Source: Reyranella aquatilis
GTDB lineage: Bacteria; Pseudomonadota; Alphaproteobacteria; Reyranellales; Reyranellaceae
DNA length: 64,000 nucleotides
Direction of reading: 5' to 3'
NCBI RefSeq assembly: GCF_020880995.1
Contig: NZ_JAJISD010000009.1
Location: 1 to 64,000, forward strand
Made by a program: the position numbers and the translations under genes. Shown one piece after another: positions 1 through 64,000 of this stretch (positions are counted from its first letter, which is position 1; every line of letters starts with the position of its first letter). Below the pieces are notes generated by a model. The model was not told the origin of the DNA. It ran no database searches and was given only the letters and a program-made list of their open reading frames with translations.

Positions 1-261
1 AAATCAACGGTGGAGGCACCGAGCTCAGGAACGGGCTTGTAGGCCCCAGGAGACTCCGGGCTCTCCACCGAGACCGCGCCCGCAACTCTACGCCGACGCG
101 GCCGTCTCTTGATACAAGGAGGCGCGAAGCGCCGTCTCGAAGGATGGGCAACGGGCAAGGGCGGGTTCCCATCCTTCGAGACGCGACCCTGCGGGTCGCT
201 TCTCAGGATGAGGTCGTGAGTTGAGAAGCCGACACGTGTCGGCCCTCCCTCTCGACGCCTC
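1..261. other. non-coding left edge with REP-like repeat
   Basis: No convincing gene is seen here; all frames are either interrupted or low-quality. Positions about 112-214 carry one copy of the dispersed palindromic repeat, with a GTCTCGAAGGATGGG arm, a CCCATCCTTCGAGAC arm and a CTCAGGATGAGG outer end. Its left outer end is degenerate. The repeat sits just beyond the stop codon of the minus-strand DMT transporter, which is where the other copies also tend to lie (downstream of genes). Confidence 0.6.
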
Positions 262-1188
262 TCACGCCTCCGGATTGGCCTGCGTGCCCGCTGTCTTGAT
301 CTGGGCCCGGCGCACCGCCTCGCGGTGGGAGATGTAGAGAGCGCTGCCGAAGATCACCGCCGCGCCGACGAAGGTCCAGATATCGGGCTTCTGGAAGAAC
401 AGGAAGTAGCCCAGCATCGTGTTCCAGATCAGCGACAGGAAACCGATGGGCTGCAGGAGCGTGATGTCGGCGAGCTGGTAGCCGCGCTGCTGGCAGATAT
501 GGCCGAGGGTTCCGGCCGCTCCCGCCAGCAGGAACCAGAGAATGTCGCCCCAGGCCGGCGTCTGCCAGAACCACAGCGCGAACGGCAGGGCGCAGATCAC
601 GATCACGATGTTCTGCCAGATCACGATGGTGGTCGAGGAGTCGGTGCGGGCCAGCGCCTTGGAGATCAGGTTCGAGGCCGAGAAGATCGGCGTTGAGATC
701 AGGATGCAGATCACACCGAGATGGATGTCGCCGAAGCCCGGCCGGATGATGATCATCGCGCCGATGAAGCCCACGATGACGGCGATCCAGCGCCGGAGGC
801 GAACGTCCTCGGCGAGGAACAGCGCCGCGCCGATGGTGACGAAGATCGGGCCGGTGAAGCCCAGCGCCGTGATCTCCGCCAGGGTCGTGAGCGGCAGGGC
901 GACGAACCACAGCATCATGCCGGCCGTGTGGATGGCGCCGCGCGAGATGTGCAGCGGCAGGCGCCTGGTGTGGAGCGAGCGGTAGAGGCCGAGCCGCATG
1001 ACGAACGGCACCAGGAACAGCGCGCCGAAGAAGTAGCGCAGGAACGCCATCACGTAGGGATTGAGATGCTGCGCGGGGATCAGCGTGAAGACGTTGAGCA
1101 GCGCGAACAGGACGCCCGAAAAAGCGACCCAGAGGATGCCGCGAAAATTCGGCGGCAAAGCGAGCCAGCGGGCGACGAGGACGGACAC
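262..1188 (-). CDS. DMT-superfamily (EamA) transporter
   Basis: A 308-residue integral membrane protein with about ten hydrophobic segments arranged as two EamA-like halves (roughly residues 18-145 and 160-285). This is the usual size and layout of RhaT/YdcZ-type drug/metabolite exporters of the inner membrane. The substrate cannot be inferred. It begins with GTG. It is the last gene of a short minus-strand set after MaoC and ChaC, with about 85 bp between it and chaC, so co-transcription is possible. A REP-like repeat follows its stop codon. Confidence 0.85.
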   Translation of the reverse strand: MSVLVARWLALPPNFRGILWVAFSGVLFALLNVFTLIPAQHLNPYVMAFLRYFFGALFLVPFVMRLGLYRSLHTRRLPLHISRGAIHTAGMMLWFVALPLTTLAEITALGFTGPIFVTIGAALFLAEDVRLRRWIAVIVGFIGAMIIIRPGFGDIHLGVICILISTPIFSASNLISKALARTDSSTTIVIWQNIVIVICALPFALWFWQTPAWGDILWFLLAGAAGTLGHICQQRGYQLADITLLQPIGFLSLIWNTMLGYFLFFQKPDIWTFVGAAVIFGSALYISHREAVRRAQIKTAGTQANPEA

Positions 1189-1274
1189 ATCGCGACTATG
1201 TCACAGGCACTGAAAGCCTGCATCCTGCGACGGCGATTCCCTTCCGAGAGGCGAATCCGGAGGCGGTCGGGGAC

Positions 1275-1994
1275 TTACTTGGCCGGTGCGTGCAGGGCCG
1301 CGCTTGCCGGCACGCAGGCCGGCGCCGGCTGCTCGCGAAGGCGCCTCACGCGGGCGACCATGTCCTCGATATAGGGATCGTGGATACCGAGCGAACGTGC
1401 ATGCTCGGCGGTGTTGGTCAGATAGTCCCGGCACGCACCGCGGCGGCCCTCGGCGAAAGCGATGTGGTGAGCGGCGCGTTCGACGGGCAGATCGCCGCAA
1501 TACTGGCAGTGCGCGGGATCGACGACGAAGGTGATGGCCGAGACCGTCCGCCCGTCCTTCAGCAGGGTCGGCACCCAGCGCGCCTTGTAAAGTCCCGCCA
1601 GCATCTCCCGATTCCACAGCAGGCCGAGTTCGGTCAGCACATGCGGCGCCGCGAGGCGATAGGCGATGCCCTCGCACCCCCCACCCTCCTCGAGGGCCAG
1701 CATCAAACCCGGCAGCTCCGGCGTCCCGCGCCCCATGGGCGTCCAGAAGCAGAACGACCTCCGCCAGCCGTCGACCTTGCACGATTGGGCTTCGACATAT
1801 TCGAGCGCGGGGTTCCACATCAGCGAGCCGTAGGCGAAGACCCAGACATCGGCACCGGGCGGGTGGTCGGCCATCGTCTCCCGCAGGCTGGCTTCGCGCT
1901 CGGCCGAGGACAGGAAGAAGTGGTAGCCCGCGGCACGCGCATCGGCCACGATCTGGTCGATACGCTCCGACGTCAGGTCCTCGCGCGTCAGCAA
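1275..1994 (-). CDS. gamma-glutamylcyclotransferase, ChaC family
   Basis: A 239-residue protein with the ChaC fold signature FAYGSLMW at residues 53-60, where the YGSL loop binds the gamma-glutamyl group. ChaC enzymes cleave glutathione in the cytosol to 5-oxoproline and Cys-Gly. Length matches proteobacterial ChaC proteins (about 180-240 aa). The start is TTG, preceded by GAGGA with 7 nt spacing, just after the stop of the MaoC gene (10 bp gap), which suggests co-transcription. The N-terminal 45 residues precede the catalytic domain and look helical. Activity on glutathione is family inference. Confidence 0.88.
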   Translation of the reverse strand: MLTREDLTSERIDQIVADARAAGYHFFLSSAEREASLRETMADHPPGADVWVFAYGSLMWNPALEYVEAQSCKVDGWRRSFCFWTPMGRGTPELPGLMLALEEGGGCEGIAYRLAAPHVLTELGLLWNREMLAGLYKARWVPTLLKDGRTVSAITFVVDPAHCQYCGDLPVERAAHHIAFAEGRRGACRDYLTNTAEHARSLGIHDPYIEDMVARVRRLREQPAPACVPASAALHAPAK

Positions 1995-2004
1995 ACGCGA
2001 ATCC

Positions 2005-2472
2005 TCAGGTGCCGTAGACGATGGACATGGTCTCGGCCACGCAGGCCGGGCGCTCCTGTCCTTCGATTTCGATGGTGACCTGGTTGGTCAGGCGTACGCC
2101 GCCCTTGTCCATCGGATCGGCGGCAATCAGCTTGGCGCGGGCGCGCACCCTCGAGCCGGCCTGGACCGGGCTGGTGAAACGCACCTTGTTGCAGCCGTAG
2201 TTGATGCCGTTGCGCACGTTGTTGATGTGCGAGATCTGGCTGTTGAGCATCGGGATCAGCGACAGCGTCAGGAAGCCGTGGGCAATCGTCTTGCCGCCCG
2301 GCATGTCCTTCTTGGCGCGCTCGACGTCGACGTGGATCCACTGATGGTCGCCGGTCGCATCGGCAAAGAGGTTGATTCGTTCCTGGGTGATCTCGACCCA
2401 GTCGCTGACACCGATTTCCTCTCCCACGTGCTTCTGCATTTCACTGGGATGGGCGAATTCACGCTTTGCCAT
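2005..2472 (-). CDS. MaoC-family enoyl-CoA hydratase
   Basis: A 155-residue single hot-dog-domain protein. The hydratase-2 signature is visible: FADATGDHQWIHVD (about residues 36-49), where Asp and His are the catalytic pair, followed by GKTIAHGF (about 60-67). MaoC-type R-hydratases add water to trans-2-enoyl-CoA, feeding beta-oxidation or polyhydroxyalkanoate synthesis. It is the first gene of the minus-strand set with chaC and the DMT transporter, and is divergent from the enoyl-CoA hydratase at 2624 across about 150 bp, so both may be controlled from that gap. Confidence 0.88.
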   Translation of the reverse strand: MAKREFAHPSEMQKHVGEEIGVSDWVEITQERINLFADATGDHQWIHVDVERAKKDMPGGKTIAHGFLTLSLIPMLNSQISHINNVRNGINYGCNKVRFTSPVQAGSRVRARAKLIAADPMDKGGVRLTNQVTIEIEGQERPACVAETMSIVYGT

Positions 2473-2623
2473 CTACCTGCCTCGTCTTCATTGACTTCAT
2501 TTTATCTGCAATTAATTGCCGAGGCGCACGTTTGCGCGTCTCCGGCGGCTCCCTCGGATTTGTATCGTCGCGGGGATTTGCCCATCATGCCATCCACAAG
2601 AATGCACAGGAGGAGACCCCCAG

Positions 2624-3445
2624 ATGGCATACGAGACCGTCCTTTTCGACGTTTCGGAGCGGATCTGCACCATCACGCTGAACCGCCCGGAGAGGCTCAA
2701 TGCCTGGACACGGCAGATGCATCTCGACCTCAAGGACGCCATGCACAGGGCCGGCTCCGATCCGGACGTCCGGGCGATCATCCTGACCGGCGCCGGCCGC
2801 GGCTTCTGCGCCGGCGCGGACATGGGCGGCCTGCAGGCGATCGGCTCCGGCGCCTCGGCCGACCGGTCGACGAAGGCCCAGGACGGCCTGCCGGGCGGCA
2901 GCACGCTGCCCGAATTCAGGATGAACTACTCCTATTTTCCGGCGATCCCGAAGTTCATCATCGCCGCCATCAACGGCCCGGCGGCGGGCCTCGGCATGGT
3001 CATCCCGCTCTATGCGGACCTCCGGTTCGCAGCGGAATCGGCGGTCTTCACGACCGCTTTCGCCCAGCGCGGCCTGATTGCCGAGCACGGGGTGAGCTGG
3101 CTCCTGCCGCGGCTGGTCGGCCTGCCGACGGCGCTTGACCTGCTCTGCTCGGCCCGCAAGTTCCGGGCGCCGGAGGCGCTGGCCATGGGACTGGTGAACC
3201 GGGTCATTCCCGACGACAGGCTGCTGGCCGAGGCCCGCGCCTATGCCACCCTGCTCGCCAACACCGTCTCGCCCCGCTCGGTCGCGGTGATGAAGCGCCA
3301 GCTCTGGGAGGCCCAGTTCCAGACCCTCGCCGAGGCGACGGTCCAGGCCAACCACGAAATGGAACTCTCGTTCCAGACCTCGGACTTCAAGGAAGGTGTC
3401 GCGCACTATCTCGAAAAGCGCGCGGCGCGATTTACGGGGAAGTAG
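2624..3445 (+). CDS. enoyl-CoA hydratase/isomerase family protein
   Basis: A 273-residue crotonase-fold protein. The start ATG at 2624 is preceded by a perfect AGGAGG at 2608-2613 and gives the usual N-terminus. ITLNRPERLNA, the oxyanion-hole segment GAGRGFCAGADM and a second conserved block ending SWLLPRLVG with an AEHG glutamate are present. It probably hydrates or isomerises an enoyl-CoA in cytosolic acyl-CoA catabolism. It is similar along its length to the minus-strand hydratase at 6333; the two paralogues bracket an ABC importer. The particular acyl-CoA is unknown. Confidence 0.9.
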   Translation: MAYETVLFDVSERICTITLNRPERLNAWTRQMHLDLKDAMHRAGSDPDVRAIILTGAGRGFCAGADMGGLQAIGSGASADRSTKAQDGLPGGSTLPEFRMNYSYFPAIPKFIIAAINGPAAGLGMVIPLYADLRFAAESAVFTTAFAQRGLIAEHGVSWLLPRLVGLPTALDLLCSARKFRAPEALAMGLVNRVIPDDRLLAEARAYATLLANTVSPRSVAVMKRQLWEAQFQTLAEATVQANHEMELSFQTSDFKEGVAHYLEKRAARFTGK

Positions 3446-3458
3446 CCCCCATCATGTT

Positions 3459-3558
3459 CCTCTACCCCGACAAGGGGGAGAGGTTAGGCGAGAGAGTTAC
3501 ACATGGCGAGAGTGTGCGCCGCCGCCTCACCCAGCCTCTCGCCCTAGCGGCGGAGAGG
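3459..3558. repeat. dispersed palindromic repeat, second family
   Basis: Imperfect inverted repeat just after the enoyl-CoA hydratase stop. The left arm holds TTCCTCTACCCCGACAAGGGGGAGAGG and the right arm CCTCTCGCCCTAGCGGCGGAGAGG; each arm is itself a small hairpin. A cleaner copy of the same family is at 31388-31478. It lies between convergent genes and may act as a transcript-end structure. Confidence 0.6.
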
Positions 3559-3577
3559 AGTCTGAAGCAGAGCGATT

Positions 3578-4375
3578 CTAGACCTTCTCCGTCTGCCCGG
3601 CTTTCGGCTGCCAGGTCATGAGGCGGCGCTCGACGGTTCCCACGAGACTGTCGAGCGCGAGGGCACACGCGGTCAGCACGAGGATGCCCGCGAATACTGT
3701 ATTGATGTCGAATGTCCCCTCGGCCTGGAGAATCAGGTAGCCGACGCCCATCGAGGAGCCAAGATACTCGCCGACCACGGCGCCCACGAAGGCGAGACCC
3801 ACGGCGTTGTGCAGGCTGGCGAACACCCAGCTCATGGCGCTCGGCAGGTAGATCGAGCGCAGGAGCTGGCGCTTCGAGGCGCCCAGCATGCGGGCATTGG
3901 CGATCAGGTTGGGGCTGACCTCGCGCACGCCCTGATAGACGTTGAAGAACACCACGAAGAAGACGAGCGTCACGCCCAGCGCAACCTTCGACCAGATGCC
4001 GAGCCCGAACCACACTGCGAAGATCGGGGCCAGTACGACACGCGGCATCGAATTGAAGCCCTTGATGTAGGGATCCATGATCGCCGAGGCGGTGGGCGAC
4101 AGTGCCAGCCACAGGCCGATGCCGAGCCCCGAAGCCGCGCCGATGGCGAAACCCAGCGCCGTCTCCAGCAGCGTGATGCCGAGATGAGGGAAGATTTCGC
4201 CGCTCAGAAACCAGTCGACGACCACCCAGAAGACCTTCTGCGGCTCGCCGAAGAAGAAGGCGGCGCGATTGTCCTTGTCGAAATAGAAGGGCGGCACGAG
4301 GCCCGGCTTGGTCATCACGTACCAGAACAGCACGAGCAGGCCGAGCACGAGCAGTTGGGCGATCCTGAGCTTCAT
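3578..4375 (-). CDS. ABC transporter permease (SsuC/TauC type)
   Basis: A 265-residue inner-membrane permease with about six hydrophobic segments and the BPD_transp_1 EAA-like loop (around the stretch ANARMLGASKRQLLRSIYLP, near residues 160-180). The size and pattern match permeases for sulfonates, taurine, nitrate or pyrimidine precursors. It is the third gene of a minus-strand operon (binding protein, ATPase, permease), starting 1 bp after the ATPase stop. The substrate is not evident from the sequence. Confidence 0.88.
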   Translation of the reverse strand: MKLRIAQLLVLGLLVLFWYVMTKPGLVPPFYFDKDNRAAFFFGEPQKVFWVVVDWFLSGEIFPHLGITLLETALGFAIGAASGLGIGLWLALSPTASAIMDPYIKGFNSMPRVVLAPIFAVWFGLGIWSKVALGVTLVFFVVFFNVYQGVREVSPNLIANARMLGASKRQLLRSIYLPSAMSWVFASLHNAVGLAFVGAVVGEYLGSSMGVGYLILQAEGTFDINTVFAGILVLTACALALDSLVGTVERRLMTWQPKAGQTEKV

Positions 4376-4376
4376 C

Positions 4377-5204
4377 TCAGACCGCCTTCTGCCGCTGATA
4401 GGCTTTCAGCACTTCTTCCTTCATGGCCGCCCAGATCTCGCGGTGGAGATCGAGGAAGGCCGGCGTCATGCGGATCTCCGAGACGTCCCGCGGCCGCGGC
4501 AGGTCGACCTTGAAGTCGCCGATTGGCCGCGTCCCGGGACCGGCCGAGAGAACGACCACGCGGTCCGACAGCGCGATCGCCTCCTCGAGATCGTGGGTGA
4601 TGAACAGCACAGACTTGCGATCCTCCGCCCACAAGGCCAGCAGTTCGTTCTCCATGAGCTGGCGGGTCTGCACATCGAGCGCCGAGAAGGGTTCGTCCAT
4701 CAGCAGGATGTCGGGGCTGAGGATCAGCGTCTGCGCCAGCGCGAGCCGCTTGCGCATGCCGCCCGACATCTGGTGCGGATAGCGGTCGCCGAACCCCGCG
4801 AGCCCGACACGGCGCAGCCAGGCCTCGCCCTGCGCCAGTGCCTCGGCGCGAGGCACGCCACGGAATTCCAGTCCCGCGATGACATTGTCGATGCCGGTAC
4901 GCCACGGCATCAGCGCGTCGGCCTGGAACATGTAGCCCGCGCGCCGGTTCACGCCATGGGCCGACAGCAGCCGCTCACCGAACACCTCGACCGTACCGGT
5001 CGAGGGCTCCAGCAGGCCGGCCGCCACGTTCAGCAGGGTGGACTTGCCGCAGCCGGTCGGCCCGACCACCGACACGAACTCACCGCGCGCGATGTTCAGG
5101 GTCGTGTTGGCAACGGCGGTGTAGGGCTCGCTCGTCGCGTCGCGCGCGGCGAAGCGGCAGGTGATGTCGGCCAGCGCCAGCGCCGGCCCTTCCTTCGGCG
5201 TCAC
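4377..5204 (-). CDS. ABC transporter ATP-binding protein (SsuB/TauB type)
   Basis: A 275-residue ATPase: Walker A GPTGCGKST at residues 48-56, ABC signature MSGGMRKR, Walker B LLMDEPFSALD and the switch histidine in FITHDLEEA. It energises the importer made with the adjacent permease and binding protein on the cytosolic face. The start is GTG. The order binding protein, ATPase, permease with gaps of only 6 and 1 bp indicates one transcript. Confidence 0.92.
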   Translation of the reverse strand: MTPKEGPALALADITCRFAARDATSEPYTAVANTTLNIARGEFVSVVGPTGCGKSTLLNVAAGLLEPSTGTVEVFGERLLSAHGVNRRAGYMFQADALMPWRTGIDNVIAGLEFRGVPRAEALAQGEAWLRRVGLAGFGDRYPHQMSGGMRKRLALAQTLILSPDILLMDEPFSALDVQTRQLMENELLALWAEDRKSVLFITHDLEEAIALSDRVVVLSAGPGTRPIGDFKVDLPRPRDVSEIRMTPAFLDLHREIWAAMKEEVLKAYQRQKAV

Positions 5205-5210
5205 GTCGAA

Positions 5211-6245
5211 CTAGCTGCGCTTGGCGGCGCGCTGGGCGAATTCGTTGTTCCAGGTATCGGCGAGCTTCACGGTCGCCGGCTTGATCGCCGGGTCGCTCTC
5301 CGCAAGGAACTTGAGGCAGTTCTCCATCGCCCCGGCGGGCATGGTGCCGTCGGGCGAGATGGTCTCGCGCACGCCGGCGAAGGACTTCTCGTAGACCGCG
5401 CGATCGCCCAGCAGGTAGCCTTCGGGGACCGCGTTCGCCACGTCGGCCGGCGTGGCGGTCTGAAGCCACTGGTTGGCGCGCACGATGCCGGTGGCGAGCG
5501 CCTGCACCGTGGCCGGGTTCTTCTTGATGAAGTCGGTTTGCGAATAGAGGCTGGCGGCCGGAAACGCCCCACCGAACACTTCCTGGTTGCCCTTGGTCGT
5601 GCGCGTGTCGACCAGCACCTTCACCAGGTTCTTGTCGGTGAGGATCGTGAGCGCGGGATCGGTCTGGGAAACGCCGTCGACCTCGCCCTTCTCGATCGCG
5701 GCGATGACCGAAGCGCCGGCGCCGACGCCGATCGCCACCACGTCGCTGGCCTTCAGGCCGCCCTTGGCCGCCCAGAAGTTCAGCAGCATGTGGGTCGAGG
5801 AGCCCGGCGCGGTGACGCCGAACTTCATGCCCTTGATGTCGGCAGGACCCTTCACCCGGGCGGCCACGTCGTTGCGCAGCGCGATGCAGATCTGCATGCC
5901 GCGGCCGATCAGGGCGAAGCCGGTCACGTCCTGGCCGCGCTGCTGCATGCGGATCGTGTGTTCGTAGGCGCCGGCGACCACGTCGGCACTGCCGCCCATC
6001 AGGGCCTGCAGCGACTTGGCGCCGCCCTGGAAGTCGTTGATCTCGACGTCGATCCCGGCTTCCTTGAAGAAGCCTTTGCGCTCCGCGATGGTCAGCGAGA
6101 GGTAGTAGAGTGCCGACTTGCCGCCGACCGCGAGGATCACCTTGCTCTTCTCGGGCTTGCCCTGGGCTCGCGCCACATGAGGCGCAGCCAGCATCACCGG
6201 GGCGGCCGCCAGCAGGGTCCGGCGCCACATCTGCAGCTTGGTCAT
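5211..6245 (-). CDS. ABC transporter substrate-binding protein (NMT1/SsuA-like)
   Basis: A 344-residue secreted binding protein. The chosen ATG at 6245 is preceded by GAGGAAACG and gives a signal sequence with RRTLLAAAPVMLAAPHVARA; an upstream in-frame start would add 20 residues without a ribosome site. The mature part resembles the NMT1/OMP family that supplies SsuBC/TauBC/NrtBC-type importers, with a GGKSALYYL start and a central GVTAPGSSTHMLL segment. The ligand is not predictable. The flanking enoyl-CoA hydratases suggest an organic acid or sulfonate, but this is inference only. Confidence 0.85.
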   Translation of the reverse strand: MTKLQMWRRTLLAAAPVMLAAPHVARAQGKPEKSKVILAVGGKSALYYLSLTIAERKGFFKEAGIDVEINDFQGGAKSLQALMGGSADVVAGAYEHTIRMQQRGQDVTGFALIGRGMQICIALRNDVAARVKGPADIKGMKFGVTAPGSSTHMLLNFWAAKGGLKASDVVAIGVGAGASVIAAIEKGEVDGVSQTDPALTILTDKNLVKVLVDTRTTKGNQEVFGGAFPAASLYSQTDFIKKNPATVQALATGIVRANQWLQTATPADVANAVPEGYLLGDRAVYEKSFAGVRETISPDGTMPAGAMENCLKFLAESDPAIKPATVKLADTWNNEFAQRAAKRS

Positions 6246-6332
6246 CGTTTCCTCCGCGACAGGCTTGTTTTGCGGCAGCTTGCCGTAAGCCCCCCGTCGC
6301 GGCAACCGTCAGACCACTCGGCGGATTCTCCG

Positions 6333-7196
6333 CTACTTGAACTTACGCTCCTGCCACCACGGGAAGTAGGACGGCATCCCGTCGCTCACCTTCATGGGGA
6401 AGCGCGCCGGGCGCTTTTCCAGGAAGGCGGTCACGCCTTCCTTCACGTCGTCCGACTTGCCGCGCGAATAGATGCCCTTGGAATCGACCTTGTGTGCTTC
6501 CATCGGATGATCGGCACCCAGCATCTTCCAGATCATCTGGCGATTGAGCGCGACCGAAACCGGCGCGGTGTTGTCGGCGATCTCGCGCGCGAGCGCATAG
6601 GCGGCCGGCAGAAGATCGTCCGCCTTGTGGATCGAGCGCACGAGGCGGCCGTTCAGCGCCTCCTCGGCCGAGAAGACGCGGCCGGTCATCACCCATTCCA
6701 GCGCCTGCTGCGGCCCGACGAGGCGCGGCAGGAACCAGCTCGAGCAGGCTTCCATGACGATGGCGCGGCGGGTGAACACGAAACCGTAGCGCGCCGCCTC
6801 CGAGGCGAGGCGGATGTCCATGGCGAGCTGCATGGTGATGCCGACGCCGACCGCCGGGCCGTTGCAGGCGGCGATCGTCGGCTTCAGCGATTCGTAGAGG
6901 CGCAGCGTGAAGAGACCGCCGCCGTCGCGATGGCCATCGAGGCCGGGATCAATCGGCCCGCGATTCTCGGCGTTGAAGGTGTTGGCGCCGCCGGAGAGAT
7001 CGGCACCGGCACAGAAGCCGCGGCCGGCACCGGTGAACACCACAGCGCGCACGTCGTCGTCGCGGTCGGCACGGTCCATCGCGTCGAGCAGTTCCGACAG
7101 CATCCTGCCGGTGAAGGCATTGAGCTTGTCGGGCCGGTTGAGCGTGATGGTGAGGATGCCGTCCCTGGTCTCGTACTTGATCTGCTCGTAATCCAC
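6333..7196 (-). CDS. enoyl-CoA hydratase/isomerase family protein
   Basis: A crotonase-fold protein of 287 residues. I chose GTG at 7196, which follows GAGGGAG at good spacing and gives the start VDYEQIKYE. A second GTG at 7211 overlaps the upstream stop codon and would add five residues. Conserved blocks: ITLNRPDKLNAF, GAGRGFCAGADL and SWFLPRLVGPQQ with Glu in VMEAC. It is a paralogue of the hydratase at 2624. It follows the SMR-like gene on the same strand closely enough to share a transcript, although the functional link is unclear. Confidence 0.88.
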   Translation of the reverse strand: MDYEQIKYETRDGILTITLNRPDKLNAFTGRMLSELLDAMDRADRDDDVRAVVFTGAGRGFCAGADLSGGANTFNAENRGPIDPGLDGHRDGGGLFTLRLYESLKPTIAACNGPAVGVGITMQLAMDIRLASEAARYGFVFTRRAIVMEACSSWFLPRLVGPQQALEWVMTGRVFSAEEALNGRLVRSIHKADDLLPAAYALAREIADNTAPVSVALNRQMIWKMLGADHPMEAHKVDSKGIYSRGKSDDVKEGVTAFLEKRPARFPMKVSDGMPSYFPWWQERKFK

Positions 7197-7207
7197 GGAA
7201 CGCTCCC

Positions 7208-7540
7208 TCACGCCTGGTTGATGAGAACGACACCGCCCACGATCAGGGCGATGCCGCCGATCTGCTTGATGCCGAATGGCTCGCCGAAAAGGAAGTGCCC
7301 GAGCACTGCAACGATCGCATAGGAGAGCGACACGCTGGGAAAGGCGACCGACACGGGAATCTTGCGCAGCGCGACAATATAGAGGAAAGCCGCCGATCCG
7401 TAGAGCGCCAGGCCCATGATGGTCGAGGGGCGGAACAGCTGGCTCATGAAGTCTGGCGCATCGGCGCCCGCCTTGAGGAGCATCTGCCCGCCGATGCCGG
7501 TCAGGATGCCGATCCCCAGCGCCACGTAGTAGATCATCAT
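7208..7540 (-). CDS. SMR/EamA-like four-helix membrane protein, possible lipid-sugar flippase
   Basis: A 110-residue protein with four hydrophobic helices, starting MMIYYVALG at 7540. It has the half-size EamA/SMR architecture seen in EmrE and in ArnE/ArnF subunits that flip undecaprenyl-phosphate-sugar. The conserved Glu of multidrug SMR helix 1 is not visible, which argues against a simple drug exporter. Directly upstream on the same strand is an ArnC/GtrB-type glycosyltransferase (14 bp gap), so a flippase partner role is the best reading. This role is inferred from context. Confidence 0.7.
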   Translation of the reverse strand: MMIYYVALGIGILTGIGGQMLLKAGADAPDFMSQLFRPSTIMGLALYGSAAFLYIVALRKIPVSVAFPSVSLSYAIVAVLGHFLFGEPFGIKQIGGIALIVGGVVLINQA

Positions 7541-7554
7541 CCCCTGCTCTCCCC

Positions 7555-8595
7555 TCAACCCTGATCTTGCGGCGGCTCGCGATGCGGCTGGCCGGCCGCC
7601 CGCGTATCGACCTTCGGCCGTTCGATGTCGAGCCCCCCCGGGCCGGGACCGCGACGGAAAACTTCGCGCACCAGGTATTGCGGCTTGCGGTTCACGGCCA
7701 GGAACATGCTGCCGAGATACTCGCCGATCATGCCGATCACGAGCAGTTGCACGCCCGCCAGCACGAGCACGGCGACCATCAGCGACGCCCAGCCCTGGGG
7801 CGGCTTGTCGGAGAGGATCGCCTCGATGATCGTGATGCCGGCGGCCAGCGCGCCCAGGGCGCCAAACACCAGTCCGAGAATCGTCGCCCCGCGCAGCGGC
7901 ATTACAGAGAAATTGAGGAACATCGCTAGCCACAGGCGCAGCAGCCGACGCAGCGTGTAGTTCGACCGCCCTTCGGCCCGTGGCAGGTGATTGACCTGCA
8001 ACCGGCTCACGTTCTGGGTGATCTGGAAGATGAGCCCGTCGACGTAAGGAGACGGCCCCTCGTAGCTGGCGGTGACTCGCTCGACCAGGAACCGGGACAT
8101 GCAGCGAAAGCTCGAGAGGTAAAGGCCGGGCGGCTTGTCGATCAGCTTGTCGGCGCACCAGTTGGTGAAACGGCTGCCGAGGTTGCGCCAGGCCGCGTGC
8201 TTCTTTTCCTCGTAGTAGGTGTAGACCGCGTCGTAGTTACCGTCGCGGGCATGCTCGAACAGGCGCCGTACTTCCTCCGGCGGGTTCTGCAGGTCGTCGT
8301 CCATGGTGATCGTGTAGGCGCCACGTGCCCGCGCGAGACCGGCCATGACCGCATTGTGCTCGCCGAAATTGCGGCTGAGGCTCAGCACGATCACCGGCGC
8401 ACCGGGCTGTGCGGCCAACTGCTTGCAGACGTCGAGGCTGTTGTCGGGACTGCCGTCGACCACCAGCACGATCTCCAGCGCGCCGTCGATTTCGAGCGCC
8501 CGAAGCGCCGCGACGAGGTCGCCGACGGTGGCGGCGCCGTTGTAGACCGGAACGACGATGGAGAGCGCCGGTGCGGTTTCCGAAGTCTCAAGCAT
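7555..8595 (-). CDS. GT2 family glycosyltransferase (ArnC/GtrB/DPM1-like)
   Basis: A 346-residue protein: N-terminal GT-A domain beginning SIVVPVYNGA, nucleotide-sugar site LVVDGSPDNS, catalytic acidic motif MDDDLQNPPEE, and two hydrophobic C-terminal helices (about residues 235-255 and 268-290). This is the layout of enzymes that move a sugar from UDP/GDP onto polyprenyl phosphate at the inner membrane. Its ATG at 8595 overlaps the methyltransferase stop by 8 nt, so translation is coupled. The neighbours (flippase-like protein, methyltransferase, GT-C-like protein) fit a lipid-linked sugar modification pathway. The sugar is unknown. Confidence 0.88.
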   Translation of the reverse strand: MLETSETAPALSIVVPVYNGAATVGDLVAALRALEIDGALEIVLVVDGSPDNSLDVCKQLAAQPGAPVIVLSLSRNFGEHNAVMAGLARARGAYTITMDDDLQNPPEEVRRLFEHARDGNYDAVYTYYEEKKHAAWRNLGSRFTNWCADKLIDKPPGLYLSSFRCMSRFLVERVTASYEGPSPYVDGLIFQITQNVSRLQVNHLPRAEGRSNYTLRRLLRLWLAMFLNFSVMPLRGATILGLVFGALGALAAGITIIEAILSDKPPQGWASLMVAVLVLAGVQLLVIGMIGEYLGSMFLAVNRKPQYLVREVFRRGPGPGGLDIERPKVDTRAAGQPHREPPQDQG

Positions 8596-9328
8596 CACGT
8601 ACCGCCACGATCATGAGGGAACCGCCGAAGGGAAGGTTGAGGCCTGCGCCGATGGCGGCGCGCTCGATGGCGAGCGCTGTCGAGAAAATCGCGTCCAGCC
8701 ATCTGGGATAGTCGCGCACGTCGCTTTCGGCGTCGCCGCGTTCGACCAGTCGATGGAGAAGCATCAGGGGAAACAACAGCGTGTTCCAATAGCTCGCGCG
8801 AACGACGCGGAAGCCGTGGGCGGAGACGAGGGCGCGGGCCTCCCCGCGGGTGAAGCGGCGGGCATTGTGGACGCGCCTGTCGTGCGCCGACAGCATCCAG
8901 GAATAGGCAGGCAGATTGAAGACGGCGATCGCGCCGGGCCCAAGGCAGCGATGCGCCTCTTTCAGGGCACGCGCGGGATCCACGTTGGCATGGCAGAGCA
9001 CATCGAGCGAGACATAGGCCGCGAGGACACCGTCGCGCAGCGGCAATTCGTTCACCGAACCCGAGACGACGGGGCGAGCGGCCTTCGTCCTCGCCATGGA
9101 GGCTGCGACGGGATCGTATTCGAGGCCGATGGCGGGCCGCCCCGCCACGTCCGGCCCCAGAAGACGCAACATCCCCCCGGTGCCGCATCCCGCGTCCAGC
9201 ACGGAACCGGCGGCCCCGGAACGCGCCAGCGAGCGGGCAAGCTGCCCGGACGCCAGTCGGCGCAGGCCGCGATACCACCACATGCGGTCCTCGACCGCAT
9301 GCATCAGCTCGTACTCGGCCCGTTCCAT
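8588..9328 (-). CDS. class I SAM-dependent methyltransferase
   Basis: About 246 residues if started at the ATG at 9328 (MERAEYELMHAVEDRMWWYRG). The VEDRMWWYRGLRRL block is a common beginning in this family. A TTG at 9421 would add 31 residues but would overlap the divergent gene at 9391. SAM-binding motif I is VLDAGCGTGG, followed by the acidic GLEYDP. The substrate may be a sugar or lipid given coupling to the glycosyltransferase downstream (8 nt overlap). The start choice is uncertain; the domain call is firm. Confidence 0.83.
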   Translation of the reverse strand: MERAEYELMHAVEDRMWWYRGLRRLASGQLARSLARSGAAGSVLDAGCGTGGMLRLLGPDVAGRPAIGLEYDPVAASMARTKAARPVVSGSVNELPLRDGVLAAYVSLDVLCHANVDPARALKEAHRCLGPGAIAVFNLPAYSWMLSAHDRRVHNARRFTRGEARALVSAHGFRVVRASYWNTLLFPLMLLHRLVERGDAESDVRDYPRWLDAIFSTALAIERAAIGAGLNLPFGGSLMIVAVRDA

Positions 9329-9390
9329 GAAGCGCGGCGTCTCCCAGGAAATGTCGTCTTCCCGTCCGCTTATGATATCTTCGCCCCGCC

Positions 9391-10974
9391 TTGCCAACCG
9401 CTCAGACCACCCCGCCGACAATCCCGCCGCGTATTGAGCGGCTTCTGTCCGTGCCGCTGTTCGCGCTGCCGATCCTGTGGCTGGCCGGCTACTTCTTCCC
9501 GCCCATCAATCACGACGTCGCCGCCATCCTCGACGTGTCGACCCGCTGGATCGGCGGGGAGAAGCTCTATGTCGAGGTTCTGGACGAGAACCTGCCGCTG
9601 ACCTTCATTGTCCACGGCCTGCCGGTCCTCACCGCGAAGCTGTTGCCGGGGACCGTGGCATTCTGGTTCACCGCCTGGGTGGTCGCCGGCATCTTCGCTT
9701 CCTTCTGGGCCTGCCGGCGATTGATCCGCCTCGTGCCGTCGGCGGACCATGCGCTGACCGAGGCGCTGCTGCCCCCGGTGCTGCTGTTCCTCTTCTCGGT
9801 GCTGCCCAACGAGCATTTCGGCCAGCGCGAGCACATCATGTTCGTGGCCTGCGCGCCCTATCTGGTCGCCTCGATGGCGCGCGCGGAGGGCGTGAACCCG
9901 TCGCGCCTGGCCTCGATCCTGATCGGCCTCGTGGCCGGTGTGGCGCTGGCCATGAAGCCGCACTATCTCGCCATCCCGGCCGCGGTCGAGATCTACCTGC
10001 TGATGCGCCGGGGCTGGCGGGCGACCTTCACCGACCCGATCCCCTGGGCCATCGGCCTGCTGGCGGTCGCGCATCTCGCCATCATGTACCTGGTGTTCCC
10101 GGAGTTCGGGCACTTCGTCCTGCCGCTCGCCATCGAGGCCTATGCGCCGATCGGCGATTCGGGCTGGCGCGAGGTGCTGACCAGCAACGTGCTGGGCCCG
10201 ACCCTGATCGCCCTCGCGATCTTCGGTCTGCTGGCCATTGTCTTCACCAAGACCATCGCCGCCCGCGTGCTGGTGGTGTTCGGCGTCGGCGCGGCCCTGT
10301 CGGCGATCGGCCAGGCCAAGGGCTGGCCCTATCACGTGCTGCCCGCGCTTTCGGCGGCGATCCTCCTCGCCGCCCTGACCGTCTCGCAGACCGTCGACCG
10401 CTACCTTCCGATCAGCCGCAGCGCCCACCGGCTGCCCGTGGCGGTGCTCTGCGCCACCTTCCTCGTCCTGCTCTACTTCCAGGCGGCGCTGTACAATCCG
10501 CCCTTCTACAAGCAGCGGCAGTTCGAGGATTCGATCGGCGGCCGTCTGCAGCACATCATCGAGCAGAACGCGCCCAACCGGACCTTCCTGGTCCTGTCGC
10601 CGGGCATCTACCCCTTCTGGCCGATGGTGAACTATCTCGGCGGGCGCATGACGACGCGCTTCCTCACGATGTGGGTGCTGCAGGGCGTCTATGCGACCTG
10701 CGACGACTTCCCCGCGCTCTACAATCCGCCCGACACGATGGGCGATTCGGAGAAGTTCGTTTTCGACACGCTGAGCGAGGATTTCGCACGCGAGCATCCC
10801 GACCTGCTGATCGTCGACCGCATTGCCGGGGTTCCCCGCTGCCAGGGCCGGGAATTCGACTATCTCGAATACTTCCTGCAGAACCGTGTCTTCGCCGACG
10901 CCTTCGAGAACTACGAACACCTCATGGATTTCGACCGCTACCGCATCTACCGGCGGAAAAAGCTGAAGAAGTAG
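9391..10974 (+). CDS. multi-spanning membrane protein, GT-C glycosyltransferase-like
   Basis: A 527-residue protein with roughly ten hydrophobic helices across residues 20-375 and a soluble C-terminal part. The first extracytoplasmic loop carries INHDVA and later LDENLPL, acidic residues placed as in the first loop of GT-C enzymes that use polyprenyl-phosphate sugars. No family name is certain. The only start available after an upstream in-frame stop is TTG at 9391, without a clear ribosome site; a GTG near 9448 is an alternative. It is divergent from the methyltransferase/GT2/flippase genes and may be the terminal transferase of that module. Confidence 0.6.
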   Translation: MPTAQTTPPTIPPRIERLLSVPLFALPILWLAGYFFPPINHDVAAILDVSTRWIGGEKLYVEVLDENLPLTFIVHGLPVLTAKLLPGTVAFWFTAWVVAGIFASFWACRRLIRLVPSADHALTEALLPPVLLFLFSVLPNEHFGQREHIMFVACAPYLVASMARAEGVNPSRLASILIGLVAGVALAMKPHYLAIPAAVEIYLLMRRGWRATFTDPIPWAIGLLAVAHLAIMYLVFPEFGHFVLPLAIEAYAPIGDSGWREVLTSNVLGPTLIALAIFGLLAIVFTKTIAARVLVVFGVGAALSAIGQAKGWPYHVLPALSAAILLAALTVSQTVDRYLPISRSAHRLPVAVLCATFLVLLYFQAALYNPPFYKQRQFEDSIGGRLQHIIEQNAPNRTFLVLSPGIYPFWPMVNYLGGRMTTRFLTMWVLQGVYATCDDFPALYNPPDTMGDSEKFVFDTLSEDFAREHPDLLIVDRIAGVPRCQGREFDYLEYFLQNRVFADAFENYEHLMDFDRYRIYRRKKLKK

Positions 10975-11026
10975 CGGCAATTGCCCGTCTCGACCGGAGC
11001 GCCGTTTCCTGACGCAACACACAATC

Positions 11027-11130
11027 CCTCATCCTGAGGAGGCGCGCCGCGCCGTCTCGAAGGATGGGCAACGAAGACGGGTGCGCGTGCCCACCCTTCG
11101 AGACGCGGCCTGTGGTCGCTCAGGGTGAGG
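11027..11130. repeat. REP-like palindromic repeat
   Basis: Core copy of the main repeat family: CCTCATCCTGAGGAGG at the left, GTCTCGAAGGATGGG, then CCCACCCTTCGAGAC and CTCAGGGTGAGG at the right. It lies between the convergent ends of the GT-C-like gene and the PaaI thioesterase gene, a typical place for REP elements that cap transcripts. Confidence 0.75.
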
Positions 11131-11157
11131 TGGTTACGGTTGGAAGGCTAAAGAAGA

Positions 11158-11643
11158 CTACTGCTTCCACGGCGGCGATAGCGCAGTGGCACGCGCGGCT
11201 TCGGGGATCTTGTCGGGATCGGGCACCTTGAAGACGCCCGACGCCACCAGCACGATCTCGCCGCCGCAGACCAGGTCGCAACTGCAGAAGCAGAAATTGA
11301 CCGTGCGCCGGGCGATGCGCGCCTTGCCCTCGAGCCATTGGCCGAGTTTCGCGCCGCGCACGAACTCGCTGGTGAGAGAAATGGTCGGGTGCGGCCAGAA
11401 CATGCCGGTCGAGAAGCCGGAGCCGATGCCCATCACCATGTCGGCCACGGTGACCAGCAGGCCGCCATGCGCCCACCCCATCGGATTGCCGTGCCGCTTC
11501 TCGAGCGGCAGGCCGATTCTGAGCCCGTCCTCCTCCGCCTTGAACCAGAGCGGTCCCGCAAGCGCGATGAAGTCGTCGCGGACGTCGAGCTTGCGGAAGC
11601 CTTCGGGCACGAGGGCAGAAGCGGTGGGGGCGGAAGCGGTCAT
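11158..11643 (-). CDS. PaaI/YdiI-family hot-dog thioesterase
   Basis: A 161-residue hot-dog protein starting MTASAPTASAL at 11643. The core segment GNPMGWAHGGLLVTVADMVMG, with His-Gly-Gly and a following Asp, is the PaaI-type active-site helix; an FVRGAKLGQWLEG strand follows. Such enzymes hydrolyse acyl- or aryl-CoA thioesters. Its ATG overlaps the stop codon of the preceding thioesterase gene (ATGA), so it is the last gene of a coupled four-gene operon. The substrate is unknown. Confidence 0.85.
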   Translation of the reverse strand: MTASAPTASALVPEGFRKLDVRDDFIALAGPLWFKAEEDGLRIGLPLEKRHGNPMGWAHGGLLVTVADMVMGIGSGFSTGMFWPHPTISLTSEFVRGAKLGQWLEGKARIARRTVNFCFCSCDLVCGGEIVLVASGVFKVPDPDKIPEAARATALSPPWKQ

Positions 11644-12083
11644 GGATCGATTCCCCCCTTCGACGCAACGAGACGGTCGAGCATGGCGCGCACCGCGGGA
11701 TCGAACGGCGTGGCGCGATGCGTCTCCTCGTTGAGCGACACCATGATCACCTTCTGGACGGCGGTACAGTTGCCCTCGCCGTCGAACAGGCCCTGGCCGA
11801 CCACGCACTTGCGGTCATGCGCCTCGATCAGGCGGCAGCAGGCGACGGCCGTGCCGGGGTAGAACATCTGCCGCTTGAAATCGGCCTCGATGCGCCCGAC
11901 GACCATGCGGAAGCGCGGCAAACCCGTGCGCACGATCTGACGAAGGTATGAGACCCGCACGTTCTCCAGCAGTTCGAGGAATGCGCCGTTGTTGATGTGC
12001 CCGTTGGCGTCGACGTCGGCGAAGCGCAGGTTTTCGGTGGTCGAGAAGCCGTAGATGCCGCGGTCGGCAAGATCGAACGCCAT
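11640..12083 (-). CDS. 4HBT-like acyl-CoA thioesterase
   Basis: A 147-residue hot-dog protein starting MAFDLADRGIYGF. The 4-hydroxybenzoyl-CoA thioesterase pattern FADVDANGHINNGAFLELLE (residues 21-40) is clear, with Asp as the probable catalytic residue. It hydrolyses a CoA thioester in the cytosol. It starts 5 bp after the VOC gene stop and overlaps the next thioesterase by 4 nt. Two different hot-dog thioesterases side by side in one operon suggest either two substrates or a heteromeric arrangement. Confidence 0.85.
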   Translation of the reverse strand: MAFDLADRGIYGFSTTENLRFADVDANGHINNGAFLELLENVRVSYLRQIVRTGLPRFRMVVGRIEADFKRQMFYPGTAVACCRLIEAHDRKCVVGQGLFDGEGNCTAVQKVIMVSLNEETHRATPFDPAVRAMLDRLVASKGGIDP

Positions 12084-12088
12084 GAAGA

Positions 12089-12934
12089 CTAACGCTCCGA
12101 GAATTCCAGGGTGAGATGGGCGGCTTCGGCGGGCGGCACCACGAGGCGGCCGGAGTCGGGCTTCACGAAGGTGACGCCGTTCTTCTTGAGAAGATCCTCG
12201 CAGGCCGCGAGGTTCTCGACCCGGATCGTGAGCAGCGCCGGATGGTCGCCCGGCCGCACCGGCGTGATGCCGGGATAACGCACGGCATAGTCCTTGGGGG
12301 TCATGTATCGGATCGGCTGTGTGCCGGTATCGACCACCAGCCCGTCGCCCTCGCGCTTGGCTGCATCCGAGCCGAAGTATTTCTCCAGCTCCGGAATCCA
12401 CTTGGTCGGCTGCTCCGCGATGACGGTGACCCCGAGGATCCCGCGCGCGCCGTTGGGATGCGCCGCCCATTCCGGCCGGTAGACGAATTCAGGCGTGAGA
12501 TGCTCGCACACGAAGAACCCGACCACCGGCATGTTGGTCTTCGGGATGCGGACGGTGCGGAACTTGGCGAGTTCGGTCTTGCCGGCCACCTCGACGGCAC
12601 GGTCGAAGAACAGCGGCGCATCCGGGTTGAGACCGGCGGCCTTGAATGCCTCGAATGCGACGTCCGCGCCTTCCGTCGCCAGCGCCACGTTGGCCAGCCC
12701 GCCGCCGTCCTTCAACCATTCACGGCGCTCGGCATTGAACTCGGTGTCCTCGACGATACCCAGGATCTCGAAATAATCGGTGTCGAAGATCATGAGATGG
12801 TTGGCCGTACCCAGCTTCTTGTGGAAGCCGCGCGGCTGGACCTGGAAGCCGAGCTTGCGGTAGGCCGCCTCGGCCGCGTCGATGCCATCGACCATGACCA
12901 CGACATGGTCGAGTCCCGTCACCGCACGCTTCAT
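12089..12934 (-). CDS. VOC-superfamily protein (glyoxalase-like domain)
   Basis: A 281-residue protein opening with TGLDHVVVMVDGIDAA, the start of a vicinal-oxygen-chelate betaalphabetabetabeta unit. A second, more diverged half begins near residue 160 (RGILGVTVIAEQP) and includes ALLTIRVENLAACEDLL. The overall length fits the Glyoxalase_3-like group. His9 and Glu57 (DYFEIL) are candidate metal ligands in the first half. The reaction is unknown; VOC members include epimerases, dioxygenases and glyoxalases. It overlaps the MaoC gene by 4 nt, placing it in acyl-CoA metabolism. Confidence 0.78.
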   Translation of the reverse strand: MKRAVTGLDHVVVMVDGIDAAEAAYRKLGFQVQPRGFHKKLGTANHLMIFDTDYFEILGIVEDTEFNAERREWLKDGGGLANVALATEGADVAFEAFKAAGLNPDAPLFFDRAVEVAGKTELAKFRTVRIPKTNMPVVGFFVCEHLTPEFVYRPEWAAHPNGARGILGVTVIAEQPTKWIPELEKYFGSDAAKREGDGLVVDTGTQPIRYMTPKDYAVRYPGITPVRPGDHPALLTIRVENLAACEDLLKKNGVTFVKPDSGRLVVPPAEAAHLTLEFSER

Positions 12935-13389
12935 ACCGGCCTCCTACGCACCATGTTGACGCCCTTGGAGGTCATGACCAGTTCGCCGTTCTGGTTGACC
13001 GCGCTCCAGTGCTCGTGAATGACGCCCATGGTCGGACGGCTCTTCGACGGCACCTTGTCCGCGCACTCCACCCACGCCGTCAGCGTGTCGCCCGGCCGCA
13101 CCGGCTTCAGCCAGCGAAGCTCGTCGACGCCGGGCGAGCCGAGCGCCGTGCGCTTGTCGATGTAGCTGTCGACGAACAGGCGCATCAGCTTGGCGGCGAC
13201 ATGCCAGCCCGAGGCGCACAGCCCCCCGAACAGCGAGGACTTGGCCGCCTCTGCATCGACGTGGAAGGACTGGGGGTCGAACTTTTCGGCGAACTCGATG
13301 ATCTCTTCGGCCGTGAAACTGGTGGAGCCCAGCGGATACTTCCGGCCGACTTCGTAATCTTCCCAGTAGCGGGGCTGTTCGGACTGCAT
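12931..13389 (-). CDS. MaoC-family dehydratase
   Basis: A 152-residue hot-dog protein. The hydratase-type signature appears as FAEKFDPQSFHVD (about residues 32-44) and FGGLCASGWHVAA (about 54-66), with Asp-x-x-x-x-His for catalysis. The PRYWEDYEVG beginning is typical of the acyl dehydratases found with mesaconyl/itaconyl-CoA or PHA genes. It is the promoter-proximal gene of the four-gene minus-strand operon and is divergent from the adenylate cyclase gene by about 85 bp. Confidence 0.87.
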   Translation of the reverse strand: MQSEQPRYWEDYEVGRKYPLGSTSFTAEEIIEFAEKFDPQSFHVDAEAAKSSLFGGLCASGWHVAAKLMRLFVDSYIDKRTALGSPGVDELRWLKPVRPGDTLTAWVECADKVPSKSRPTMGVIHEHWSAVNQNGELVMTSKGVNMVRRRPV

Positions 13390-13475
13390 GTCCCGGTCTT
13401 CGCAGAGCGTGGCCGGTCACGCAAGCATGTCCTCGGTCGCGCCCTATGCTACCTTGGCGTCGGAACGGAAATGCG

Positions 13476-15116
13476 ATGACAGACCCAAACCTCGTCCGGC
13501 GACTGACGACGATCCTTGCCATCGACGTCGTGGCGTTCAGCGCCATGTCCGCCCGCGACGAGGAACATGCGCTGGGGCTGCTCGGCACGCGCCTCGACAC
13601 CGCAGGCACGCTGGTCCGCCAGCATCGCGGACGGGTCTTCAAGATGACCGGCGACGGGCTGCTGGCGGAATTCGCGAGCCCGGTGGAGGCCGTCCGGGCG
13701 GCGCTGGAAATCCAGGAGGCGATGCGATCCGCCAACGCCCCCGCCGGTCCCGACGATCAGCTCACGCTGCGCATCGGCGTCAACCTGGGCGACGTGGTGG
13801 AAAACGGCGACGATCTCATGGGCGACGCCGTGAACGTGGCCGTGCGGCTGGAATCGATTTCCGCCACGGGCGGCATCTGCATCTCCGGCTCGGTCTACGA
13901 GCAGATCGTCGGCAAGCTGATGCTGGGCGCCGAGGACATCGGCGAGCAGCACGTCAAGAACATCCCTCGTCCCATCCATGCCTATCGCCTAACGATCGAC
14001 GGCCCCCGGCCGGGCGGATCGTCCCACCCGGCGCATGCCGCAGCGCGCCGGATGCCGCGCGCCAGGTCCCTGCTGGTCGGTGGGGTGGCCGGGGTGCTGG
14101 TGCTCGCGGCCCTCGCCGGGACCTTCTACCTGCGCGATCCCGCGCCGACACCGACGCTGCAGACCGCCGAGCCCACCTCGGACCTGCCGGTCATCAACCG
14201 GCCTCTGCCGGAAACCGTCGCGGGCACCGCCGCCTCCCGGACCGCTCCGGCGGCGGCCCCTCCGGCCGCCACACCAGATCCGGGGCCGCGCCGCTACATT
14301 GCGAAGGAAGTGCCGTTCGTTCCCGATTTCCGGATGCGGGCCCTGGAGAACTATGCCCGCGCCGAGGGTGCCAAGGCATTGGCGCTGAACGTGCGCGGCA
14401 TCTTTGCCATGGCGACCCGCCGGGTCGACGAGGACGCCGCCCGCCATGCGGCCCTCGAGGAGTGCAACAGGGCGGTCGCGCGGGACGTGCCGCGGGTGCG
14501 CGACTACGATCGCTGCATGCTCTACGCCGTCGAGAACGACGTCGTCTGGTCGTTCCGCCCGCCGCCGATGCCGCCTCCGCCCTACGTGCCGGCGTCACGG
14601 CCGTCGCCGCCGATTGCTTTCGATCCCGCGACGGCGCCGCTTCTCCATCCCCAGGCACGCGAACGGCTGGCCCTGCGCTACGTGCCCAACCAGCATGATC
14701 GCGCCCTCGTGCTCGGTCACGCCCGCTTCGACTGGTGGACCCCCAGCGAAACCGATGCCGACGTGATCCGGCGCAACCTGCAGGTCTGTGGGCACCTCAC
14801 CGGACGCCCGTGCGTCGTCTACGCCCTGAAGAACGAGGTTCTGGTCCGCACACCCCAGAGCATGCGCGCGACCGACGTGCTGACACCGCAGGACGTTACC
14901 GGCCTCGACGCGGGCCAGATCAAGGCCCTCGAGCAGTATCTGATCGCCAACGACTGGCGCGCCGTGGCCCTGGGCATGAACGGCCGCATCGGCCTGGCGA
15001 GCGGGCGGGCGACCGAACAGGACGCCACCGCCATGGCGCTCCAGGCGTGTCGCGACGCCGGGGGATCCGAATGCTCGATCATCGCGATCGGGCCGTTCTT
15101 GGTGGCGCCCCCGTAA
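13476..15116 (+). CDS. class III adenylate cyclase with membrane anchor and Cys-repeat C-terminal region
   Basis: A 546-residue protein. Residues 10-145 form a class III cyclase domain: metal Asp17 and Asp60 (MTGDG), adenine-specifying Lys56 and Asp113, and transition-state Asn120/Arg124 are all present, so it should make cAMP. One transmembrane helix lies at about 198-218, then a Pro/Ala-rich linker (222-272). The remainder, probably periplasmic, has three units that each pair two Cys and then a YA-like strand: C330/C347, C438/C446 and C525/C533; the last resembles DUF4189. The chosen ATG gives the MTDPNLVRRLTTILAIDVV start. It probably couples an extracytoplasmic cue to cAMP; the cue is unknown. 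Confidence 0.85.
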   Translation: MTDPNLVRRLTTILAIDVVAFSAMSARDEEHALGLLGTRLDTAGTLVRQHRGRVFKMTGDGLLAEFASPVEAVRAALEIQEAMRSANAPAGPDDQLTLRIGVNLGDVVENGDDLMGDAVNVAVRLESISATGGICISGSVYEQIVGKLMLGAEDIGEQHVKNIPRPIHAYRLTIDGPRPGGSSHPAHAAARRMPRARSLLVGGVAGVLVLAALAGTFYLRDPAPTPTLQTAEPTSDLPVINRPLPETVAGTAASRTAPAAAPPAATPDPGPRRYIAKEVPFVPDFRMRALENYARAEGAKALALNVRGIFAMATRRVDEDAARHAALEECNRAVARDVPRVRDYDRCMLYAVENDVVWSFRPPPMPPPPYVPASRPSPPIAFDPATAPLLHPQARERLALRYVPNQHDRALVLGHARFDWWTPSETDADVIRRNLQVCGHLTGRPCVVYALKNEVLVRTPQSMRATDVLTPQDVTGLDAGQIKALEQYLIANDWRAVALGMNGRIGLASGRATEQDATAMALQACRDAGGSECSIIAIGPFLVAPP

Positions 15117-15196
15117 GGCTGCCTCATCACCGCGACCGGCGCGGGGCGCCGGCGCCACGGGGTGCGGCCGGATCCGCAAAGGACCTCTCGAACCGC

Positions 15197-15225
15197 TTGA
15201 CCGGTCGGGGCCGCCCCCCTATCGT
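15197..15225 (+). promoter_or_regulatory. probable sigma70-type promoter of bfd
   Basis: TTGACC at 15197-15202, a 17-bp spacer and TATCGT at 15220-15225. A transcript would begin near 15232, about 42 nt before the bfd ATG. The spacer is very GC-rich. This is a by-eye match only. Confidence 0.5.
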
Positions 15226-15231
15226 CGCGGG

Positions 15232-15246
15232 TGCGAGTAAGTCGCA
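15232..15246 (+). promoter_or_regulatory. palindrome at bfd transcript start, operator candidate
   Basis: TGCGA-GTAAG-TCGCA, a 15-bp inverted repeat located where the predicted promoter would start transcription. It contains GAGTAAGTC, which differs by one base from GAGTAGGTC in the bfr upstream region (16197-16205). An iron-responsive repressor site is a reasonable guess; no Irr or Fur consensus is evident. Confidence 0.4.
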
Positions 15247-15273
15247 ACAGCGGGAAGAAACGGCCAGCAAGGC

Positions 15274-15477
15274 ATGTATATCTGCATCTGCAAAGCCATT
15301 CGCGAGCGTGAAGTCGACGCGGCCGTCCGGGCAGGCGCCCGGCGACCGGCCGACGTGTTCCGCGCCTGCGGCAAGAGCCCCCAATGCGGCTCCTGCGCCT
15401 GCGACATGCGGGAGCGTATTGCCGAAACGCTGGCCCGCGAGAGCGTGGCCCCGCAGGCGTTGATGGCGGCCGACTAG
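15274..15477 (+). CDS. bfd: bacterioferritin-associated ferredoxin-like [2Fe-2S] protein
   Basis: A 67-residue BFD-like protein. Cys4 and Cys6 (ICIC) and Cys38/Cys41 (QCGSC) match the four [2Fe-2S] ligands of Bfd; Cys32 and Cys43 are additional. Bfd docks on bacterioferritin and reduces its mineral core so that stored iron is released. The bacterioferritin gene lies about 210 bp away, convergent, with a repeat element between them. The TAG stop codon is the first three bases of that repeat element. Confidence 0.88.
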   Translation: MYICICKAIREREVDAAVRAGARRPADVFRACGKSPQCGSCACDMRERIAETLARESVAPQALMAAD

Positions 15478-15666
15478 AGCCGCTCCAGTTCACATTGACC
15501 CACTTACCTCATCCTGAGGAGCGCGCCGAAGGCGTGCGTCTCGAAGGATGGGCAACAGGCAAGGTGCGGTGCCCACCCTTCGAGACGCATCGCTGCGCGA
15601 TGCTCCTCAGGGTGAGGTCGTTGTTTGAATGTTCGGCTTGATTCAAGCTCGCCCAGAAGCGCTCTA
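15475..15666. repeat. MITE-like inverted-repeat element, copy 1
   Basis: A 192-bp element. Outer ends are TAGAGCCGCTCCAG at the left and, on the opposite strand, TAGAGCGCTTCTGG at the right. The centre holds the REP-like core with GTCTCGAAGGATGGG and CCACCCTTCGAGACG arms (about 15508-15628). Nearly identical to 41563-41755 and related to 20812-20990 in inverted orientation. Both ends fall at CTAG. The left end supplies the bfd stop codon. It contains no open frame of note, so any movement would need a transposase from elsewhere. Confidence 0.7.
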
Positions 15667-15689
15667 GGACCGGCTGCGCTGCCGGGCGG

Positions 15690-16175
15690 TCAGCTCGGCC
15701 CCTTTCCTTCACCCATCTGGCTCTGCAGATAGTTCTGGACGCCGACCTTCTCGATGAGGCCGATCTCGGTCTCGAGGAAGTCGATATGCTCCTCGGCATC
15801 CTCGAGGATGCTGACCGCGATCTCGCGGCTGACATAGTCCTTCGCGGCCTCGCAGGCGGTCACCGCCTCGACCAGTGCGATGCGCGCCGCGCTCTCGAGC
15901 TTGAGATCGGCTTCGAGAGCCTCGGGCACCGTCTCCCCGATCGCGATCCGGCCCATGTCCTGGAGGTTGGGCAGTCCGTCGAGCATGAGGATGCGCTGGA
16001 TGAGCTTGTCGGCATGCTTCATCTCGCCGATCGACTCTTCGTAGATCTTGTGACCGAGGCGATCGAAACCCCAGTGCTTCATCATGCGGGCGTGCAGGAA
16101 ATACTGGTTGATCGCCGTGAGCTCGTTCTTCAGGAGCTTGTTCAACTCGGCGATGATCTGCGGGCTGCCCTTCAT
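15690..16175 (-). CDS. bfr: bacterioferritin
   Basis: A 161-residue ferritin-like protein, close to the usual 158. The ferroxidase ligands are in place (Glu18, Glu51, His54, plus the EEH motif in DAEEHIDFLE), and Met52, the haem ligand, is present in GEMKHAD. It would form a 24-subunit haem-containing iron store in the cytosol. The start ATG at 16175 follows an AGGAGG site; longer frames upstream lack homologous sequence. Partner bfd is just downstream on the opposite strand. Possible operator upstream at 16196-16219. Confidence 0.95.
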   Translation of the reverse strand: MKGSPQIIAELNKLLKNELTAINQYFLHARMMKHWGFDRLGHKIYEESIGEMKHADKLIQRILMLDGLPNLQDMGRIAIGETVPEALEADLKLESAARIALVEAVTACEAAKDYVSREIAVSILEDAEEHIDFLETEIGLIEKVGVQNYLQSQMGEGKGPS

Positions 16176-16562
16176 GGCGAACCTCCTGCGAAAATTGAGT
16201 AGGTCCTTACAGATACTCACCGATTTCGGGGACGCAACCGAAGAGTGAGCGACTGAGAAACGTTCGCTAAAAAAACTGCACAACGCCCATCGACGTGGAG
16301 CGAGCGGGAGCAACCTGCGTTCGTTCTCGTCAGAGCGTGACCGGAAAGCCGGCACGTCGGACGTCGCATCGGTACGCGGCCGTCTCGCTCATCGACCGGC
16401 TATTCCCGCCCGGATTCCCTACGCGCAGTCAGGGCTTTACGTCGAAACAGCCTCAAAAAACGTAGCGCGATCACAACTTGGAACGTCATAAGGTGAGGTG
16501 CGTTCATGACGGACGCCGCCCGCCCGGGTCGATCCGGGCCAGCCAGCTTGAGGACTCGCGTT
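16176..16562. other. intergenic region between bfr and sodB
   Basis: A 387-bp divergent spacer. Near bfr it has the inverted repeat and promoter-like boxes listed separately. Towards sodB, an AT-richer patch lies around 16430-16500 (CCTCAAAAAACG, ACGTCATAAGG), but no confident promoter boxes were found. No coding frame with a recognisable product is seen; an in-frame ATG at 16506 would extend sodB by 19 residues lacking similarity to SOD. Confidence 0.5.
16196..16237 (-). promoter_or_regulatory. putative bfr promoter with inverted-repeat operator
   Basis: On the minus strand TTGCGT (16237-16232), a 16-bp spacer and TATCTG (16215-16210) form possible promoter boxes. TGAGTA at 16196-16201 and TACTCA at 16214-16219 form a 6-bp inverted repeat with a 12-bp centre covering the -10 box and the likely start point. 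The left arm leads into GAGTAGGTC, shared with one mismatch with the bfd operator candidate. Confidence 0.35.
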
Positions 16563-17159
16563 ATGTCGAATTTCACCCTTCCGAAACTGCCCTATGCCGA
16601 TGACGCGCTCGCGCCGGTCGTTTCGGCCAACACCATCTCGTTCCACTACGGCAAGCATCACAAGGCCTATGTCGACAAGCTGAACGAGCTGGTCCCGGGC
16701 ACGGCCTACGAGGGTCTGTCCCTCGAAGACATCGTGAAGAAGTCGGCCAAGGACGAGAAGGGCAAGGCGATCTTCAACAACGCCGGCCAGATCTGGAACC
16801 ACACCTTCTACTGGAACAGCATGACGCCGAAGGGCGGCGAGCCGACCGGCAAGATCAAGTCGCTGCTCGACGACAGCTTCGGCGGGCTGGACGCCTTCAA
16901 GGCCGCCTTCAAGGCCGCCGCGGTGGGCCAGTTCGGCAGCGGCTGGGCGTGGCTCGTGAAGGGTGCGGACGGCAAGCTCAAGATCGAGACGACCGCCAAT
17001 GCCGACACGCCGATGGCGCATGGCGGCAAGCCGCTCCTCGTCGCCGACGTGTGGGAGCACGCCTACTACCTCGACTTCCAGAACCGCCGCCCGGATCACA
17101 TCCAGGCCTGGCTCGACAAGCTCGCGAACTGGTCGTTCGCCGACAAAAACCTCGACTAA
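16563..17159 (+). CDS. sodB: superoxide dismutase, Fe type
   Basis: A 198-residue Fe/Mn superoxide dismutase. Metal ligands His28, His80 (WNHTFYW), Asp162 and His166 (DVWEHAYY) are present. Gln76 in NNAGQIWNH is positioned as in iron-type SodB rather than in MnSOD. It removes cytosolic superoxide. The ATG at 16563 gives MSNFTLPKLPYADDAL, the family start. It neighbours bfr/bfd, forming an iron and oxidative-stress block, and is followed by a DUF3309 gene and a strong terminator. Confidence 0.95.
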   Translation: MSNFTLPKLPYADDALAPVVSANTISFHYGKHHKAYVDKLNELVPGTAYEGLSLEDIVKKSAKDEKGKAIFNNAGQIWNHTFYWNSMTPKGGEPTGKIKSLLDDSFGGLDAFKAAFKAAAVGQFGSGWAWLVKGADGKLKIETTANADTPMAHGGKPLLVADVWEHAYYLDFQNRRPDHIQAWLDKLANWSFADKNLD

Positions 17160-17169
17160 GGAGAACTGA

Positions 17170-17325
17170 ATGCTGGGCACCATCCTTTTGATCGTCCTGA
17201 TCCTCATCCTGATCGGGGCGCTGCCGACCTGGCCGCACAGCAGCGGCTGGGGCTACTACCCAAGCGGCGGCATCGGACTGGTGCTCATCATCGTGATCAT
17301 CCTGTTGCTGATGGGACGCATATAG
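17170..17325 (+). CDS. DUF3309 family small membrane protein
   Basis: A 51-residue protein starting MLGTILLIVLIL and ending LLLMGRI. It has two hydrophobic helices joined by a loop with LPTWPHSSGWGYYPSGG, the pattern of DUF3309 proteins widespread in alphaproteobacteria. Its function is unknown; relatives are often found near stress genes. It begins 10 bp after the sodB stop, after AGGAGAAC, and so is probably co-transcribed with sodB. Confidence 0.88.
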   Translation: MLGTILLIVLILILIGALPTWPHSSGWGYYPSGGIGLVLIIVIILLLMGRI

Positions 17326-17343
17326 CGACCCATCCGACGATCA

Positions 17344-17373
17344 GGGGGCACCTTCGGGTGCCCCCTTTTGTTT
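17344..17373 (+). terminator. rho-independent terminator after sodB-DUF3309
   Basis: A perfect 9-bp stem, GGGGGCACC with GGTGCCCCC, closed by a TTCG tetraloop and followed by TTTTGTTT. On the opposite strand there is no T tract, so it ends the plus-strand sodB transcript rather than the convergent MFS transcript. Confidence 0.93.
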
Positions 17374-17390
17374 GGCCCCCCGGGTTGGCG

Positions 17391-18641
17391 TTACCTGGCG
17401 TTCACCGGCGCTGCACGATCCCAGAGATCCGTCCGCCACCACAAGGCGATGGAGACGGTGAAGAAGAGGCCCAGCAGGCTGTAGAAGCTGCCGGTCGCGC
17501 TGAAGCCCGTCCATTCGACGAGGGGACCGGAGAGGAGCAGCCCGAGAGGCAGGCCATAGACCGCGAGCATGCGAACCCCCATGACGCAGCCGCGCAGCGC
17601 CGGGTTGGTGACCCGCAGCAGGATCACCGCCATGGGGATCATGCAGAAGCTCTGGAAAAATCCGGAGACGAACAGAACGATCTCGCCCAGCAGCGGCGTG
17701 GTGAGCCATGAAAAGACGAGGTTGAGCGACATCCAGACCAACGCGCTCACAATCATGGTCCGTCCCGGCCGGATATGGGCGCCGTACATCGACACCATGA
17801 TCGACCCGGTCAGCGCACCGCCGGCGAAAAAGGCGATCAGCCAGCCCAGCCCGGTCTGGTTCATGCCGTAGACGTCCTTGGCGACATAGGCGAGCAACGA
17901 GCCCGTCAGCGGATAGGCCGCGAAATTCACCAGGAAAGCGAGCAGCATCACGGCACGCACCACGGGCGTGGACCACACGTAGGCGAAGCCCTGTCGCAGG
18001 GCGCCCAGTGCCGTCGGCATCGTCTCGCCGTCGCTCACCACCCGCAGCCGGCGAATACCGACACCGAACGTCAAGGAGAGGCAAACGGCATAGACCGCGC
18101 AGACGGCGACATAGGCCAGCCCCGAACCGAGCGCGGCGACCAGCGCGGCCCCGGACAGCGCCCCGACGATGCGGGCGGAGTCCGCAGTCGTGCGCGACAC
18201 GCCCATGGCGCGCATGAGGTAATCGGCGGGCATGGTCTCGCCGACCAGCAGGTTGCGCATGGTGATGTCCGAGGGGCGCACCAGCCCCATCACGGTGGCC
18301 AGGATGAAGACCGGGACGGGAGCCGCGAGACCGCTCAGGAAGAGCGCCGTCAGGCACAGGGCCAGGATCAGGTAGGCCAGCCGCATCAGCAGCAGGACGT
18401 TGCGATTGCCGATCCGGTCACCGGCCATGCCGAACAGAGGCGAGATCAGCGTCCCCAGGAACTGCAGCGAGCCGAACACGGCAAGCGCCAGCACCGAGCC
18501 GGTCGAGACCAGAACGAACCAGCCCAGGATCACCCCCTCCATTTCGAACGCCCATGAGGCAAGGAGGTCGGCCGGCCATTGGAAGCGGAAGCTGCGGATT
18601 CGGAAGGGCGCCAGCGCCGGCGCGCGCGCGATGAGGCTCAC
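17391..18641 (-). CDS. MFS transporter (EntS-like, 12 helices)
   Basis: A 416-residue membrane protein with about twelve hydrophobic segments. The loop between helices 2 and 3 reads GMAGDRIGNRN, the MFS motif A region, and the length matches the EntS/MFS_3 exporter group. The start is GTG. The substrate is unknown; siderophore or drug efflux is typical of the group, and the adjacent iron genes make iron-related efflux possible but unproven. Convergent with sodB-DUF3309. Confidence 0.82.
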   Translation of the reverse strand: MSLIARAPALAPFRIRSFRFQWPADLLASWAFEMEGVILGWFVLVSTGSVLALAVFGSLQFLGTLISPLFGMAGDRIGNRNVLLLMRLAYLILALCLTALFLSGLAAPVPVFILATVMGLVRPSDITMRNLLVGETMPADYLMRAMGVSRTTADSARIVGALSGAALVAALGSGLAYVAVCAVYAVCLSLTFGVGIRRLRVVSDGETMPTALGALRQGFAYVWSTPVVRAVMLLAFLVNFAAYPLTGSLLAYVAKDVYGMNQTGLGWLIAFFAGGALTGSIMVSMYGAHIRPGRTMIVSALVWMSLNLVFSWLTTPLLGEIVLFVSGFFQSFCMIPMAVILLRVTNPALRGCVMGVRMLAVYGLPLGLLLSGPLVEWTGFSATGSFYSLLGLFFTVSIALWWRTDLWDRAAPVNAR

Positions 18642-18938
18642 GTCTTGCTTTGTTCCCTCCCCCTGCGCCTTTTGGGCTCGGACGCTTCAAGGGACCACAA
18701 ACCTGCGCGCCCCGAGGGGAGACTGCAATAATCGCCTCGGCATGGCGCGCCCGCACTAATGGCCGGGCTCGGCCTTACAAAACCCTAAATTTAGTAGCCT
18801 TATTGCGTCTCTCAGCCTGTGAATATCAGTCGCGCCCCGTTGCGTTGCGATGCGGCTCAGCGCATTGTGCTGATGGTTGCCGTCAAGCGGTAAAGGGCTC
18901 GAGGCCGCGCGCGGGTTTTGCCTTTGGAGAAGTCCGCG

Positions 18939-20753
18939 ATGAGCGGTGCCGTAAAGCGTACGAAGTTTCATCTGATCCTGATCAAGCCGACTCATTACGA
19001 CGATGATGGCTATCCGATCACTTGGCTGCGGTCGCACATTCCGTCCAATACCCTCGCCGCGCTCTACGGGCTGGGCGAGGATTGCCGCGCGCGCGAAGTT
19101 CTGGGCCCCGACGTCGACATCGTCATCCACCCGATCGACGAGACCAATACCCGCGTCCGTCCCGACCGGCTTCTGGCCCAGGTCGAACGCAGCGGCGGCA
19201 AGGGACTCGTCTGCCTGGTCGGCGTCCAGACCAACCAGTTCCCGCACGCGGTCGACCTCGCCCGCAAGTTCCTGAAGCTGGGTCGCCTGCCGGTGTCGAT
19301 CGGCGGCTTCCACGTGTCGGGCTGCCTGTCGATGCTGCCGGTAACGCCGCCCGAGATCCAGGAAGCCATGGACATGGGCATCTCGATCTTCGCCGGCGAG
19401 GCCGAGGAAGGCCGCTTCGACCTCGTGCTGCGCGACGCGATGAACGGCACGATGAAGCCGCTCTACAACTACATGGACGACCTGCCGAACCTCGGAGGCG
19501 CCCCGACGCCGCACCTGCCGCCGTCGGCGCTGGCGCGCAACGAGGGCGGGATGTCGAGCTTCGACCTCGGCCGCGGCTGCCCGTTCCAGTGCTCGTTCTG
19601 CACCATCATCAACGTGCAGGGCCGCAAGAGCCGTTTCCGCACCGCCGACGATCTCGAAGCGATCATCCGCGAGAACTACAAGCAGGGCATCACGTCGTTC
19701 TTCATCACCGACGACAACATGGCCCGCAACAAGCACTGGGAAGACTTCTTCGACCGGCTCATCGAGCTGAAGGAGAACGAGGGCATCCAGCTGTCACTGA
19801 TCATCCAGGTCGACACCCAGTGCCACCGCATTCCGAACTTCATCCATAAGGCGCGCTGGGCCGGCGTCTATCGCGTCTTCATCGGCCTCGAGAACGTCAA
19901 CCCGGACAATCTGCTGGCCGCCAAGAAGCGCCAGAACAAGATCACCGAGTACCGCAAGATGCTGCAGGCCTGGCACAACAGCGGTGCCTCGACCTGGGCC
20001 GGCTACATCCTGGGCTTCCCGGGCGACACGCGCGAATCGATCCTGCGCGACATGGAGATCATCAAGAAGGAGCTGCCGCTCGACATCCTCGAGCTGTTCA
20101 TGCTCACGCCGCTGCCGGGCTCGGAAGACCACCAGACCCTGTGGAAGCAGGGCGTCTGGATGGATCCCGACCTCAACAAGTACGACGTGCATCATCGCTG
20201 CGTGCATCATCCGAAGATGAGCGACGCGGAGTTCGAGCAGGTCTATCGCGAGGCGTGGAAGTCCTACTACACGCCCGAGCACATCGAGACGGTGGCGCGC
20301 CGCCACGGGGCGATCCCGGGCCGCGACCCGGCCGAGCCCGCGCGCTTCATGACCATGTTCAAGATCATGTTCGAGGCCGAGGGCGTGCATCCGCTGGAAG
20401 GCGGCGCGGTGCGCATGAAGTACCGGCTCGATCGCCGCCACGGAATGCCGATCGAGCCGATCGGCGTGTTCCATTACAAGGTGGCGAAGGATTTCTGGCG
20501 CAAGCTGAAGATCTACACGCGCCTCACGCTGCAGGGCATCGCCATCGGCCGCAAGGTCAAGAACGACCCGAAGCGCCTCGAATATACCGACCTCGCGCTG
20601 CAGCCAGTGGTCGACGAGGATATGGACAAGCTGTCGCTGTTCGCCGAGACGGCAGGTGGCGGTGCGGCCGTCAACAAGCGCCGCGGCGAGGACCTCGCCC
20701 GCGCCAAGGTCGCGGCCCAGCAGAACCAGCAGCGCCTCGCCGCCGCGGAATAG
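18939..20753 (+). CDS. B12-binding-domain radical SAM protein
   Basis: A 604-residue enzyme. The N-terminal half (about residues 10-180) is cobalamin-binding-like, with LVGVQTNQFPHA and VSIGGFHVSG. Residues 214-221 give the CPFQCSFC motif whose three cysteines bind the [4Fe-4S] cluster that cleaves SAM. The radical SAM barrel follows to about residue 450, then a C-terminal extension with ALQPVVDEDM and an Ala/Gln-rich tail. Start ATG at 18939 with GGAGA upstream. Such enzymes methylate or rearrange unactivated carbons; the substrate is unknown. No biosynthetic neighbours are adjacent on its strand. Confidence 0.85.
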   Translation: MSGAVKRTKFHLILIKPTHYDDDGYPITWLRSHIPSNTLAALYGLGEDCRAREVLGPDVDIVIHPIDETNTRVRPDRLLAQVERSGGKGLVCLVGVQTNQFPHAVDLARKFLKLGRLPVSIGGFHVSGCLSMLPVTPPEIQEAMDMGISIFAGEAEEGRFDLVLRDAMNGTMKPLYNYMDDLPNLGGAPTPHLPPSALARNEGGMSSFDLGRGCPFQCSFCTIINVQGRKSRFRTADDLEAIIRENYKQGITSFFITDDNMARNKHWEDFFDRLIELKENEGIQLSLIIQVDTQCHRIPNFIHKARWAGVYRVFIGLENVNPDNLLAAKKRQNKITEYRKMLQAWHNSGASTWAGYILGFPGDTRESILRDMEIIKKELPLDILELFMLTPLPGSEDHQTLWKQGVWMDPDLNKYDVHHRCVHHPKMSDAEFEQVYREAWKSYYTPEHIETVARRHGAIPGRDPAEPARFMTMFKIMFEAEGVHPLEGGAVRMKYRLDRRHGMPIEPIGVFHYKVAKDFWRKLKIYTRLTLQGIAIGRKVKNDPKRLEYTDLALQPVVDEDMDKLSLFAETAGGGAAVNKRRGEDLARAKVAAQQNQQRLAAAE

Positions 20754-20811
20754 CGGCCCCAGAGCTGGCGGCGCGTCCTTGCGCCGGGCCGCCAGTCCGT
20801 CCCGCTTTCCC

Positions 20812-20990
20812 TGGAGTGTCTTTCGGCGAGATTAAATCGAGCCGAGCATTCCAACACTGACCTCACTCTGAGGAGCACTCCGCCGGAGCGCGTCTCGAAG
20901 GCTGGGCGCGCGCACCTTGCCTGTTGCCCATCCTTCGAGACGGTCGCTCAGGATGAGGCGAGTGGGTCGATGTGTGATGGAAGCGCTCTA
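20812..20990. repeat. MITE-like inverted-repeat element, copy 3 (inverted)
   Basis: A 179-bp diverged copy in the opposite orientation to copies 1 and 2. The left end (TGGAGTGTCTTTCGGCGAG, then ATCGAGCCGAGCATTCCAAC) corresponds to the complement of the right end of copy 1. The right end GGAAGCGCTCTA matches the complement of the left end. The REP core is at about 20868-20957. The terminal CTA is the complement of the TAG stop codon of the TauD-family gene. Confidence 0.65.
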
Positions 20991-21866
20991 GTGAACGACC
21001 GGCGGCTTCACTTCGCTTAGCCCGTCCGACTCGGTGGCCGAGATGGTGGTGCGCACCATCGAACGCTCGCGCGCATAGTCCCACGGACGGCCGCGATGGA
21101 GCATGGCGCGATTGTCCCACATGACGGCATCGCCCTGACGCCATTTGTGGCTGTAGACGAACTCCGGCCGGGTCGCCTCGTCGAGCAGATGCGCCAGCAA
21201 CTGGCGAGCATCGCGATCGTCCATGCCGTCGATCGCATAGGCGTGGCTCGCGACATAGAGCGCCCGGCGGTCGTTGGTCGGATTGCGCCAGTTCAGCCGC
21301 CAGCGCACCGGCGGCAGCGCCTTGCGCTCCTCGGCGTTGGCGAGGTCGGGATGGATCTGGTCGCGGCTGTTTGCATAGGAATGTGTCGCGACGGCCGTCT
21401 TCAGCTTCTCCTGCAGATCGGCCGGCAGGCGCTCCCAGGCGAGCCGCGTCGAGGTGTATTCGGTCTCGCCGCCCTCGCCGGGCAGCACGCGCGCGGTCAG
21501 GACCGAGGCCAACGCCGGCGTCTTCTTGAACGACGAATCGGTGTGCCAGAGCGCGTTGGCCTTGGCGACCAGCACCTGGCGATGGTCCGGCGGCACGATC
21601 TCGCCCTGGGGACCGACATTGGTCAGGCGCGAATAGAAGCTGTTCTCGCCCAGCGATGCAGCCTTGGTCAGCTCGAGCGGCCCGAAGGCCCGGCTGTAGG
21701 CGACCTGGATGTCGTCGGCGATCTGCTGGTCTCGAAACACCAGAAGCGAATGTGTCTCGAAGGCCTTTCGGACCTCCGTGTAGGCCTGGGCGTCGATCGC
21801 CACGTCGAGCAGGGAAACGCCCTTCACTTCGACGCCGAAGCCATCGGCCAGCGGGACCAGTTCCAT
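20988..21866 (-). CDS. TauD/TfdA-family 2-oxoglutarate dioxygenase
   Basis: A 292-residue non-haem iron oxygenase. The facial triad is visible: His108 and Asp110 in ALWHTDSSF, and distal His257 in [10 protein letters not shown]; Arg272 would bind 2-oxoglutarate. Family members hydroxylate taurine, aryloxyacetates or alkyl sulfates, releasing the heteroatom group; which substrate applies here is unknown. It is divergent from NAD kinase. The stop codon TAG lies in the end of the repeat element downstream. Confidence 0.9.
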
Positions 21867-21978
21867 CGCGTTCCTCCTCGCGGTTTTCTTTGTGCGGGGA
21901 TTTTATCGCAACGCCACGGGGGGCGGCTATAGTACGATTCCTGCATCCCCTGCACCCGAGACATTGCTGAACCGCAAG

Positions 21979-22761
21979 ATGGCCGTCCGCCCCTCGTCCG
22001 CTCCCCGTATCGCCTTCGTCTGCGCCGCCACCTCGGTCGCGCGCGCGGCCAAGGCGCGTCTGGAAAAGCGCTATGGCGCGGCGACGACGGCCGAGGCGGA
22101 CGTCATCGTGGCCCTGGGCGGCGACGGTCTCATGCTGCAGGCCCTGCACCGCAACATGCGGCGCCTGAAGCCGATCTACGGCATGAATCTCGGCACGGTC
22201 GGCTTCCTGCTCAACACCTTCAAGGAGAGCGGCCTGCTGCAGCGCCTGCAGAAGGCCCGGCAGGTCGAGCTGACGCCCCTGCGCATGGAGGCGACCAACA
22301 CGCACGGCAGGACTTCGACCGTGCTCGCCATCAACGAGGTGTCGCTGCTGCGCTCCAGCCGCCAGACCGCCCGCATCGAAGTCGCGGTGGACGGCAAGAA
22401 GCGCCTGGAAGAGCTTCATTGCGACGGCGTGCTGGTGGCGACGCCCGCCGGCTCGACCGCCTACAACCTCTCCGCCCATGGGCCGATCCTGCCGCTGGGC
22501 GCCGGCCTCTTGGCGCTCACGCCGATCAACGCCTTCCGGCCGCGCCGGTGGCGCGGTGCGCTGCTCCCGCGCGCCTCCAGGGTGGAGTTCACGATCCTCG
22601 ATCCGAAGAAGCGCCCGGTCGCGGCGGCGGCGGACTCGGTCGAGATCCCCAATGTCGCCCGTGTCGCCGTGACCGAGGCCATCGATACCCGGCTCACCCT
22701 GTTGTTCGATCCCGAGCACGATCTCGAGGAACGCATCCTCAAGGAGCAGTTCGATCCTTGA
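21979..22761 (+). CDS. nadK: NAD kinase
   Basis: A 260-residue NAD kinase. [11 protein letters not shown] carries the GGDG phosphate-binding motif, AINEVSLLR the NE motif and [20 protein letters not shown] the conserved C-terminal domain loop. It phosphorylates NAD to NADP in the cytosol. The ATG at 21979 gives a normal N-terminus. The downstream AbrB-family gene starts with TTG inside the nadK stop (TTGA), so the two are translationally coupled. Confidence 0.94.
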
Positions 22762-23846
22762 GCGGCAAGGACATCCCCTTCAAACCTGAAAAGAAGAAGA
22801 TCATCGGTCACGAGGGCTGGCAGCCCCTCGTGCTGGCGCTCGTCATCGGCACCGCCGGCGGCTTCCTGTTCGACTGGCTGCGCATGCCGCTCGCCTGGAT
22901 GCTGGGCGCCTGCGTCTTCTCGACCGTGGCGGCGTTCCTCGGCCTGCGCATCGGCATGAGGGTGCGGCTGCGCCAGGGCATGATCATCATCCTGGGCGTG
23001 CTGCTGGGCTCGGGCTTCACGCCCGAACTGGTGCAACGGCTGGGCGAATGGGCCGTCAGCCTCTGCGTGCTCACCGGCATGACCATGACCGGCGCGGCGC
23101 TCTGTTACGCCTGGTTGCGGCGATTCACCGGCTGGGACAGGGTGACATGCTACTTCGCCGCCATGCCGGGCGGCCTCAACGACATGACCATCATGGGGGG
23201 CGCCATGGGCGGCGAGGAACGCGCCATCGCCCTGGCCCACGCGCTGCGTATCCTCACCGTCGTGTTGACGATCCCCGTCTGGTACCGGCTGGTGAACGGT
23301 GCGCAGACCAGCGTGCTCACCATGGTCCATGGCCCGACGGGCAACGACTGGAAGGACTATGCCATCCTGATCGGCTGCGGCGTGGTCGGCGCGGTCGCCG
23401 GCCGCCTGCTGCGCCTGCCGGCCAGCTTCATGATGGGGCCGATGATCGTGAGCGCGATCGCCCATCTTGGCGGCCTAACCAACTCCCAGCCGCCGGGCTT
23501 CCTGGTGGCGGCCGCGCAGGTCGTGGTCGGCACCGGCATCGGCTGCCGCTTCGTCGGCGCCAACTTCGACAAGCTGCACAAGGAAATGGCCGCCTCGATC
23601 GGCGCCGCCTTCATCCTGATCGCCTGCGCCGTCGGCTTCGCCGAGATCACCCACGCGCTGACAGGCCTCAACCTCGACGCCACGGTCCTGAGCTACGCGC
23701 CTGGCGGCTTCGCGGAAATGAGCCTGATCGGCCTGGCCCTCGGCATCGAGATCGCGATGGTGGCGACCCACCATCTCTTCCGCCTGTTCCTGATCATCTT
23801 CACAGGCCCGATCGTCTTCCGGACCCTGCTGAAGCGCGATCATTGA
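22758..23846 (+). CDS. AbrB-family (PF05145-like) integral membrane protein
   Basis: A 362-residue membrane protein with about ten hydrophobic helices in two repeated halves. Each half contains a similar element: [15 protein letters not shown] in the first and [15 protein letters not shown] in the second, as in the AbrB/ammonia-monooxygenase-like family. [10 protein letters not shown] and [11 protein letters not shown] likewise repeat. The start is TTG at 22758, preceded by AAGGAG with 11 nt spacing and overlapping the nadK stop by 4 nt. Function is not established; relatives are sometimes annotated as regulators, but the sequence is that of a transporter-like membrane protein. Confidence 0.8.
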
Positions 23847-23885
23847 TCATCCGAGCGCACCACCGGAGGGCGCGCACCATGAGCC

Positions 23886-24707
23886 TCACGCCCGAAGCGT
23901 GATGCCGCCGTCGACCACCAGCAGATGCCCGTTCACATAGGACGACTGGTCCGACGCGAGGAACAGCGCGGCGTTGGCCGTATCCCAACCCGTGCCCATC
24001 TTGCCGGTCGGCGAGGCGCGGTCACGGATGGCGATCATCTTCTCGTAGGCCTGGTTATGGTCCTTCTCGCTCTTGGCGTACTGCTCGGCCAGGAAGTCGA
24101 TCATCGGCGTGTGCATCAGGCCGGGCAGGATCGCATTGCAGCGGATGCCCTTCTCCGCGTACTGCGAGGCGATCGCCATGGTGAGTGAGTTCACCGCCCC
24201 CTTGCTGGCGTTGTAGGCGAGATACGAGATGCCCTTGGGGCTGCGGATCGAGGCGATCGAACTCACGTTCACGATCGCGCCCTTGCCCTGCCGTTCCATG
24301 ATCGGCAGCACATGCTTCGCCGTGAGGAAGAAGCTCTTTACGTTGACGTCGAACACGCGGTGCCACTCGTCCTCGCTGAGCTCCACCGGACCGCCCTGCG
24401 ACCCGATGCCGACATTGTTGTCGAGAATGTCGACCCGGCCCCACCTCGCCATGCAGGCATCGACCATCGCCTTCACGCTGGCATTGTGCGAGGCGTTGGC
24501 CTCGTGCGCGACGGCAACGCCGGGACCGACTTCCTTCTCGATCAGACCCACCGTCTCCTCGGCGGCGGCGCGCTTCAGGTCGACGCAGAATACCTTGGCG
24601 CCCTCGCGCGCGAAGGTGATCGCCGTGCACTTGCCGTTGCCCCAGCCCGGGCCGCTCGACCCCGCCCCGACCACGATCGCCACCCTGTCCTTAAGCTTGC
24701 CCGACAT
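23886..24707 (-). CDS. SDR-family oxidoreductase
   Basis: A 273-residue short-chain dehydrogenase. The nucleotide-binding loop is unusual, VGAGSSGPGWGNGK, with several extra residues relative to TGxxxGxG. The NNAG motif is changed to DNNVGIG. The catalytic Ser-Tyr-Lys set is intact (NVSSIASI, then AYNASKG). The C-terminal ASDQSSYVNGHLLVVDGG is typical. It oxidises or reduces an unknown alcohol/ketone. Convergent with the AbrB-family gene and divergent from the nucleoside deaminase. Confidence 0.88.
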   Translation of the reverse strand: MSGKLKDRVAIVVGAGSSGPGWGNGKCTAITFAREGAKVFCVDLKRAAAEETVGLIEKEVGPGVAVAHEANASHNASVKAMVDACMARWGRVDILDNNVGIGSQGGPVELSEDEWHRVFDVNVKSFFLTAKHVLPIMERQGKGAIVNVSSIASIRSPKGISYLAYNASKGAVNSLTMAIASQYAEKGIRCNAILPGLMHTPMIDFLAEQYAKSEKDHNQAYEKMIAIRDRASPTGKMGTGWDTANAALFLASDQSSYVNGHLLVVDGGITLRA

Positions 24708-24835
24708 GCCGCTTCGCTCCCATTCCCTCTTTCCTCGCCCATCTCATGAATGGCGAGGATTGAGACCGAGCCTAGCACGAACGGCTGGTTCGGAATCAGG
24801 ATGACGATGCGGCACGCCCCGTCCATGATCGCCCC

Positions 24836-25288
24836 ATGGACAATCAGCATCACGAGACGATGATGCGGCAGGCGCTCGAACTCGCCGCCGTCGCGGACAA
24901 GGAAGGCGACATGGGCGTCGGCGCGGTGATCGTGCGCGACGGCAAGATCGTCGGCCGCGGCCGCAACCGCATCCACACCGGAAACCCACTGGTGCATGCG
25001 GAGACCGATGCCATCGCCGATGCCTGTCGCGCGCTCGGCACGGACGACCTGTCGGGCACCACGCTGTACACCACCGTGGAGCCCTGCCCGATGTGCGCCG
25101 GCGCCTTGTTGAACGCCAAGATCGATCATTGGGTGCTCGGCCTCCGCTTCGCGACGGTGGGACGCCGCTTCGGCCGCTATTCGGTCGAGACGTTCGCGGA
25201 GTTCGTGGACGCGGACATCAAGTTCACGACCGGCATCCTGGAGGAAGACTGCCTGGCTCTGCGCAACCGCTACTTCGCGCGCAAGTGA
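24836..25288 (+). CDS. nucleoside/cytidine deaminase family protein
   Basis: A 150-residue zinc deaminase. Zinc and catalytic residues His54-Ala-Glu56 and PCPMC (Cys84, Cys87) match the dCMP/cytosine/guanine/tRNA-adenosine deaminase fold. Length and the C-terminal RYSVETFAEFVDADIKF region fit the nucleoside deaminase group rather than TadA, but guanine or tRNA activity cannot be excluded. No obvious operon partners are seen. Confidence 0.88.
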   Translation: MDNQHHETMMRQALELAAVADKEGDMGVGAVIVRDGKIVGRGRNRIHTGNPLVHAETDAIADACRALGTDDLSGTTLYTTVEPCPMCAGALLNAKIDHWVLGLRFATVGRRFGRYSVETFAEFVDADIKFTTGILEEDCLALRNRYFARK

Positions 25289-25418
25289 TGGGCGGACGCG
25301 AGGCCGGTACCGAGCTCCAGCTCGCGCATCGGAGACCCTCCCGTCGGTGAGGCAAGGCTGGCGAGTCTGGCTCCCGCATGGAATGCTCCGGACAAGAACA
25401 AGAACCGGAGGAGCGTCC

Positions 25419-26378
25419 ATGCGTCGTCGTGCGTTCACCGCCTCGGCCCTTGCAACTGCGCTGGCGTCCCCCGCGATCGCCCAGCCGCAATGGCCGAGCA
25501 AGCCGCTCCGCCTTGTCATCCCCTACCCACCCGGCGGCCCGTCGGACGTGTCGAGCCGCATCGTCATGGAGCGCGCCGCCCACCTGCTGGGCCAGAGCGT
25601 GCTGTTCGACAACAAGGCCGGCGCCTCGGGCATGATCGGCGCGGAGTTCGTGAAGAACCAGCCGGTCGATCATCACACGTTCCTGACGACCACCACGGCA
25701 ATGGTCTGCATCACACGGCACCTGCAGCCGATCCCCTTCGATCCGGAGCGCGACATCGTCCCCGTATCCCGCATGGCGACCTCGTGGGGCGCCTTCGCCG
25801 TGCATCCGTCGGTGCCGGCCAACACGGTCGCGGAGTTCGTGGCCTACGCCAAGGCCAATCCCGGCAAGCTCAACTACGGCTCGGCCGGGCTCGCCACCAT
25901 CACCCACCTGTTCGGGGAGATGCTCTGCCTCGAAGCCGGCATCAGGATGACCCACGTCCCCTATCGCGGCAGCGCGCCCGCCACCAACGCGCTTCTGGCC
26001 GGCGAGATCCAGGCCCAGTTCGACCAGACGACCCTGCCCCACATCAAGGCGGGCAGGCTGCGGGCGTTGGCGATGCTTGCCGAGGTACGCCACCCGGATT
26101 TCCCCGACGTCCCGACCCTCCAGGAGACGGGCTACGGCAAGGAAGGCGGCGATTCCTGGTTCGGCATCCTGGCACCGGCCGGCACCTCGCCCGAGGCGGT
26201 CACGCGCCTCGATCAGGCGATCGCCGAAGCCCTGCGCGCGCCGGACATCATGGCCAAAGTCCACAATGGCGGCATGCGGGTGACCTATCTCAACCCGGCA
26301 GACTTCAGGAAGCAGATCGGCGCCGAGAGCGACCTGTTCGGCGCGATCATCAGAAAGGGCGGCATCAAGCTGCCGTAA
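25419..26378 (+). CDS. tripartite tricarboxylate transporter binding protein (Bug/TctC)
   Basis: A 319-residue periplasmic binding protein. The ATG at 25419 follows GGAGGAG and starts a signal peptide (MRRRAFTASALATALASPAIA). The mature protein begins QPQWPSKPLRLVIPYPPGGPSD, the Bug-family hallmark, with later LNYGSAGLATITHL and HVPYRGSAPATN. These bind carboxylates for TctAB-type transport. No tctA/tctB gene is adjacent, so it is an orphan, as is common for this expanded family. The ligand is unknown. Confidence 0.9.
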   Translation: MRRRAFTASALATALASPAIAQPQWPSKPLRLVIPYPPGGPSDVSSRIVMERAAHLLGQSVLFDNKAGASGMIGAEFVKNQPVDHHTFLTTTTAMVCITRHLQPIPFDPERDIVPVSRMATSWGAFAVHPSVPANTVAEFVAYAKANPGKLNYGSAGLATITHLFGEMLCLEAGIRMTHVPYRGSAPATNALLAGEIQAQFDQTTLPHIKAGRLRALAMLAEVRHPDFPDVPTLQETGYGKEGGDSWFGILAPAGTSPEAVTRLDQAIAEALRAPDIMAKVHNGGMRVTYLNPADFRKQIGAESDLFGAIIRKGGIKLP

Positions 26379-26390
26379 GGGCGAAGAACT

Positions 26391-27773
26391 TCATGATCTA
26401 CGGCGGGAGCGAGGCTGCGAAGACCAGACGCCCGGCCACAGCAGCGACGTCAGCAGGACGACCAGCAGGCCACCACCCGCCGCCACGAAGGCGAAGCGGT
26501 AGCCGGCGAGGAAGCCGGCCATGTTCATGAAGCCCTGCGCGCCATGGGCCTGCAGCGCCGTCAGGACCGAGGCGCCGGCCACGATGCCGATGGTGCGGGT
26601 CAACAGAGAGAGGCTGCCCGCGACGCCGCGATCGCGTGGCGGCAGAGTCGCCGTCACGATGTCGGTATAGGCGACGGTGAGCAGGCCCTGGCCCACGCCC
26701 TCCAGCACCAGCAGCGCCGCCACGACGAGAACGGGCGTGTTGATCTCGGTAAAGCCCAGCGGAAGCAATCCCAGGCCGACGCAGGCAACGCCGGCGAACA
26801 CCGTCGGGCGCTGGCCGATGCGGGCCACCAGGAAAGCCGAGAGCGGTGCACCGGTCAGGCTGCCGCCATAGGCCATCGCCAGCACGATGCCGACGCCCAG
26901 CGGCGACAGTTTCAGCACGTTCACGAGGTAGTAGGGAGTGAGCAGCAGGATCGCGAAGCCCGCGAGGTTGGCCAGCGCGTTCAGGACGTTGGGGATCGTG
27001 AAGCGCGGATCGGCGAAGAGCGAGGGCCGAATGATCGGCTCGGGCACACTGTTGGCGCGGCGCACATAGGCAACTAGAAGGAAGACGGCCACGGCGGCCA
27101 ACGCCAAGGCCCAGAGACCGGCGACCTCTCTGCGCTGCGAGAAGACCAATGAGAGCAGCAGCGTGCTCATGCAGGCCGCCAGCAGCACCGCGCCGAGCGC
27201 ATCGAACGGGCGCGAGTCCGGTTTGGGCGACGGCAGCAGGCCCGAAAGCGCGAGCGTCGCGAGCGCGATGGGCACACGCACCCAGTAGACCGCGGGCCAG
27301 CCCCACAGTTCGACCAGGACGCCACCGAGAAACGGACCGACCGCGGCGGCGATGGCCATCGAGCTGGCGAACCCCGCCAGCGCCTTCGTGCGCTCGCTCT
27401 CGGGAAACAGCGAAGTCGCGAGCGCCGGCGTGCAGGACAGCGCCAGCGCCGTGCCGATCCCCTGCGCGCCGCGCGCCCACAGGAACAACCCCCAGTCCGG
27501 CGCCGCCGCGCAGGCCGCGCAGCCGAGGGCGGAGATCGCGAGACCGATGCGAAAGATCAACCGATGCCCGAACAAGTCGCCGAGCTTGCCGCAGACCAGC
27601 ATCAGCGAGCCGTAGACCAGCACGTAGCAGATCACGAGCCACTGCACGTCGCCCAGCGCCAGCTTGAAGTGCGCCGTGATCGCGGGCAGCGCCACGTTCA
27701 CCGCGATGTCGAGAGGCGCCAGCGACGCGCCCAGCCCGACGATGGCGAGGCCGAAACCAGGTCGGATCGTCAT
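26391..27773 (-). CDS. MFS transporter, DHA2-like (14 helices)
   Basis: A 460-residue membrane protein of the drug:H+ antiporter-2 type with about fourteen hydrophobic segments. CGKLGDLFGHR is the motif A loop between helices 2 and 3, and WVRVPIALATLALSG and ALPAITAHF resemble EmrB/QacA members. I used the ATG at 27773; a TTG at 27785 would add four residues. Export of toxic organics is the family role; the substrate is unknown. It sits about 70 bp after the dienelactone hydrolase gene on the same strand. Confidence 0.86.
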   Translation of the reverse strand: MTIRPGFGLAIVGLGASLAPLDIAVNVALPAITAHFKLALGDVQWLVICYVLVYGSLMLVCGKLGDLFGHRLIFRIGLAISALGCAACAAAPDWGLFLWARGAQGIGTALALSCTPALATSLFPESERTKALAGFASSMAIAAAVGPFLGGVLVELWGWPAVYWVRVPIALATLALSGLLPSPKPDSRPFDALGAVLLAACMSTLLLSLVFSQRREVAGLWALALAAVAVFLLVAYVRRANSVPEPIIRPSLFADPRFTIPNVLNALANLAGFAILLLTPYYLVNVLKLSPLGVGIVLAMAYGGSLTGAPLSAFLVARIGQRPTVFAGVACVGLGLLPLGFTEINTPVLVVAALLVLEGVGQGLLTVAYTDIVTATLPPRDRGVAGSLSLLTRTIGIVAGASVLTALQAHGAQGFMNMAGFLAGYRFAFVAAGGGLLVVLLTSLLWPGVWSSQPRSRRRS

Positions 27774-27842
27774 GGGAGCGCGCAACTCCAGTTGCGCTCA
27801 TGAGTCATGAGAAGAGCGCCACGAAGTGGCGCGCTCCGATGA

Positions 27843-28502
27843 TTACAGATGCTTCTTCAGGAATTCGAGCATCCGCTCCCACGCCGCGTTGGCCGACTTC
27901 ACGTCGTAGGCTTCGCTGCGCTCGTTGGAGAAAGCGTGCGCGGCGTCGTAGCGGAAGATTTCCGGGCTCTGGCCGGCGCCCTTCATCGTCTTCTCGAGCG
28001 CGTCGACGGCGGCCGGTGTGCACCAGTCGTCCTTGTTGGCGAAGTGACCCTGCAGCGGCACCGCGATCTTCGCGGGATCGGCCAGCTGGCCGGGCGGGAT
28101 GCCGTAGAAGGGCACGCCGCAGGAGATACCTTCGATACGCGCGCAGGCCGCGATGGTGAGCGCGCCGCCCATGCAGAAGCCCATCACGCCGACCTTGCCG
28201 CCCAGGCCGGCCAGATGCTTCACTGCACCGGCGATGTCCTGGTCGGAGGCGCCGACGAAGTCGAGACCGCTCATCATGTGGTTGGCCTCGTCCGGCTTCT
28301 GCGTCACGCGGCCCTTGTAGAGATCCGGCGCCAGCGCGTTGAAACCCTGCCGCGCGAAGCGATCGGCGACGCCGCAGATCTGGTCGTTGAGGCCCCACCA
28401 TTCCTGGATCACGACGATCCCCGGCTTGCCCTTGCCGGCCTCGGCCAGATAGCCCTTGCAGCTCGATCCGTCGGGACGCTTGAAGTCGATCAGACTGCCC
28501 AT
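27843..28502 (-). CDS. dienelactone hydrolase family protein
   Basis: A 219-residue alpha/beta hydrolase of the DLH type. The catalytic set is visible: Cys110 in GFCMGG, Asp158 or 159 in NKDDWC, and His189 in DAAHAF, with Glu34 in IQEWWG that activates the cysteine. Carboxymethylenebutenolidase opens dienelactones in chlorocatechol breakdown, but many homologues act on other esters. Without chlorocatechol genes nearby, the physiological substrate is open. Confidence 0.9.
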   Translation of the reverse strand: MGSLIDFKRPDGSSCKGYLAEAGKGKPGIVVIQEWWGLNDQICGVADRFARQGFNALAPDLYKGRVTQKPDEANHMMSGLDFVGASDQDIAGAVKHLAGLGGKVGVMGFCMGGALTIAACARIEGISCGVPFYGIPPGQLADPAKIAVPLQGHFANKDDWCTPAAVDALEKTMKGAGQSPEIFRYDAAHAFSNERSEAYDVKSANAAWERMLEFLKKHL

Positions 28503-28541
28503 GTTCCTGTTCTCCTTGCTCTGTCTCGAAACCTACACCGA

Positions 28542-28651
28542 CCTCACCCTGAGGAGCACACCGAAGGTGTGCGTCTCGAAGGGTGGGATGGAGTACCGTG
28601 CCTGCAGCCCATCCTTCGAGACGCGGGCTGCGCCCGCTCCTCAGGATGAGG
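28542..28651. repeat. REP-like palindromic repeat
   Basis: Core copy of the main repeat family between the acyl-CoA synthetase stop and the dienelactone hydrolase start, with CCTCACCCTGAGGAGC, GTCTCGAAGGGTGGG, CCCATCCTTCGAGAC and CTCCTCAGGATGAGG blocks. It would be transcribed inside a minus-strand unit if the two genes are co-transcribed. Confidence 0.75.
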
Positions 28652-28658
28652 TCGTTCG

Positions 28659-30179
28659 CTAAAGCAGCTTCCGCAGCTCCGTCTTGAGGATCTTGCCGTA
28701 GTTGTTCTTCGGGAGCGCCTCGATGAACTTGTAGTCCTTCGGGCGCTTGAAGCGGGCGATGTTGTCGAGGCAGAGCTTGTCGAGTTCGGCGGGCGGCAGG
28801 GCCTGCCCGCCGCGTGTCACGACGAAGGCCACGACCTCCTCGCCCCATTCGGGATGCGGCCGGCCGACCACCGAGCATTCGGCGACGCCGGCATGGAGGT
28901 TCAGCACGTCCTCGATCTCGCGCGGGTAGATGTTGGAGCCGCCGGAGATGATCATGTCCTTCGAACGGTCCTTCAGCGTCAGCAGCCCCTCCTCGTCGAA
29001 GGCGCCGACGTCGCCGGTCCACAGCCAGCCGTCGCGCAGCGAGCGCGCCGTGGCTTCCGGATTGTTCCAGTAGCCGGCCATGACGGGATCGCCCTTGGCG
29101 ATGATCTCGCCGACTTCGCCCACGGGAAGCGGCCGCCCCTCCTCGTCGACGATCCGGACTTCCATGCAGGAATCGGCGCGCCCGGCCGAGGCGAGACGCT
29201 GTTCCCACCGCGGATGGGTGCGGTCCCAGTGATACTCGCGGCTGAGATGGGTGATGGTCATGGGGCTCTCGCCCTGGCCGTAGAGCTGCATCAGCTTGTT
29301 GCCCAGGACGTCGAGCGCGCGCTTGAGGTCCGACACGTACATCGGCGCGCCGCCGTAGGTGATGAGCCGCAGTGCATCGGGCTTCAGGTCGGCGACGCTG
29401 CCGTGCTCGATCAGCCGCTTCACCATCGTCGGGGCCAGGAAGATCGAGCATTCGGGCCAGCGGTTCATCAGCTCGACCGTCTCGGGCACCTCGTACTTGC
29501 CGCTCTCCGGGAACACCTGCACCGAGCCGCGCGCCAGCATCGGGAAGTTCCACAGGCCCGAGCCGTGACTGATCGGAGCGGCATGCACGATCGAGCCGCC
29601 GGGCGGCGGCCGGTCGACATCGGCGAAGTAGTTGAGCGTCATCGCCAGCAGGTTGCGGTGCGTGAGCATGGCGCCCTTCGGACGTCCCGTCGTGCCCGAG
29701 GTGTAGAACAGCCAGGCGAGATCGGTGGGCTCCGCGTCGGCGATCGGGCTGGGGTCGCCCACCGCCATGAAGCCATAGGAGCGGGTCGTGACGTCGACGA
29801 TCTCCTTCAGCTCGGACGCCTCCTTCGCGGCCTCCGCAATCGTCTCGGCGAGGTCGGGCGTCACGAAGCAGAGCTTCGCGCCGGAATTCTCCAGGATGAA
29901 CGCGAATTCCCGGGCATGCAGCTTGGCGTTCATCGGCACGGCGCAGAGGCCGGCGTGCCAGATCGCGTACATGACCTCGATCGATTCCACGCAGTTGGAC
30001 ATGGCGAAGGCCACCCGGTCGCCGCGCGACAGGCCGAAGCGTCCCGTCAGGTGCGTGCTCATCACCGAGACCTTGCGCCACAGTTCGCGATAGGTGAGGT
30101 GCGGTGACGTCCCGCGCGCCAGCGCGGGCAGGTCGCGGAACTCCTGCGCGGAGCCCAGCAGCAGATGGGCGATGTTCAT
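28659..30179 (-). CDS. AMP-dependent acyl-CoA synthetase/ligase
   Basis: A 506-residue adenylating enzyme. FYTSGTTGRPKGAMLTH is the ATP-binding P-loop motif, LYGQGESP the A5 region, LWTGDVGAFDEEG the A7 region, and NNYGKILKTELRKL carries the C-terminal catalytic lysine. It activates a carboxylate to acyl-AMP and then to acyl-CoA. The carboxylate is not specified by the sequence. Divergent from the FAD oxidoreductase gene by 63 bp. Confidence 0.92.
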   Translation of the reverse strand: MNIAHLLLGSAQEFRDLPALARGTSPHLTYRELWRKVSVMSTHLTGRFGLSRGDRVAFAMSNCVESIEVMYAIWHAGLCAVPMNAKLHAREFAFILENSGAKLCFVTPDLAETIAEAAKEASELKEIVDVTTRSYGFMAVGDPSPIADAEPTDLAWLFYTSGTTGRPKGAMLTHRNLLAMTLNYFADVDRPPPGGSIVHAAPISHGSGLWNFPMLARGSVQVFPESGKYEVPETVELMNRWPECSIFLAPTMVKRLIEHGSVADLKPDALRLITYGGAPMYVSDLKRALDVLGNKLMQLYGQGESPMTITHLSREYHWDRTHPRWEQRLASAGRADSCMEVRIVDEEGRPLPVGEVGEIIAKGDPVMAGYWNNPEATARSLRDGWLWTGDVGAFDEEGLLTLKDRSKDMIISGGSNIYPREIEDVLNLHAGVAECSVVGRPHPEWGEEVVAFVVTRGGQALPPAELDKLCLDNIARFKRPKDYKFIEALPKNNYGKILKTELRKLL

Positions 30180-30242
30180 TGAATTCGTTTCCTCGCCCGC
30201 CGACTATTGCAGGCACGGCATCGACCTTGCAATGTGCCGCCC

Positions 30243-31379
30243 ATGCAGGATTTCGATTTCGCCATCGTCGGCGCCGGCATCGCCGGGGTCTCCGCCGCCT
30301 ATCACCTCGCGCCCCATGCGAAAGTGATCATCCTCGAGCGCGAGAACGTGCCGGCCTATCACACGACCGGCCGCTCCGCCGCGCTGCACTCCGAGACCTA
30401 CGGCAGCGCCCAGATCCGCGCGATCACGGTGGCCTCGGGCCGATTCTACCGCAATCCGCCGGCCGGCTTCTCCGACCACCCCCTGCTGACGCCGCGCGGC
30501 GCGCTGATCGCGGGCCAGGCCGGCCAGGAGGCCGCCGTGAAGGCCGCCGCCGCCGACTATGCCCGGCTGGTGCCCTCGGTGCGCTGGCTCGAGCCGGCCG
30601 AGGTGCTGCGCCGCCTTCCCATCCTCAAGCCCGAGGCAGCCGGCGGTGGCGCGGTGTTCGAGCCCGAGGCCGACGACATGGACGTGGCCGCCATCCATGG
30701 CGGCTTCCTGAAGGGCGCGCGGGCCGCCGGCACCTTGCTGCGCCTCAACGCCGAGGTGCTGGGCCTGGAGCGCCGCGAGGGAATGTGGAACGTGACCCTG
30801 CGCGACGGCGAGACCGTGCGCGCGGCCAATGTCATCGACGCAGCAGGCGCCTGGGCCGACGTGCTGGGCGGCCTCGCCGGCTGCGTGCCCATCGGACTGG
30901 TACCGAAGCGGCGCACCGCCTTCACCTTCGACGCGCCACCGGGACTCGATCTCGGGCCGCTGCCGATGATGATCGACTTCGACGAGAGCTTCTATTTCAA
31001 GCCCGAGGTCGGCCAGTTCCTGGGCTCGCTGGCCGACGAGACGCCCTCGCCGCCTTGCGACGCGCAGCCCGAGGAGATCGACGTCGCCACCGCCGTCGAA
31101 CGCATCGAGACGGCGAGCACGCTCGAGATCCGCCGCATCAAGAACAAGTGGGCCGGCCTGCGCTCCTTCGTCCACGACAAGAACCTGGTCGCCGGCTACG
31201 ACCCCAAGATCGAGGGCTTCTTCTGGCTGGCCGGCCAGGGCGGCTACGGCATCCAGACCGGCTACGCCGCCGGCCAGCTCGCCGCCGCGCTGGCACGGGG
31301 CAAGCCCCTCCCCGCCGAGGTTGCCGACCTGGGCGTCACCGAAGAGTCGCTGTCTCCTGCGCGCTTCGCGGTGGAGTGA
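30243..31379 (+). CDS. FAD-dependent amino acid oxidase/dehydrogenase (DAO family)
   Basis: A 378-residue flavoprotein. The N-terminal dinucleotide fold IVGAGIAGVSAAYHL has GxGxxG at residues 10-15, followed by ILERENVPAYHTTGRSAAL. C-terminal GYDPKIEGFFWLAGQGGYGIQT is the DAO-type FAD/substrate closing motif. The closest type by eye is D-arginine dehydrogenase-like. It would oxidise a D-amino acid or N-methyl amino acid, passing electrons to oxygen or quinone. Start ATG at 30243. Confidence 0.87.
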   Translation: MQDFDFAIVGAGIAGVSAAYHLAPHAKVIILERENVPAYHTTGRSAALHSETYGSAQIRAITVASGRFYRNPPAGFSDHPLLTPRGALIAGQAGQEAAVKAAAADYARLVPSVRWLEPAEVLRRLPILKPEAAGGGAVFEPEADDMDVAAIHGGFLKGARAAGTLLRLNAEVLGLERREGMWNVTLRDGETVRAANVIDAAGAWADVLGGLAGCVPIGLVPKRRTAFTFDAPPGLDLGPLPMMIDFDESFYFKPEVGQFLGSLADETPSPPCDAQPEEIDVATAVERIETASTLEIRRIKNKWAGLRSFVHDKNLVAGYDPKIEGFFWLAGQGGYGIQTGYAAGQLAAALARGKPLPAEVADLGVTEESLSPARFAVE

Positions 31380-31387
31380 TTCATGTT

Positions 31388-31478
31388 CCTCTCCCCCGCT
31401 AGGGGGAGAGGCCAGGTGAGGGGTTTGCAGGCGGTGCGTCCCCCCTCACCCATCCTCTCCCCCTGGCGGGGGAGAGGT
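31388..31478. repeat. dispersed palindromic repeat, second family
   Basis: Two nested hairpins: TTCCTCTCCCCCGCTAGGGGGAGAGG and CCTCTCCCCCTGGCGGGGGAGAGG, separated by a GGTGAGGGG / CCCCTCACC pair. Same family as 3459-3558. It lies between the FAD oxidoreductase stop and the tRNA-Leu promoter. Confidence 0.7.
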
Positions 31479-31497
31479 GAATGAGACACCTCGTGGG

Positions 31498-31526
31498 ATG
31501 ACACGGGAATCGACCCTGACTATGGT
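31498..31526 (+). promoter_or_regulatory. probable tRNA-Leu promoter
   Basis: ATGACA at 31498-31503, a 17-bp spacer and TATGGT at 31521-31526, placing the transcript start about 6 nt before the mature tRNA 5' end at 31539. Confidence 0.5.
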
Positions 31527-31538
31527 CGCCCCCGCGGG

Positions 31539-31627
31539 GCCCCCGTGGCGGAATTGGTAGACGCCAGCGACTTAAAATCGCTTGATCCGAAAGGATCGTG
31601 CCGGTTCGAGTCCGGCCGGGGGCACCA
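31539..31627 (+). tRNA. tRNA-Leu (anticodon UAA)
   Basis: An 89-nt class II tRNA with encoded CCA. The acceptor arms GCCCCCG and CGGGGGC pair fully. The D arm contains GGTAGACGC. The anticodon arm AGCGA-CTTAAAA-TCGCT carries TAA. A long variable arm (TGATCCGAAAGGATCG) marks a leucine tRNA, and the T arm is GCCGGTTCGAGTCCGGC. It reads UUA/UUG. DNA of different base composition begins a few hundred bases downstream. Confidence 0.97.
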
Positions 31628-31637
31628 ACAGCGCCAC

Positions 31638-31919
31638 CTACGAATTTGCCTTTGAGCTTTCCCGCAGGCCTGCCAGACGGGCGGCATCGCGGCTGGAGGC
31701 GAAGGCCGCGATCCGGATCGATTCGGCCATGATCGCCGCCTTCTTCTTGCCGTTCGAGTGGAAGGCGTTCTTCAGGTAGGTCAGTTGATCGTCCAGCTGC
31801 TTGCCCTTGACCGGGTCGCCCGCGGCAACGGTCGCAATCACGATCTTCATGATCTGGAAGAGAGCTTCCTCGTTCTCGGTGAGGATCGCACTCGCGGCCT
31901 TCTTGCTGTCCTCTGACAT
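31638..31919 (-). CDS. conserved small hypothetical protein
   Basis: A 93-residue protein starting MSEDSKKAASAILTENEEALF; a GAGGC site precedes the ATG at 31919. It is predicted largely helical, charged and soluble, with no signal peptide or cysteine. I do not recognise the family. Composition matches the host genome, and the stop codon lies 10 bp beyond the end of the tRNA-Leu gene, on the other strand. Confidence 0.65.
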   Translation of the reverse strand: MSEDSKKAASAILTENEEALFQIMKIVIATVAAGDPVKGKQLDDQLTYLKNAFHSNGKKKAAIMAESIRIAAFASSRDAARLAGLRESSKANS

Positions 31920-32123
31920 GGGAGCCTCGCCTGTTGGGGCCAGACTTCTAGCTGGTGTCCCCATCCTGCGAAAGGATCAGCACAGATCAATACCGGGGGC
32001 GCGCCAGAGCAGGCGCACCGATCTGTATTGGCGCCGAAGCCACAATGGTGTCCGCGAAGGAGGTCTAGTCCGAACTCTCCTCATTCTCTGGGATGTATAC
32101 GCGTTATGTTATGCTCCCATACG

Positions 32124-32152
32124 TTGTCGATGATTGCTCGCTGTGCTAGCCT
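32124..32152 (+). promoter_or_regulatory. possible promoter of the lipoprotein gene
   Basis: TTGTCG at 32124-32129, a 17-bp spacer and TAGCCT at 32147-32152, about 30 nt before the ATG at 32183. The match is modest, but the region is noticeably AT-richer than flanking DNA. Confidence 0.35.
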
Positions 32153-32182
32153 CTGAACTTAGAATACGGTTCGGGGGCACTC

Positions 32183-33565
32183 ATGGCATTGCGGATTGGG
32201 TCGGTGGCTGCATTGGCGGCCGCCGTTGTTGCCAGCGCTTGCAGCGAGTCGATGAACGTGCGTGAGAAATGGGGCGTCAGTCTTGCACACTGGGGCCTCA
32301 GGCCATTGTATCCTATGCGCGAAAACGTCTATCTGGGTGATGTATACCTCTTCATGGAAAATCCATGTCGCGGTTCAAACATCGCCCGCATGCCTCAAAG
32401 CATTCTGCTCGGTGCTCTCCCGGAGCGCGATATTCAGCTGGCCTTCGAACAATTCTACGGCTCGCGGCCGCACTATCCACGTAGTGCCGCAACCAGCGGT
32501 TCCTCGACACCTTCTCCTGCAAAGACGGCGAGTGGCGAGAGCAAGGTCTCCGTCAGCATAAGTGGCCCAGGCTCAGTGACAGCCACGAGTGGGGCGACAC
32601 CAAGTAGTTCAACATCTTCGAGCTCCGCATCAGGCGACAAAGGAAGAGACTCTCCATCATCAGACGAGAAGAATCCCATCTTTACTCCCGGCACTCCGCG
32701 TTTCACACGATTGCCAATGGCGTCCCTTCCCGACATCAAGCTCTATGACTATGTGGGCGGCACTGCAGGTGGTCTTTTTGGCCCCTTGTCGCTCGCTTTC
32801 GCAGGCGATAAATCGCGAGTGGTCAAAGTATCGGCGCAGCAAGTGGAAATGACCGAGTTGCCAGCGGGCGTTTTCTTGGCAATGGTCGATCGATACAAGG
32901 CAAGTGATACCTACCAAGAGATTCTACGGAATCTACCACGGCTTGCCTACAATCTGGAACTCGAGTTGCGTTCAGAACCCAACTGCCGTCCCAGAGATGA
33001 GCGCCCTCAAGCCTTCATTACATTCGTCAACAGCGTCTACTATACGCGCAATCTCTCATTCGAGTTTGGCGAGGATAGTTCATTCGCCGCCAAGCTCGCA
33101 GCAACTCTTCCGGCGACTTTGGCTTCTACGCCCGCGACCAGTCCATTCAGTCCGCCCAATTTGCCTGCTAGCGCTGCAAGCACCAATCCTGCTCAGGTGT
33201 CTTCCCAAGGTCTATTGTCGAGCCTAGGCACGATGTCGGGTGGACCAGGTGGGGGCTTTTCATTCGGAATAGGAACCAGCGGCAACCTTGCCCTCAACCA
33301 GACCTTCGCCCGCCCCATGGCCTTTGCTACGCATCACTCGATATTCGAACCGGTTTCGACGTCTGGCTCTCAGGTTGTCAGTCAGCCGACTGTACCGGAC
33401 AGCCCAATTCCGACTATCGCTCCACCTGAGCAGCCCGCTATCCAGAGGCCTCCAGAGAGACTTAATCCACCTTCTTCCCCTGGGACCGTAGTGACACCTA
33501 AGCCCACACCAGTGCCTTATCCAGACCGGTCAAATCCCTTGAGCGTAGATATTCCCAAGATGTAG
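32183..33565 (+). CDS. large Ser/Thr/Pro-rich lipoprotein of unknown function
   Basis: A 460-residue protein with a lipoprotein signal: hydrophobic stretch, then AVVASAC with Cys20 as the lipidation site. No known domain is recognised. After a globular N-terminal part there is a Ser/Thr-rich low-complexity run (about residues 95-160), a second ordered stretch (about 175-310), a Ser/Ala/Pro region and a Pro-rich tail (about 395-450) ending LSVDIPKM. Base and codon use contain far more A/T than neighbouring genes, suggesting acquisition by transfer next to tRNA-Leu. The frame is intact. Surface exposure is inferred. Confidence 0.7.
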   Translation: MALRIGSVAALAAAVVASACSESMNVREKWGVSLAHWGLRPLYPMRENVYLGDVYLFMENPCRGSNIARMPQSILLGALPERDIQLAFEQFYGSRPHYPRSAATSGSSTPSPAKTASGESKVSVSISGPGSVTATSGATPSSSTSSSSASGDKGRDSPSSDEKNPIFTPGTPRFTRLPMASLPDIKLYDYVGGTAGGLFGPLSLAFAGDKSRVVKVSAQQVEMTELPAGVFLAMVDRYKASDTYQEILRNLPRLAYNLELELRSEPNCRPRDERPQAFITFVNSVYYTRNLSFEFGEDSSFAAKLAATLPATLASTPATSPFSPPNLPASAASTNPAQVSSQGLLSSLGTMSGGPGGGFSFGIGTSGNLALNQTFARPMAFATHHSIFEPVSTSGSQVVSQPTVPDSPIPTIAPPEQPAIQRPPERLNPPSSPGTVVTPKPTPVPYPDRSNPLSVDIPKM

Positions 33566-34014
33566 CGGCGAAGCCAACCGCGTGTTTATCGGCAGAAGAG
33601 ACACTGTGCCGTACTAAGCAGCGGTCGGCCGATGCGGGCACTATTCCAAAGTGTCGCCGTCTGGCATGCACCCCTGGCTACCTCGGCTCTTGCTTCCAAC
33701 AATCGAGTTCAATCTCGTACCCGCTTCAAAAGCTTCATTCATTCCATACTAAGCCGGCATCAGCGGTTGATATCCATGGTTTCCTACCGGCAAGGGCTTG
33801 CTCAGGATACCCTTACCGCCCTGCCGCTTCAGGTGAACCTCAGGACGCGCCAAAAATCTTGGTACAATGTTTCGGCGCAGCACGCTCGGCGATCTTCGCT
33901 TTACTCAACCGAAACGGCCAAACTCATGAAGGCAAATCACCATCCGCTCGTGAGCGTTCCCCTCGCGGCGCCGATCAACGCCGGGGGGGCAACCGGAGTA
34001 GCGTTCCGCCGGCG
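33566..34014. other. gene-poor segment of atypical composition
   Basis: About 450 bp of moderately AT-rich sequence continuing the composition of the preceding lipoprotein gene. A 131-codon open frame at 33632-34027 has no recognisable domain, no good ribosome site and runs into the ABC ATPase end, so I do not call it. No tRNA fragment, terminator or transposase remnant is evident. It may be decayed DNA of a small insertion. Confidence 0.5.
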
Positions 34015-35027
34015 CTATTCTCTGTAGTGACAGGCGGCCCAATGGCCGGGGCGCTTCTCTTCGAGCAACGGCGCGCGCTGCGAGCAGTCGGGGCGGGCGA
34101 TCGGGCAGCGGGTGTGGAAGTGGCAGCCCGAGGGCGGACGGATCGGGTTGGGCACGTCGCCTTCCAGCATGATGCGCTTGCGCTTGATCGTCGGATCGGG
34201 GATCGGCACGGCCGAGAGCAGCGCTTCCGAATAGGGATGGATCGGGGTGTCGTAGAGTTCCGCCGCGGGCGCGATTTCCACGACGCGGCCGAGATACATC
34301 ACCGCGATGCGCGTCGAGATGTGCTCCACCACGCTGAGGTCGTGCGCGATGAAGAGATAGGTGAGGCCGAACTGCTCCTGCAGATCCTCCAGCAGGTTGA
34401 TCACCTGCGCCTGGATCGACACGTCGAGCGCCGACACCGGCTCGTCGCAGATCAGCAGCTTGGGCTCGACCGCGAGGGCGCGGGCGATGCCGATGCGCTG
34501 GCGCTGGCCGCCGGAGAATTCGTGCGGGAAGCGGCGCATGTGGTCGGGCCGCAGCCCCACGGTCTCGAGGAGCTGCACGACGCGGTCTTCCATTTCCTGG
34601 CGGGATTTCACCAGCTTATGGATGATCAACGCCTCGCCGATGATGGCACCGATCGTGAGCCGCGGATTCAGCGACGCATAGGGGTCCTGGAAGATGATCT
34701 GCATGTCGCGCCGCATCGCCTGCAGCGCGTTGTGGTCCATCTTCATGACGTCGGCGCCCTGGAACCAGATCTCGCCGGAGCTGGGCTCGATCAGGCGCAG
34801 GATGCAGCGGCCGGTGGTCGACTTGCCGCAACCGGATTCGCCCACGACGCCCAGTGTCTCGCCCGCCGCGATATCGAAGCTGACGCCGTCGACGGCGTGC
34901 ACCTTGTCGACCACGCGCGAAAGGATGCCGCCGCGGACGGCGAAGTGCTTGCGCAGGTCGCGGACCGAGAGGAGCGGCTTGGCGTCGGCGCGCGCCGGGG
35001 CGGCCGCGGGAGAAGCAACGGGGGCGC

Positions 35028-35031
<4 letters not shown>
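34015..35031 (-). CDS. oligopeptide/dipeptide ABC transporter ATPase (DppF/OppF type)
   Basis: A 338-residue ATPase starting at GTG 35031, which overlaps the upstream ATPase stop (GTGA). After an Ala/Pro-rich leader it has Walker [10 protein letters not shown], signature [16 protein letters not shown], Walker [13 protein letters not shown] and the oligopeptide-transporter C-terminal domain with the [14 protein letters not shown] cluster. It powers peptide-type import with the partner ATPase. Last gene of a five-gene operon. Confidence 0.93.
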
Positions 35032-35999
<968 letters not shown>

Positions 36000-36011
36000 G
36001 CTACACCAGTC

Positions 36012-36959
36012 CTAGAGAACGCGTCGCGGATCGAGCGCGTCGCGCAGTCCGTCGCCGATGAAGTTGATGGCCAGCACCGTGATGAAGATCAGCGAGCCGG
36101 GGAACAGCGCCCAGTGCGGCGCGATGTCGAGATAATCCTTGGCGTCGCGCAGCACGCTGCCCCAGGTCGGCACGTCCGACGGGAAGCCGAGACCGAGGAA
36201 CGACAGGGTCGACTCCGCGATGATCGCCGCGGCGACGTCGATGGTCGCGACCACGATCACCGGCCCCAGCGCATTGGGCAGGATGTGCTGCATCACCTGG
36301 CGCAGCCGCGAGGCACCCAGCGCGCGGGCCGCCTCGACGAATTCCTTTTCGCGCAAGGAGAGGAACTGCGCACGCACCAGGCGGGCCGCCGACATCCAGC
36401 GCGTGCCGCCGATGACGGCCACGATAAGCACGAAAGCGCCGCCCTCGACGCCCATCACGCCCTTCACCGGCTCGCGGAACAGGTAGATGACCAGCAGCAG
36501 CAGCGGCAGCTGGGGCAGCGACAGGAAGAGGTCGGTGACCCACATCAGCGCCGCGTCGACGCGTCCGCTCGACATGCCGGCGACGGCGCCGACCAGCACG
36601 CCGAAGAATATGGCCACGACCATCGCCGCGAAACCGACCGCGATCGAGATGCGGCCGCCGTAGATCAGCCGCGACAGGAGGTCCTGCCCCAGGTCGTCGG
36701 TGCCCAGCGGATGGGCCCAGGACGGCCCCTGCAGCTTGGCGGCGAAGTCGATCTCGTTGATCGGTACCCGCCAGATGAGCGGCCCGGCCAGGACGCCGAA
36801 CAGGATCAGGCCCAGGGCGAAAGCCGAGAACAGCGCCATCCTGTGCCGCCTGAAGCGGCGCCACGCCTCCTGCCACGGCGAGAAGCTCTGCGCCTTGCGC
36901 GCGGCCGGGCCGCCGGCGGGAGCGCTAGCGGAAAGCGATGCGGGGGTCGAGCCAGCCAT
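36012..36959 (-). CDS. peptide ABC transporter permease (DppC/OppC type)
   Basis: A 315-residue permease with an Ala/Pro/Ser-rich N-terminus, a first helix (about residues 44-66), a periplasmic loop with [23 protein letters not shown] (split here by the OppC_N domain boundary) and five further helices. The EAA motif is [20 protein letters not shown]. The ATG at 36959 lies 35 nt inside the end of the DppB-type gene, so the two permeases are translationally coupled. Confidence 0.92.
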
Positions 36960-37887
36960 AAAGGATATCTGCGATGAGGTTGAAGATGACGACCAGGCAG
37001 GCCGAGACGAAGGTGACGCCCATGACGACGGGCGTGTCGTTGGAGAGCATCGAGGTGATCAGCAGAGAACCGATGCCCGGCACGCGGAAAATCTGCTCCG
37101 TGACGATGGCGCCGCTGAACACGATGGGCATCTGCAGGGCGACCAGGGTCACGACCGGGATCAGCGCGGTGCGCACCACGTGCCGGGTGATGACCTTGCG
37201 CTCACCGATGCCCTTGGACCGCGCGGTGGTGACATAGTCGAGCCGGATGACGTCGAGCACCGAGGAGCGCACGAAGCGCACCAGCGCCGCGCCCTGGAAG
37301 AGCCCCAGCACCGTCACCGGCATGATCGACTGCTTGATGTGCTCCCAATAGAAAGCCCAGCCGGTCGCAGCGATGTCGGCGCGATAGACGAAGGGCAGCC
37401 AGTCGAGCTGGATCGAGAAGATCAGGATCAGCACCAGGCCCGTGAAGAAGGTCGGCAGCGAGAAGCCGATGAAGGCGAAGGTGTTGGCGATCTGGTCGAA
37501 CAGCGAATAGGGCCGCGTCGCCGCCAGCACGCCGACCGGAATGGCGATGAGGATCGCGAGGATCTGCGAGGCGCCGATCACGACCAGAGTCACCGGCAGG
37601 CGCTGCAGGATGAGCGTGCTCACGTCCATGCGGCTGACGAAGGAGAAGCCCCAGTCGCCCTGAAGCAGCGCGATCAGCCAGTGCCAGTAGCGCATCCAGA
37701 TCGGGTCATCGAGGCCGAACTTGGCACGCAGGGCCGCGCGCACCTCGGGTGGCACCGCCGGGTTGGTGGCCAGTTCGTCGAAAGGATCTCCCGGCGCCAG
37801 GGCCAGGAGGGCGAAGAGCACGATGCTGATCCCGAGAAGACTCGGGATCATGATCAGGAGCTTCCGGATTACGTACTGCCTGCTCAC
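36925..37887 (-). CDS. peptide ABC transporter permease (DppB/OppB type)
   Basis: A 320-residue six-helix permease with the usual LLIMIPSLLGISIVLFALL first helix, LAPGDPFD loop and EAA-type ARSKGIGERKVITRHVVR. I used GTG at 37887; a TTG at 37902 would add five residues but lies in the T tract of the hairpin upstream, so translation there is unlikely. The long N-terminal periplasmic loop with GDWGFSF is typical of DppB. Confidence 0.9.
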   Translation of the reverse strand: MSRQYVIRKLLIMIPSLLGISIVLFALLALAPGDPFDELATNPAVPPEVRAALRAKFGLDDPIWMRYWHWLIALLQGDWGFSFVSRMDVSTLILQRLPVTLVVIGASQILAILIAIPVGVLAATRPYSLFDQIANTFAFIGFSLPTFFTGLVLILIFSIQLDWLPFVYRADIAATGWAFYWEHIKQSIMPVTVLGLFQGAALVRFVRSSVLDVIRLDYVTTARSKGIGERKVITRHVVRTALIPVVTLVALQMPIVFSGAIVTEQIFRVPGIGSLLITSMLSNDTPVVMGVTFVSACLVVIFNLIADILYGWLDPRIAFR

Positions 37888-37900
37888 GCGATCGACCTGC

Positions 37901-37937
37901 AAAAAAGAAGGCCCTCCCCACCTGTCGTGGGGAGGGC
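37901..37937 (-). terminator. intra-operon terminator hairpin between binding protein and permease
   Basis: Read on the minus strand: an 11-bp perfect stem GCCCTCCCCAC / GTGGGGAGGGC with a GACAG loop, then CTTCTTTTTT. It sits between the solute-binding-protein stop at 37948 and the first permease start at 37887. This fits partial termination that leaves the binding protein in molar excess over the membrane components. Confidence 0.85.
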
Positions 37938-37947
37938 GTTTTCCGAC

Positions 37948-39738
37948 TTAGGCGTCCTTGAACCAGTCGCTGAGGTCCGAGGTGTTGTTGTCCCAGCCGC
38001 TGATGTTGCAGTTGAGCTTGGCGGTCTTCGCCGAAACCGTCGGGCGCTGCACGATGCCCATGACGATCTGGTTCTGGATCGCGAGGTCGTTCAGCTTGAT
38101 GAACGACGCGGCGCGCTTGACGGGATCGAGCTCGGCCTCGGTCTCGCGGTACAACTTGTCGGCCTCAGGGCTCTGCCAGCGGGTGATGTTGCGCCCCTGC
38201 CACTTGTTGTCCTTGGTCGCCGCTTCCCACGAGACGAACTGCAGCATGTGCGTGCCCGGATCGGGCTGGCCCATGGTGGTCGTGTACATCTCGAGGTCGG
38301 TGTAGAACTTCGTGTAGGTGTCCGGGTTGGCCACGTCCGACGAGAAGAACACCGATGCCGTCACCGACTTCAGCTCGATGTCGATGCCGGCCTTCTGGGC
38401 CGCCTGCTTGATGATGGCCTGCGTCTTCTGGCGCGGCTGGTTGATCGAGGTCTGGTAGACGAACTTGAGCTTCTTGCCGTCCTTTGCGCGGATGCCGTCG
38501 GCACCCTTCTTCCAGCCCGCCTTCTCGAGGATGTCGTTGGCCTTGTCGACGTTGAACTCGATCGGGTTGTTCTTGGAGTCGAAGCGCGACGGTCCATAGA
38601 GGAAGTTGCGCGTCGCCGGGCCGGTGCGGCCGTAGATGTGATCCTGGATCGACTTGTTGTCGACCAGCAGCGCCAAGGCCTTGCGGACCTCCGGGTCGCT
38701 GAGCGTCGGATGCTTGGTCTTGAGGCTCGACCGTTCGCCGTCGACTTCCGTCCAGGGATCGGTCGTGTTCATGAGGAGAAACTCGATATTGCCGCCCGGC
38801 GTGATCGAGACGCTGCCCTTGCCGCCTTTTTCGAGGCGCTGGAGGATTTCGTCCTCGACCTGCAGGTTCCAAGCGAAATCGAACTCGCCGGTCTGCAGCA
38901 CCGCGCGCGCCGCCGAAACGGCGTCGCCGCCGCCCTTCATCTCGACCGAGTCGAAGTAGGGCTTGTTGGCCTGGTGGTAGTTCGGGTTCATCACGCCCGT
39001 CACCAGATCGCCCGGCTTGAAGTCCTTGAACATGTACGGGCCGGTGCCGACCGGCTTCAGGTTCGTGGGTGCGTCGCGCGACTTGGCGCCGATGAAGTCG
39101 GCGAACAGGTGCTTCGGAATCAGCATGCCGCGCGTGCCGACGAAGGCATCGGCCCAGAACGGGGTCGCCTTCTTGAAGGTCACCTTCACCGTGTACTGGT
39201 CGATCTTCTCGACATTCACGTCCTGGTAGGAGGCGATCGTATAGGCCGCCGTCGCCGGATCCTTGGCGTATTCCCAGTTGAAGACGACGTCGTCGGCCGT
39301 GAACGGCTTGCCGTCATGCCAGGTGACGCCCTGCTTCAGTTTCCAGGTGACCGACATGCCGTCGGCGGAAAGGCCACCGTTTTCCTTGGTTGGGATCTCG
39401 GCCGCGAGCTTGGGCTTGAGGTTGCCTTCGCCGTCCCATGCCGCCAGCGGCTCGTAGAACAGGCGCGAACCGTCCTGGTCCTTGGTGCCCACCGCAAAGT
39501 GCGGATTGAGCAGCGTCGGACCCTGCCACCACAGCAGCTTGAGCGGGCCGCCGCCGCCGCGCTTGGTCGGCTTGTAGGTCGAGGCCGGCTGGGCCATGGC
39601 CACGCCGGAGGACAGCAGGATCTGGCCCGCGGCGGGCGCCCCGATGCCAACGGCCATCATCGCCTGCACGAATCCGCGTCGCGACAGCTTGCCGGCCTTC
39701 ACCTTCCCGATCAGGCCGCGCAGTTCACGTTCGTTCAT
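37948..39738 (-). CDS. peptide/nickel-type ABC transporter substrate-binding protein (SBP_bac_5)
   Basis: A 596-residue extracytoplasmic binding protein with an N-terminal twin-arginine-like leader (LSRRGFVQAM, then a hydrophobic stretch ending AMAQ at about 49). Family hallmarks are WKLKQGVTWHDGKPFTADDV and VGTGPYMFKDFKPGD. Length is somewhat above the 500-540 usual for DppA/OppA. It is the first gene of the transporter operon and is separated from the permeases by a terminator hairpin. A peptide or opine-like ligand is possible. Confidence 0.92.
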   Translation of the reverse strand: MNERELRGLIGKVKAGKLSRRGFVQAMMAVGIGAPAAGQILLSSGVAMAQPASTYKPTKRGGGGPLKLLWWQGPTLLNPHFAVGTKDQDGSRLFYEPLAAWDGEGNLKPKLAAEIPTKENGGLSADGMSVTWKLKQGVTWHDGKPFTADDVVFNWEYAKDPATAAYTIASYQDVNVEKIDQYTVKVTFKKATPFWADAFVGTRGMLIPKHLFADFIGAKSRDAPTNLKPVGTGPYMFKDFKPGDLVTGVMNPNYHQANKPYFDSVEMKGGGDAVSAARAVLQTGEFDFAWNLQVEDEILQRLEKGGKGSVSITPGGNIEFLLMNTTDPWTEVDGERSSLKTKHPTLSDPEVRKALALLVDNKSIQDHIYGRTGPATRNFLYGPSRFDSKNNPIEFNVDKANDILEKAGWKKGADGIRAKDGKKLKFVYQTSINQPRQKTQAIIKQAAQKAGIDIELKSVTASVFFSSDVANPDTYTKFYTDLEMYTTTMGQPDPGTHMLQFVSWEAATKDNKWQGRNITRWQSPEADKLYRETEAELDPVKRAASFIKLNDLAIQNQIVMGIVQRPTVSAKTAKLNCNISGWDNNTSDLSDWFKDA

Positions 39739-39810
39739 GTCAATACTCCCAAGATCGATGCCTTCCCGATGCCGCCCTCGCTATGCTGCAAGATGCGTGC
39801 AATCCTTGAT

Positions 39811-39827
39811 CGTTACAGGCTGTAACG
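39811..39827. promoter_or_regulatory. 17-bp perfect palindrome, operator candidate
   Basis: CGTTACAG-G-CTGTAACG, a perfect dyad with 8-bp arms in the divergent gap between the peptide ABC operon and the SugE-like gene. On the minus strand a TTGACG box (39837-39832) lies just upstream, so a repressor here could block the ABC operon promoter. The shape (TTACA-n3-TGTAA) is like TetR-family operators. No regulator gene is adjacent. Confidence 0.5.
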
Positions 39828-39867
39828 TTGCCGTCAATGACAGCACTTGTGCAGGGGAGACACTGGT

Positions 39868-40185
39868 ATGGCTTGGATAGCTCTTTTTCTGGCAGGACTG
39901 TGCGAAATCGGCTGGCCGGTCGGGCTCAAGCTCGGCTGGACCGACGAGGGAATCCGTCCAGGGTGGCTGCTTCTGGCGATCGTTGCCATCGTGGTGAGCG
40001 GCGCGCTGCTTATGTGGGCACAGCGTACCATCCCGATGGGCACCGCCTACGCGATCTGGACCGGAATCGGCGCCGTCGGCGCCTTCACCGTGGGCATCCT
40101 GGCGTTCGGCGATACCGCGTCGACGATCCGTATCGTCTCGATCGCCCTCATCGTGGCCGGCATCGTCGGCCTCAAGCTGGCCTGA
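39868..40185 (+). CDS. SMR-family transporter, SugE/Gdx-like
   Basis: A 105-residue four-helix protein starting MAWIALFLAGLCEIGWPVGLKLGW, with the essential membrane Glu at about residue 13. The third helix region RTIPMGTAYAIWTGIGAVGAF is characteristic of SugE-type members, known as guanidinium exporters in studied species. It works as an antiparallel dimer in the inner membrane. No guanidine riboswitch could be recognised upstream. The next gene, an SDR, follows after 11 bp. Confidence 0.9.
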   Translation: MAWIALFLAGLCEIGWPVGLKLGWTDEGIRPGWLLLAIVAIVVSGALLMWAQRTIPMGTAYAIWTGIGAVGAFTVGILAFGDTASTIRIVSIALIVAGIVGLKLA

Positions 40186-40196
40186 GGGAGCCCTCC

Positions 40197-40955
40197 ATGA
40201 GGATGAAGGACAAGGTCGCGCTGATCACCGGCGCGGCCAGCGGAATGGGTGCAGCCACCGCGCGCCTTTTTGCCCGCGAGGGCGCAAAGGCGGTGGTGGT
40301 GGCCGACGTGCTCGACAAGGAGGGCGAAGCCGTCGTTGCGGAGATCGGGAAGGCCGGCGGCACGGCGACCTACGTGCATCTCGACGTCACCAGCGAAGCA
40401 GAGTGGCAGGCCGCCGTGGACAGAACCGTGGCGACCCATGGCGGACTGCACGTGCTGGTGAACAATGCCGGCATCTCGGGCTCGGCCGCCGAGGATCTCT
40501 ACGACACGGCGATCTGGCACAAGCTGATGGACATCAATTCGACCGGCGTCTTCCTCGGCATGAAGTACGGGATTGCCGCCATCCGCAGGACCGGCGGGCC
40601 GGGTTCGGTCATCAACCTGTCCTCGATCTCCGGCATCGTCGGCCAAGGCTACATCCATGTCGGCTACAACGCCTCGAAGGGCGCGGTCCGGTTGATGACC
40701 AAGGCGGCCGCGGCACAGCACGGCAAGGAAGGCATCCGCGTGAACTCCGTGCATCCCGGCCTGATGCCGCCGATGCGCACCTCGGGCCGCACCGCCGATC
40801 CGGTGCAGCGCGCCAAGACCCTGAAAGGCGTGCCGCTCGGCCGTGCCGGCGAAGTCGACGAGGTCGCCAATGCCATCCTGTTCCTGGCATCGGATGAGTC
40901 ATCCTACGTCACCGGGGCTGAACTGGTGGTCGACGGCGGCTGGACGGCGGTCTGA
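40197..40955 (+). CDS. SDR-family oxidoreductase
   Basis: A 252-residue classical short-chain dehydrogenase: TGAASGMGAATA nucleotide loop, NNAGISGSA, catalytic Ser (NLSSISGI), YNASKG Tyr/Lys pair, and C-terminal FLASDESSYVTGAELVVDGG. NAD preference is suggested by the Asp in VVVADVLDKEG. GAGGGAG precedes the ATG at 40197 by 6 nt. Its stop shares one base with the NUDIX gene start, so sugE-like, SDR and NUDIX genes form a likely operon. Confidence 0.92.
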   Translation: MRMKDKVALITGAASGMGAATARLFAREGAKAVVVADVLDKEGEAVVAEIGKAGGTATYVHLDVTSEAEWQAAVDRTVATHGGLHVLVNNAGISGSAAEDLYDTAIWHKLMDINSTGVFLGMKYGIAAIRRTGGPGSVINLSSISGIVGQGYIHVGYNASKGAVRLMTKAAAAQHGKEGIRVNSVHPGLMPPMRTSGRTADPVQRAKTLKGVPLGRAGEVDEVANAILFLASDESSYVTGAELVVDGGWTAV

Positions 40956-41551
40956 TGGCGGAGGAGCACAAGACCGTCCCGCCCTGGAAGGTCCTGGAGT
41001 CGAAATACAGCTACCGCGACCGCTGGCTGACCCTGCGCTCCGACACGGTCGAGTTGCCCAACGGCCGGGTGCTTTCGCCCTTCCACGTCATCGAGCAGCC
41101 GGACTGGAGTACCGCGATCGCCCTCACCTGGGACGGCAACGTGGTCCTGGTCGAGGAGTACCGCCACGGCGCGGCCGAAACCGTGATCGAGCTGCCCAGC
41201 GGCATCATCGAGGGGCCGGGCGAGCCGGTCGAGCACATGAAGCGCGAGCTCCTGGAGGAGACCGGGTTCGCCAGCGACGAATGGCATCCGCTCGGTAGCT
41301 TCTTCGCCAACGCCCCGCGCCTCAACAACCGAGTCCACTGCTTCGTGGCGCTCGACGCCCGCAAGGTCGCGGAGCCGAAGCTGGAGGACAGCGAGGTCAT
41401 CGTCACCCACGAGGTCCCGTTCGACCGCTTCCTGCAGGAGCTTCGCGACGGCAGCCGGACATTCCACGGCTTCCAGGTCGGCACGATGTGGCTGCTGCAT
41501 ACCTTCGCCCGAAGGACACGGGACGAGCGCCTGGCGGCCATACTCTCCTGA
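40955..41551 (+). CDS. NUDIX hydrolase
   Basis: A 198-residue NUDIX-fold protein resembling ADP-ribose pyrophosphatases. The NUDIX box spans residues 83-105: Gly83, then Arg97-Glu98, Glu101-Glu102 and Gly104 of RELLEETGF. The first conserved Glu of the box is replaced by Gly89 with Glu90 beside it; the metal-binding REx2EE core is intact. It probably cleaves a nucleoside diphosphate linked to another moiety. It overlaps the SDR stop by 1 nt (TGATG). Confidence 0.9.
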   Translation: MAEEHKTVPPWKVLESKYSYRDRWLTLRSDTVELPNGRVLSPFHVIEQPDWSTAIALTWDGNVVLVEEYRHGAAETVIELPSGIIEGPGEPVEHMKRELLEETGFASDEWHPLGSFFANAPRLNNRVHCFVALDARKVAEPKLEDSEVIVTHEVPFDRFLQELRDGSRTFHGFQVGTMWLLHTFARRTRDERLAAILS

Positions 41552-41562
41552 GACGGAACGCC

Positions 41563-41755
41563 TAGAGCCGTTCCAGTTCACATTGACCCACTTACCTCAT
41601 CCTGAGGAGTGCTGCGGAGCAGCGCGTCTCGAAGGATGGGCAACAGGCAAGGTGCGCGTTCCCACCCTTCGAGACGCATCGCTGCGCGATGCTCCTCAGG
41701 GTGAGGTCGTTGTTTGAATGTTCGGCTTGATTCAATCTCGCCCAGAAGCGCTCTA
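41563..41755. repeat. MITE-like inverted-repeat element, copy 2
   Basis: A 193-bp element almost identical to 15475-15666 in the same orientation: left end TAGAGCCGTTCCAG, REP core at about 41596-41706, right end CCCAGAAGCGCTCTA. It lies between the NUDIX stop and the DoxX-family gene; its terminal CTA is the complement of the DoxX stop codon TAG. Near-identity with copy 1, some 26 kb away, suggests recent spread or gene conversion. Confidence 0.72.
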
Positions 41756-42178
41756 GCGGCGAAGCTCGCGCAGGCGCCCCGCGAAGGCGCATGCCATCAG
41801 GCCGCCGATCAGCGAGATATGCTCCATGGCGACGCGGAAGTGCGGCGTGCGGGCGGGCTCCTGCATCGTCCAGAATGGATGGGCGAGCAGGATGGCGACC
41901 ACCAGGAAGCCGCTCAGGATCCCGCAGCCCAGCCACAGCCAGCGATCGAGCAGGATCATCAGGGAGCCGATCAGCAGGGTCGCGACCAGGACGATGTTGA
42001 GAACGCCCGCCGGTTCGAGCTTGAGCGACTTCAGTTCGGCGACGCTGTGCTGGAATTCGATCAGGTGCGCGAGGCCGGCGCTCCAGAACACGAAGGTCAG
42101 GACCAGCCGCGCCAAAAACCAACCGATGCCGCTGTCCAGAAAGGCTGCGATGGCGCGCGGCGTGTCGTTCCGACCCAT
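41753..42178 (-). CDS. DoxX-family membrane protein
   Basis: A 141-residue protein with four hydrophobic helices and the DoxX-like first-helix segment RLVLTFVFWSAGLAHLIEF. Members occur in oxidative stress and thiosulfate:quinone oxidoreductase contexts; the role here is unknown. The ATG at 42178 is preceded by a purine-rich GGGGGAGATAG. Divergent from the copper cluster by about 130 bp. Its TAG stop is contributed by the end of the repeat element. Confidence 0.8.
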   Translation of the reverse strand: MGRNDTPRAIAAFLDSGIGWFLARLVLTFVFWSAGLAHLIEFQHSVAELKSLKLEPAGVLNIVLVATLLIGSLMILLDRWLWLGCGILSGFLVVAILLAHPFWTMQEPARTPHFRVAMEHISLIGGLMACAFAGRLRELRR

Positions 42179-42310
42179 TGTGTCTATCTCCCCCGGAAGT
42201 GTGCGGCGGACCAATATCCCGCCGGAAGGTCCTTGCCTAGACGGTCGGTGTCGCCGGCAGCCCGGGCGACAAGCTGTCCCCTTTCGCCGTCGTCGCATTT
42301 GGGCATAAAT

Positions 42311-42709
42311 ATGGCGATGGTTCGCAAACGACCCGATCAGGGCTGGCGCGCGGCGGCATTTGCCGTCGCCCTGTTTGCGATCACGCTCAACTTCCTGCAG
42401 CCCCTGGCCCACGCCGTCCTGATGCGCGACGGCGGTCCAGAGGCCGCCGCCAGGACCTGGGGCGTCTTCTGCCTCCCGACCGTCGACGAGGATGGGTCGC
42501 AGGCACCCGGCCAGACGGCCGGCAAGCTCCACGAATGCTGCCTTGGCCTCGCACACGCGCCCGTGCTCGGGGAGCCCGCAACCACCGCTTTCCTGCTTGT
42601 CGAGCCCGCCGCCGAGGCGATCGTCTTCGCTGGCAACGACGAGGCCCTGGCCCCCGTCGGCATCCGCGACGGGCCCCACCGACCGCGCGGCCCCCCTTCC
42701 CACGTCTGA
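42311..42709 (+). CDS. DUF2946-like small protein
   Basis: A 132-residue protein with an N-terminal hydrophobic helix (about residues 13-35) and a central HECCLGLAHAP cysteine/histidine motif similar to the metal-ligand-like motif of DUF2946 proteins. Those proteins are often found beside copper-related TonB receptors and PCuAC genes, as here. A second ATG six bases later is possible. The family assignment is by pattern and context, so moderate. Confidence 0.6.
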   Translation: MAMVRKRPDQGWRAAAFAVALFAITLNFLQPLAHAVLMRDGGPEAAARTWGVFCLPTVDEDGSQAPGQTAGKLHECCLGLAHAPVLGEPATTAFLLVEPAAEAIVFAGNDEALAPVGIRDGPHRPRGPPSHV

Positions 42710-42720
42710 CGTCTGAAACC

Positions 42721-42744
42721 GCGACGCGCCTTGCCGTGCGTCGC
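42721..42744 (+). promoter_or_regulatory. hairpin in the leader of the TonB receptor gene
   Basis: GCGACGCGC pairs with GTGCGTCGC around a CTTGCC loop (one G-T pair), ending 29 nt before the receptor ATG and followed by a mixed T-rich TTCGTCCGTCTTTCG. It could be a weak attenuator or mRNA stabiliser. It is too small for a cobalamin riboswitch. Confidence 0.35.
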
Positions 42745-42773
42745 GTTCGTCCGTCTTTCGTGGGGAGATTTTC

Positions 42774-44984
42774 ATGCTGTCCGTACGCGCGGCCACAGGC
42801 GCCGCCTTTGCAATCCTGGCCCTCATCCCGACTCTTGCGCGGGCGCAGACCGCGCCGACCATCGTGGCCCCGGTCGGTGCACCCGCCACCGATCCTGCCG
42901 CACCGCCCGCCAACACTTCACCGGTGACGATGGCGCCGGTCACTGTCAGTGCCGGCCGCGGATCGAGCCTCGACAATCTCGACGTCAGCACCACGGTGAT
43001 GACGCGCGAGCAGATCCAGAACAGCCCGGAGACCGGTGTCGACCAGATCGTGAACCGCATTCCGGGCGTGTGGCTGCCCAACATCCCGACCGGCCAGCTC
43101 CACCCGACCGCCCAGCCGGTGAACATCCGCGGCTTCGGCACGAGCACCACCATCAACACCCTGGTCATGGTCGACGGCGTGCCGGTCAACGATCCCTACT
43201 TCCGGACCATGAACTGGAGCGCCATCCCCAAGAACTCGGTCGAGCGCATCGAGGTCATCCGCGGCGGTGGTGCCACCAGCCTGTGGGGCAACATGGCGAT
43301 GGGTGGCGTGATCAACATCATCACGCGCCAGCCCGAGAAGACCGGCGCCTCAGCCGACGTGAGCTACGGCAGCTACAACAGCTCGACCGCCGAAGCCGCC
43401 GCAAGCTACGTCATCAGCGACAAGGCCAGGATGGGCCTGTCGTACAATCACGCGCAGAGTTCGGGCTACAACCTCACGCCCGCACAATATCGAAACGTCA
43501 ATCTCGTGCCGACAGCCTCAAAGGCCGACAACGTGGCCGCCAACGTCTACTTGGCGCCCAATGAAAGCCTCACGCTGTTCGCCAAGGCCTACTGGAACCA
43601 GGCCTACGAGGACGGGCTGGTCTGGCAGTTCGCGCACAACAACTGGTCGACCTACCGGCTGCTGGCCGGCGGCAGCTACAAGTTCAGCGAGAACCAGTCG
43701 CTGAACTTCAGCGGCTGGGTGAGCGGCGGCTCGTTCGGCACCATCAACGTGGCAAATGGCGGTTACACGCTGAACAACACCACCGCCACCAACCAGTTCG
43801 TCAGCCAGATCGAAGGAGCGCCCAATTCCGACATCGGCGGCTCGGCCTTCTATGAGGCCAATTTCGGCCCTCTGCGCGACGTGAAGATCGGCATCGATGC
43901 GCGGCGCACCCTGGTCACCGACAGGAACAACCTCTATTCCGGCGTATCGGCCAATCCCACGACCTTCGTGGTCAACGGCGAGCACCGCTTCCAGGGCATC
44001 TTCGGCCAGGGCACCTACCGCTTCACCGGCATCCCGATCGACGTCACGGTCGGCGTCCGCGGCGACTTCTGGCAGGCGATGAATGCCAGCGTTCTGACCC
44101 AGAACTCCAGCACGCTCAACGTGGTACCCAATGCGAGCGCCTCGAGCTTCGATCCGCGCATCGGCCTGAAGTTCTATGCCAGCGACGAGTTGACCCTGCG
44201 CGCCGCGATCTATCGCAACTTCTCGGCGCCCGGCATGAACCAGATGTACCGCGTGTTCGCGAGCGGCACCGGCTACACCACCATCAATCCCAATCTTCAG
44301 CCGATGACCAATTTCGGCCAGGAGGTCGGGTTCGACTTCGTGTGGAAGAGCTTCAACCTCTCCGGCACCTACTTCAACAACAACCTGAACAACTTCATCG
44401 ACTTCATCACGGTCTGCAACACCAACCCCGCCTGCGCCGCACCCTATGTCTCGGCGGCCGGGCTCAGCCCCGCCTTCACGACGGTCCGCCAGTACCAGAA
44501 TGTCGGCAACGCCACCTTCCAGGGTGTCGAACTGATCGCGACATGGCAGCCGTTCGAGCAGCTGCGGCTGACCGGCGGCTTCACCCAGACCACGGCCTAT
44601 CTCACGAGTTCGGTGAACCCGACTCTCGTGCGCACCGGCGTGCAGCTCGGTCAGGTTCCGAACTACATGTTCACGGCCGGTGTCGAGTGGCGGCCGATCG
44701 AGAACCTCGTGCTCACGGCTGCGCTGAAGTCGTTCCCGCAATACTGGAACGACACCAACCACACCCAGTTGAACGATGGCGCGACCCTGATCGATCTCGG
44801 GCTGCGCTGGTCGCCGATGAAAGACGTCGATGTCTATGGCAGTATCCAGAACCTGACCAACGTCCAGTACCTGGCGCAGGGCTATACCCGCACTTCGTTC
44901 GAGGGCTCGACGGTCAATGCGTCGGCCATCCCGCAGCTCGGCATGCCGCTGACTGCGACCGCCGGCCTGAGGGTGAAGTTCTGA
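42774..44984 (+). CDS. TonB-dependent outer-membrane receptor, probably copper
   Basis: A 736-residue receptor. Signal peptide to about residue 24 (ending ARAQ), plug domain starting at VTVSAGRGSSLDNLDVS with NIRGFGTSTTINTLVMVDGVP, then the 22-strand barrel ending in a terminal Phe (AGLRVKF). It imports a metal or metal complex with TonB-ExbBD energy. The neighbours (DUF2946, PCuAC and a TlpA-like protein) point to copper; the ligand itself cannot be read from the sequence. The stop overlaps the next start by 1 nt. Confidence 0.87.
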   Translation: MLSVRAATGAAFAILALIPTLARAQTAPTIVAPVGAPATDPAAPPANTSPVTMAPVTVSAGRGSSLDNLDVSTTVMTREQIQNSPETGVDQIVNRIPGVWLPNIPTGQLHPTAQPVNIRGFGTSTTINTLVMVDGVPVNDPYFRTMNWSAIPKNSVERIEVIRGGGATSLWGNMAMGGVINIITRQPEKTGASADVSYGSYNSSTAEAAASYVISDKARMGLSYNHAQSSGYNLTPAQYRNVNLVPTASKADNVAANVYLAPNESLTLFAKAYWNQAYEDGLVWQFAHNNWSTYRLLAGGSYKFSENQSLNFSGWVSGGSFGTINVANGGYTLNNTTATNQFVSQIEGAPNSDIGGSAFYEANFGPLRDVKIGIDARRTLVTDRNNLYSGVSANPTTFVVNGEHRFQGIFGQGTYRFTGIPIDVTVGVRGDFWQAMNASVLTQNSSTLNVVPNASASSFDPRIGLKFYASDELTLRAAIYRNFSAPGMNQMYRVFASGTGYTTINPNLQPMTNFGQEVGFDFVWKSFNLSGTYFNNNLNNFIDFITVCNTNPACAAPYVSAAGLSPAFTTVRQYQNVGNATFQGVELIATWQPFEQLRLTGGFTQTTAYLTSSVNPTLVRTGVQLGQVPNYMFTAGVEWRPIENLVLTAALKSFPQYWNDTNHTQLNDGATLIDLGLRWSPMKDVDVYGSIQNLTNVQYLAQGYTRTSFEGSTVNASAIPQLGMPLTATAGLRVKF

Positions 44985-46177
44985 TGCGCGCACTGCTTGC
45001 CTTCGCAGCGTTTCTCCTGCTCGCCGGCCCTGCCGGCGCGCAGCATCAGCACCAGCACGGCAAGCCGGCCGCCGCGACACCGGAGGCCTTCACCGCGACG
45101 CCGGCCTTCGGGCCGGACGGCACGCTGTGGCTCGCCCGGGCCATGGCCGACCGGATCGTCGTCGTGCGCTCGACTGACCTGGGGAAGACCTTCTCCGAGC
45201 CGGTCGCCGTTACGCCCGAGCCGATGAACCTCGACTGGGGGCCCGACGCGCGGGCCCGCATCGTGGTCGACCCGAAGGGCGGCCTGGTCGTCACCTTCGC
45301 GATCTTCCAGGATCGCAACTTCAACGGACGCGCCTTCTACGCGCGTTCGAAGGACAACGGCGCGAGCTTCGGCAAGCCGCAGCCGATCACCGCCGATGCC
45401 ACCAGCCAGCGTTTCGAGACGGCGGCCGTCGATCCCTCGACGGGTCGCGTCTTCGCGACATGGCTCGACAAGCGCAACGGGCCGAAAGCCCGCGCCGCCG
45501 GCAAGCCCTATCCCGGCGCGGCGCTCGCCTATGCCTGGGAGGATGGCGAGGCAGGCTTCGGCCCGACCAGCATCGCCCTCGACAATACCTGCGAATGCTG
45601 CCGGCTCGGCGTCGCGTTCGCCGGCCCCGGCCGGCCGGCGGTGGTGTTCCGCAACATCTTCCCCGGCTCGATCCGCGACCATGGCGTCGTCACCTTCAAG
45701 GACGAGAAGACGCCGGGACCGGTGCGTCGCGTCAGCGCCGACGAGTGGAAGATCGAGGCCTGCCCGCATCATGGCCCTAGCCTAGCGATCCTGCCCGACG
45801 GCTCCTATCACGTCGCCTGGTTCACCGACGGCTCGGCGCGCAAGGGCCTGTTCTATGCCCGTGCCGATAATGGCGACACGCCGTTCGGCGCGCCGCGCGC
45901 GCTCTCCACCGCGAGGCGCCAGCCGGCCCGGCCGTATATTCTCGCCAATGGCACCGCGCTCCATCTTGTCTGGAAGGAATTCGACGGCACGAAGTCCACG
46001 GTGCGCTGGCAGGTGAGCCATGACAGTGGCCGCCAGTGGAGCGAACCGCGCACCGTCGCCGACACCGAGGATGCCTCCGACCATCCGCTGCTCGTCGCCC
46101 ATGCCGGCCGCGCCTATCTCTCGTGGCTCACCCAGGCCGACGGCTACCGCCTGATCCCGCTGGAGGACCAGCCATGA
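44984..46177 (+). CDS. secreted sialidase-fold (BNR-repeat) protein
   Basis: A 397-residue exported protein (signal MRALLAFAAFLLLAGPAGA, followed by a His-rich QHQHQHGK). The rest is a beta-propeller with Asp-box-like repeats: STDLGKTFSEP, SKDNGASFGKP and SHDSGRQWSEP. A CECC motif at about residues 204-207 and a HH pair in ACPHHG are unusual for sialidases and could bind metal. Translationally coupled on both sides (1-nt and 4-nt overlaps) within the copper-type operon, so a metal-handling role is more likely than sialic acid cleavage. Confidence 0.72.
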   Translation: MRALLAFAAFLLLAGPAGAQHQHQHGKPAAATPEAFTATPAFGPDGTLWLARAMADRIVVVRSTDLGKTFSEPVAVTPEPMNLDWGPDARARIVVDPKGGLVVTFAIFQDRNFNGRAFYARSKDNGASFGKPQPITADATSQRFETAAVDPSTGRVFATWLDKRNGPKARAAGKPYPGAALAYAWEDGEAGFGPTSIALDNTCECCRLGVAFAGPGRPAVVFRNIFPGSIRDHGVVTFKDEKTPGPVRRVSADEWKIEACPHHGPSLAILPDGSYHVAWFTDGSARKGLFYARADNGDTPFGAPRALSTARRQPARPYILANGTALHLVWKEFDGTKSTVRWQVSHDSGRQWSEPRTVADTEDASDHPLLVAHAGRAYLSWLTQADGYRLIPLEDQP

Positions 46178-46659
46178 AGCTTCATCGTCTCCTCCTCGCG
46201 CTGCTGCTTGCGGTCGCAGCGACCGGCGCCAAGGCCGCCGATCTCCAATCGTTCGGCCGGGGGAGCTGGTCCAAGCTGCGCGCCGCCCACGACGGCCAGC
46301 CGACCGTCATCCATTTCTGGGGACTGACCTGCGCACCCTGCCTCGTCGAGATGCCGGAATGGGGCAAGCTGAGTGCCGAGCGGCCCGATATGCGCCTTGT
46401 GATGATTGCGGCCGATCCGGTGCCGCAGGATCCCGCGCGCGTGAACGACATGTTGGCGCGCGCCGGTCTCGGCAAGGCCGAGAACTGGGCCTTCACCGAC
46501 CGCTTCAACGAGCGGCTGCGCTACGAGGTCGATCCCGCCTGGGCCGGCGAACTGCCGCGCACCCTGCTGATCGATCGCGACGGCAAGGAGACCGTGCTTG
46601 CCGGCGTAGCCGAACTCGCGGAGGTGCGGGCCTGGCTCGACGCCCAGAAGAAACGCTGA
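46174..46659 (+). CDS. TlpA-like periplasmic thioredoxin-fold protein
   Basis: A 161-residue protein with a signal peptide (to about residue 21) and a thioredoxin fold whose active site is Cys53-Ala-Pro-Cys56 in FWGLTCAPCLVEMPEW. A cis-Pro is present at ELPRTLLID. Such proteins reduce cysteine ligands of copper chaperones or cytochromes in the periplasm, fitting the adjacent PCuAC gene. ATGA overlap with the upstream gene. Confidence 0.88.
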   Translation: MKLHRLLLALLLAVAATGAKAADLQSFGRGSWSKLRAAHDGQPTVIHFWGLTCAPCLVEMPEWGKLSAERPDMRLVMIAADPVPQDPARVNDMLARAGLGKAENWAFTDRFNERLRYEVDPAWAGELPRTLLIDRDGKETVLAGVAELAEVRAWLDAQKKR

Positions 46660-46691
46660 TCACCCGAATTCATTCATCAGGAGCACGTACC

Positions 46692-47165
46692 ATGTTCGCC
46701 CGTCGCCTCATTCTCGCCGCCGCCGTTTCTCTCCTCACCGTCCCGGCGATGGCCCAGGACTACAAGCTCGGTTCGCTCGAGATCACTGCGCCATGGACCC
46801 GCGCCACCGCCCCGACCGCCCGCAGCGGCGGCGGCTTCATGACGATCACCAACAAGGGCACCACCGCCGACCGGCTGGTTTCCGCCCGCAGCACCGTGTC
46901 CGACAAGGTCGAGATCCACGAGATGCAGATGGACGGCAGCGTCATGCGCATGCGCGAACTGGCGAAGGGCCTCGACATCCCCCCCGGCGCGACCGTCATG
47001 CTCAAGCCCGGCAGCTATCACATCATGTTCATGGAACTGAAGGCGCCGCTCGCGAAGGACGCCAAGGTGCCGGTCACGCTGGTCTTCGAGAAGGCCGGCA
47101 GCATCGACGTGCAACTCGATGTCCAGGCGATGGGCGCCATGCCGCACGGGCACGGGAAGAACTAG
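46692..47165 (+). CDS. copper chaperone PCuAC
   Basis: A 157-residue periplasmic protein with a signal peptide ending PAMAQ. The Cu(I) site residues His76, Met87, His110 and Met112 follow the PCuAC H-x(10)-M-x(~22)-HxM layout, in DKVEIHEMQM and KPGSYHIMFMEL. PCuAC proteins deliver copper to the CuA site of cytochrome oxidase, often with a Sco- or TlpA-type thioredoxin, matching the gene just upstream. C-terminal HGHGKN adds histidines. Confidence 0.92.
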   Translation: MFARRLILAAAVSLLTVPAMAQDYKLGSLEITAPWTRATAPTARSGGGFMTITNKGTTADRLVSARSTVSDKVEIHEMQMDGSVMRMRELAKGLDIPPGATVMLKPGSYHIMFMELKAPLAKDAKVPVTLVFEKAGSIDVQLDVQAMGAMPHGHGKN

Positions 47166-47192
47166 AATCGCCCCGCCTCAAACCCCGCACCA

Positions 47193-47301
47193 CCTCATTC
47201 TGAGGAGCCGTGCGGAGCGCGGCGTCTCGAAGGATGGTCAACCAAGATGGTGCGCGTGCCCATGCTTCGAGACGGCTGCTTCGCAGCCTCCTCAGCATGA
47301 G
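47193..47301. repeat. REP-like palindromic repeat
   Basis: Core copy of the main family between convergent PCuAC and MAPEG genes: CCTCATTCTGAGGAGC, GTCTCGAAGGATGG, CCATGCTTCGAGACG and CTCCTCAGCATGAGG blocks with paired changes in the outer stem (ATTCTGAGG versus CTCAGCATGAGG is not fully compensated). Confidence 0.72.
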
Positions 47302-47342
47302 GTCGGTGTTTATGGTCGACTATGAAAGCCGACCATCGTTCG

Positions 47343-47738
47343 CTACATCGCCTTCAGCAGTTCGAGGGCGATCAAGACCATGCCGATCACCGACACGAAC
47401 CAGGCCAGCGTGCGCAGCCACGCGATCCCTGCGACATAGATCACGGCGTAGGCGACGCGGCCCCAGAAGAAGATCGCCGCGCCCATAGCGGTCATGGCGT
47501 TGGCCTTGCCGGCCACCGCGGCGATCAGGACCAGCGCCGCGAACAGCACCATGTTCTCGACCATGTTGAGATGGGCGCGCTTGGCGCGTCCCGCCCAGCC
47601 CTTGATCTCGGGCAGGCCCTCGCGGTTGCCGGCAAGCGTGTTGATACCGACGGCCTGGTTGGCGCCGGTGGCCGCCACGAGCATCTGGACGAACGTCAGG
47701 ATCACGGAGAAGAGAAGGTACTTCAGGTCCGGAGACAT
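47343..47738 (-). CDS. MAPEG-family membrane protein
   Basis: A 131-residue four-helix protein with the MAPEG pattern: a GWAGRAKRAHLNMVENMVLFAALV segment (residues about 47-70), where the charged loop binds glutathione in eukaryotic members, and FFWGRVAYAVIYVAG. The bacterial role is unknown. It follows the uracil phosphoribosyltransferase gene by 20 bp on the same strand, so it may be transcribed with the URC genes without being part of the pathway. Confidence 0.85.
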   Translation of the reverse strand: MSPDLKYLLFSVILTFVQMLVAATGANQAVGINTLAGNREGLPEIKGWAGRAKRAHLNMVENMVLFAALVLIAAVAGKANAMTAMGAAIFFWGRVAYAVIYVAGIAWLRTLAWFVSVIGMVLIALELLKAM

Positions 47739-47758
47739 TTGCGTTTCTCCCCTTATCG

Positions 47759-48397
47759 TTATTTGGTCCCGAAGAGACGGTCGCCCGCATCGCCGAGCCC
47801 GGGAACAATGTAGCCGTGATCGTTGAGCTTTGCATCGATCGCCGCGGCGAAGACCGGCACGTCGGGATGGACCTCGGCGAAGGTCCGCGCGCCCTGCTCC
47901 GAGCCCAGCACGCAGATGAACTTGATCCGCTTGGCGCCGGACTCCTTCAAGCGGTCGACCGCGGCAATGGCCGAATGGGCCGTGGCCAGCATCGGGTCGC
48001 AGACGATGACGTCGCGATCGGAGATGTCCTGGGGAATCTTGAGGTAATACTCGACCGCCTGCAGCGTGCGCGGGTCGCGGTAGAGACCGACATGCCCGAC
48101 ACGCGCCAGCGGCACGAGGTCGATCACGCCCTCTGCGAGGCCGAGGCCCGCACGCAGGATCGGCACGACGACCAGCTTCTTGCCGTCGAGCATCGGCGCA
48201 TCCATCGCCTCGATCGGCGTCTCGATGCGTGCCTGCATCATCGGCAGGTCGCGCGTCGCGTCGTAGCCCAGCAGCAGGCCGATCTCGCGCAGCAGGCGCC
48301 GGAAGTTCGTGCTCGACGTCGCCTTGTCGCGAAGCTTCGTGAGCTTGTGCTGCACCAGCGGATGCGACACGACATGGATCGAGTGCGGCAGTGACAT
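47759..48397 (-). CDS. upp: uracil phosphoribosyltransferase
   Basis: A 212-residue UPRTase making UMP from uracil and PRPP. Recognisable blocks: [15 protein letters not shown], the PRPP loop [15 protein letters not shown], and the uracil-binding C-terminus [20 protein letters not shown]. The loop has TAHS where TGGS or TGNS is usual. The ATG at 48397 follows GAGGGAAG. Downstream of URC1- and URC4-like genes on the same strand, it matches URC6, the entry step of URC uracil catabolism. Confidence 0.94.
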
Positions 48398-48419
48398 GAA
48401 ACGACTTCCCTCTTTGTGG

Positions 48420-48536
48420 CCCACCCTTCGAGACGCGGTCCTCCGGACCGCTCCTCAGGGTGAGGTCTATCTCAAACCAACACTTCCAACCTCATCCTGA
48501 GGAGTGCGTGAAACGCGCGTCTCGAAGGATGGGCGA
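48420..48536. repeat. two REP half-elements in reversed order
   Basis: CCCACCCTTCGAGACG...CTCCTCAGGGTGAGG comes first, then after about 25 bp CCTCATCCTGAGGAG...GTCTCGAAGGATGGG. In other copies the halves come in the opposite order, so this looks like the junction between two neighbouring elements after loss of their outer halves. It lies between upp and the DUF1688 gene. Confidence 0.65.
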
Positions 48537-48547
48537 CGGACGCAATG

Positions 48548-49708
48548 CTAGAACACCGTGCCGTCGCTTTCGACGGTGATGGGCGGCCCTCCGCCCGGAC
48601 GCCGGTCGGCGGCCAGGCGGCGTCCCGCAAACCATGTGCCGGCTTCCAGCACCTTCACCAGCGGCAGGTGCTGGGCATCCATACCCAGATGCAGCCGGAC
48701 ATGCCCGGCAATCTCGTCGAGCAGCGCCACGGTGAGCGCCCGCCATTCCACGATCGCCTCGTCGCCGGGCGCAAAGCTCTTTTGCAGCAGCACGCGCTGC
48801 TTGGGCCGCAGCGCGCCGGCGTCGACCAGCAGGCCGCCATTGCGATACTCGGGCAGGCCGGTCAGCGCATCGAGGGCCACGACCTTCAGGCCCGCGCCCT
48901 CGATCGGCTCGACCAGCGAGTAGCTCATCCACTGTGACAGCTTGTGGAACGGCACCAGCCCGACCACCGGATGCTCCCACACGTCGCCGCGCGGCGAGGG
49001 CCAGATGGGCGAGAGCCTGTCCAGGACAGCGGCGAGGATGGATTCGGCCTTCACCTCGCCGCCGCCGGTTGCATTGTCCGCCACGATGTCGAACAGCGCG
49101 CCGGGCCGCTCCAGGCCAACGCCGCCCAGCTTGCGCAGCAGATCGGCGCGTCCCTCGAGGCCGAGCAGCGGATTGTGCGCCTTCACCTGGAAGCCCATGG
49201 CGACGTCCATCGGCGTCAGCGTCGCCAGCCGCTCGGCATCGACACGCAACGGATCGCCCTTGGCGTCACGACTGAAGGCACCGTTGGCGAACATGTGCAG
49301 GCTGGCGACGCCCAGCCCTTCGGAGCGGGCATAGGTTTCGCCCGTGCCCGGCTCGCGGTAGCTCCAGTCCGGGCCGGCGCCCGCGTCGAGCAGGACGGAC
49401 ACGACCGCGAGGTCGATGCGACGGCGCGCAATCTCCTCGGCCGGAAGATGGGCGAGCCTATTGGCCAGTGCGCTCCAACGGTCGCGGCCGCCGACTTCGA
49501 AATGCCGCCAGCGCGAATGGAACGGGATTGCCGCCGGATCGGGAAAGCGCTCGCGCGCGACGGCGAGCGTCGCCTGCACGGCGTTTTCCAATCCGCTGGC
49601 ATCGAGCTGGAACCATTGCGATTGCCCGTCCTGGACGAACTTCAGGACCTTCGACGCCCGTTCGCGGATCGCGACGGGCGTGCGGAGATAGGCCAGATCG
49701 TTTCTCAA
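48548..49708 (-). CDS. DUF1688 protein, URC4-like, uracil catabolism
   Basis: A 386-residue protein with DUF1688 features throughout: N-terminal LRTPVAIRERASKVL, SRWRHFEVGGRDRW, and C-terminal GTWFAGRRLAADRRPGGGPPI. URC4 is one of the genes required for the URC uracil-degradation route described in Lachancea (Saccharomyces) kluyveri; its reaction is not firmly assigned. It lies between URC1-like and upp genes in one orientation, the bacterial version of that gene set. No signal peptide; cytosolic. Confidence 0.9.
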   Translation of the reverse strand: MRNDLAYLRTPVAIRERASKVLKFVQDGQSQWFQLDASGLENAVQATLAVARERFPDPAAIPFHSRWRHFEVGGRDRWSALANRLAHLPAEEIARRRIDLAVVSVLLDAGAGPDWSYREPGTGETYARSEGLGVASLHMFANGAFSRDAKGDPLRVDAERLATLTPMDVAMGFQVKAHNPLLGLEGRADLLRKLGGVGLERPGALFDIVADNATGGGEVKAESILAAVLDRLSPIWPSPRGDVWEHPVVGLVPFHKLSQWMSYSLVEPIEGAGLKVVALDALTGLPEYRNGGLLVDAGALRPKQRVLLQKSFAPGDEAIVEWRALTVALLDEIAGHVRLHLGMDAQHLPLVKVLEAGTWFAGRRLAADRRPGGGPPITVESDGTVF

Positions 49709-49746
49709 GACCGGCGCCCGCGAACCGGTGTCGTCCTGGGTCCAGC

Positions 49747-49777
49747 GAAGGATCCTTCGCTGCGCTCAGGATGACAG
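49747..49777. repeat. short palindromic repeat (AAGGATCCTTCGCTGCGCTCAGGATGAC type)
   Basis: GAAGGATCCTTCGC and GCTCAGGATGACAG form an imperfect small hairpin between the URC1- and URC4-like genes. This short repeat type is distinct from the two longer families and only one copy is seen in the window. It may modulate expression within the operon. Confidence 0.5.
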
Positions 49778-49786
49778 AAAAATGAA

Positions 49787-51022
<1,236 letters not shown>

Positions 51023-51237
51023 GTGCTTTCCGGTCCTCTGGGAGCGGGAAAGCGAGGAAGCTTACAGCGGCCAGATGACCAAAGGAAGACGCTGGTGAAA
51101 CCGGCAAAAGCGTGCGGCGGCAAACTTTCATGCGCCATGATGAAGAGCGCCATCGCCTAATGCACCGAGCGAGTGCCTGGCTCACTTTCCGCCGCCGCCA
51201 CCACCGCCATCGCCCCCACCACCGTCACCCGTTCTCC

Positions 51238-52140
51238 CTATCCATTTGCCGCGAGGTCGATGGCGCGGCGGTACATGGTCATCGCGGCTTCGGGCGTGTT
51301 GTAGCCCGCATGCGCCGTCAGCGTGACATTGTCGAGTTTGAGCAACGGCTCGTCGGGCGGCGTGGGCTCCAGGCCGAAGACGTCGGTCGCATAGTGACCG
51401 ATGCGGCCCGCGCGCAGCAGGTCAACCAGCGCTGGCTCGTCGACTATGCCCGCACGTGCGGTGTTGACGATGATGACGCCCGGCTTCGTTTTTTCCAGCT
51501 TCGCACGATCGAGGAAGCCGCGCGTGGCGTCGTTGAGGGCGAGGTGCAGGCTCACGATGTCGGACTGCGCCAACAGTTCGTCGATCGTGACCGTCTTCAC
51601 CGAACTGTCCGCGACAGGCGAGCGGTTATAGGCGATCACGTTCAGGCCGATGCCCTGGGCAATGCGCGCCAGTTCGCGCCCGATGCCGCCCAGCCCGACC
51701 ACCCCCAGCGTCTTGCCGCGGAGTTCCATGCCCTGCATCGGCCGCCAGCCGCCGCCGCGCACGATGCCGTGCATGGTCGCGATGTGCCGGGCCGCGGCAA
51801 AGACCAGACCCATCGCATGCTCGGCCACCGTCGTGTCGCCATAACCGCCGATGGTCGAGACCTTGATGCCCAGCCGCTCGGCCGCCGCGACATCGACATA
51901 GCTCGAGGCGCCCGTGCCGAGGAAAACGATGTGCTTCAGCCCGCTGCAGCGCCTGAGGGTCGGCTCGCTGAAATAGGTCGCATCGTTGATGATGGTGTCG
52001 TAGCCCGCGGCCTTGTCCGGCACGTGTTCTTCCGGCACCGGTCCCATGTTGATCGTAACCGGGATGTCCGCGGGGCCGTGAACCTGCTTCCACACGCGAT
52101 CGATGTCTGGGGTCGAATCGATGAACAATGTCCTGGCCAT
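51238..52140 (-). CDS. D-2-hydroxyacid dehydrogenase
   Basis: A 300-residue NAD(P)-dependent enzyme. LGVVGLGGIGRELA is the dinucleotide-binding GxGxxG; VNTARAGIVDE has the catalytic Arg, and the Glu and His are in FGLEPTPPDEP and LTAHAGYNTPEA. It reduces 2-keto acids or oxidises D-2-hydroxy acids. It lies 215 bp upstream of the URC1-like gene on the same strand; a metabolic link is not clear. The gap contains a GGT/GGC-rich stretch. Confidence 0.9.
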   Translation of the reverse strand: MARTLFIDSTPDIDRVWKQVHGPADIPVTINMGPVPEEHVPDKAAGYDTIINDATYFSEPTLRRCSGLKHIVFLGTGASSYVDVAAAERLGIKVSTIGGYGDTTVAEHAMGLVFAAARHIATMHGIVRGGGWRPMQGMELRGKTLGVVGLGGIGRELARIAQGIGLNVIAYNRSPVADSSVKTVTIDELLAQSDIVSLHLALNDATRGFLDRAKLEKTKPGVIIVNTARAGIVDEPALVDLLRAGRIGHYATDVFGLEPTPPDEPLLKLDNVTLTAHAGYNTPEAAMTMYRRAIDLAANG

Positions 52141-52206
52141 GGGCAGTCCTCCACACGGGAACGACGATAGTCCGCAGATTGCCAACCGTCTGCTAGGATG
52201 GCGTCG

Positions 52207-52641
52207 ATGAACCGACGCTCCTTCCTCGGCGCCCTGCCGATCCTCGCCGCTGCGCCCGTTTCCGCGCAGTCGCTTCCCGCCATCCGGACCCTCTCCCTGT
52301 CGGCCGCGCCCGCCAGCACGACGGTGACCGGCACGCTCGCCGACATCAAAGCCCGCGGGCTCTACTATGTGCCCGGGCGCGCGGGCGAGACGATGAACGT
52401 CATGGTGACCTCTCCGGGAAACAACGTCGTGTTCCAGATCTGGGAGCCCGGCACTCTCGTCCGACTGAATCCGGATGGGACGCCGAGCCTCGACGGCAAG
52501 CCGATGCACGATGCCGGACCGACAGACGAACCCGCGGCATGGATAGGCGCCCTCCCCAAGACCGGTCCGTATCTGCTGATGGCCTACAGCCGCCGGGACG
52601 CGGCGAGCTACACGCTCACCATCAGTGTCACAAGCCAGTAA
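52207..52641 (+). CDS. exported hypothetical protein with Tat-like leader
   Basis: A 144-residue protein starting MNRRSFLGALPILAAAPVSAQ. AGGA at 52195-52198 favours ATG 52207 over ATG 52198. The twin-arginine-like RRSFLG leader suggests Tat export. The mature part, with PGRAGETMNVMVTSPGNNVVFQIWEPG, resembles small beta-sandwich proteins of pre-peptidase C-terminal type, but I cannot assign a family. Cys-free; no operon partners on its strand before the next small secreted gene 130 bp later. Confidence 0.65.
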   Translation: MNRRSFLGALPILAAAPVSAQSLPAIRTLSLSAAPASTTVTGTLADIKARGLYYVPGRAGETMNVMVTSPGNNVVFQIWEPGTLVRLNPDGTPSLDGKPMHDAGPTDEPAAWIGALPKTGPYLLMAYSRRDAASYTLTISVTSQ

Positions 52642-52770
52642 TCCCAAGGCATATTTTTAAAGGTTGCGCCTCCACTGCAATATGCATAGCCTGCCCGCGT
52701 GTGTGGGTGGGCCGGCATGGGGATGCCGGACCCGTCAGTTCGACCTCTGGAATTGACGCAGGAGCTGGAC

Positions 52771-53109
52771 ATGAAAATGCTCTTTGCGGGCGCGTCGGCG
52801 CTCGCGGTGGCGGTCGTCGTGGCCGCCGGCACCATTGCCTATTCGCAACAGAGCGCCGTGCCCGGAAGGTCAGCGCCAGGCCAGGGGATACAGCCTTCCG
52901 GCCAGAGCCAGCAGGCGTGCCTGACGCAGTACAATCCCATGCCCGGACAGTCCGCGATCACGATGATCCGCGCCGGTTACGAGATCAAGGCAGCGGTCCC
53001 CAACGGCCTCTGGCTCCAGAAGGACAAGGACCTGTACTACTGCAATTCCGGCCGGCCGGTGGAAGGCGACGTGCAGTGCTGGCAGATGCGCGAAGTCACA
53101 CGCTGCTGA
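52771..53109 (+). CDS. small secreted four-Cys protein, paralogue A
   Basis: A 112-residue protein with a hydrophobic N-terminal helix/signal (residues 5-25), a Gln/Pro/Ser-rich linker and a compact C-terminal domain with Cys50, 91, 103 and 112. The GYEIKAAVPNGLWLQKDKDLYYCN core is matched by the protein at 53711, in which all four cysteines are also kept. AGGAG precedes the ATG at 52771. Two disulfides in the periplasm are likely. Function unknown. Confidence 0.65.
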   Translation: MKMLFAGASALAVAVVVAAGTIAYSQQSAVPGRSAPGQGIQPSGQSQQACLTQYNPMPGQSAITMIRAGYEIKAAVPNGLWLQKDKDLYYCNSGRPVEGDVQCWQMREVTRC

Positions 53110-53160
53110 CCGGCGAGCCGGAACCGGGCATTCTCAGCCACAAACTTTGCGGAGGATCCA

Positions 53161-53601
53161 ATGCCCGACCTGTTTCCCACGACCGGCGAAGCCGAACAGG
53201 AAAAACTGAAAGAGGAGACGGCGGCCGGCGCCGGCGGGATCGTCAACCATCTCGGCCCTGACTCCTTCAGGAAGGACGGGCTGCGTCCCTTCTTCGAATA
53301 CAGGCCGCTCGGATTGAAGGAACTGACCGGCGGCAAGGTCGGTGCCCATGTCATCCGCGCCGTGCCGGGCCAGCATCCCGACGCGCCACGGCACAGTCAC
53401 GCGCTCGAGTTCCAGTTCGTCTACATCCTCAAGGGCTGGGCGATCTTCGAGTACGAGGGCTACGGGCAGCACAAGCTGGTGGCCGGCTCGACCGTCTACC
53501 AGCCGCCCGGCGTGAAGCATAAGGAGATCGACCATTCCGACGATCTGGAATTGATCGAGATCACCATGCCCGCCGACTTCGAAACCACCGTCGTCGAGTA
53601 G
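53161..53601 (+). CDS. cupin-domain protein
   Basis: A 146-residue single-cupin protein. The first cupin motif is HPDAPRHSHALEFQFVYILKGW with His, His and Glu metal ligands; the second is AGSTVYQPPGVKHKEIDHSD. It starts after GGAGGATCC. A Fe/Zn/Mn-dependent enzyme or a small-ligand sensor is possible. It sits between two paralogous secreted proteins on the same strand (51 bp and about 110 bp spacing). The link between them is unknown. Confidence 0.82.
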   Translation: MPDLFPTTGEAEQEKLKEETAAGAGGIVNHLGPDSFRKDGLRPFFEYRPLGLKELTGGKVGAHVIRAVPGQHPDAPRHSHALEFQFVYILKGWAIFEYEGYGQHKLVAGSTVYQPPGVKHKEIDHSDDLELIEITMPADFETTVVE

Positions 53602-53710
53602 TCACGAGGGTTCACATTTCCGAGTACAGGACGGACGCGGGGCGCCCGTTCGTTGAACGTGCGCGCCGATTCACATAGGGTTTTGGTGATTTCGGCTGAA
53701 TAGGATCGGA

Positions 53711-54007
53711 ATGAAGTCGCTGCTGGCCATTCTCCTCACTTCCCTGGCAATCGGGACGGCGTGGGCGCAGCCGCAGCAACCTCCGCAGGGCAAGCCGCCC
53801 ACCTGTGTCTCGCAGTATTCGGAAGCGGCCGCAATGTCGCCGGGTCTGCTGATCTCCACGGGTTTCGACATCAAGGCCGCCATTCCCGGCGGTGTGTGGC
53901 TGCAGAAGGACCGGGAGGTCTACTTCTGCAATACGGGCCGCGCCGCCGATGGCGAGACCCTGTGCTGGAAGCTGCGCGTCCCGGTCAAGGGCCAGCCCTG
54001 TCAGTAG
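53711..54007 (+). CDS. small secreted four-Cys protein, paralogue B
   Basis: A 98-residue protein with a signal peptide ending AWAQ (residue 20), a short Pro/Gln stretch and Cys32, 73, 85 and 97. GFDIKAAIPGGVWLQKDREVYFCN is the counterpart of the core in paralogue A, and the spacing of the first three cysteines (41 and 12) is identical. Function unknown. Its stop lies 5 bp from that of the convergent deacylase gene. Confidence 0.65.
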   Translation: MKSLLAILLTSLAIGTAWAQPQQPPQGKPPTCVSQYSEAAAMSPGLLISTGFDIKAAIPGGVWLQKDREVYFCNTGRAADGETLCWKLRVPVKGQPCQ

Positions 54008-54011
54008 CCGC

Positions 54012-55709
54012 TCAGGCGCCGTGGCGCAGCAGGCGGCCGGAATGGGTGTTGGTCGGACGGTCGTCGCGCATCGTGACCTCGCCATTCACCAGAATGTACT
54101 TGTAGCCCGAAGCACGCTGCACGCGTCGCCACTCGCCGCCGGGGAGGTCGTGCGCGATCTCATCGGGCAGGACCTTCAGCCCATCGTAGTCGTAGATCAC
54201 GATGTCGGCCGGCGAGCCCTTCTTCAGCATGCCGCGGCCGCGGAAGCCGGCGACCTCGGCCGGCAGCGCCGACAGGCGCCAATGTACGTCCTCCAGGCTC
54301 AGCATCCCGTGCTGGCGCACCACCTTGCAGATCGTCTCGGTGGGATAGCGGCCGGCCGTCAGGAACTTGGTGTGGGCACCGCCATCGGAGACGCCGAACA
54401 GGATGTAGGGATCGTCGACCAGTTCCTTGAGATACTCGATGCTGCCGTTGGGAGGTGCTGCGAAGAACTCGGTCTCGAGATTCTCCTCGACCGCCATGTC
54501 CAGCATGACATCGACCGGATGCTTGCCCATCTTCTCGCCGGCATGGGCCAGCGTGTGGTCGAGCCATTTCTTGTTGCGTTCGAGCTTGGGCCCGACGATG
54601 GCGATCTGCGGCAGCGGGCCGGTCGCGGTGATCGGCAGGTTCTCCCGCAGCTTCGCGCGGCGCGCCGGGTCGGCGAGCTTGGCCAGCCGCTCCTCGTGCG
54701 TTCCCGTCGTCGCGTCGCACCAGTCCTGCGAATCGTCGAACAGGTTCCAGTCCTCGAAGGTGAAGGTGAAGCCGGCGTCGGTCGTGAGCCCCTGCCCGAC
54801 CACGCGGATGCCGCGCTCGCGGCAGCTCTTCAGCCAGGCAAGCGCGCGGCGATGGATCTCGGGCCGGTGATCGAAGGCCTGGACGACGTTCATGATCATC
54901 GGCCGGCCGCTCAACGTCGCCAGTTCCTCGTAGAAGGCGCGATCCCTGGCATTGTCGCCCGAGATCAGCAGCATCTGCATGAAGCCCTCGTTACGCTCGG
55001 CCAGGACGCGGGCGAACTCGCGGCAGGTCTCGTCATGCATGACGTCAGTCGGCATCGGCGTGCCGTCGTAGTCGCGCTGCACCGCCGACGGGCCGGTCGG
55101 CAGCATGCGTTGCGCCGACCAGCCGCAGGCACCCGCATCCATCGCCTCGTTGAGCAGGCGCCTCATTTCCGCATGCTGCTCCGGCGTCGGCAGCTTGCCG
55201 GCCTTGGCCGCCTCGAAGCCCATCACCCAGATCAAGAGCGGTGAAATCGGCACATAGGGCAGCACGTTCACCGCCTTGGGCGCTGCGTCCACACTGTCGA
55301 GGAACTCCGGGAAGGTCACCCAGTTCCAGGGCATGCCCTCCTTCATGGAGGCCATGGGAATCGCCTCGACACGGGTCATCGACATCATGGCGCGTTCACG
55401 CTCGGCCGGACGCACCGGCGCGAAGCCGAAGCCGCAATTGCCGATCACGACCGAGGTGATGCCGTGCCACGACGACAGCGTGCAGTAGGGATCCCAGAAG
55501 AGCTGGGCATCATAATGGGTATGGAGGTCGACGAAGCCCGGCGCCACGATCAGACCGCCGGCATCGATGACATCATCGGCGGCGCTCGCCGCGATCTGGC
55601 CGATCTCGGCAATGCGACCGTCCTTGATGCCGATGTCGCCACGAAACCGCGGCAGCCGGCTTCCATCGACGATCATGCCGCCGCGGATCACGCGATCGTA
55701 ACGCGCCAT
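54012..55709 (-). CDS. N-acyl-D-amino-acid deacylase/amidohydrolase
   Basis: A 565-residue amidohydrolase-superfamily enzyme. Metal ligands His63 and His65 lie in GFVDLHTHYDAQ; the C-terminal GVSDGGAHTKFL holds the catalytic Asp and a His. A preceding small beta domain (VIRGGMIVDG) and a closing KGSPADIVIYD unit are typical of D-aminoacylases. It hydrolyses N-acyl-D-amino acids or related amides in the cytosol. Length is slightly over the usual 480-550. Confidence 0.88.
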   Translation of the reverse strand: MARYDRVIRGGMIVDGSRLPRFRGDIGIKDGRIAEIGQIAASAADDVIDAGGLIVAPGFVDLHTHYDAQLFWDPYCTLSSWHGITSVVIGNCGFGFAPVRPAERERAMMSMTRVEAIPMASMKEGMPWNWVTFPEFLDSVDAAPKAVNVLPYVPISPLLIWVMGFEAAKAGKLPTPEQHAEMRRLLNEAMDAGACGWSAQRMLPTGPSAVQRDYDGTPMPTDVMHDETCREFARVLAERNEGFMQMLLISGDNARDRAFYEELATLSGRPMIMNVVQAFDHRPEIHRRALAWLKSCRERGIRVVGQGLTTDAGFTFTFEDWNLFDDSQDWCDATTGTHEERLAKLADPARRAKLRENLPITATGPLPQIAIVGPKLERNKKWLDHTLAHAGEKMGKHPVDVMLDMAVEENLETEFFAAPPNGSIEYLKELVDDPYILFGVSDGGAHTKFLTAGRYPTETICKVVRQHGMLSLEDVHWRLSALPAEVAGFRGRGMLKKGSPADIVIYDYDGLKVLPDEIAHDLPGGEWRRVQRASGYKYILVNGEVTMRDDRPTNTHSGRLLRHGA

Positions 55710-55785
55710 TCGTTCCCTCCGGTTTTGCCGGAAGCGTGCGGATGGCCCGTCGGCCTGTCAACGCGGTTGGGTCGCGCCGCAGAAC

Positions 55786-56211
55786 TCAGTTGCGCTTGGT
55801 TATATGGATGAAGCCGTTGTTGGTGTTGGGCCGGTAGCTGACGTTGTAATGCCCGCCATTGCCGACCTGGGCACAGCTGTTGCCCGCCGTCTGCACGCGC
55901 GCGATGGCATACTTCGTCCAGGCGCTCCCCTTCGACATGTCGACGTCGAGTTCGAACACGAGGTCAGGCGAACTCCTCTGCGCGTTCGCGTACTGCCAGC
56001 ACAAGGCAGTCTGGTAGCCCGGCCGCAGCGACGTGGTCTTCCACTCGCCATCGCCCCACTTGTAGCGGTAGCTGATCTGGGCCTGCGTCTGATTGTGCAG
56101 ACAGGCGCAGCCATGCGTGATCTGCTGGGCGGCCGCCGGCCGGGAAAACGACGCGCCGCCCACACCGACGAGCGCCACAGCCACGGCGGCCGCCTTTAAC
56201 CCTGATTTCAT
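55786..56211 (-). CDS. exported hypothetical protein
   Basis: A 141-residue protein with a signal peptide (ending RPAAAQ at about 29). The mature part has Cys35, Cys37, Cys71 and Cys112 by rough count and a beta-rich pattern (ISYRYKWGDGEWKTTSLRPG, NVSYRPNTNNGF). I do not recognise a family. It stands alone between the deacylase and SGNH-like genes on the same strand. Confidence 0.62.
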   Translation of the reverse strand: MKSGLKAAAVAVALVGVGGASFSRPAAAQQITHGCACLHNQTQAQISYRYKWGDGEWKTTSLRPGYQTALCWQYANAQRSSPDLVFELDVDMSKGSAWTKYAIARVQTAGNSCAQVGNGGHYNVSYRPNTNNGFIHITKRN

Positions 56212-56281
56212 TGAACTCCCCCGAGTGACGCTCCGAGCCTAAAGTTACTGCCCTGAGGCTGCAAGCTTCACGAATTGGCGT

Positions 56282-57820
56282 TCAACCAGATTTGTTCCGG
56301 CAATCGAAGGTGACCACGCGGGGCGCGTAGGGCTGCAGCGGCGGGGCGTCCGGAAAGCTCTTCTTCGGCCACGTTCCGTCGGCCAGGTGGCGATCGATCA
56401 CCGGCACAAGGAGCTGCAGCACGATCCAGGCCCGAAGCCTCTCCCCCTCCGGCGTGCCATGGATGGCGTCGACGAAGAGGTCGGGGTCGGAGGGCATCAG
56501 CCTGGCGACGTCGAGAAAGTCGATGCCGCGCAGCCGGGCGAACTTCTCCAGCACGCGGTTCTGGAACAGCGCCAGGCGCTCGAGGTCGCGATAGCGGAAC
56601 GGCGCATAGCCATAGTTGAGATATTCGAGGATCAGCCGGTGCCGCGCGGGATCCAGGACCATGCCGTCGGACACCAACCACTTGTACGAGGCGATCGCCA
56701 GCTCGCCGCCGGCCTTTCGGGCCGTTGCATCGATCCGGCCAAGGTCGGCGAGGATGGTCGCGAGATTCACCGGCAGATCGACGCGCGCGATGTCGGGATC
56801 CTTCTCGTCGAGACCCTTCGGCCAGACGACCTTATAGTCGGGCTTCGGCCACTCGCGTCCCTCGGTGATCGCCCTGGCGGTTGCGTCGCCCCGTGCATCG
56901 CCGGATTTCTCCCCCGGAGCTGAGCCGTATTGCGCCAGGAAGTTCTCAAGCCGACGGGCCAGCGCGAAGGTATAGCCAAGATCCACCAGCACACGGTGCA
57001 ACAGGCCGGGCTCCGGCTGTGGCTTGATCCGCAGGCTGGGCTGAGGCGGCGGCATGTCGGGTACGATCGTCTGCAGGAAGAACTGGTTGGCGCCCTCGTA
57101 GTAGACGACAAGATCGGGCGAGAGCGGCGCCACCTCGTTCTTCATGATGGCCGCTATGTCGGGCGATGCGATGCTTTCACGGCCGGCGTTCAGCACCTCA
57201 AACCGGAGGTCGAGTTTCTTCGCCGCCGCCCAGCGGTTGAGCCAGTAGCCCACATGCTCGGGATACGAATAGAGAAAGTTGTGCGAACTGACCGTGGTCG
57301 AGGCGCCGATGAAGGCGATCCGGATCGTCTTCGGTTGCCGCGCCACCGGCACGGGCGGTCCGCGAAAGCCGTACTCGTTGGTCACCAGCCCGATCGGCGT
57401 CGTCCTGTTCGGAAGGAAGCGGAAGCGTGGCCAGCGTTCCCCATCCGCCGGATCGTAGACGTAGATCTGACCCGGAGCGTCCTTGAGGTAGAAGTGCTTG
57501 CACGGATCGGGACCCACGAAGGCGCTGTTCCACGCCTTGAACATGTCCGACCGCCGGGTGCCTTCCGTCACGCCGCTCGCTTCGACGCGGCGGATCAGTT
57601 CGATGTCCTCGGGCCTGGCCGGCTGGCGGTTCGGAAGCGGCGCCGGGTTCTCGCCGAACCAGGCGCGCTGAACGCCTTCCGCCAGTGGAATTTCAGCGAG
57701 ATGCTTCAGCGCATCGCTCGGCGCTTCCGCTTCGAGCCATCGCACCAGCCCTTCGGCCGCCGCGGTGCAAAGCACCACGGAAAACAGGACCAGAAGCGCG
57801 TTCTTCAGCAGGGTCGGCAC
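56282..57820 (-). CDS. membrane-anchored SGNH/GDSL-like hydrolase
   Basis: A 512-residue protein with one N-terminal membrane helix (residues about 5-25) and a large extracytoplasmic part. IAFIGASTTVS resembles block I (Ser nucleophile region), VVYYEGANQFF block III (Asn), and FVDAIHGTPEGE the Asp-x-x-His block V. It may remove or add acyl groups on an envelope polysaccharide; the substrate is unknown. The start is GTG. Divergent from the LLM oxidoreductase. Confidence 0.7.
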   Translation of the reverse strand: MPTLLKNALLVLFSVVLCTAAAEGLVRWLEAEAPSDALKHLAEIPLAEGVQRAWFGENPAPLPNRQPARPEDIELIRRVEASGVTEGTRRSDMFKAWNSAFVGPDPCKHFYLKDAPGQIYVYDPADGERWPRFRFLPNRTTPIGLVTNEYGFRGPPVPVARQPKTIRIAFIGASTTVSSHNFLYSYPEHVGYWLNRWAAAKKLDLRFEVLNAGRESIASPDIAAIMKNEVAPLSPDLVVYYEGANQFFLQTIVPDMPPPQPSLRIKPQPEPGLLHRVLVDLGYTFALARRLENFLAQYGSAPGEKSGDARGDATARAITEGREWPKPDYKVVWPKGLDEKDPDIARVDLPVNLATILADLGRIDATARKAGGELAIASYKWLVSDGMVLDPARHRLILEYLNYGYAPFRYRDLERLALFQNRVLEKFARLRGIDFLDVARLMPSDPDLFVDAIHGTPEGERLRAWIVLQLLVPVIDRHLADGTWPKKSFPDAPPLQPYAPRVVTFDCRNKSG

Positions 57821-57923
57821 AGCTGGATGTTTAGTACGCCCCCCGGCCCAAGGCCAGCAAGGCGGGCGATCTCGCCGCGCCGGCGACCGTGCTATAACGG
57901 CGAGGCACCCCGCGGAGAGTTCG

Positions 57924-58988
57924 ATGCAGTTCGGCTGGCTTACCCTTGCGATGTCCCCCTCGCCGGACGAAGACGCTTCCCGGATCGACCAGATCGTGGC
58001 GCAGGCCTGCGAGGCCGAGCGGCTGGGCTTCTCCGACGTCTGGCTGACCGAGCACTATTTCACCGGCGAGAGCGTCTACTGCGATTCCCTGATGTTCGCC
58101 GCTGCGCTGGCGATGAAGACCAGCAAGGTCAGGCTGGGGTTCGCGGTGGTGCAGACTCCCTTCCACCATCCGGTCCGCCTCGCCGTCCAGCTCGCGCTGC
58201 TCGACAATCTCAGCAAGGGTCGCATCGACGTCGGCATCGGCAAGGGCACCGCCTACAACGAGTACGAATTCGTCGGCCACGGCCTGCGCAGCACCGACAG
58301 CCGCGAGCGCATGGAGGAGGCCGTCGACATCCTGCAGCGCGCCTGGGCCCAGTCGCCGCTCGACTACGAAGGCCGTTTCCACAAGCTGCATGTGCCCGCG
58401 ATCCGGCCGAAGCCGGTGCAACAGCCCGGCCCGCCGCTGTGGCGCAGCGTGATCTCGCCGGGTTCGTTCAAGGAATGCGGCAGGCTCGGCGTGCCGATCC
58501 TGACGGCGCGCCTGCCGGTCGAGCGCATCAAGGAACGCTGGGCGACCTACGCCGCCGGCATCGACGAAGGCGGCCATGATTCCGCAACGAAGGCGCGCCT
58601 GCTCGCGCAGAGCGCGCTGTGGCGCAACGTCTACGTTGCGGAGTCCGACGCCGAGGCGGAAGACACGCTCTCCGCCCTGCTCGTCGAAACGCGCGCCCAC
58701 ATGATGCATGTGCGCGAGGCCTACAATCCGGACGACTTCGAGCCCGAGCCCGCCACGCTCAATGCCTGGACCGATCCCAAGGTCCCGGACTCCGAAGCGG
58801 TGCCGTTCGTGTTGCGCACCGGCTCGCTGTACGGTTCGGCGAAGCGGGTTCGCGAACAGGTGGCCGAACTGCGCGACGTCGGCGTACAGCATCTGCTCTG
58901 CCAGACCGGCTTCGGCGCTATGGATCACGTCCAGAACCTTGCCTCCATGCGCCGCTTCGGCGAGCAGGTGATGCCCGCTTTTTCCTGA
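57924..58988 (+). CDS. LLM-class flavin-dependent oxidoreductase
   Basis: A 354-residue luciferase-like monooxygenase-fold protein: N-terminal GWLTLAMSPSPDEDASRID, SDVWLTEHYF and the central VGIGKGTAYNEYEFVGHG. It would use FMNH2 (or F420) to oxidise an unknown organic substrate. The start ATG at 57924 follows CGGAGAG. No flavin reductase is adjacent. Confidence 0.9.
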   Translation: MQFGWLTLAMSPSPDEDASRIDQIVAQACEAERLGFSDVWLTEHYFTGESVYCDSLMFAAALAMKTSKVRLGFAVVQTPFHHPVRLAVQLALLDNLSKGRIDVGIGKGTAYNEYEFVGHGLRSTDSRERMEEAVDILQRAWAQSPLDYEGRFHKLHVPAIRPKPVQQPGPPLWRSVISPGSFKECGRLGVPILTARLPVERIKERWATYAAGIDEGGHDSATKARLLAQSALWRNVYVAESDAEAEDTLSALLVETRAHMMHVREAYNPDDFEPEPATLNAWTDPKVPDSEAVPFVLRTGSLYGSAKRVREQVAELRDVGVQHLLCQTGFGAMDHVQNLASMRRFGEQVMPAFS

Positions 58989-59177
58989 GGCACCGTCCGG
59001 GAACGCACTGGCCGACGCGCCATCGTCTGCGATGGGTGGAGGCTCCTGCGAGGAGGCGGACGCCCGACGACTGTCGATCGCCCCTCCCACCCCATGGCGA
59101 GTGACGGTGGCATGCCGAGAGTTCAGGCGCTGTCTCCCGATCGCCGGAGAATGCCCGTGAACCCAGGAGACGAGCCC

Positions 59178-60008
59178 TTGCAAAACCGCCTGCTGGCGGC
59201 GCTGTCGACCTCCGACCTCGACTTGCTGAAATCATCGCTTCACGGGGTCGATCTCGGCGTCCGACAGGTCCTCGAATCGCCAGGCCAACCGATCCTCGAC
59301 GTCTGCTTCCTGCAGAGCGGATTGGTTTCCGTCGTCGCCACCACCCGACCGGATCACCGCATCGAGGTCGGCATGGTCGGCCACGAGGGCATGACCGGCC
59401 TGGCGGTCGTTCTCGGCGACGATCGTGCGGCCAACGAGACGGTCGTCCAATCAGCCGGCAGCGGCCTGTGCATCGGTGCCGAAGCGCTGCGCTCCGCTAT
59501 GCAGCGCAGTGCGTCGCTGACCGCCCTGCTGCTGCGCTACGTCCACTTGTTCCTGCTGCAGGGCAGCCAGACGGCGCTGGCGAACGGGCGGGGCCGGCTG
59601 GATGAGCGGCTCGCCCGCTGGCTGCTGATGTGGCACGACCGGCTGAACACCGACGACCTCGTCATCACGCACGAGTTCCTGGCGCGGCTGCTCGGCGTGC
59701 GGCGCCAGGGCGTCACGGAAACGCTGCATGCCCTCGAGGGAACCGGACTGATCCGCTCGAAGCGCAATCTGATCAGGATCGTCGACCGCGAGGGGCTTCA
59801 ACGCGCCGCCAAGGGCTTCTACGGCATCCCCGAAGCCGAGTACGACCGCTCGATCCCCAGCCTTGCCGGAACGCCGGGCGGAAGGGCTACTTCGGACAGT
59901 CGCCCAGACGCTTGCCGCTCAGTTCACTCTTGCCCTGGACCGTGGTCCCCGACTTGTCGGCCGCCTCGAGCTGGCCGAGCCCCTGGTAGCTGGTCGCCGT
60001 GTAGCTGA
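59178..60008 (+). CDS. Crp/Fnr-family transcription regulator
   Basis: About 276 residues from TTG 59178, which AGGAGA (59165-59170) precedes by 7 nt and which gives the family-like QNRLLAALSTSDLDLL; ATGs at 59151 and 59094 lack useful ribosome sites. It has an N-terminal cyclic-nucleotide-binding-like domain (HRIEVGMVGHEGMTGL) and a C-terminal winged helix (HEFLARLLGVRRQGVTETL). After AEYDR, where relatives end, about 50 residues of Arg/Pro/Ser-rich sequence run antisense through the end of the DUF3617 gene. The adenylate cyclase elsewhere in the window could in principle supply a cAMP ligand, but relatives of this type often lack cAMP response. Confidence 0.85.
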   Translation: MQNRLLAALSTSDLDLLKSSLHGVDLGVRQVLESPGQPILDVCFLQSGLVSVVATTRPDHRIEVGMVGHEGMTGLAVVLGDDRAANETVVQSAGSGLCIGAEALRSAMQRSASLTALLLRYVHLFLLQGSQTALANGRGRLDERLARWLLMWHDRLNTDDLVITHEFLARLLGVRRQGVTETLHALEGTGLIRSKRNLIRIVDREGLQRAAKGFYGIPEAEYDRSIPSLAGTPGGRATSDSRPDACRSVHSCPGPWSPTCRPPRAGRAPGSWSPCS

Positions 60009-60348
60009 CCTCGGCCTTCGCCGTGACGCCAGGCAGCTGGTCGTTGGGCGGACAGATCAGGGTCGCGGCGAGCACGCCGGCCTTCATCGCACCCGGCTCG
60101 TACTTGCAGCCATGCTTCTTCATGTCGTCCGGCGCCGGGAACAGCAGGCGCTCGAGCTGGGCCTCGTCGGCGGCAAGGCAGACCTTCTTCGACGTCGCGG
60201 GCATCTCCGGCATGCCTTCCATGGAAGTCTTCTCGGTCGTCTCCCACTCGCCCGCCTGGATGGCCGTCTGGGCACCCGCGGGGACAGCGACGGCGATCGA
60301 TCCGATCAGTAGCGCGCCGGCAAGGGCCGACGCTCGCGACAGCTTCAT
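59887..60348 (-). CDS. DUF3617 family exported protein
   Basis: A 153-residue protein with a signal peptide (ending PAGAQ at about 26). The mature part has the DUF3617 hallmarks AGEWETTEKTSMEGMPEMP and a KVCLAADEAQ cysteine, with Cys pairs at CKYEP and LICPP and a last Cys in GDCPK. Function unknown; a periplasmic protein is likely. The 3' end overlaps the convergent regulator gene by 122 bp. Confidence 0.85.
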   Translation of the reverse strand: MKLSRASALAGALLIGSIAVAVPAGAQTAIQAGEWETTEKTSMEGMPEMPATSKKVCLAADEAQLERLLFPAPDDMKKHGCKYEPGAMKAGVLAATLICPPNDQLPGVTAKAEVSYTATSYQGLGQLEAADKSGTTVQGKSELSGKRLGDCPK

Positions 60349-60407
60349 TGAAGACTCCTGACTACACATGCATTGGGACCTTACCCGATGCCCGGGCGCC
60401 GCGTCGC

Positions 60408-60788
60408 CTACCTCGGCAGGCCATCGATCCAGCGTCGCGCCGGTTCGACGTCGGAAAAAACCCGCATGGGCCGGTCGGCAGCGGCGAGAATGCCGAGGAC
60501 ACGTGAGACGAGGTCGGCCTTGTCGGGCGGGATCACGATTGCAAGCGGACCGGGCGTTGCGGCGGCGTGGCGTTCGCGGAGGCGCACCCCGATGGCCAGC
60601 AGGTCCTCGGGCGTCATGTCCGTTTCTCCCCGGCTGCCGTCGAACAGCTTGCGATAGGGCTAGGTGCCGGCCCCGTTCATGGCCCGGATGTAGTCCTCGA
60701 CATCCTGACGCGTGACGTGACCCTCGGCGATCGTGATCACCAGCCTTTCCTTGGAATCGACCGTCCAGTGCAGGGGCATGCCGAGCAT
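60408..60788 (-). pseudogene. small SpoIIAA/STAS-like protein gene broken by an in-frame amber codon
   Basis: Reading the minus strand from ATG 60788 (or 60779), 42 codons encode MLGMPLHWTVDSKERLVITI and onward to NGAGT, then TAG at about 60661. The same frame continues PYRKLFDGSRGETDMTPEDL and on to RRWIDGLPR, the usual second half of small alphaproteobacterial proteins of this type, in which a YxKLFD segment follows the first half without a break. The second part has its own ATG at 60617 (69 residues) and could be made separately. Loss of function, or two-part synthesis, both remain possible. Function of the family is unknown. Confidence 0.6.
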
Positions 60789-60847
60789 TCTGACGGGCCG
60801 GCGGAAAAATACTATCTGTCAGTGCAAATTTTTTGGCCGACGTCCTG

Positions 60848-61393
60848 TCACAAGGACTTGAGCAGCGCGCGCGCTGCCTCGACGTCCGCCGCCATCATGC
60901 GCTCACCGGCGAAAGCCTGTACCCGCGGGCTGTTCGGGAGAAGCTGCATCCGGACGCTCCTCGGATCGATCGCCAGCATGCAGCAGGTCGCATAGTCGGG
61001 CGCCGCCGCGCTATTGCAGACACTCAGCACCGGCACCTCCGCGGCGAGGCCGGCTTCGCGCGCATCGCCCTCGCCCAGATCGACGATCGCGAGCCGCCGG
61101 ACGCCGCGCGCGCGCAAACCGTCCAGCCGTTCCCGCAGGATGTGCCGGAAGCCCTCGGACACCGTGTCGCCTTCCCAGACGAGAAGAGGCGTCATGACGA
61201 CGGGCAGATCCTCGACGAGCTTCTGCGCCAGGGCTCGGGCGATCGCGGTCGCGCTCTTCATCGGCAGGTGCGCCGCGGTTCGCACGGGCCGGCTCCAGAC
61301 CACGGGCACCAGAACGACGGGATCGTTGGCGAGACGGGAGGCGGCCTCCTCCCAGGTGAGATCGTCGAGCCAGACGCCGTGCGGAGTGTTCAT
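60848..61393 (-). CDS. creatininase-like protein with degenerate metal site
   Basis: A 181-residue protein starting MNTPHGVWLDDLTWEEAASRL, as creatininase-family proteins do. In those, a GSTEQHGPHLPLGTD-like segment binds two metals; here the matching stretch reads VVWSRPVRTAAHLPMKSAT. HLP is kept but the Glu, first His and Asp are gone. It is also shorter than the usual 240-260 residues. It is probably not a metalloamidase; a structural or regulatory role is possible. Divergent from the symporter gene with only 34 bp between start codons. Confidence 0.6.
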   Translation of the reverse strand: MNTPHGVWLDDLTWEEAASRLANDPVVLVPVVWSRPVRTAAHLPMKSATAIARALAQKLVEDLPVVMTPLLVWEGDTVSEGFRHILRERLDGLRARGVRRLAIVDLGEGDAREAGLAAEVPVLSVCNSAAAPDYATCCMLAIDPRSVRMQLLPNSPRVQAFAGERMMAADVEAARALLKSL

Positions 61394-61403
61394 CGGCGGC
61401 AAG

Positions 61404-61417
61404 CTAGCACGTGCTAG
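61404..61417. promoter_or_regulatory. 14-bp perfect palindrome in a 34-bp divergent gap
   Basis: CTAGCACGTGCTAG lies between the start codons of the creatininase-like and symporter genes (61393 and 61428). It may be an operator controlling both. It contains CACGTG at its centre. No adjacent regulator gene is seen. Confidence 0.4.
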
Positions 61418-61427
61418 GGTGTCCGCA

Positions 61428-62360
61428 ATGAATCCGCTCGTTCTGTTGCAACGAATGGGAAGGCACGCCACGACCCTGCTGCCCTTCTCGCTGCTGCTCG
61501 GCCTCTTGTTTCAGGATCTTGCCGCCGCCGCACGACCGCTGCTGCTGCCGCTCGTCGTCATCCTCCTGATGCTGGCCTTGACGCGCATGGACTGGGACCG
61601 GCTCCGCGCCCTGATGCGCCGCCCCGGCCCCGCCCTGCTTCTGGCGATCCTCAATCTCGTCGCGGTGCCGCTGGTCGTCTGGCCGATCTGGCAGGGATTG
61701 GGCCTCTGGCCGAGCCTCGTGACCGCGCTCTGTCTCAGCGCCATGGCGCCCGGCATCATCTCGGCGGCGACAACGGCCAGCTTCCTGCGACTTGATTCGT
61801 CGCTGGCGCTCCTGCTGTCGATCTTCACCAATTTCCTCGTACCGTTCACCCTGCCGCCGCTGGCGCTGTGGCTGCTGGGCTTCGATCTGAAGATCGGGCT
61901 GATCGACCTCAGCCTCAGGCTGGCGATAATCGTGACACTCGCCGTCGCGGGCGCCTTCGTCATCCGCCGCTGGCTGGGCACGCGCCTCGTGGAAACTGGC
62001 ACGACTCTTGATGGCATCTCAGTGCTGGTTCTGATGGTCTTCGCCATTCCCCTGATGGATGGCGTGGTGGCCCGCGCGACGGCGGAACCGGTGAAACTCG
62101 CGGGCTTCATCGCCGGCTCTTTCGGAGGAATGCTTCTTTGCAACCTGGTGATGGCGGTCGCGACCCTGCCCTTTCTCGATCGCAGGAGCGCGCTCACGGT
62201 GGGGTATTGCTCGGGCGGTCGCCACAATGCCCTCCTGATGGCCGTGCTGCCGGCGACAGCAGACCCCGACATCTTCCTGTTCATCGCCGCCGTGCAGTTT
62301 CCGATCTACATCATTCCGGCTCTGCTGCAGCCGCTCTACCGCCGCTTGCTGGCCCGGTGA
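61428..62360 (+). CDS. bile acid:Na+ symporter family (BASS-like) transporter
   Basis: A 310-residue membrane protein with about nine or ten hydrophobic helices in the BASS/ArsB-like fold. MAPGIISAATTASFLRLDSSLAL and the YCSGGRHNALLMAVLP segment match the sodium-binding crossover regions of the family. It would import an organic anion with Na+. The substrate is unknown. The start ATG at 61428 gives MNPLVLLQRMGRHATTLLPFS. Confidence 0.8.
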   Translation: MNPLVLLQRMGRHATTLLPFSLLLGLLFQDLAAAARPLLLPLVVILLMLALTRMDWDRLRALMRRPGPALLLAILNLVAVPLVVWPIWQGLGLWPSLVTALCLSAMAPGIISAATTASFLRLDSSLALLLSIFTNFLVPFTLPPLALWLLGFDLKIGLIDLSLRLAIIVTLAVAGAFVIRRWLGTRLVETGTTLDGISVLVLMVFAIPLMDGVVARATAEPVKLAGFIAGSFGGMLLCNLVMAVATLPFLDRRSALTVGYCSGGRHNALLMAVLPATADPDIFLFIAAVQFPIYIIPALLQPLYRRLLAR

Positions 62361-62407
62361 GGCCGTTGTAACGATCCGGCCACAGGGGAACCTTGGGAGA
62401 TCTTTCC

Positions 62408-63376
62408 ATGAAGCGCCGTCTTCTTCTCGCCACCGCCGCGACACTGCTCGCGACGCCCGTCCTGGCCCAGACCAAGTGGGATATGCCGACCGGCTATCCC
62501 GCGACCAACTATCATACAGAGAACATCCAGGCCTTCGCAGACGATGTGAAGAAGGCGACCGACGGCAAGCTCACCATCCAGGTCCATTCCAACGCCTCGC
62601 TGTTCAAGGTCCCCGAGATAAAGCGCGCCGTTCAGTCGGGTCAGGCCCAGATCGGCGAGCTGCTGATGTCGAACCTCGAGAACGAGAACGCGCTGTTCGG
62701 CGCTGACGTCGTCCCCTTCCTCGCCTCGTCCTATCCCGAGGCGATGAAGCTATGGAAGGCCCAGAAGCCCTTCATCGAAAAGAAGCTCGAGGTGCAAGGC
62801 ATGATGCTGCTGTTTGCCGTGCCGTGGCCGCCGCAAGGTCTCTACACAAAGAAGGACGTGAACTCGGCGGCCGACCTCAAGGGCCTCAAGTTCCGCGCCT
62901 ACAATGTCGGCACGACCCGCCTCGCCGAGCTCGCCGGCATGGTGCCCGTCACCATCCAGGCCGCCGACCTGCCGCAGGCGCTTGCGACCGGCGTCGCCAA
63001 CTCCTTCATCTCCTCGGGCTCGACCGGCTACGACAGCAAGGTCTGGGAGTCGCTCGACCACTTCTACGACACCAAGGCGTGGCTCCCGAAGAACATGATC
63101 TTCGTGAACAAGGAAGCCTTCGGAAAGCTCGACAAGGCACAGCAGGACGCGCTGCTCAAGGCGGCGGCAGAAGCCGAAGTGCGCGGCTGGAAGCTCTGCG
63201 AGGAAAAGACGAACTGGTACACCGACCAGCTCAAAGCCAAGGGCATGAAGACGCTCGAGCCCTCGCCGCAGCTCATGGCCGACCTCAAGAAGTTCGGCGA
63301 CCAGCTGACCAAAGACTGGCTGGCGAAGGCCGGTGCCGAGGGTCAGCAGCTGGTCGACTCCTACAAGAAGCAGTAG
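62408..63376 (+). CDS. TRAP transporter substrate-binding protein (DctP family)
   Basis: A 322-residue periplasmic protein with a signal peptide ending PVLAQ (about residue 21). Family features: NASLFKVPEIKRAVQSGQAQIGE and LKGLKFRAYNVGTTRLAELAGMVPVTI, where the Arg (KFRA) binds the ligand carboxylate. It is first in a TRAP operon with the small and large permease genes following. The ligand is an organic acid of unknown identity. Confidence 0.92.
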   Translation: MKRRLLLATAATLLATPVLAQTKWDMPTGYPATNYHTENIQAFADDVKKATDGKLTIQVHSNASLFKVPEIKRAVQSGQAQIGELLMSNLENENALFGADVVPFLASSYPEAMKLWKAQKPFIEKKLEVQGMMLLFAVPWPPQGLYTKKDVNSAADLKGLKFRAYNVGTTRLAELAGMVPVTIQAADLPQALATGVANSFISSGSTGYDSKVWESLDHFYDTKAWLPKNMIFVNKEAFGKLDKAQQDALLKAAAEAEVRGWKLCEEKTNWYTDQLKAKGMKTLEPSPQLMADLKKFGDQLTKDWLAKAGAEGQQLVDSYKKQ

Positions 63377-63382
63377 CCGGTC

Positions 63383-63925
63383 TTGCGCCGCTTTCTCGAC
63401 GCTCTCTACTGGGTCTGCGGTGCTCTGGCCGGACTGATGCTGATCGCCATCTGCGTCGTGATGATGCTGATGTCGGTTGGCCGCGAGTTCGGCATCAACC
63501 TTAAGGGCGGCGACGAGATCTCCGGATGGCTCTGCGCCGCCATGTGCTTCCTGGGTCTCGCGCACACCTTCAAGCACGGTGACCTCATTCGGGTGACGCT
63601 GCTGGTAGACCGCTTCGAAGGCGGGCGGCGCCGCGCGATGGAACTGGTCGCACTCTTCACCGGCGGCGCGTTCCTCGCGCTGTTCGCGTGGTTCCTGTCG
63701 AAGATGGTCTACGATTCCTGGCGCTTCAACGAGTTCGCCCAGGGCGTGATCGCCATACCCATCTGGATTCCCCAGTCGGCACTGGCCGTCGGCGTGGTCC
63801 TGCTGCTGGTCGCCTTCATCGACGAGTTCGTACGCGTGCTGATGGGCAACAAGCCCTGCTATATGCGCGATCCGCCGAAGACCGCGGACGAGATCATCGA
63901 ACGCGCGGCCGAGAGCGGGGTCTGA
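63383..63925 (+). CDS. TRAP transporter small permease (DctQ family)
   Basis: A 180-residue four-helix protein starting at TTG 63383, 7 bp after the binding-protein stop. GGDEISGWLCAAMCFLGLAHTFKHGDLIRVTLL is the DctQ core (here described in parts: GGDEISGWL and FKHGDLIRV). It pairs with the large permease subunit whose gene starts 2 bp after this stop. Confidence 0.88.
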   Translation: MRRFLDALYWVCGALAGLMLIAICVVMMLMSVGREFGINLKGGDEISGWLCAAMCFLGLAHTFKHGDLIRVTLLVDRFEGGRRRAMELVALFTGGAFLALFAWFLSKMVYDSWRFNEFAQGVIAIPIWIPQSALAVGVVLLLVAFIDEFVRVLMGNKPCYMRDPPKTADEIIERAAESGV

Positions 63926-63927
63926 CC

Positions 63928-64000
63928 ATGGACCTGCTCGAGATGGGCCTCCTGTTGCTCGGCGTGCTCACGCTGCTGCTGGGCGGGGGCGTCTGGATCG
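63928..64000 (+). CDS. TRAP transporter large permease (DctM family), partial
   Basis: The first 24 codons (MDLLEMGLLLLGVLTLLLGG and GVWI) before the window ends. A hydrophobic first helix two bases after the DctQ stop is what a DctM gene looks like; the rest is outside the window. The TRAP order DctP-DctQ-DctM supports the call. Confidence 0.75.
   Translation, partial: MDLLEMGLLLLGVLTLLLGGGVWI

Follow-up and report, generated by a model that had tools for sequence, protein, structure and literature searches.

A DUF2946-headed operon of Reyranella aquatilis carrying a four-cysteine beta-propeller and a thioredoxin, a candidate module for copper uptake

Known copper-uptake operons and the Reyranella locus

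Little is known about how copper travels between an outer-membrane transporter and the oxidase chaperones, and CrtA, TccA, and CrpH were characterized just in papers of 2025-2026. The cruR-crtA-crpH operon of B. pertussis is copper-repressed and linked to heme-copper oxidases; its DUF2946 leader senses copper, and in more than 75% of the loci of CrtA-type copper TonB-dependent transporters (TBDTs) a PepSY_TM gene is adjacent. The pcuABCDE operon of B. japonicum (Serventi 2012) is a copper-starvation operon with a cruR homologue at its head, the TonB receptor PcuB, and the PCuAC-like PcuC. Deletion of PcuB gave no detectable phenotype according to PMC12617631, which also presents TccA of Caulobacter vibrioides, a TonB receptor for the copper supply of the aa3 oxidase that is accompanied, like the transporter described here, by a PCuAC protein (PccA); no propeller is mentioned in the passages on TccA that we consulted.

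The locus that we analyzed lies in a window of 64,000 nt (the whole stretch of DNA under study) and belongs, by gene families and context, to this known kind of DUF2946-headed operon that can be copper-regulated, of which cruR-crtA-crpH and pcuABCDE are examples. Five plus-strand genes, with their ends recomputed, span 42311-47165 in the order DUF2946/CruR-like leader, TBDT, propeller, TlpA-like thioredoxin, and PCuAC. The features are as follows.

42311..42709, + strand: DUF2946/CruR-like leader gene, 132 aa, first in the operon (Pfam DUF2946, 32.0 bits against a cut-off of 23.7)
42530..42541, + strand: HECC of the leader, residues 74-77, at the position of the CxxC in other CruR-like proteins
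42686..42697, + strand: RGPP of the leader, 3 residues before the C-terminus, the same offset as RAPP of B. pertussis CruR
42710..42773, no strand: 64-nt gap between the CruR-like gene and the TBDT gene, a possible control region
42774..44984, + strand: TonB-dependent outer-membrane transporter (TBDT), 736 aa (Pfam Plug 80.2 bits, TonB barrel 140.3 bits)
44984..46177, + strand: four-cysteine seven-bladed beta-propeller (PROP), 397 aa, with a signal-peptide-like N-terminus
45041..45064, + strand: QHQHQHGK of the propeller, residues 20-27, likely at the mature N-terminus (cleavage site from a crude rule)
45590..45601, + strand: CECC of the propeller, residues 203-206
45746..45775, + strand: WKIEACPHHG of the propeller, residues 255-264
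46174..46659, + strand: TlpA/ResA-like thioredoxin, 161 aa, with a signal-peptide-like N-terminus and a 4-nt overlap with the propeller gene
46330..46341, + strand: CAPC, the thioredoxin active-site motif, residues 53-56
46692..47165, + strand: PCuAC periplasmic copper chaperone, 157 aa (Pfam PCuAC, 138.5 bits against 29.4)
46917..47027, + strand: putative copper-site pattern HX10MX22HXM of PCuAC (H76, M87, H110, M112)

This gene set is confirmed, and the interpretation placed on it in the initial annotation is partly supported. The short overlaps and gaps said to couple the genes were borne out on recomputation (64, -1 [TGATG], -4 [ATGA], and 32 nt in operon order). The proposal of a copper-uptake type operon is backed by the gene families and their context, namely the DUF2946 leader and, at the end, a PCuAC with the HX10MX22HXM pattern. 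The link of the operon to copper is well supported from context; the identity of the metal, its binding, electron flow, a redox role, and hand-over are inferred. The only Rfam match at the gathering threshold was a tRNA, with no RNA element found for the operon, and PADLOC returned no match for the propeller or the thioredoxin.

The leader is the sole DUF2946 match of the genome among the matches listed. The first Cys of the CruR CxxC copper motif, present in the B. pertussis protein, is missing from it; because HECC replaces CxxC, we file the protein as DUF2946, CruR-like, rather than as CruR. Relatives outside Reyranella carry CAMC, CPVC, CPMC, and the like, and the Reyranella ones that we examined keep H-x-C-C. 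RGPP is one letter apart from RAPP, which occurs exactly in loci L041, L043, L047, and L108, and the distance from the second Cys of HECC to RGPP is 48 residues, compared with 45-49 in 13 relatives measured and a CruR criterion of about 45. Of 15 genomes, that of the window among them, 12 have an in-operon DUF2946 protein that exceeds the Pfam cut-off. The cutFOG locus of Rhodobacter capsulatus is alike in that a DUF2946 leader with a proline-rich end controls downstream copper genes; there, however, the target is a multicopper oxidase whose production is raised by copper, not lowered.

With pcuABCDE, the locus shares a CruR-type head, a TonB receptor, and PCuAC, in that order, but it differs in placing the propeller and thioredoxin between the TBDT and PCuAC and in having no YcnI/CopCD-type genes among the ORFs downstream of 47165, as judged by eye. 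The five-gene make-up of pcuABCDE suggests that it is without the propeller-thioredoxin module, and Bradyrhizobium-like loci of the pcuABCDE layout exist with or without the pair. With B. pertussis, the locus shares a DUF2946 leader and a TBDT followed by a periplasm-facing handling protein; the third gene there encodes the PepSY_TM protein CrpH, a proposed copper reductase, whereas here the propeller and thioredoxin stand in its place. No PepSY_TM gene is adjacent to the TBDT, and the two PepSY_TM matches of the genome lie on other contigs.

The four-cysteine propeller and its neighbors

All three motifs that had been claimed for the propeller, QHQHQHGK, CECC, and ACPHHG (residues 259-264), are present. 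Its only four cysteines, C203, C205, C206, and C260, form a CxCC...CP pattern that is invariant in 27/27 aligned homologues with identity down to 22%, as are W255 and P261, and H262 is found in 23/27. The N-terminal H25 is kept in 21 of the 22 nearer homologues (22/27 overall). Signal peptides and mature N-termini come from a crude rule that, in at least 5 of 22 rows, put the cleavage site in the wrong place or failed to find it (none was called in L106). Because the four cysteines are invariant and H25 is mostly kept, we take the motifs to exceed chance. The four Cys of this periplasmic protein could also be plain disulfides.

The strongest Pfam match to the propeller, BNR_2 (PF13088), reaches 29.7 bits, under the cut-off of 31.4, and the others are weaker; BNR_2 is above the cut-off in 5/6 homologues scanned. 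The predicted model is a seven-bladed Asp-box propeller with seven strand repeats in our own reading of DSSP, the last with three strands, and residues 256-259 are of low confidence. Among the invariant loop residues, by our own strand assignment, C, H, R, K, D, E, or W account for 12 of 18 on one face and for 3 of 11 on the opposite face. The closest structural neighbors are CylK (Z 29.0) and PLL lectins (up to Z 28.7), and others are a rhamnose-glucuronate lyase (Z 25.8), an ulvan lyase (Z 23.9), and a virginiamycin B lyase (Z 22.2). The PLL-type lectins and CylK share the fold at a VIA Z of ∼28-29 with an identity of just 10-14%, and neither is known as a copper protein. The putative neuraminidase 4irt still aligns to the model with Z 25.8, and the blade count, six for GH33, is probably seven here by our DSSP reading. 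An RIP motif ([FY]RIP), whose arginine we take to be a hallmark of sialidases (GH33), is absent in 27/27 homologues. The term sialidase fold in the initial annotation is thus loose: the protein models as an Asp-box propeller of what appear to be seven blades, nearest to CylK and the PLL lectins and devoid of RIP, and not as a sialidase proper.

The thioredoxin keeps its CxxC in 15/15 aligned sequences. Its Pfam matches (Redoxin, AhpC-TSA, Thioredoxin) are all sub-threshold, and, although it is a periplasmic CxxC thioredoxin like B. japonicum TlpA and Bacillus ResA, it scores far under both NCBIfam cut-offs (TlpA, NF047696, 31.4 of 230 bits; ResA, 24 of 170). Judged by its sequence, it appears to resemble these reductants rather than oxidases. 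In B. japonicum, TlpA acts as a reductant on proteins with copper sites and is reported to reduce ScoI and CoxB before metallation. The HX10MX22HXM spacing of the PCuAC protein is presumably that of B. japonicum PcuC. The pattern H(M)X10MX21HXM, as printed in PMC12617631, has no letter-for-letter match in it. The genome holds a second PCuAC gene (C1), in whose surroundings we recognized nothing copper-related.

The propeller goes unmentioned in PMC9426467, PMC9973294, PMC12914433, PMC13038864, and PMC12617631 in a search of their running text, and literature listings showed no mention of it either; prior notice is possible. PMC11561398 places an archaeal sialidase-neuraminidase protein among polysaccharide genes, separate from its copper passage.

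Co-inheritance and exchange of the cassette

In 15/15 divergent loci from outside Reyranella (L054, L094-L107), a TlpA-like gene lies directly 3' of the propeller gene. A TBDT is found just upstream in 14 of them, L102 having ExbB/ExbD/TonB-like genes instead (by eye), and PCuAC is inside the locus in 9. Sequence distances correlate with those of the propeller at r 0.92 for TlpA (15 loci), 0.75 for the TBDT (14), and 0.82 for PCuAC (9). Among 61 Reyranella genomes, 31 have both a close TBDT and the propeller, 2 the propeller only, none the TBDT only, and 28 neither; the corresponding counts among 79 genomes of a Bradyrhizobium-like genus (genomes of 4.3-10.4 Mb; genus name inferred) are 46, 1, 0, and 32, the single propeller-only case being an incomplete propeller where a contig breaks off. 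The co-occurrence expected in the initial annotation thus holds for the TBDT, which is co-inherited with the propeller in two genera, and is less tight for PCuAC. Since the module is missing from 32/79 and 28/61 genomes, respectively, it is dispensable.

Behind CruR, the Bradyrhizobium-like genus carries TBDT-propeller-TlpA as a cassette that can be exchanged. Loci of the same genus without the propeller read CruR-TBDT-PCuAC-YcnI-CopCD in 14 of 15 fetched; YcnI and CopCD-type genes follow PCuAC in 5/10 propeller-bearing versus 14/15 propeller-less loci, and the 32 genomes that lack the module still have a PCuAC match. In none of 15 genomes does the contig with the main propeller locus show a PepSY_TM match up to 30 kb away from it.

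The weaker homologue matches served as a control. Where CxCC...CP is present, a TBDT is adjacent in 3/3; where it is absent, one lies within 6 kb in 1/7 (Fisher p 0.03, too small a value, as P-values here count related genomes as independent). Eleven loci were fetched for this set; L142, with no propeller ORF, was dropped, and G336, G589, and G796 were not included. G778 (L110) was excluded as probably broken, with a short propeller ORF without CxCC and a separate CSCC ORF nearby; its fragments adjoin a DUF2946-like ORF and a TBDT.

At E≤1e-10, the TBDT of the window matches four PDB sequences, all Cir and FecA chains. Of 200 bootstrap trees, 0% unite the propeller-linked TBDTs in a single clade. 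The number of lineages is unsure because several long branches come together, and by sequence the propeller seems to pair with at least two deeply different ones. Because the linked TBDTs do not group as one clade, the more constant unit is PROP-TlpA. The near-perfect TBDT-propeller linkage had given rise to the idea that the propeller is the ligand-specific partner of one TBDT type, which we dropped as a general rule for the same reason. In an alignment of 22 propeller-linked TBDTs, which we searched for a conserved copper-ligand His, not one His, Met, or Cys of the TBDT in the window reaches 70% conservation, and we therefore propose no copper site in it.

A proposed route for copper and its alternatives

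We favor, at a probability of roughly 0.5, a DUF2946-headed operon for copper uptake under starvation in which the propeller-thioredoxin module takes copper toward PCuAC and the oxidase. By analogy with B. pertussis CruR, the nascent DUF2946 protein would sense periplasmic copper and silence the downstream genes when it is plentiful. The TBDT, as its neighbors and the CrtA/TccA precedents suggest, would carry copper across the outer membrane, probably as a small chelate. The propeller and thioredoxin would act as one periplasmic module, the thioredoxin holding C203, C205, C206, and C260 reduced and the propeller accepting the incoming metal on one of its faces in the form of Cu(I), aided by its His/Met-rich N-terminus; it would either reduce Cu(II) or strip copper from the chelate. 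PCuAC would then receive Cu(I) for delivery to the copper sites of cytochrome oxidase. The direct observations behind this scheme are the order and overlaps of the genes, their co-inheritance, the invariant residues, and the fold class of the model. The copper genes near homologues on four plasmids and in a verrucomicrobium, described below, and the reduction of ScoI and CoxB by B. japonicum TlpA also speak for it. Against it stand the missing first Cys of the leader's CxxC, the chance that the four Cys are plain disulfides, the dispensability of the module, the resistance-like surroundings of the distant plasmid homologues, and the PcuB deletion without detectable phenotype in B. japonicum. 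The module may thus be a periplasmic thiol-dependent copper acceptor, possibly a reductase, in the position of B. pertussis CrpH; such a conserved pair of genes, an invariant four-Cys protein with a dedicated thioredoxin, would occupy the missing step and open it to direct tests. Slightly short of even odds, and put forward tentatively, is the broader idea that the CxCC...CP propeller defines a new class of copper protein, with seven blades and a Cu(I) site of Cys4 (+His) that a dedicated thioredoxin recharges. Such a soluble periplasmic reductase or acceptor would be fed by TBDTs and replace the heme-based CrpH, with sister forms alongside cytochromes c, CopC, or P-type ATPases in other copper clusters of Proteobacteria and Verrucomicrobia.

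Unlikely, in our estimate, is that the propeller handles the chelate itself, as a binding protein or lyase for the organic ligand of copper, with its Cys in structural disulfides that the thioredoxin forms or mends. The best structural neighbors are indeed ligand-binding or enzyme propellers and one face has more conserved polar residues in its loops, but a common fold proves no function, pairing with different TBDT lineages would be odd for a ligand-specific protein, and the dedicated thioredoxin is like ResA/TlpA. Protection against copper excess, by periplasmic sequestration or oxidation in place of oxidase supply, draws on the distant CxCC homologues. Copper genes lie near the propeller homologue on 4/4 plasmids opened, of 61 matching, three of the four being related Roseobacteraceae clusters and so not independent; these hold copper oxidase, copper-binding, and azurin-like genes, with a P-type ATPase in two and a CusA-type RND in one, and a verrucomicrobial homologue adjoins the end of a CopA-type ATPase. 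No TlpA match was found in the resistance-like plasmid clusters (multicopper oxidase, CusA, P-type ATPase), so that detoxification fits these too; in the window and its near relatives, however, the neighbors are a TBDT and, in many cases, PCuAC behind a DUF2946 leader, as in the starvation operons, and we consider this explanation distinctly unlikely.

A general role in thiol chemistry or cytochrome maturation, with the propeller as a scaffold for CuA or c-type cytochrome assembly and only indirect contact with copper, would agree with the action of TlpA on ScoI and CoxB and with the cytochrome c gene directly before the homologue on 3/4 plasmids opened. Since no oxidase, Sco, or Ccm gene was noticed in the operons by inspection and the closely linked partner is a transporter of the outer membrane, we hold it to be very unlikely. 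That a sialidase or other glycan enzyme shares the operon by chance has a next to negligible probability: BNR/Asp-box repeats and the sialidases among the Foldseek matches speak for it, but the missing RIP motif, the seven strand repeats, and the copper neighbors, also on the four plasmids opened, led us to reject a sialidase. Nor do the homologues appear to sit mainly in sialic-acid loci, as no sialic-acid gene was noticed around the CxCC-bearing ones by operon HMMs, eye, and record annotation. The copper-uptake reading would supply a function for this protein group, whose plasmid members are currently annotated as sialidase family proteins.

Operon layout and the leader gene

The initial annotation had proposed a five-gene set, which was upheld once exact gene ends had been recomputed and family matches collected. 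The genes encode, in order, a DUF2946 protein, a TonB-dependent transporter (TBDT), a beta-propeller protein, a TlpA-like thioredoxin and PCuAC, with intergenic distances of 64, −1, −4 and 32 nt; an ATGA overlap joins the propeller and thioredoxin genes. The operon and its surroundings in the window are as follows.

42311-47165, + strand: the five-gene operon
~41753-42180, − strand: reading frame for a DoxX-like membrane protein, divergent from the operon (by eye)
39847-40185: SugE/Gdx-like small multidrug resistance protein (by eye)
31539-31627: tRNA-Leu (TAA), the sole tRNA detected in the window

No riboswitch was found in the window with Rfam at the gathering threshold. This kind of operon is already known. 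As described in the CruR paper (PMC9426467), DUF2946 genes head operons with copper functions, including the copper-starvation oxidase operon of B. japonicum, and the nascent chain of B. pertussis CruR, which carries RAPP at its C-terminus, senses copper via a CxxC motif. We place the probability that the present set is a copper uptake operon at about 0.85. Its leader has RGPP three residues from the C-terminal end, at the same place as the RAPP of CruR, and HECC (residues 74-77) replaces CxxC; we call it CruR-like rather than CruR because the first Cys is missing. The motif was HECC or HGCC in all five Reyranella relatives examined (L034, L041, L043, L047 and L108); H-x-C-C possibly represents an altered copper site of a nascent-chain sensor. 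A review (PMC6696091) terms PcuA a PCuAC-like protein, which conflicts with PcuA as a DUF2946 protein. One alphaproteobacterial locus (L095 of genome G319) carries two CruR-like leaders, at 2107-2487 and 3085-3480, one preceding PCuAC and the other the TBDT, an arrangement in which the two genes would seem to be served by separate copper sensors; the second leader scores 21.6 bits, slightly below the Pfam cut-off.

Linkage of propeller, thioredoxin and transporter

Searches at E ≤ 0.001 gave propeller matches in 33 of the 61 Reyranella genomes and 36 of 76 of the order, every one in that genus; profile searches, with the genome under study counted, gave 10/385 for the class and 23/398 for the phylum. 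We then compared 15 non-Reyranella loci, comprising 14 matches with E below 1e-80 (L094-L107) and the betaproteobacterial L054. TlpA lies directly 3′ of the propeller gene in all 15, a TBDT upstream in 14, a leader ORF (DUF2946 match or RxPP end) in 12 and PCuAC in the locus in nine. The propeller-TlpA distances show the tightest correlation (r 0.92 over 15 loci; 0/2000 permutations), and the other pairs are significant too. The locus lacking a preceding or otherwise adjacent TBDT (L102, 2468-7721) has a DUF2946 gene and, by eye, ExbB/ExbD/TonB-like genes ahead of the propeller and thioredoxin. Its genome, G618, holds nine DUF2946 matches, seven above cut-off, and a second, distant CxCC propeller that adjoins a TBDT. 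In L054 (7647-9272) a sulfatase-like gene (by eye) follows the thioredoxin in place of PCuAC.

Within g270, a Bradyrhizobium-like alphaproteobacterial genus, all 79 genomes have a PCuAC match; 46 have both the propeller-linked type of TBDT and the propeller, at most 50 nt apart in each by the listed coordinates, one has part of a propeller at the edge of a contig and 32 have neither. The copies of G827 and G871 contain an in-frame stop, and that of G885 is split across contigs. The 10 propeller-bearing loci read through all run DUF2946-TBDT-propeller-TlpA, with PCuAC next in nine (L134 is the exception) and YcnI and CopCD after that in five. Propeller-less PCuAC loci have the order DUF2946-TBDT-PCuAC-YcnI-CopCD in 14 of 15 fetched, the other (L127) having neither TBDT nor YcnI; some of the 14 carry additional short CopC-like ORFs. 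In Reyranella, a close TBDT (at least 63% identity) occurs in 31 of 61 genomes, all 31 with a propeller; in three more the propeller is missing and the TBDT reaches just 29-32% identity. A propeller match occurs without a close TBDT in two: G033, whose contig starts ~1.4 kb ahead of the gene, and G019, where the match is a 50-residue C-terminal fragment. The propeller-associated TBDTs do not form a single clade; therefore, the transporter is the variable element and the propeller-thioredoxin pair the more constant one. At L110 (5981-7041), a short propeller ORF without CxCC diverges from a DUF2946-like ORF and a TBDT; because an ORF close by carries CSCC, this could be a broken or misread gene.

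Fold and invariant residues of the propeller

An AlphaFold2 model built from 20 sequences (mean pLDDT 80.2, pTM 0.82) has strands that, by our reading, form seven repeats. VIA structural matches include CylK (Z 29.0, rmsd 3.4, 345 residues), PLL lectins (Z 28.7, rmsd 3.0, 309 residues) and the putative neuraminidase 4irt (Z 25.8); Foldseek places PLL lectins at the top, with sialidases appearing at rank 11 and below. Among Pfam and NCBIfam models, those for BNR repeats were the most specific to cover the propellers scanned. We aligned 27 sequences, namely 22 nearer homologues (five from Reyranella, including that of the window; median identity 40%) and five distant ones (22-24% to the window protein). 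C203, C205, C206, C260, W255, P261, R223 and R231 are identical in all 27, and these four Cys are the only ones in the window protein. Judged from the modelled strand order, CECC (203-206) and ACPHHG (259-264) would occupy loops directly preceding the first strands of two adjacent blades, on the same face, where 12 of 18 invariant loop residues are of the C/H/R/K/D/E/W type versus 3 of 11 on the opposite face. His and Met make up 10.7% versus 3.6% in the first 25 residues past the predicted cleavage (enriched in 21 of 22 rows), by a crude cleavage rule applied to related rows, some of them mis-cut.

Weak matches extend to 61 plasmid records. CxCC and W...CP are kept in all four opened: in three, from Roseobacteraceae, the homologue sits in clusters that are related to one another and contain genes for a copper oxidase, a copper-binding protein and an azurin-like protein; in the fourth (Methylomagnum) the homologue lies beside CopC, with amoAB within 5 kb. 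A verrucomicrobial homologue follows the end of a CopA-type ATPase (a fragment whose best NCBIfam match, CopA, is below cut-off). For six of seven weaker hits without CxCC, the fetched stretch contained no TBDT match.

Proposed role in copper handling

The propeller is possibly a new protein class within a known kind of operon; no mention of the propeller-thioredoxin module was found in the literature searched. The CruR paper does place AhpC_TSA genes, described as peroxide detoxifiers, in DUF2946-type operons (PMC9426467), and these may be the thioredoxins of propeller-type operons.

The third gene of the B. pertussis operon, crpH, encodes a PepSY_TM protein proposed to be a periplasmic copper reductase (PMC13038864). 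B. japonicum TlpA reduces ScoI and CoxB prior to copper loading (PMC6696091). Because of this precedent, and because no PepSY_TM match was found close to the main propeller locus in 15 genomes, we propose that the thioredoxin would hold the propeller cysteines in the reduced state, that the reduced propeller could accept copper from the transporter, perhaps reducing it too, and that it would hand copper on to PCuAC. We give a thiol-copper role for the propeller roughly even odds. In each of these 15 propeller-bearing genomes, the main propeller locus is free of PepSY_TM matches to a distance of 30 kb along its contig; the second, distant propeller of G618 has one ~3 kb upstream.
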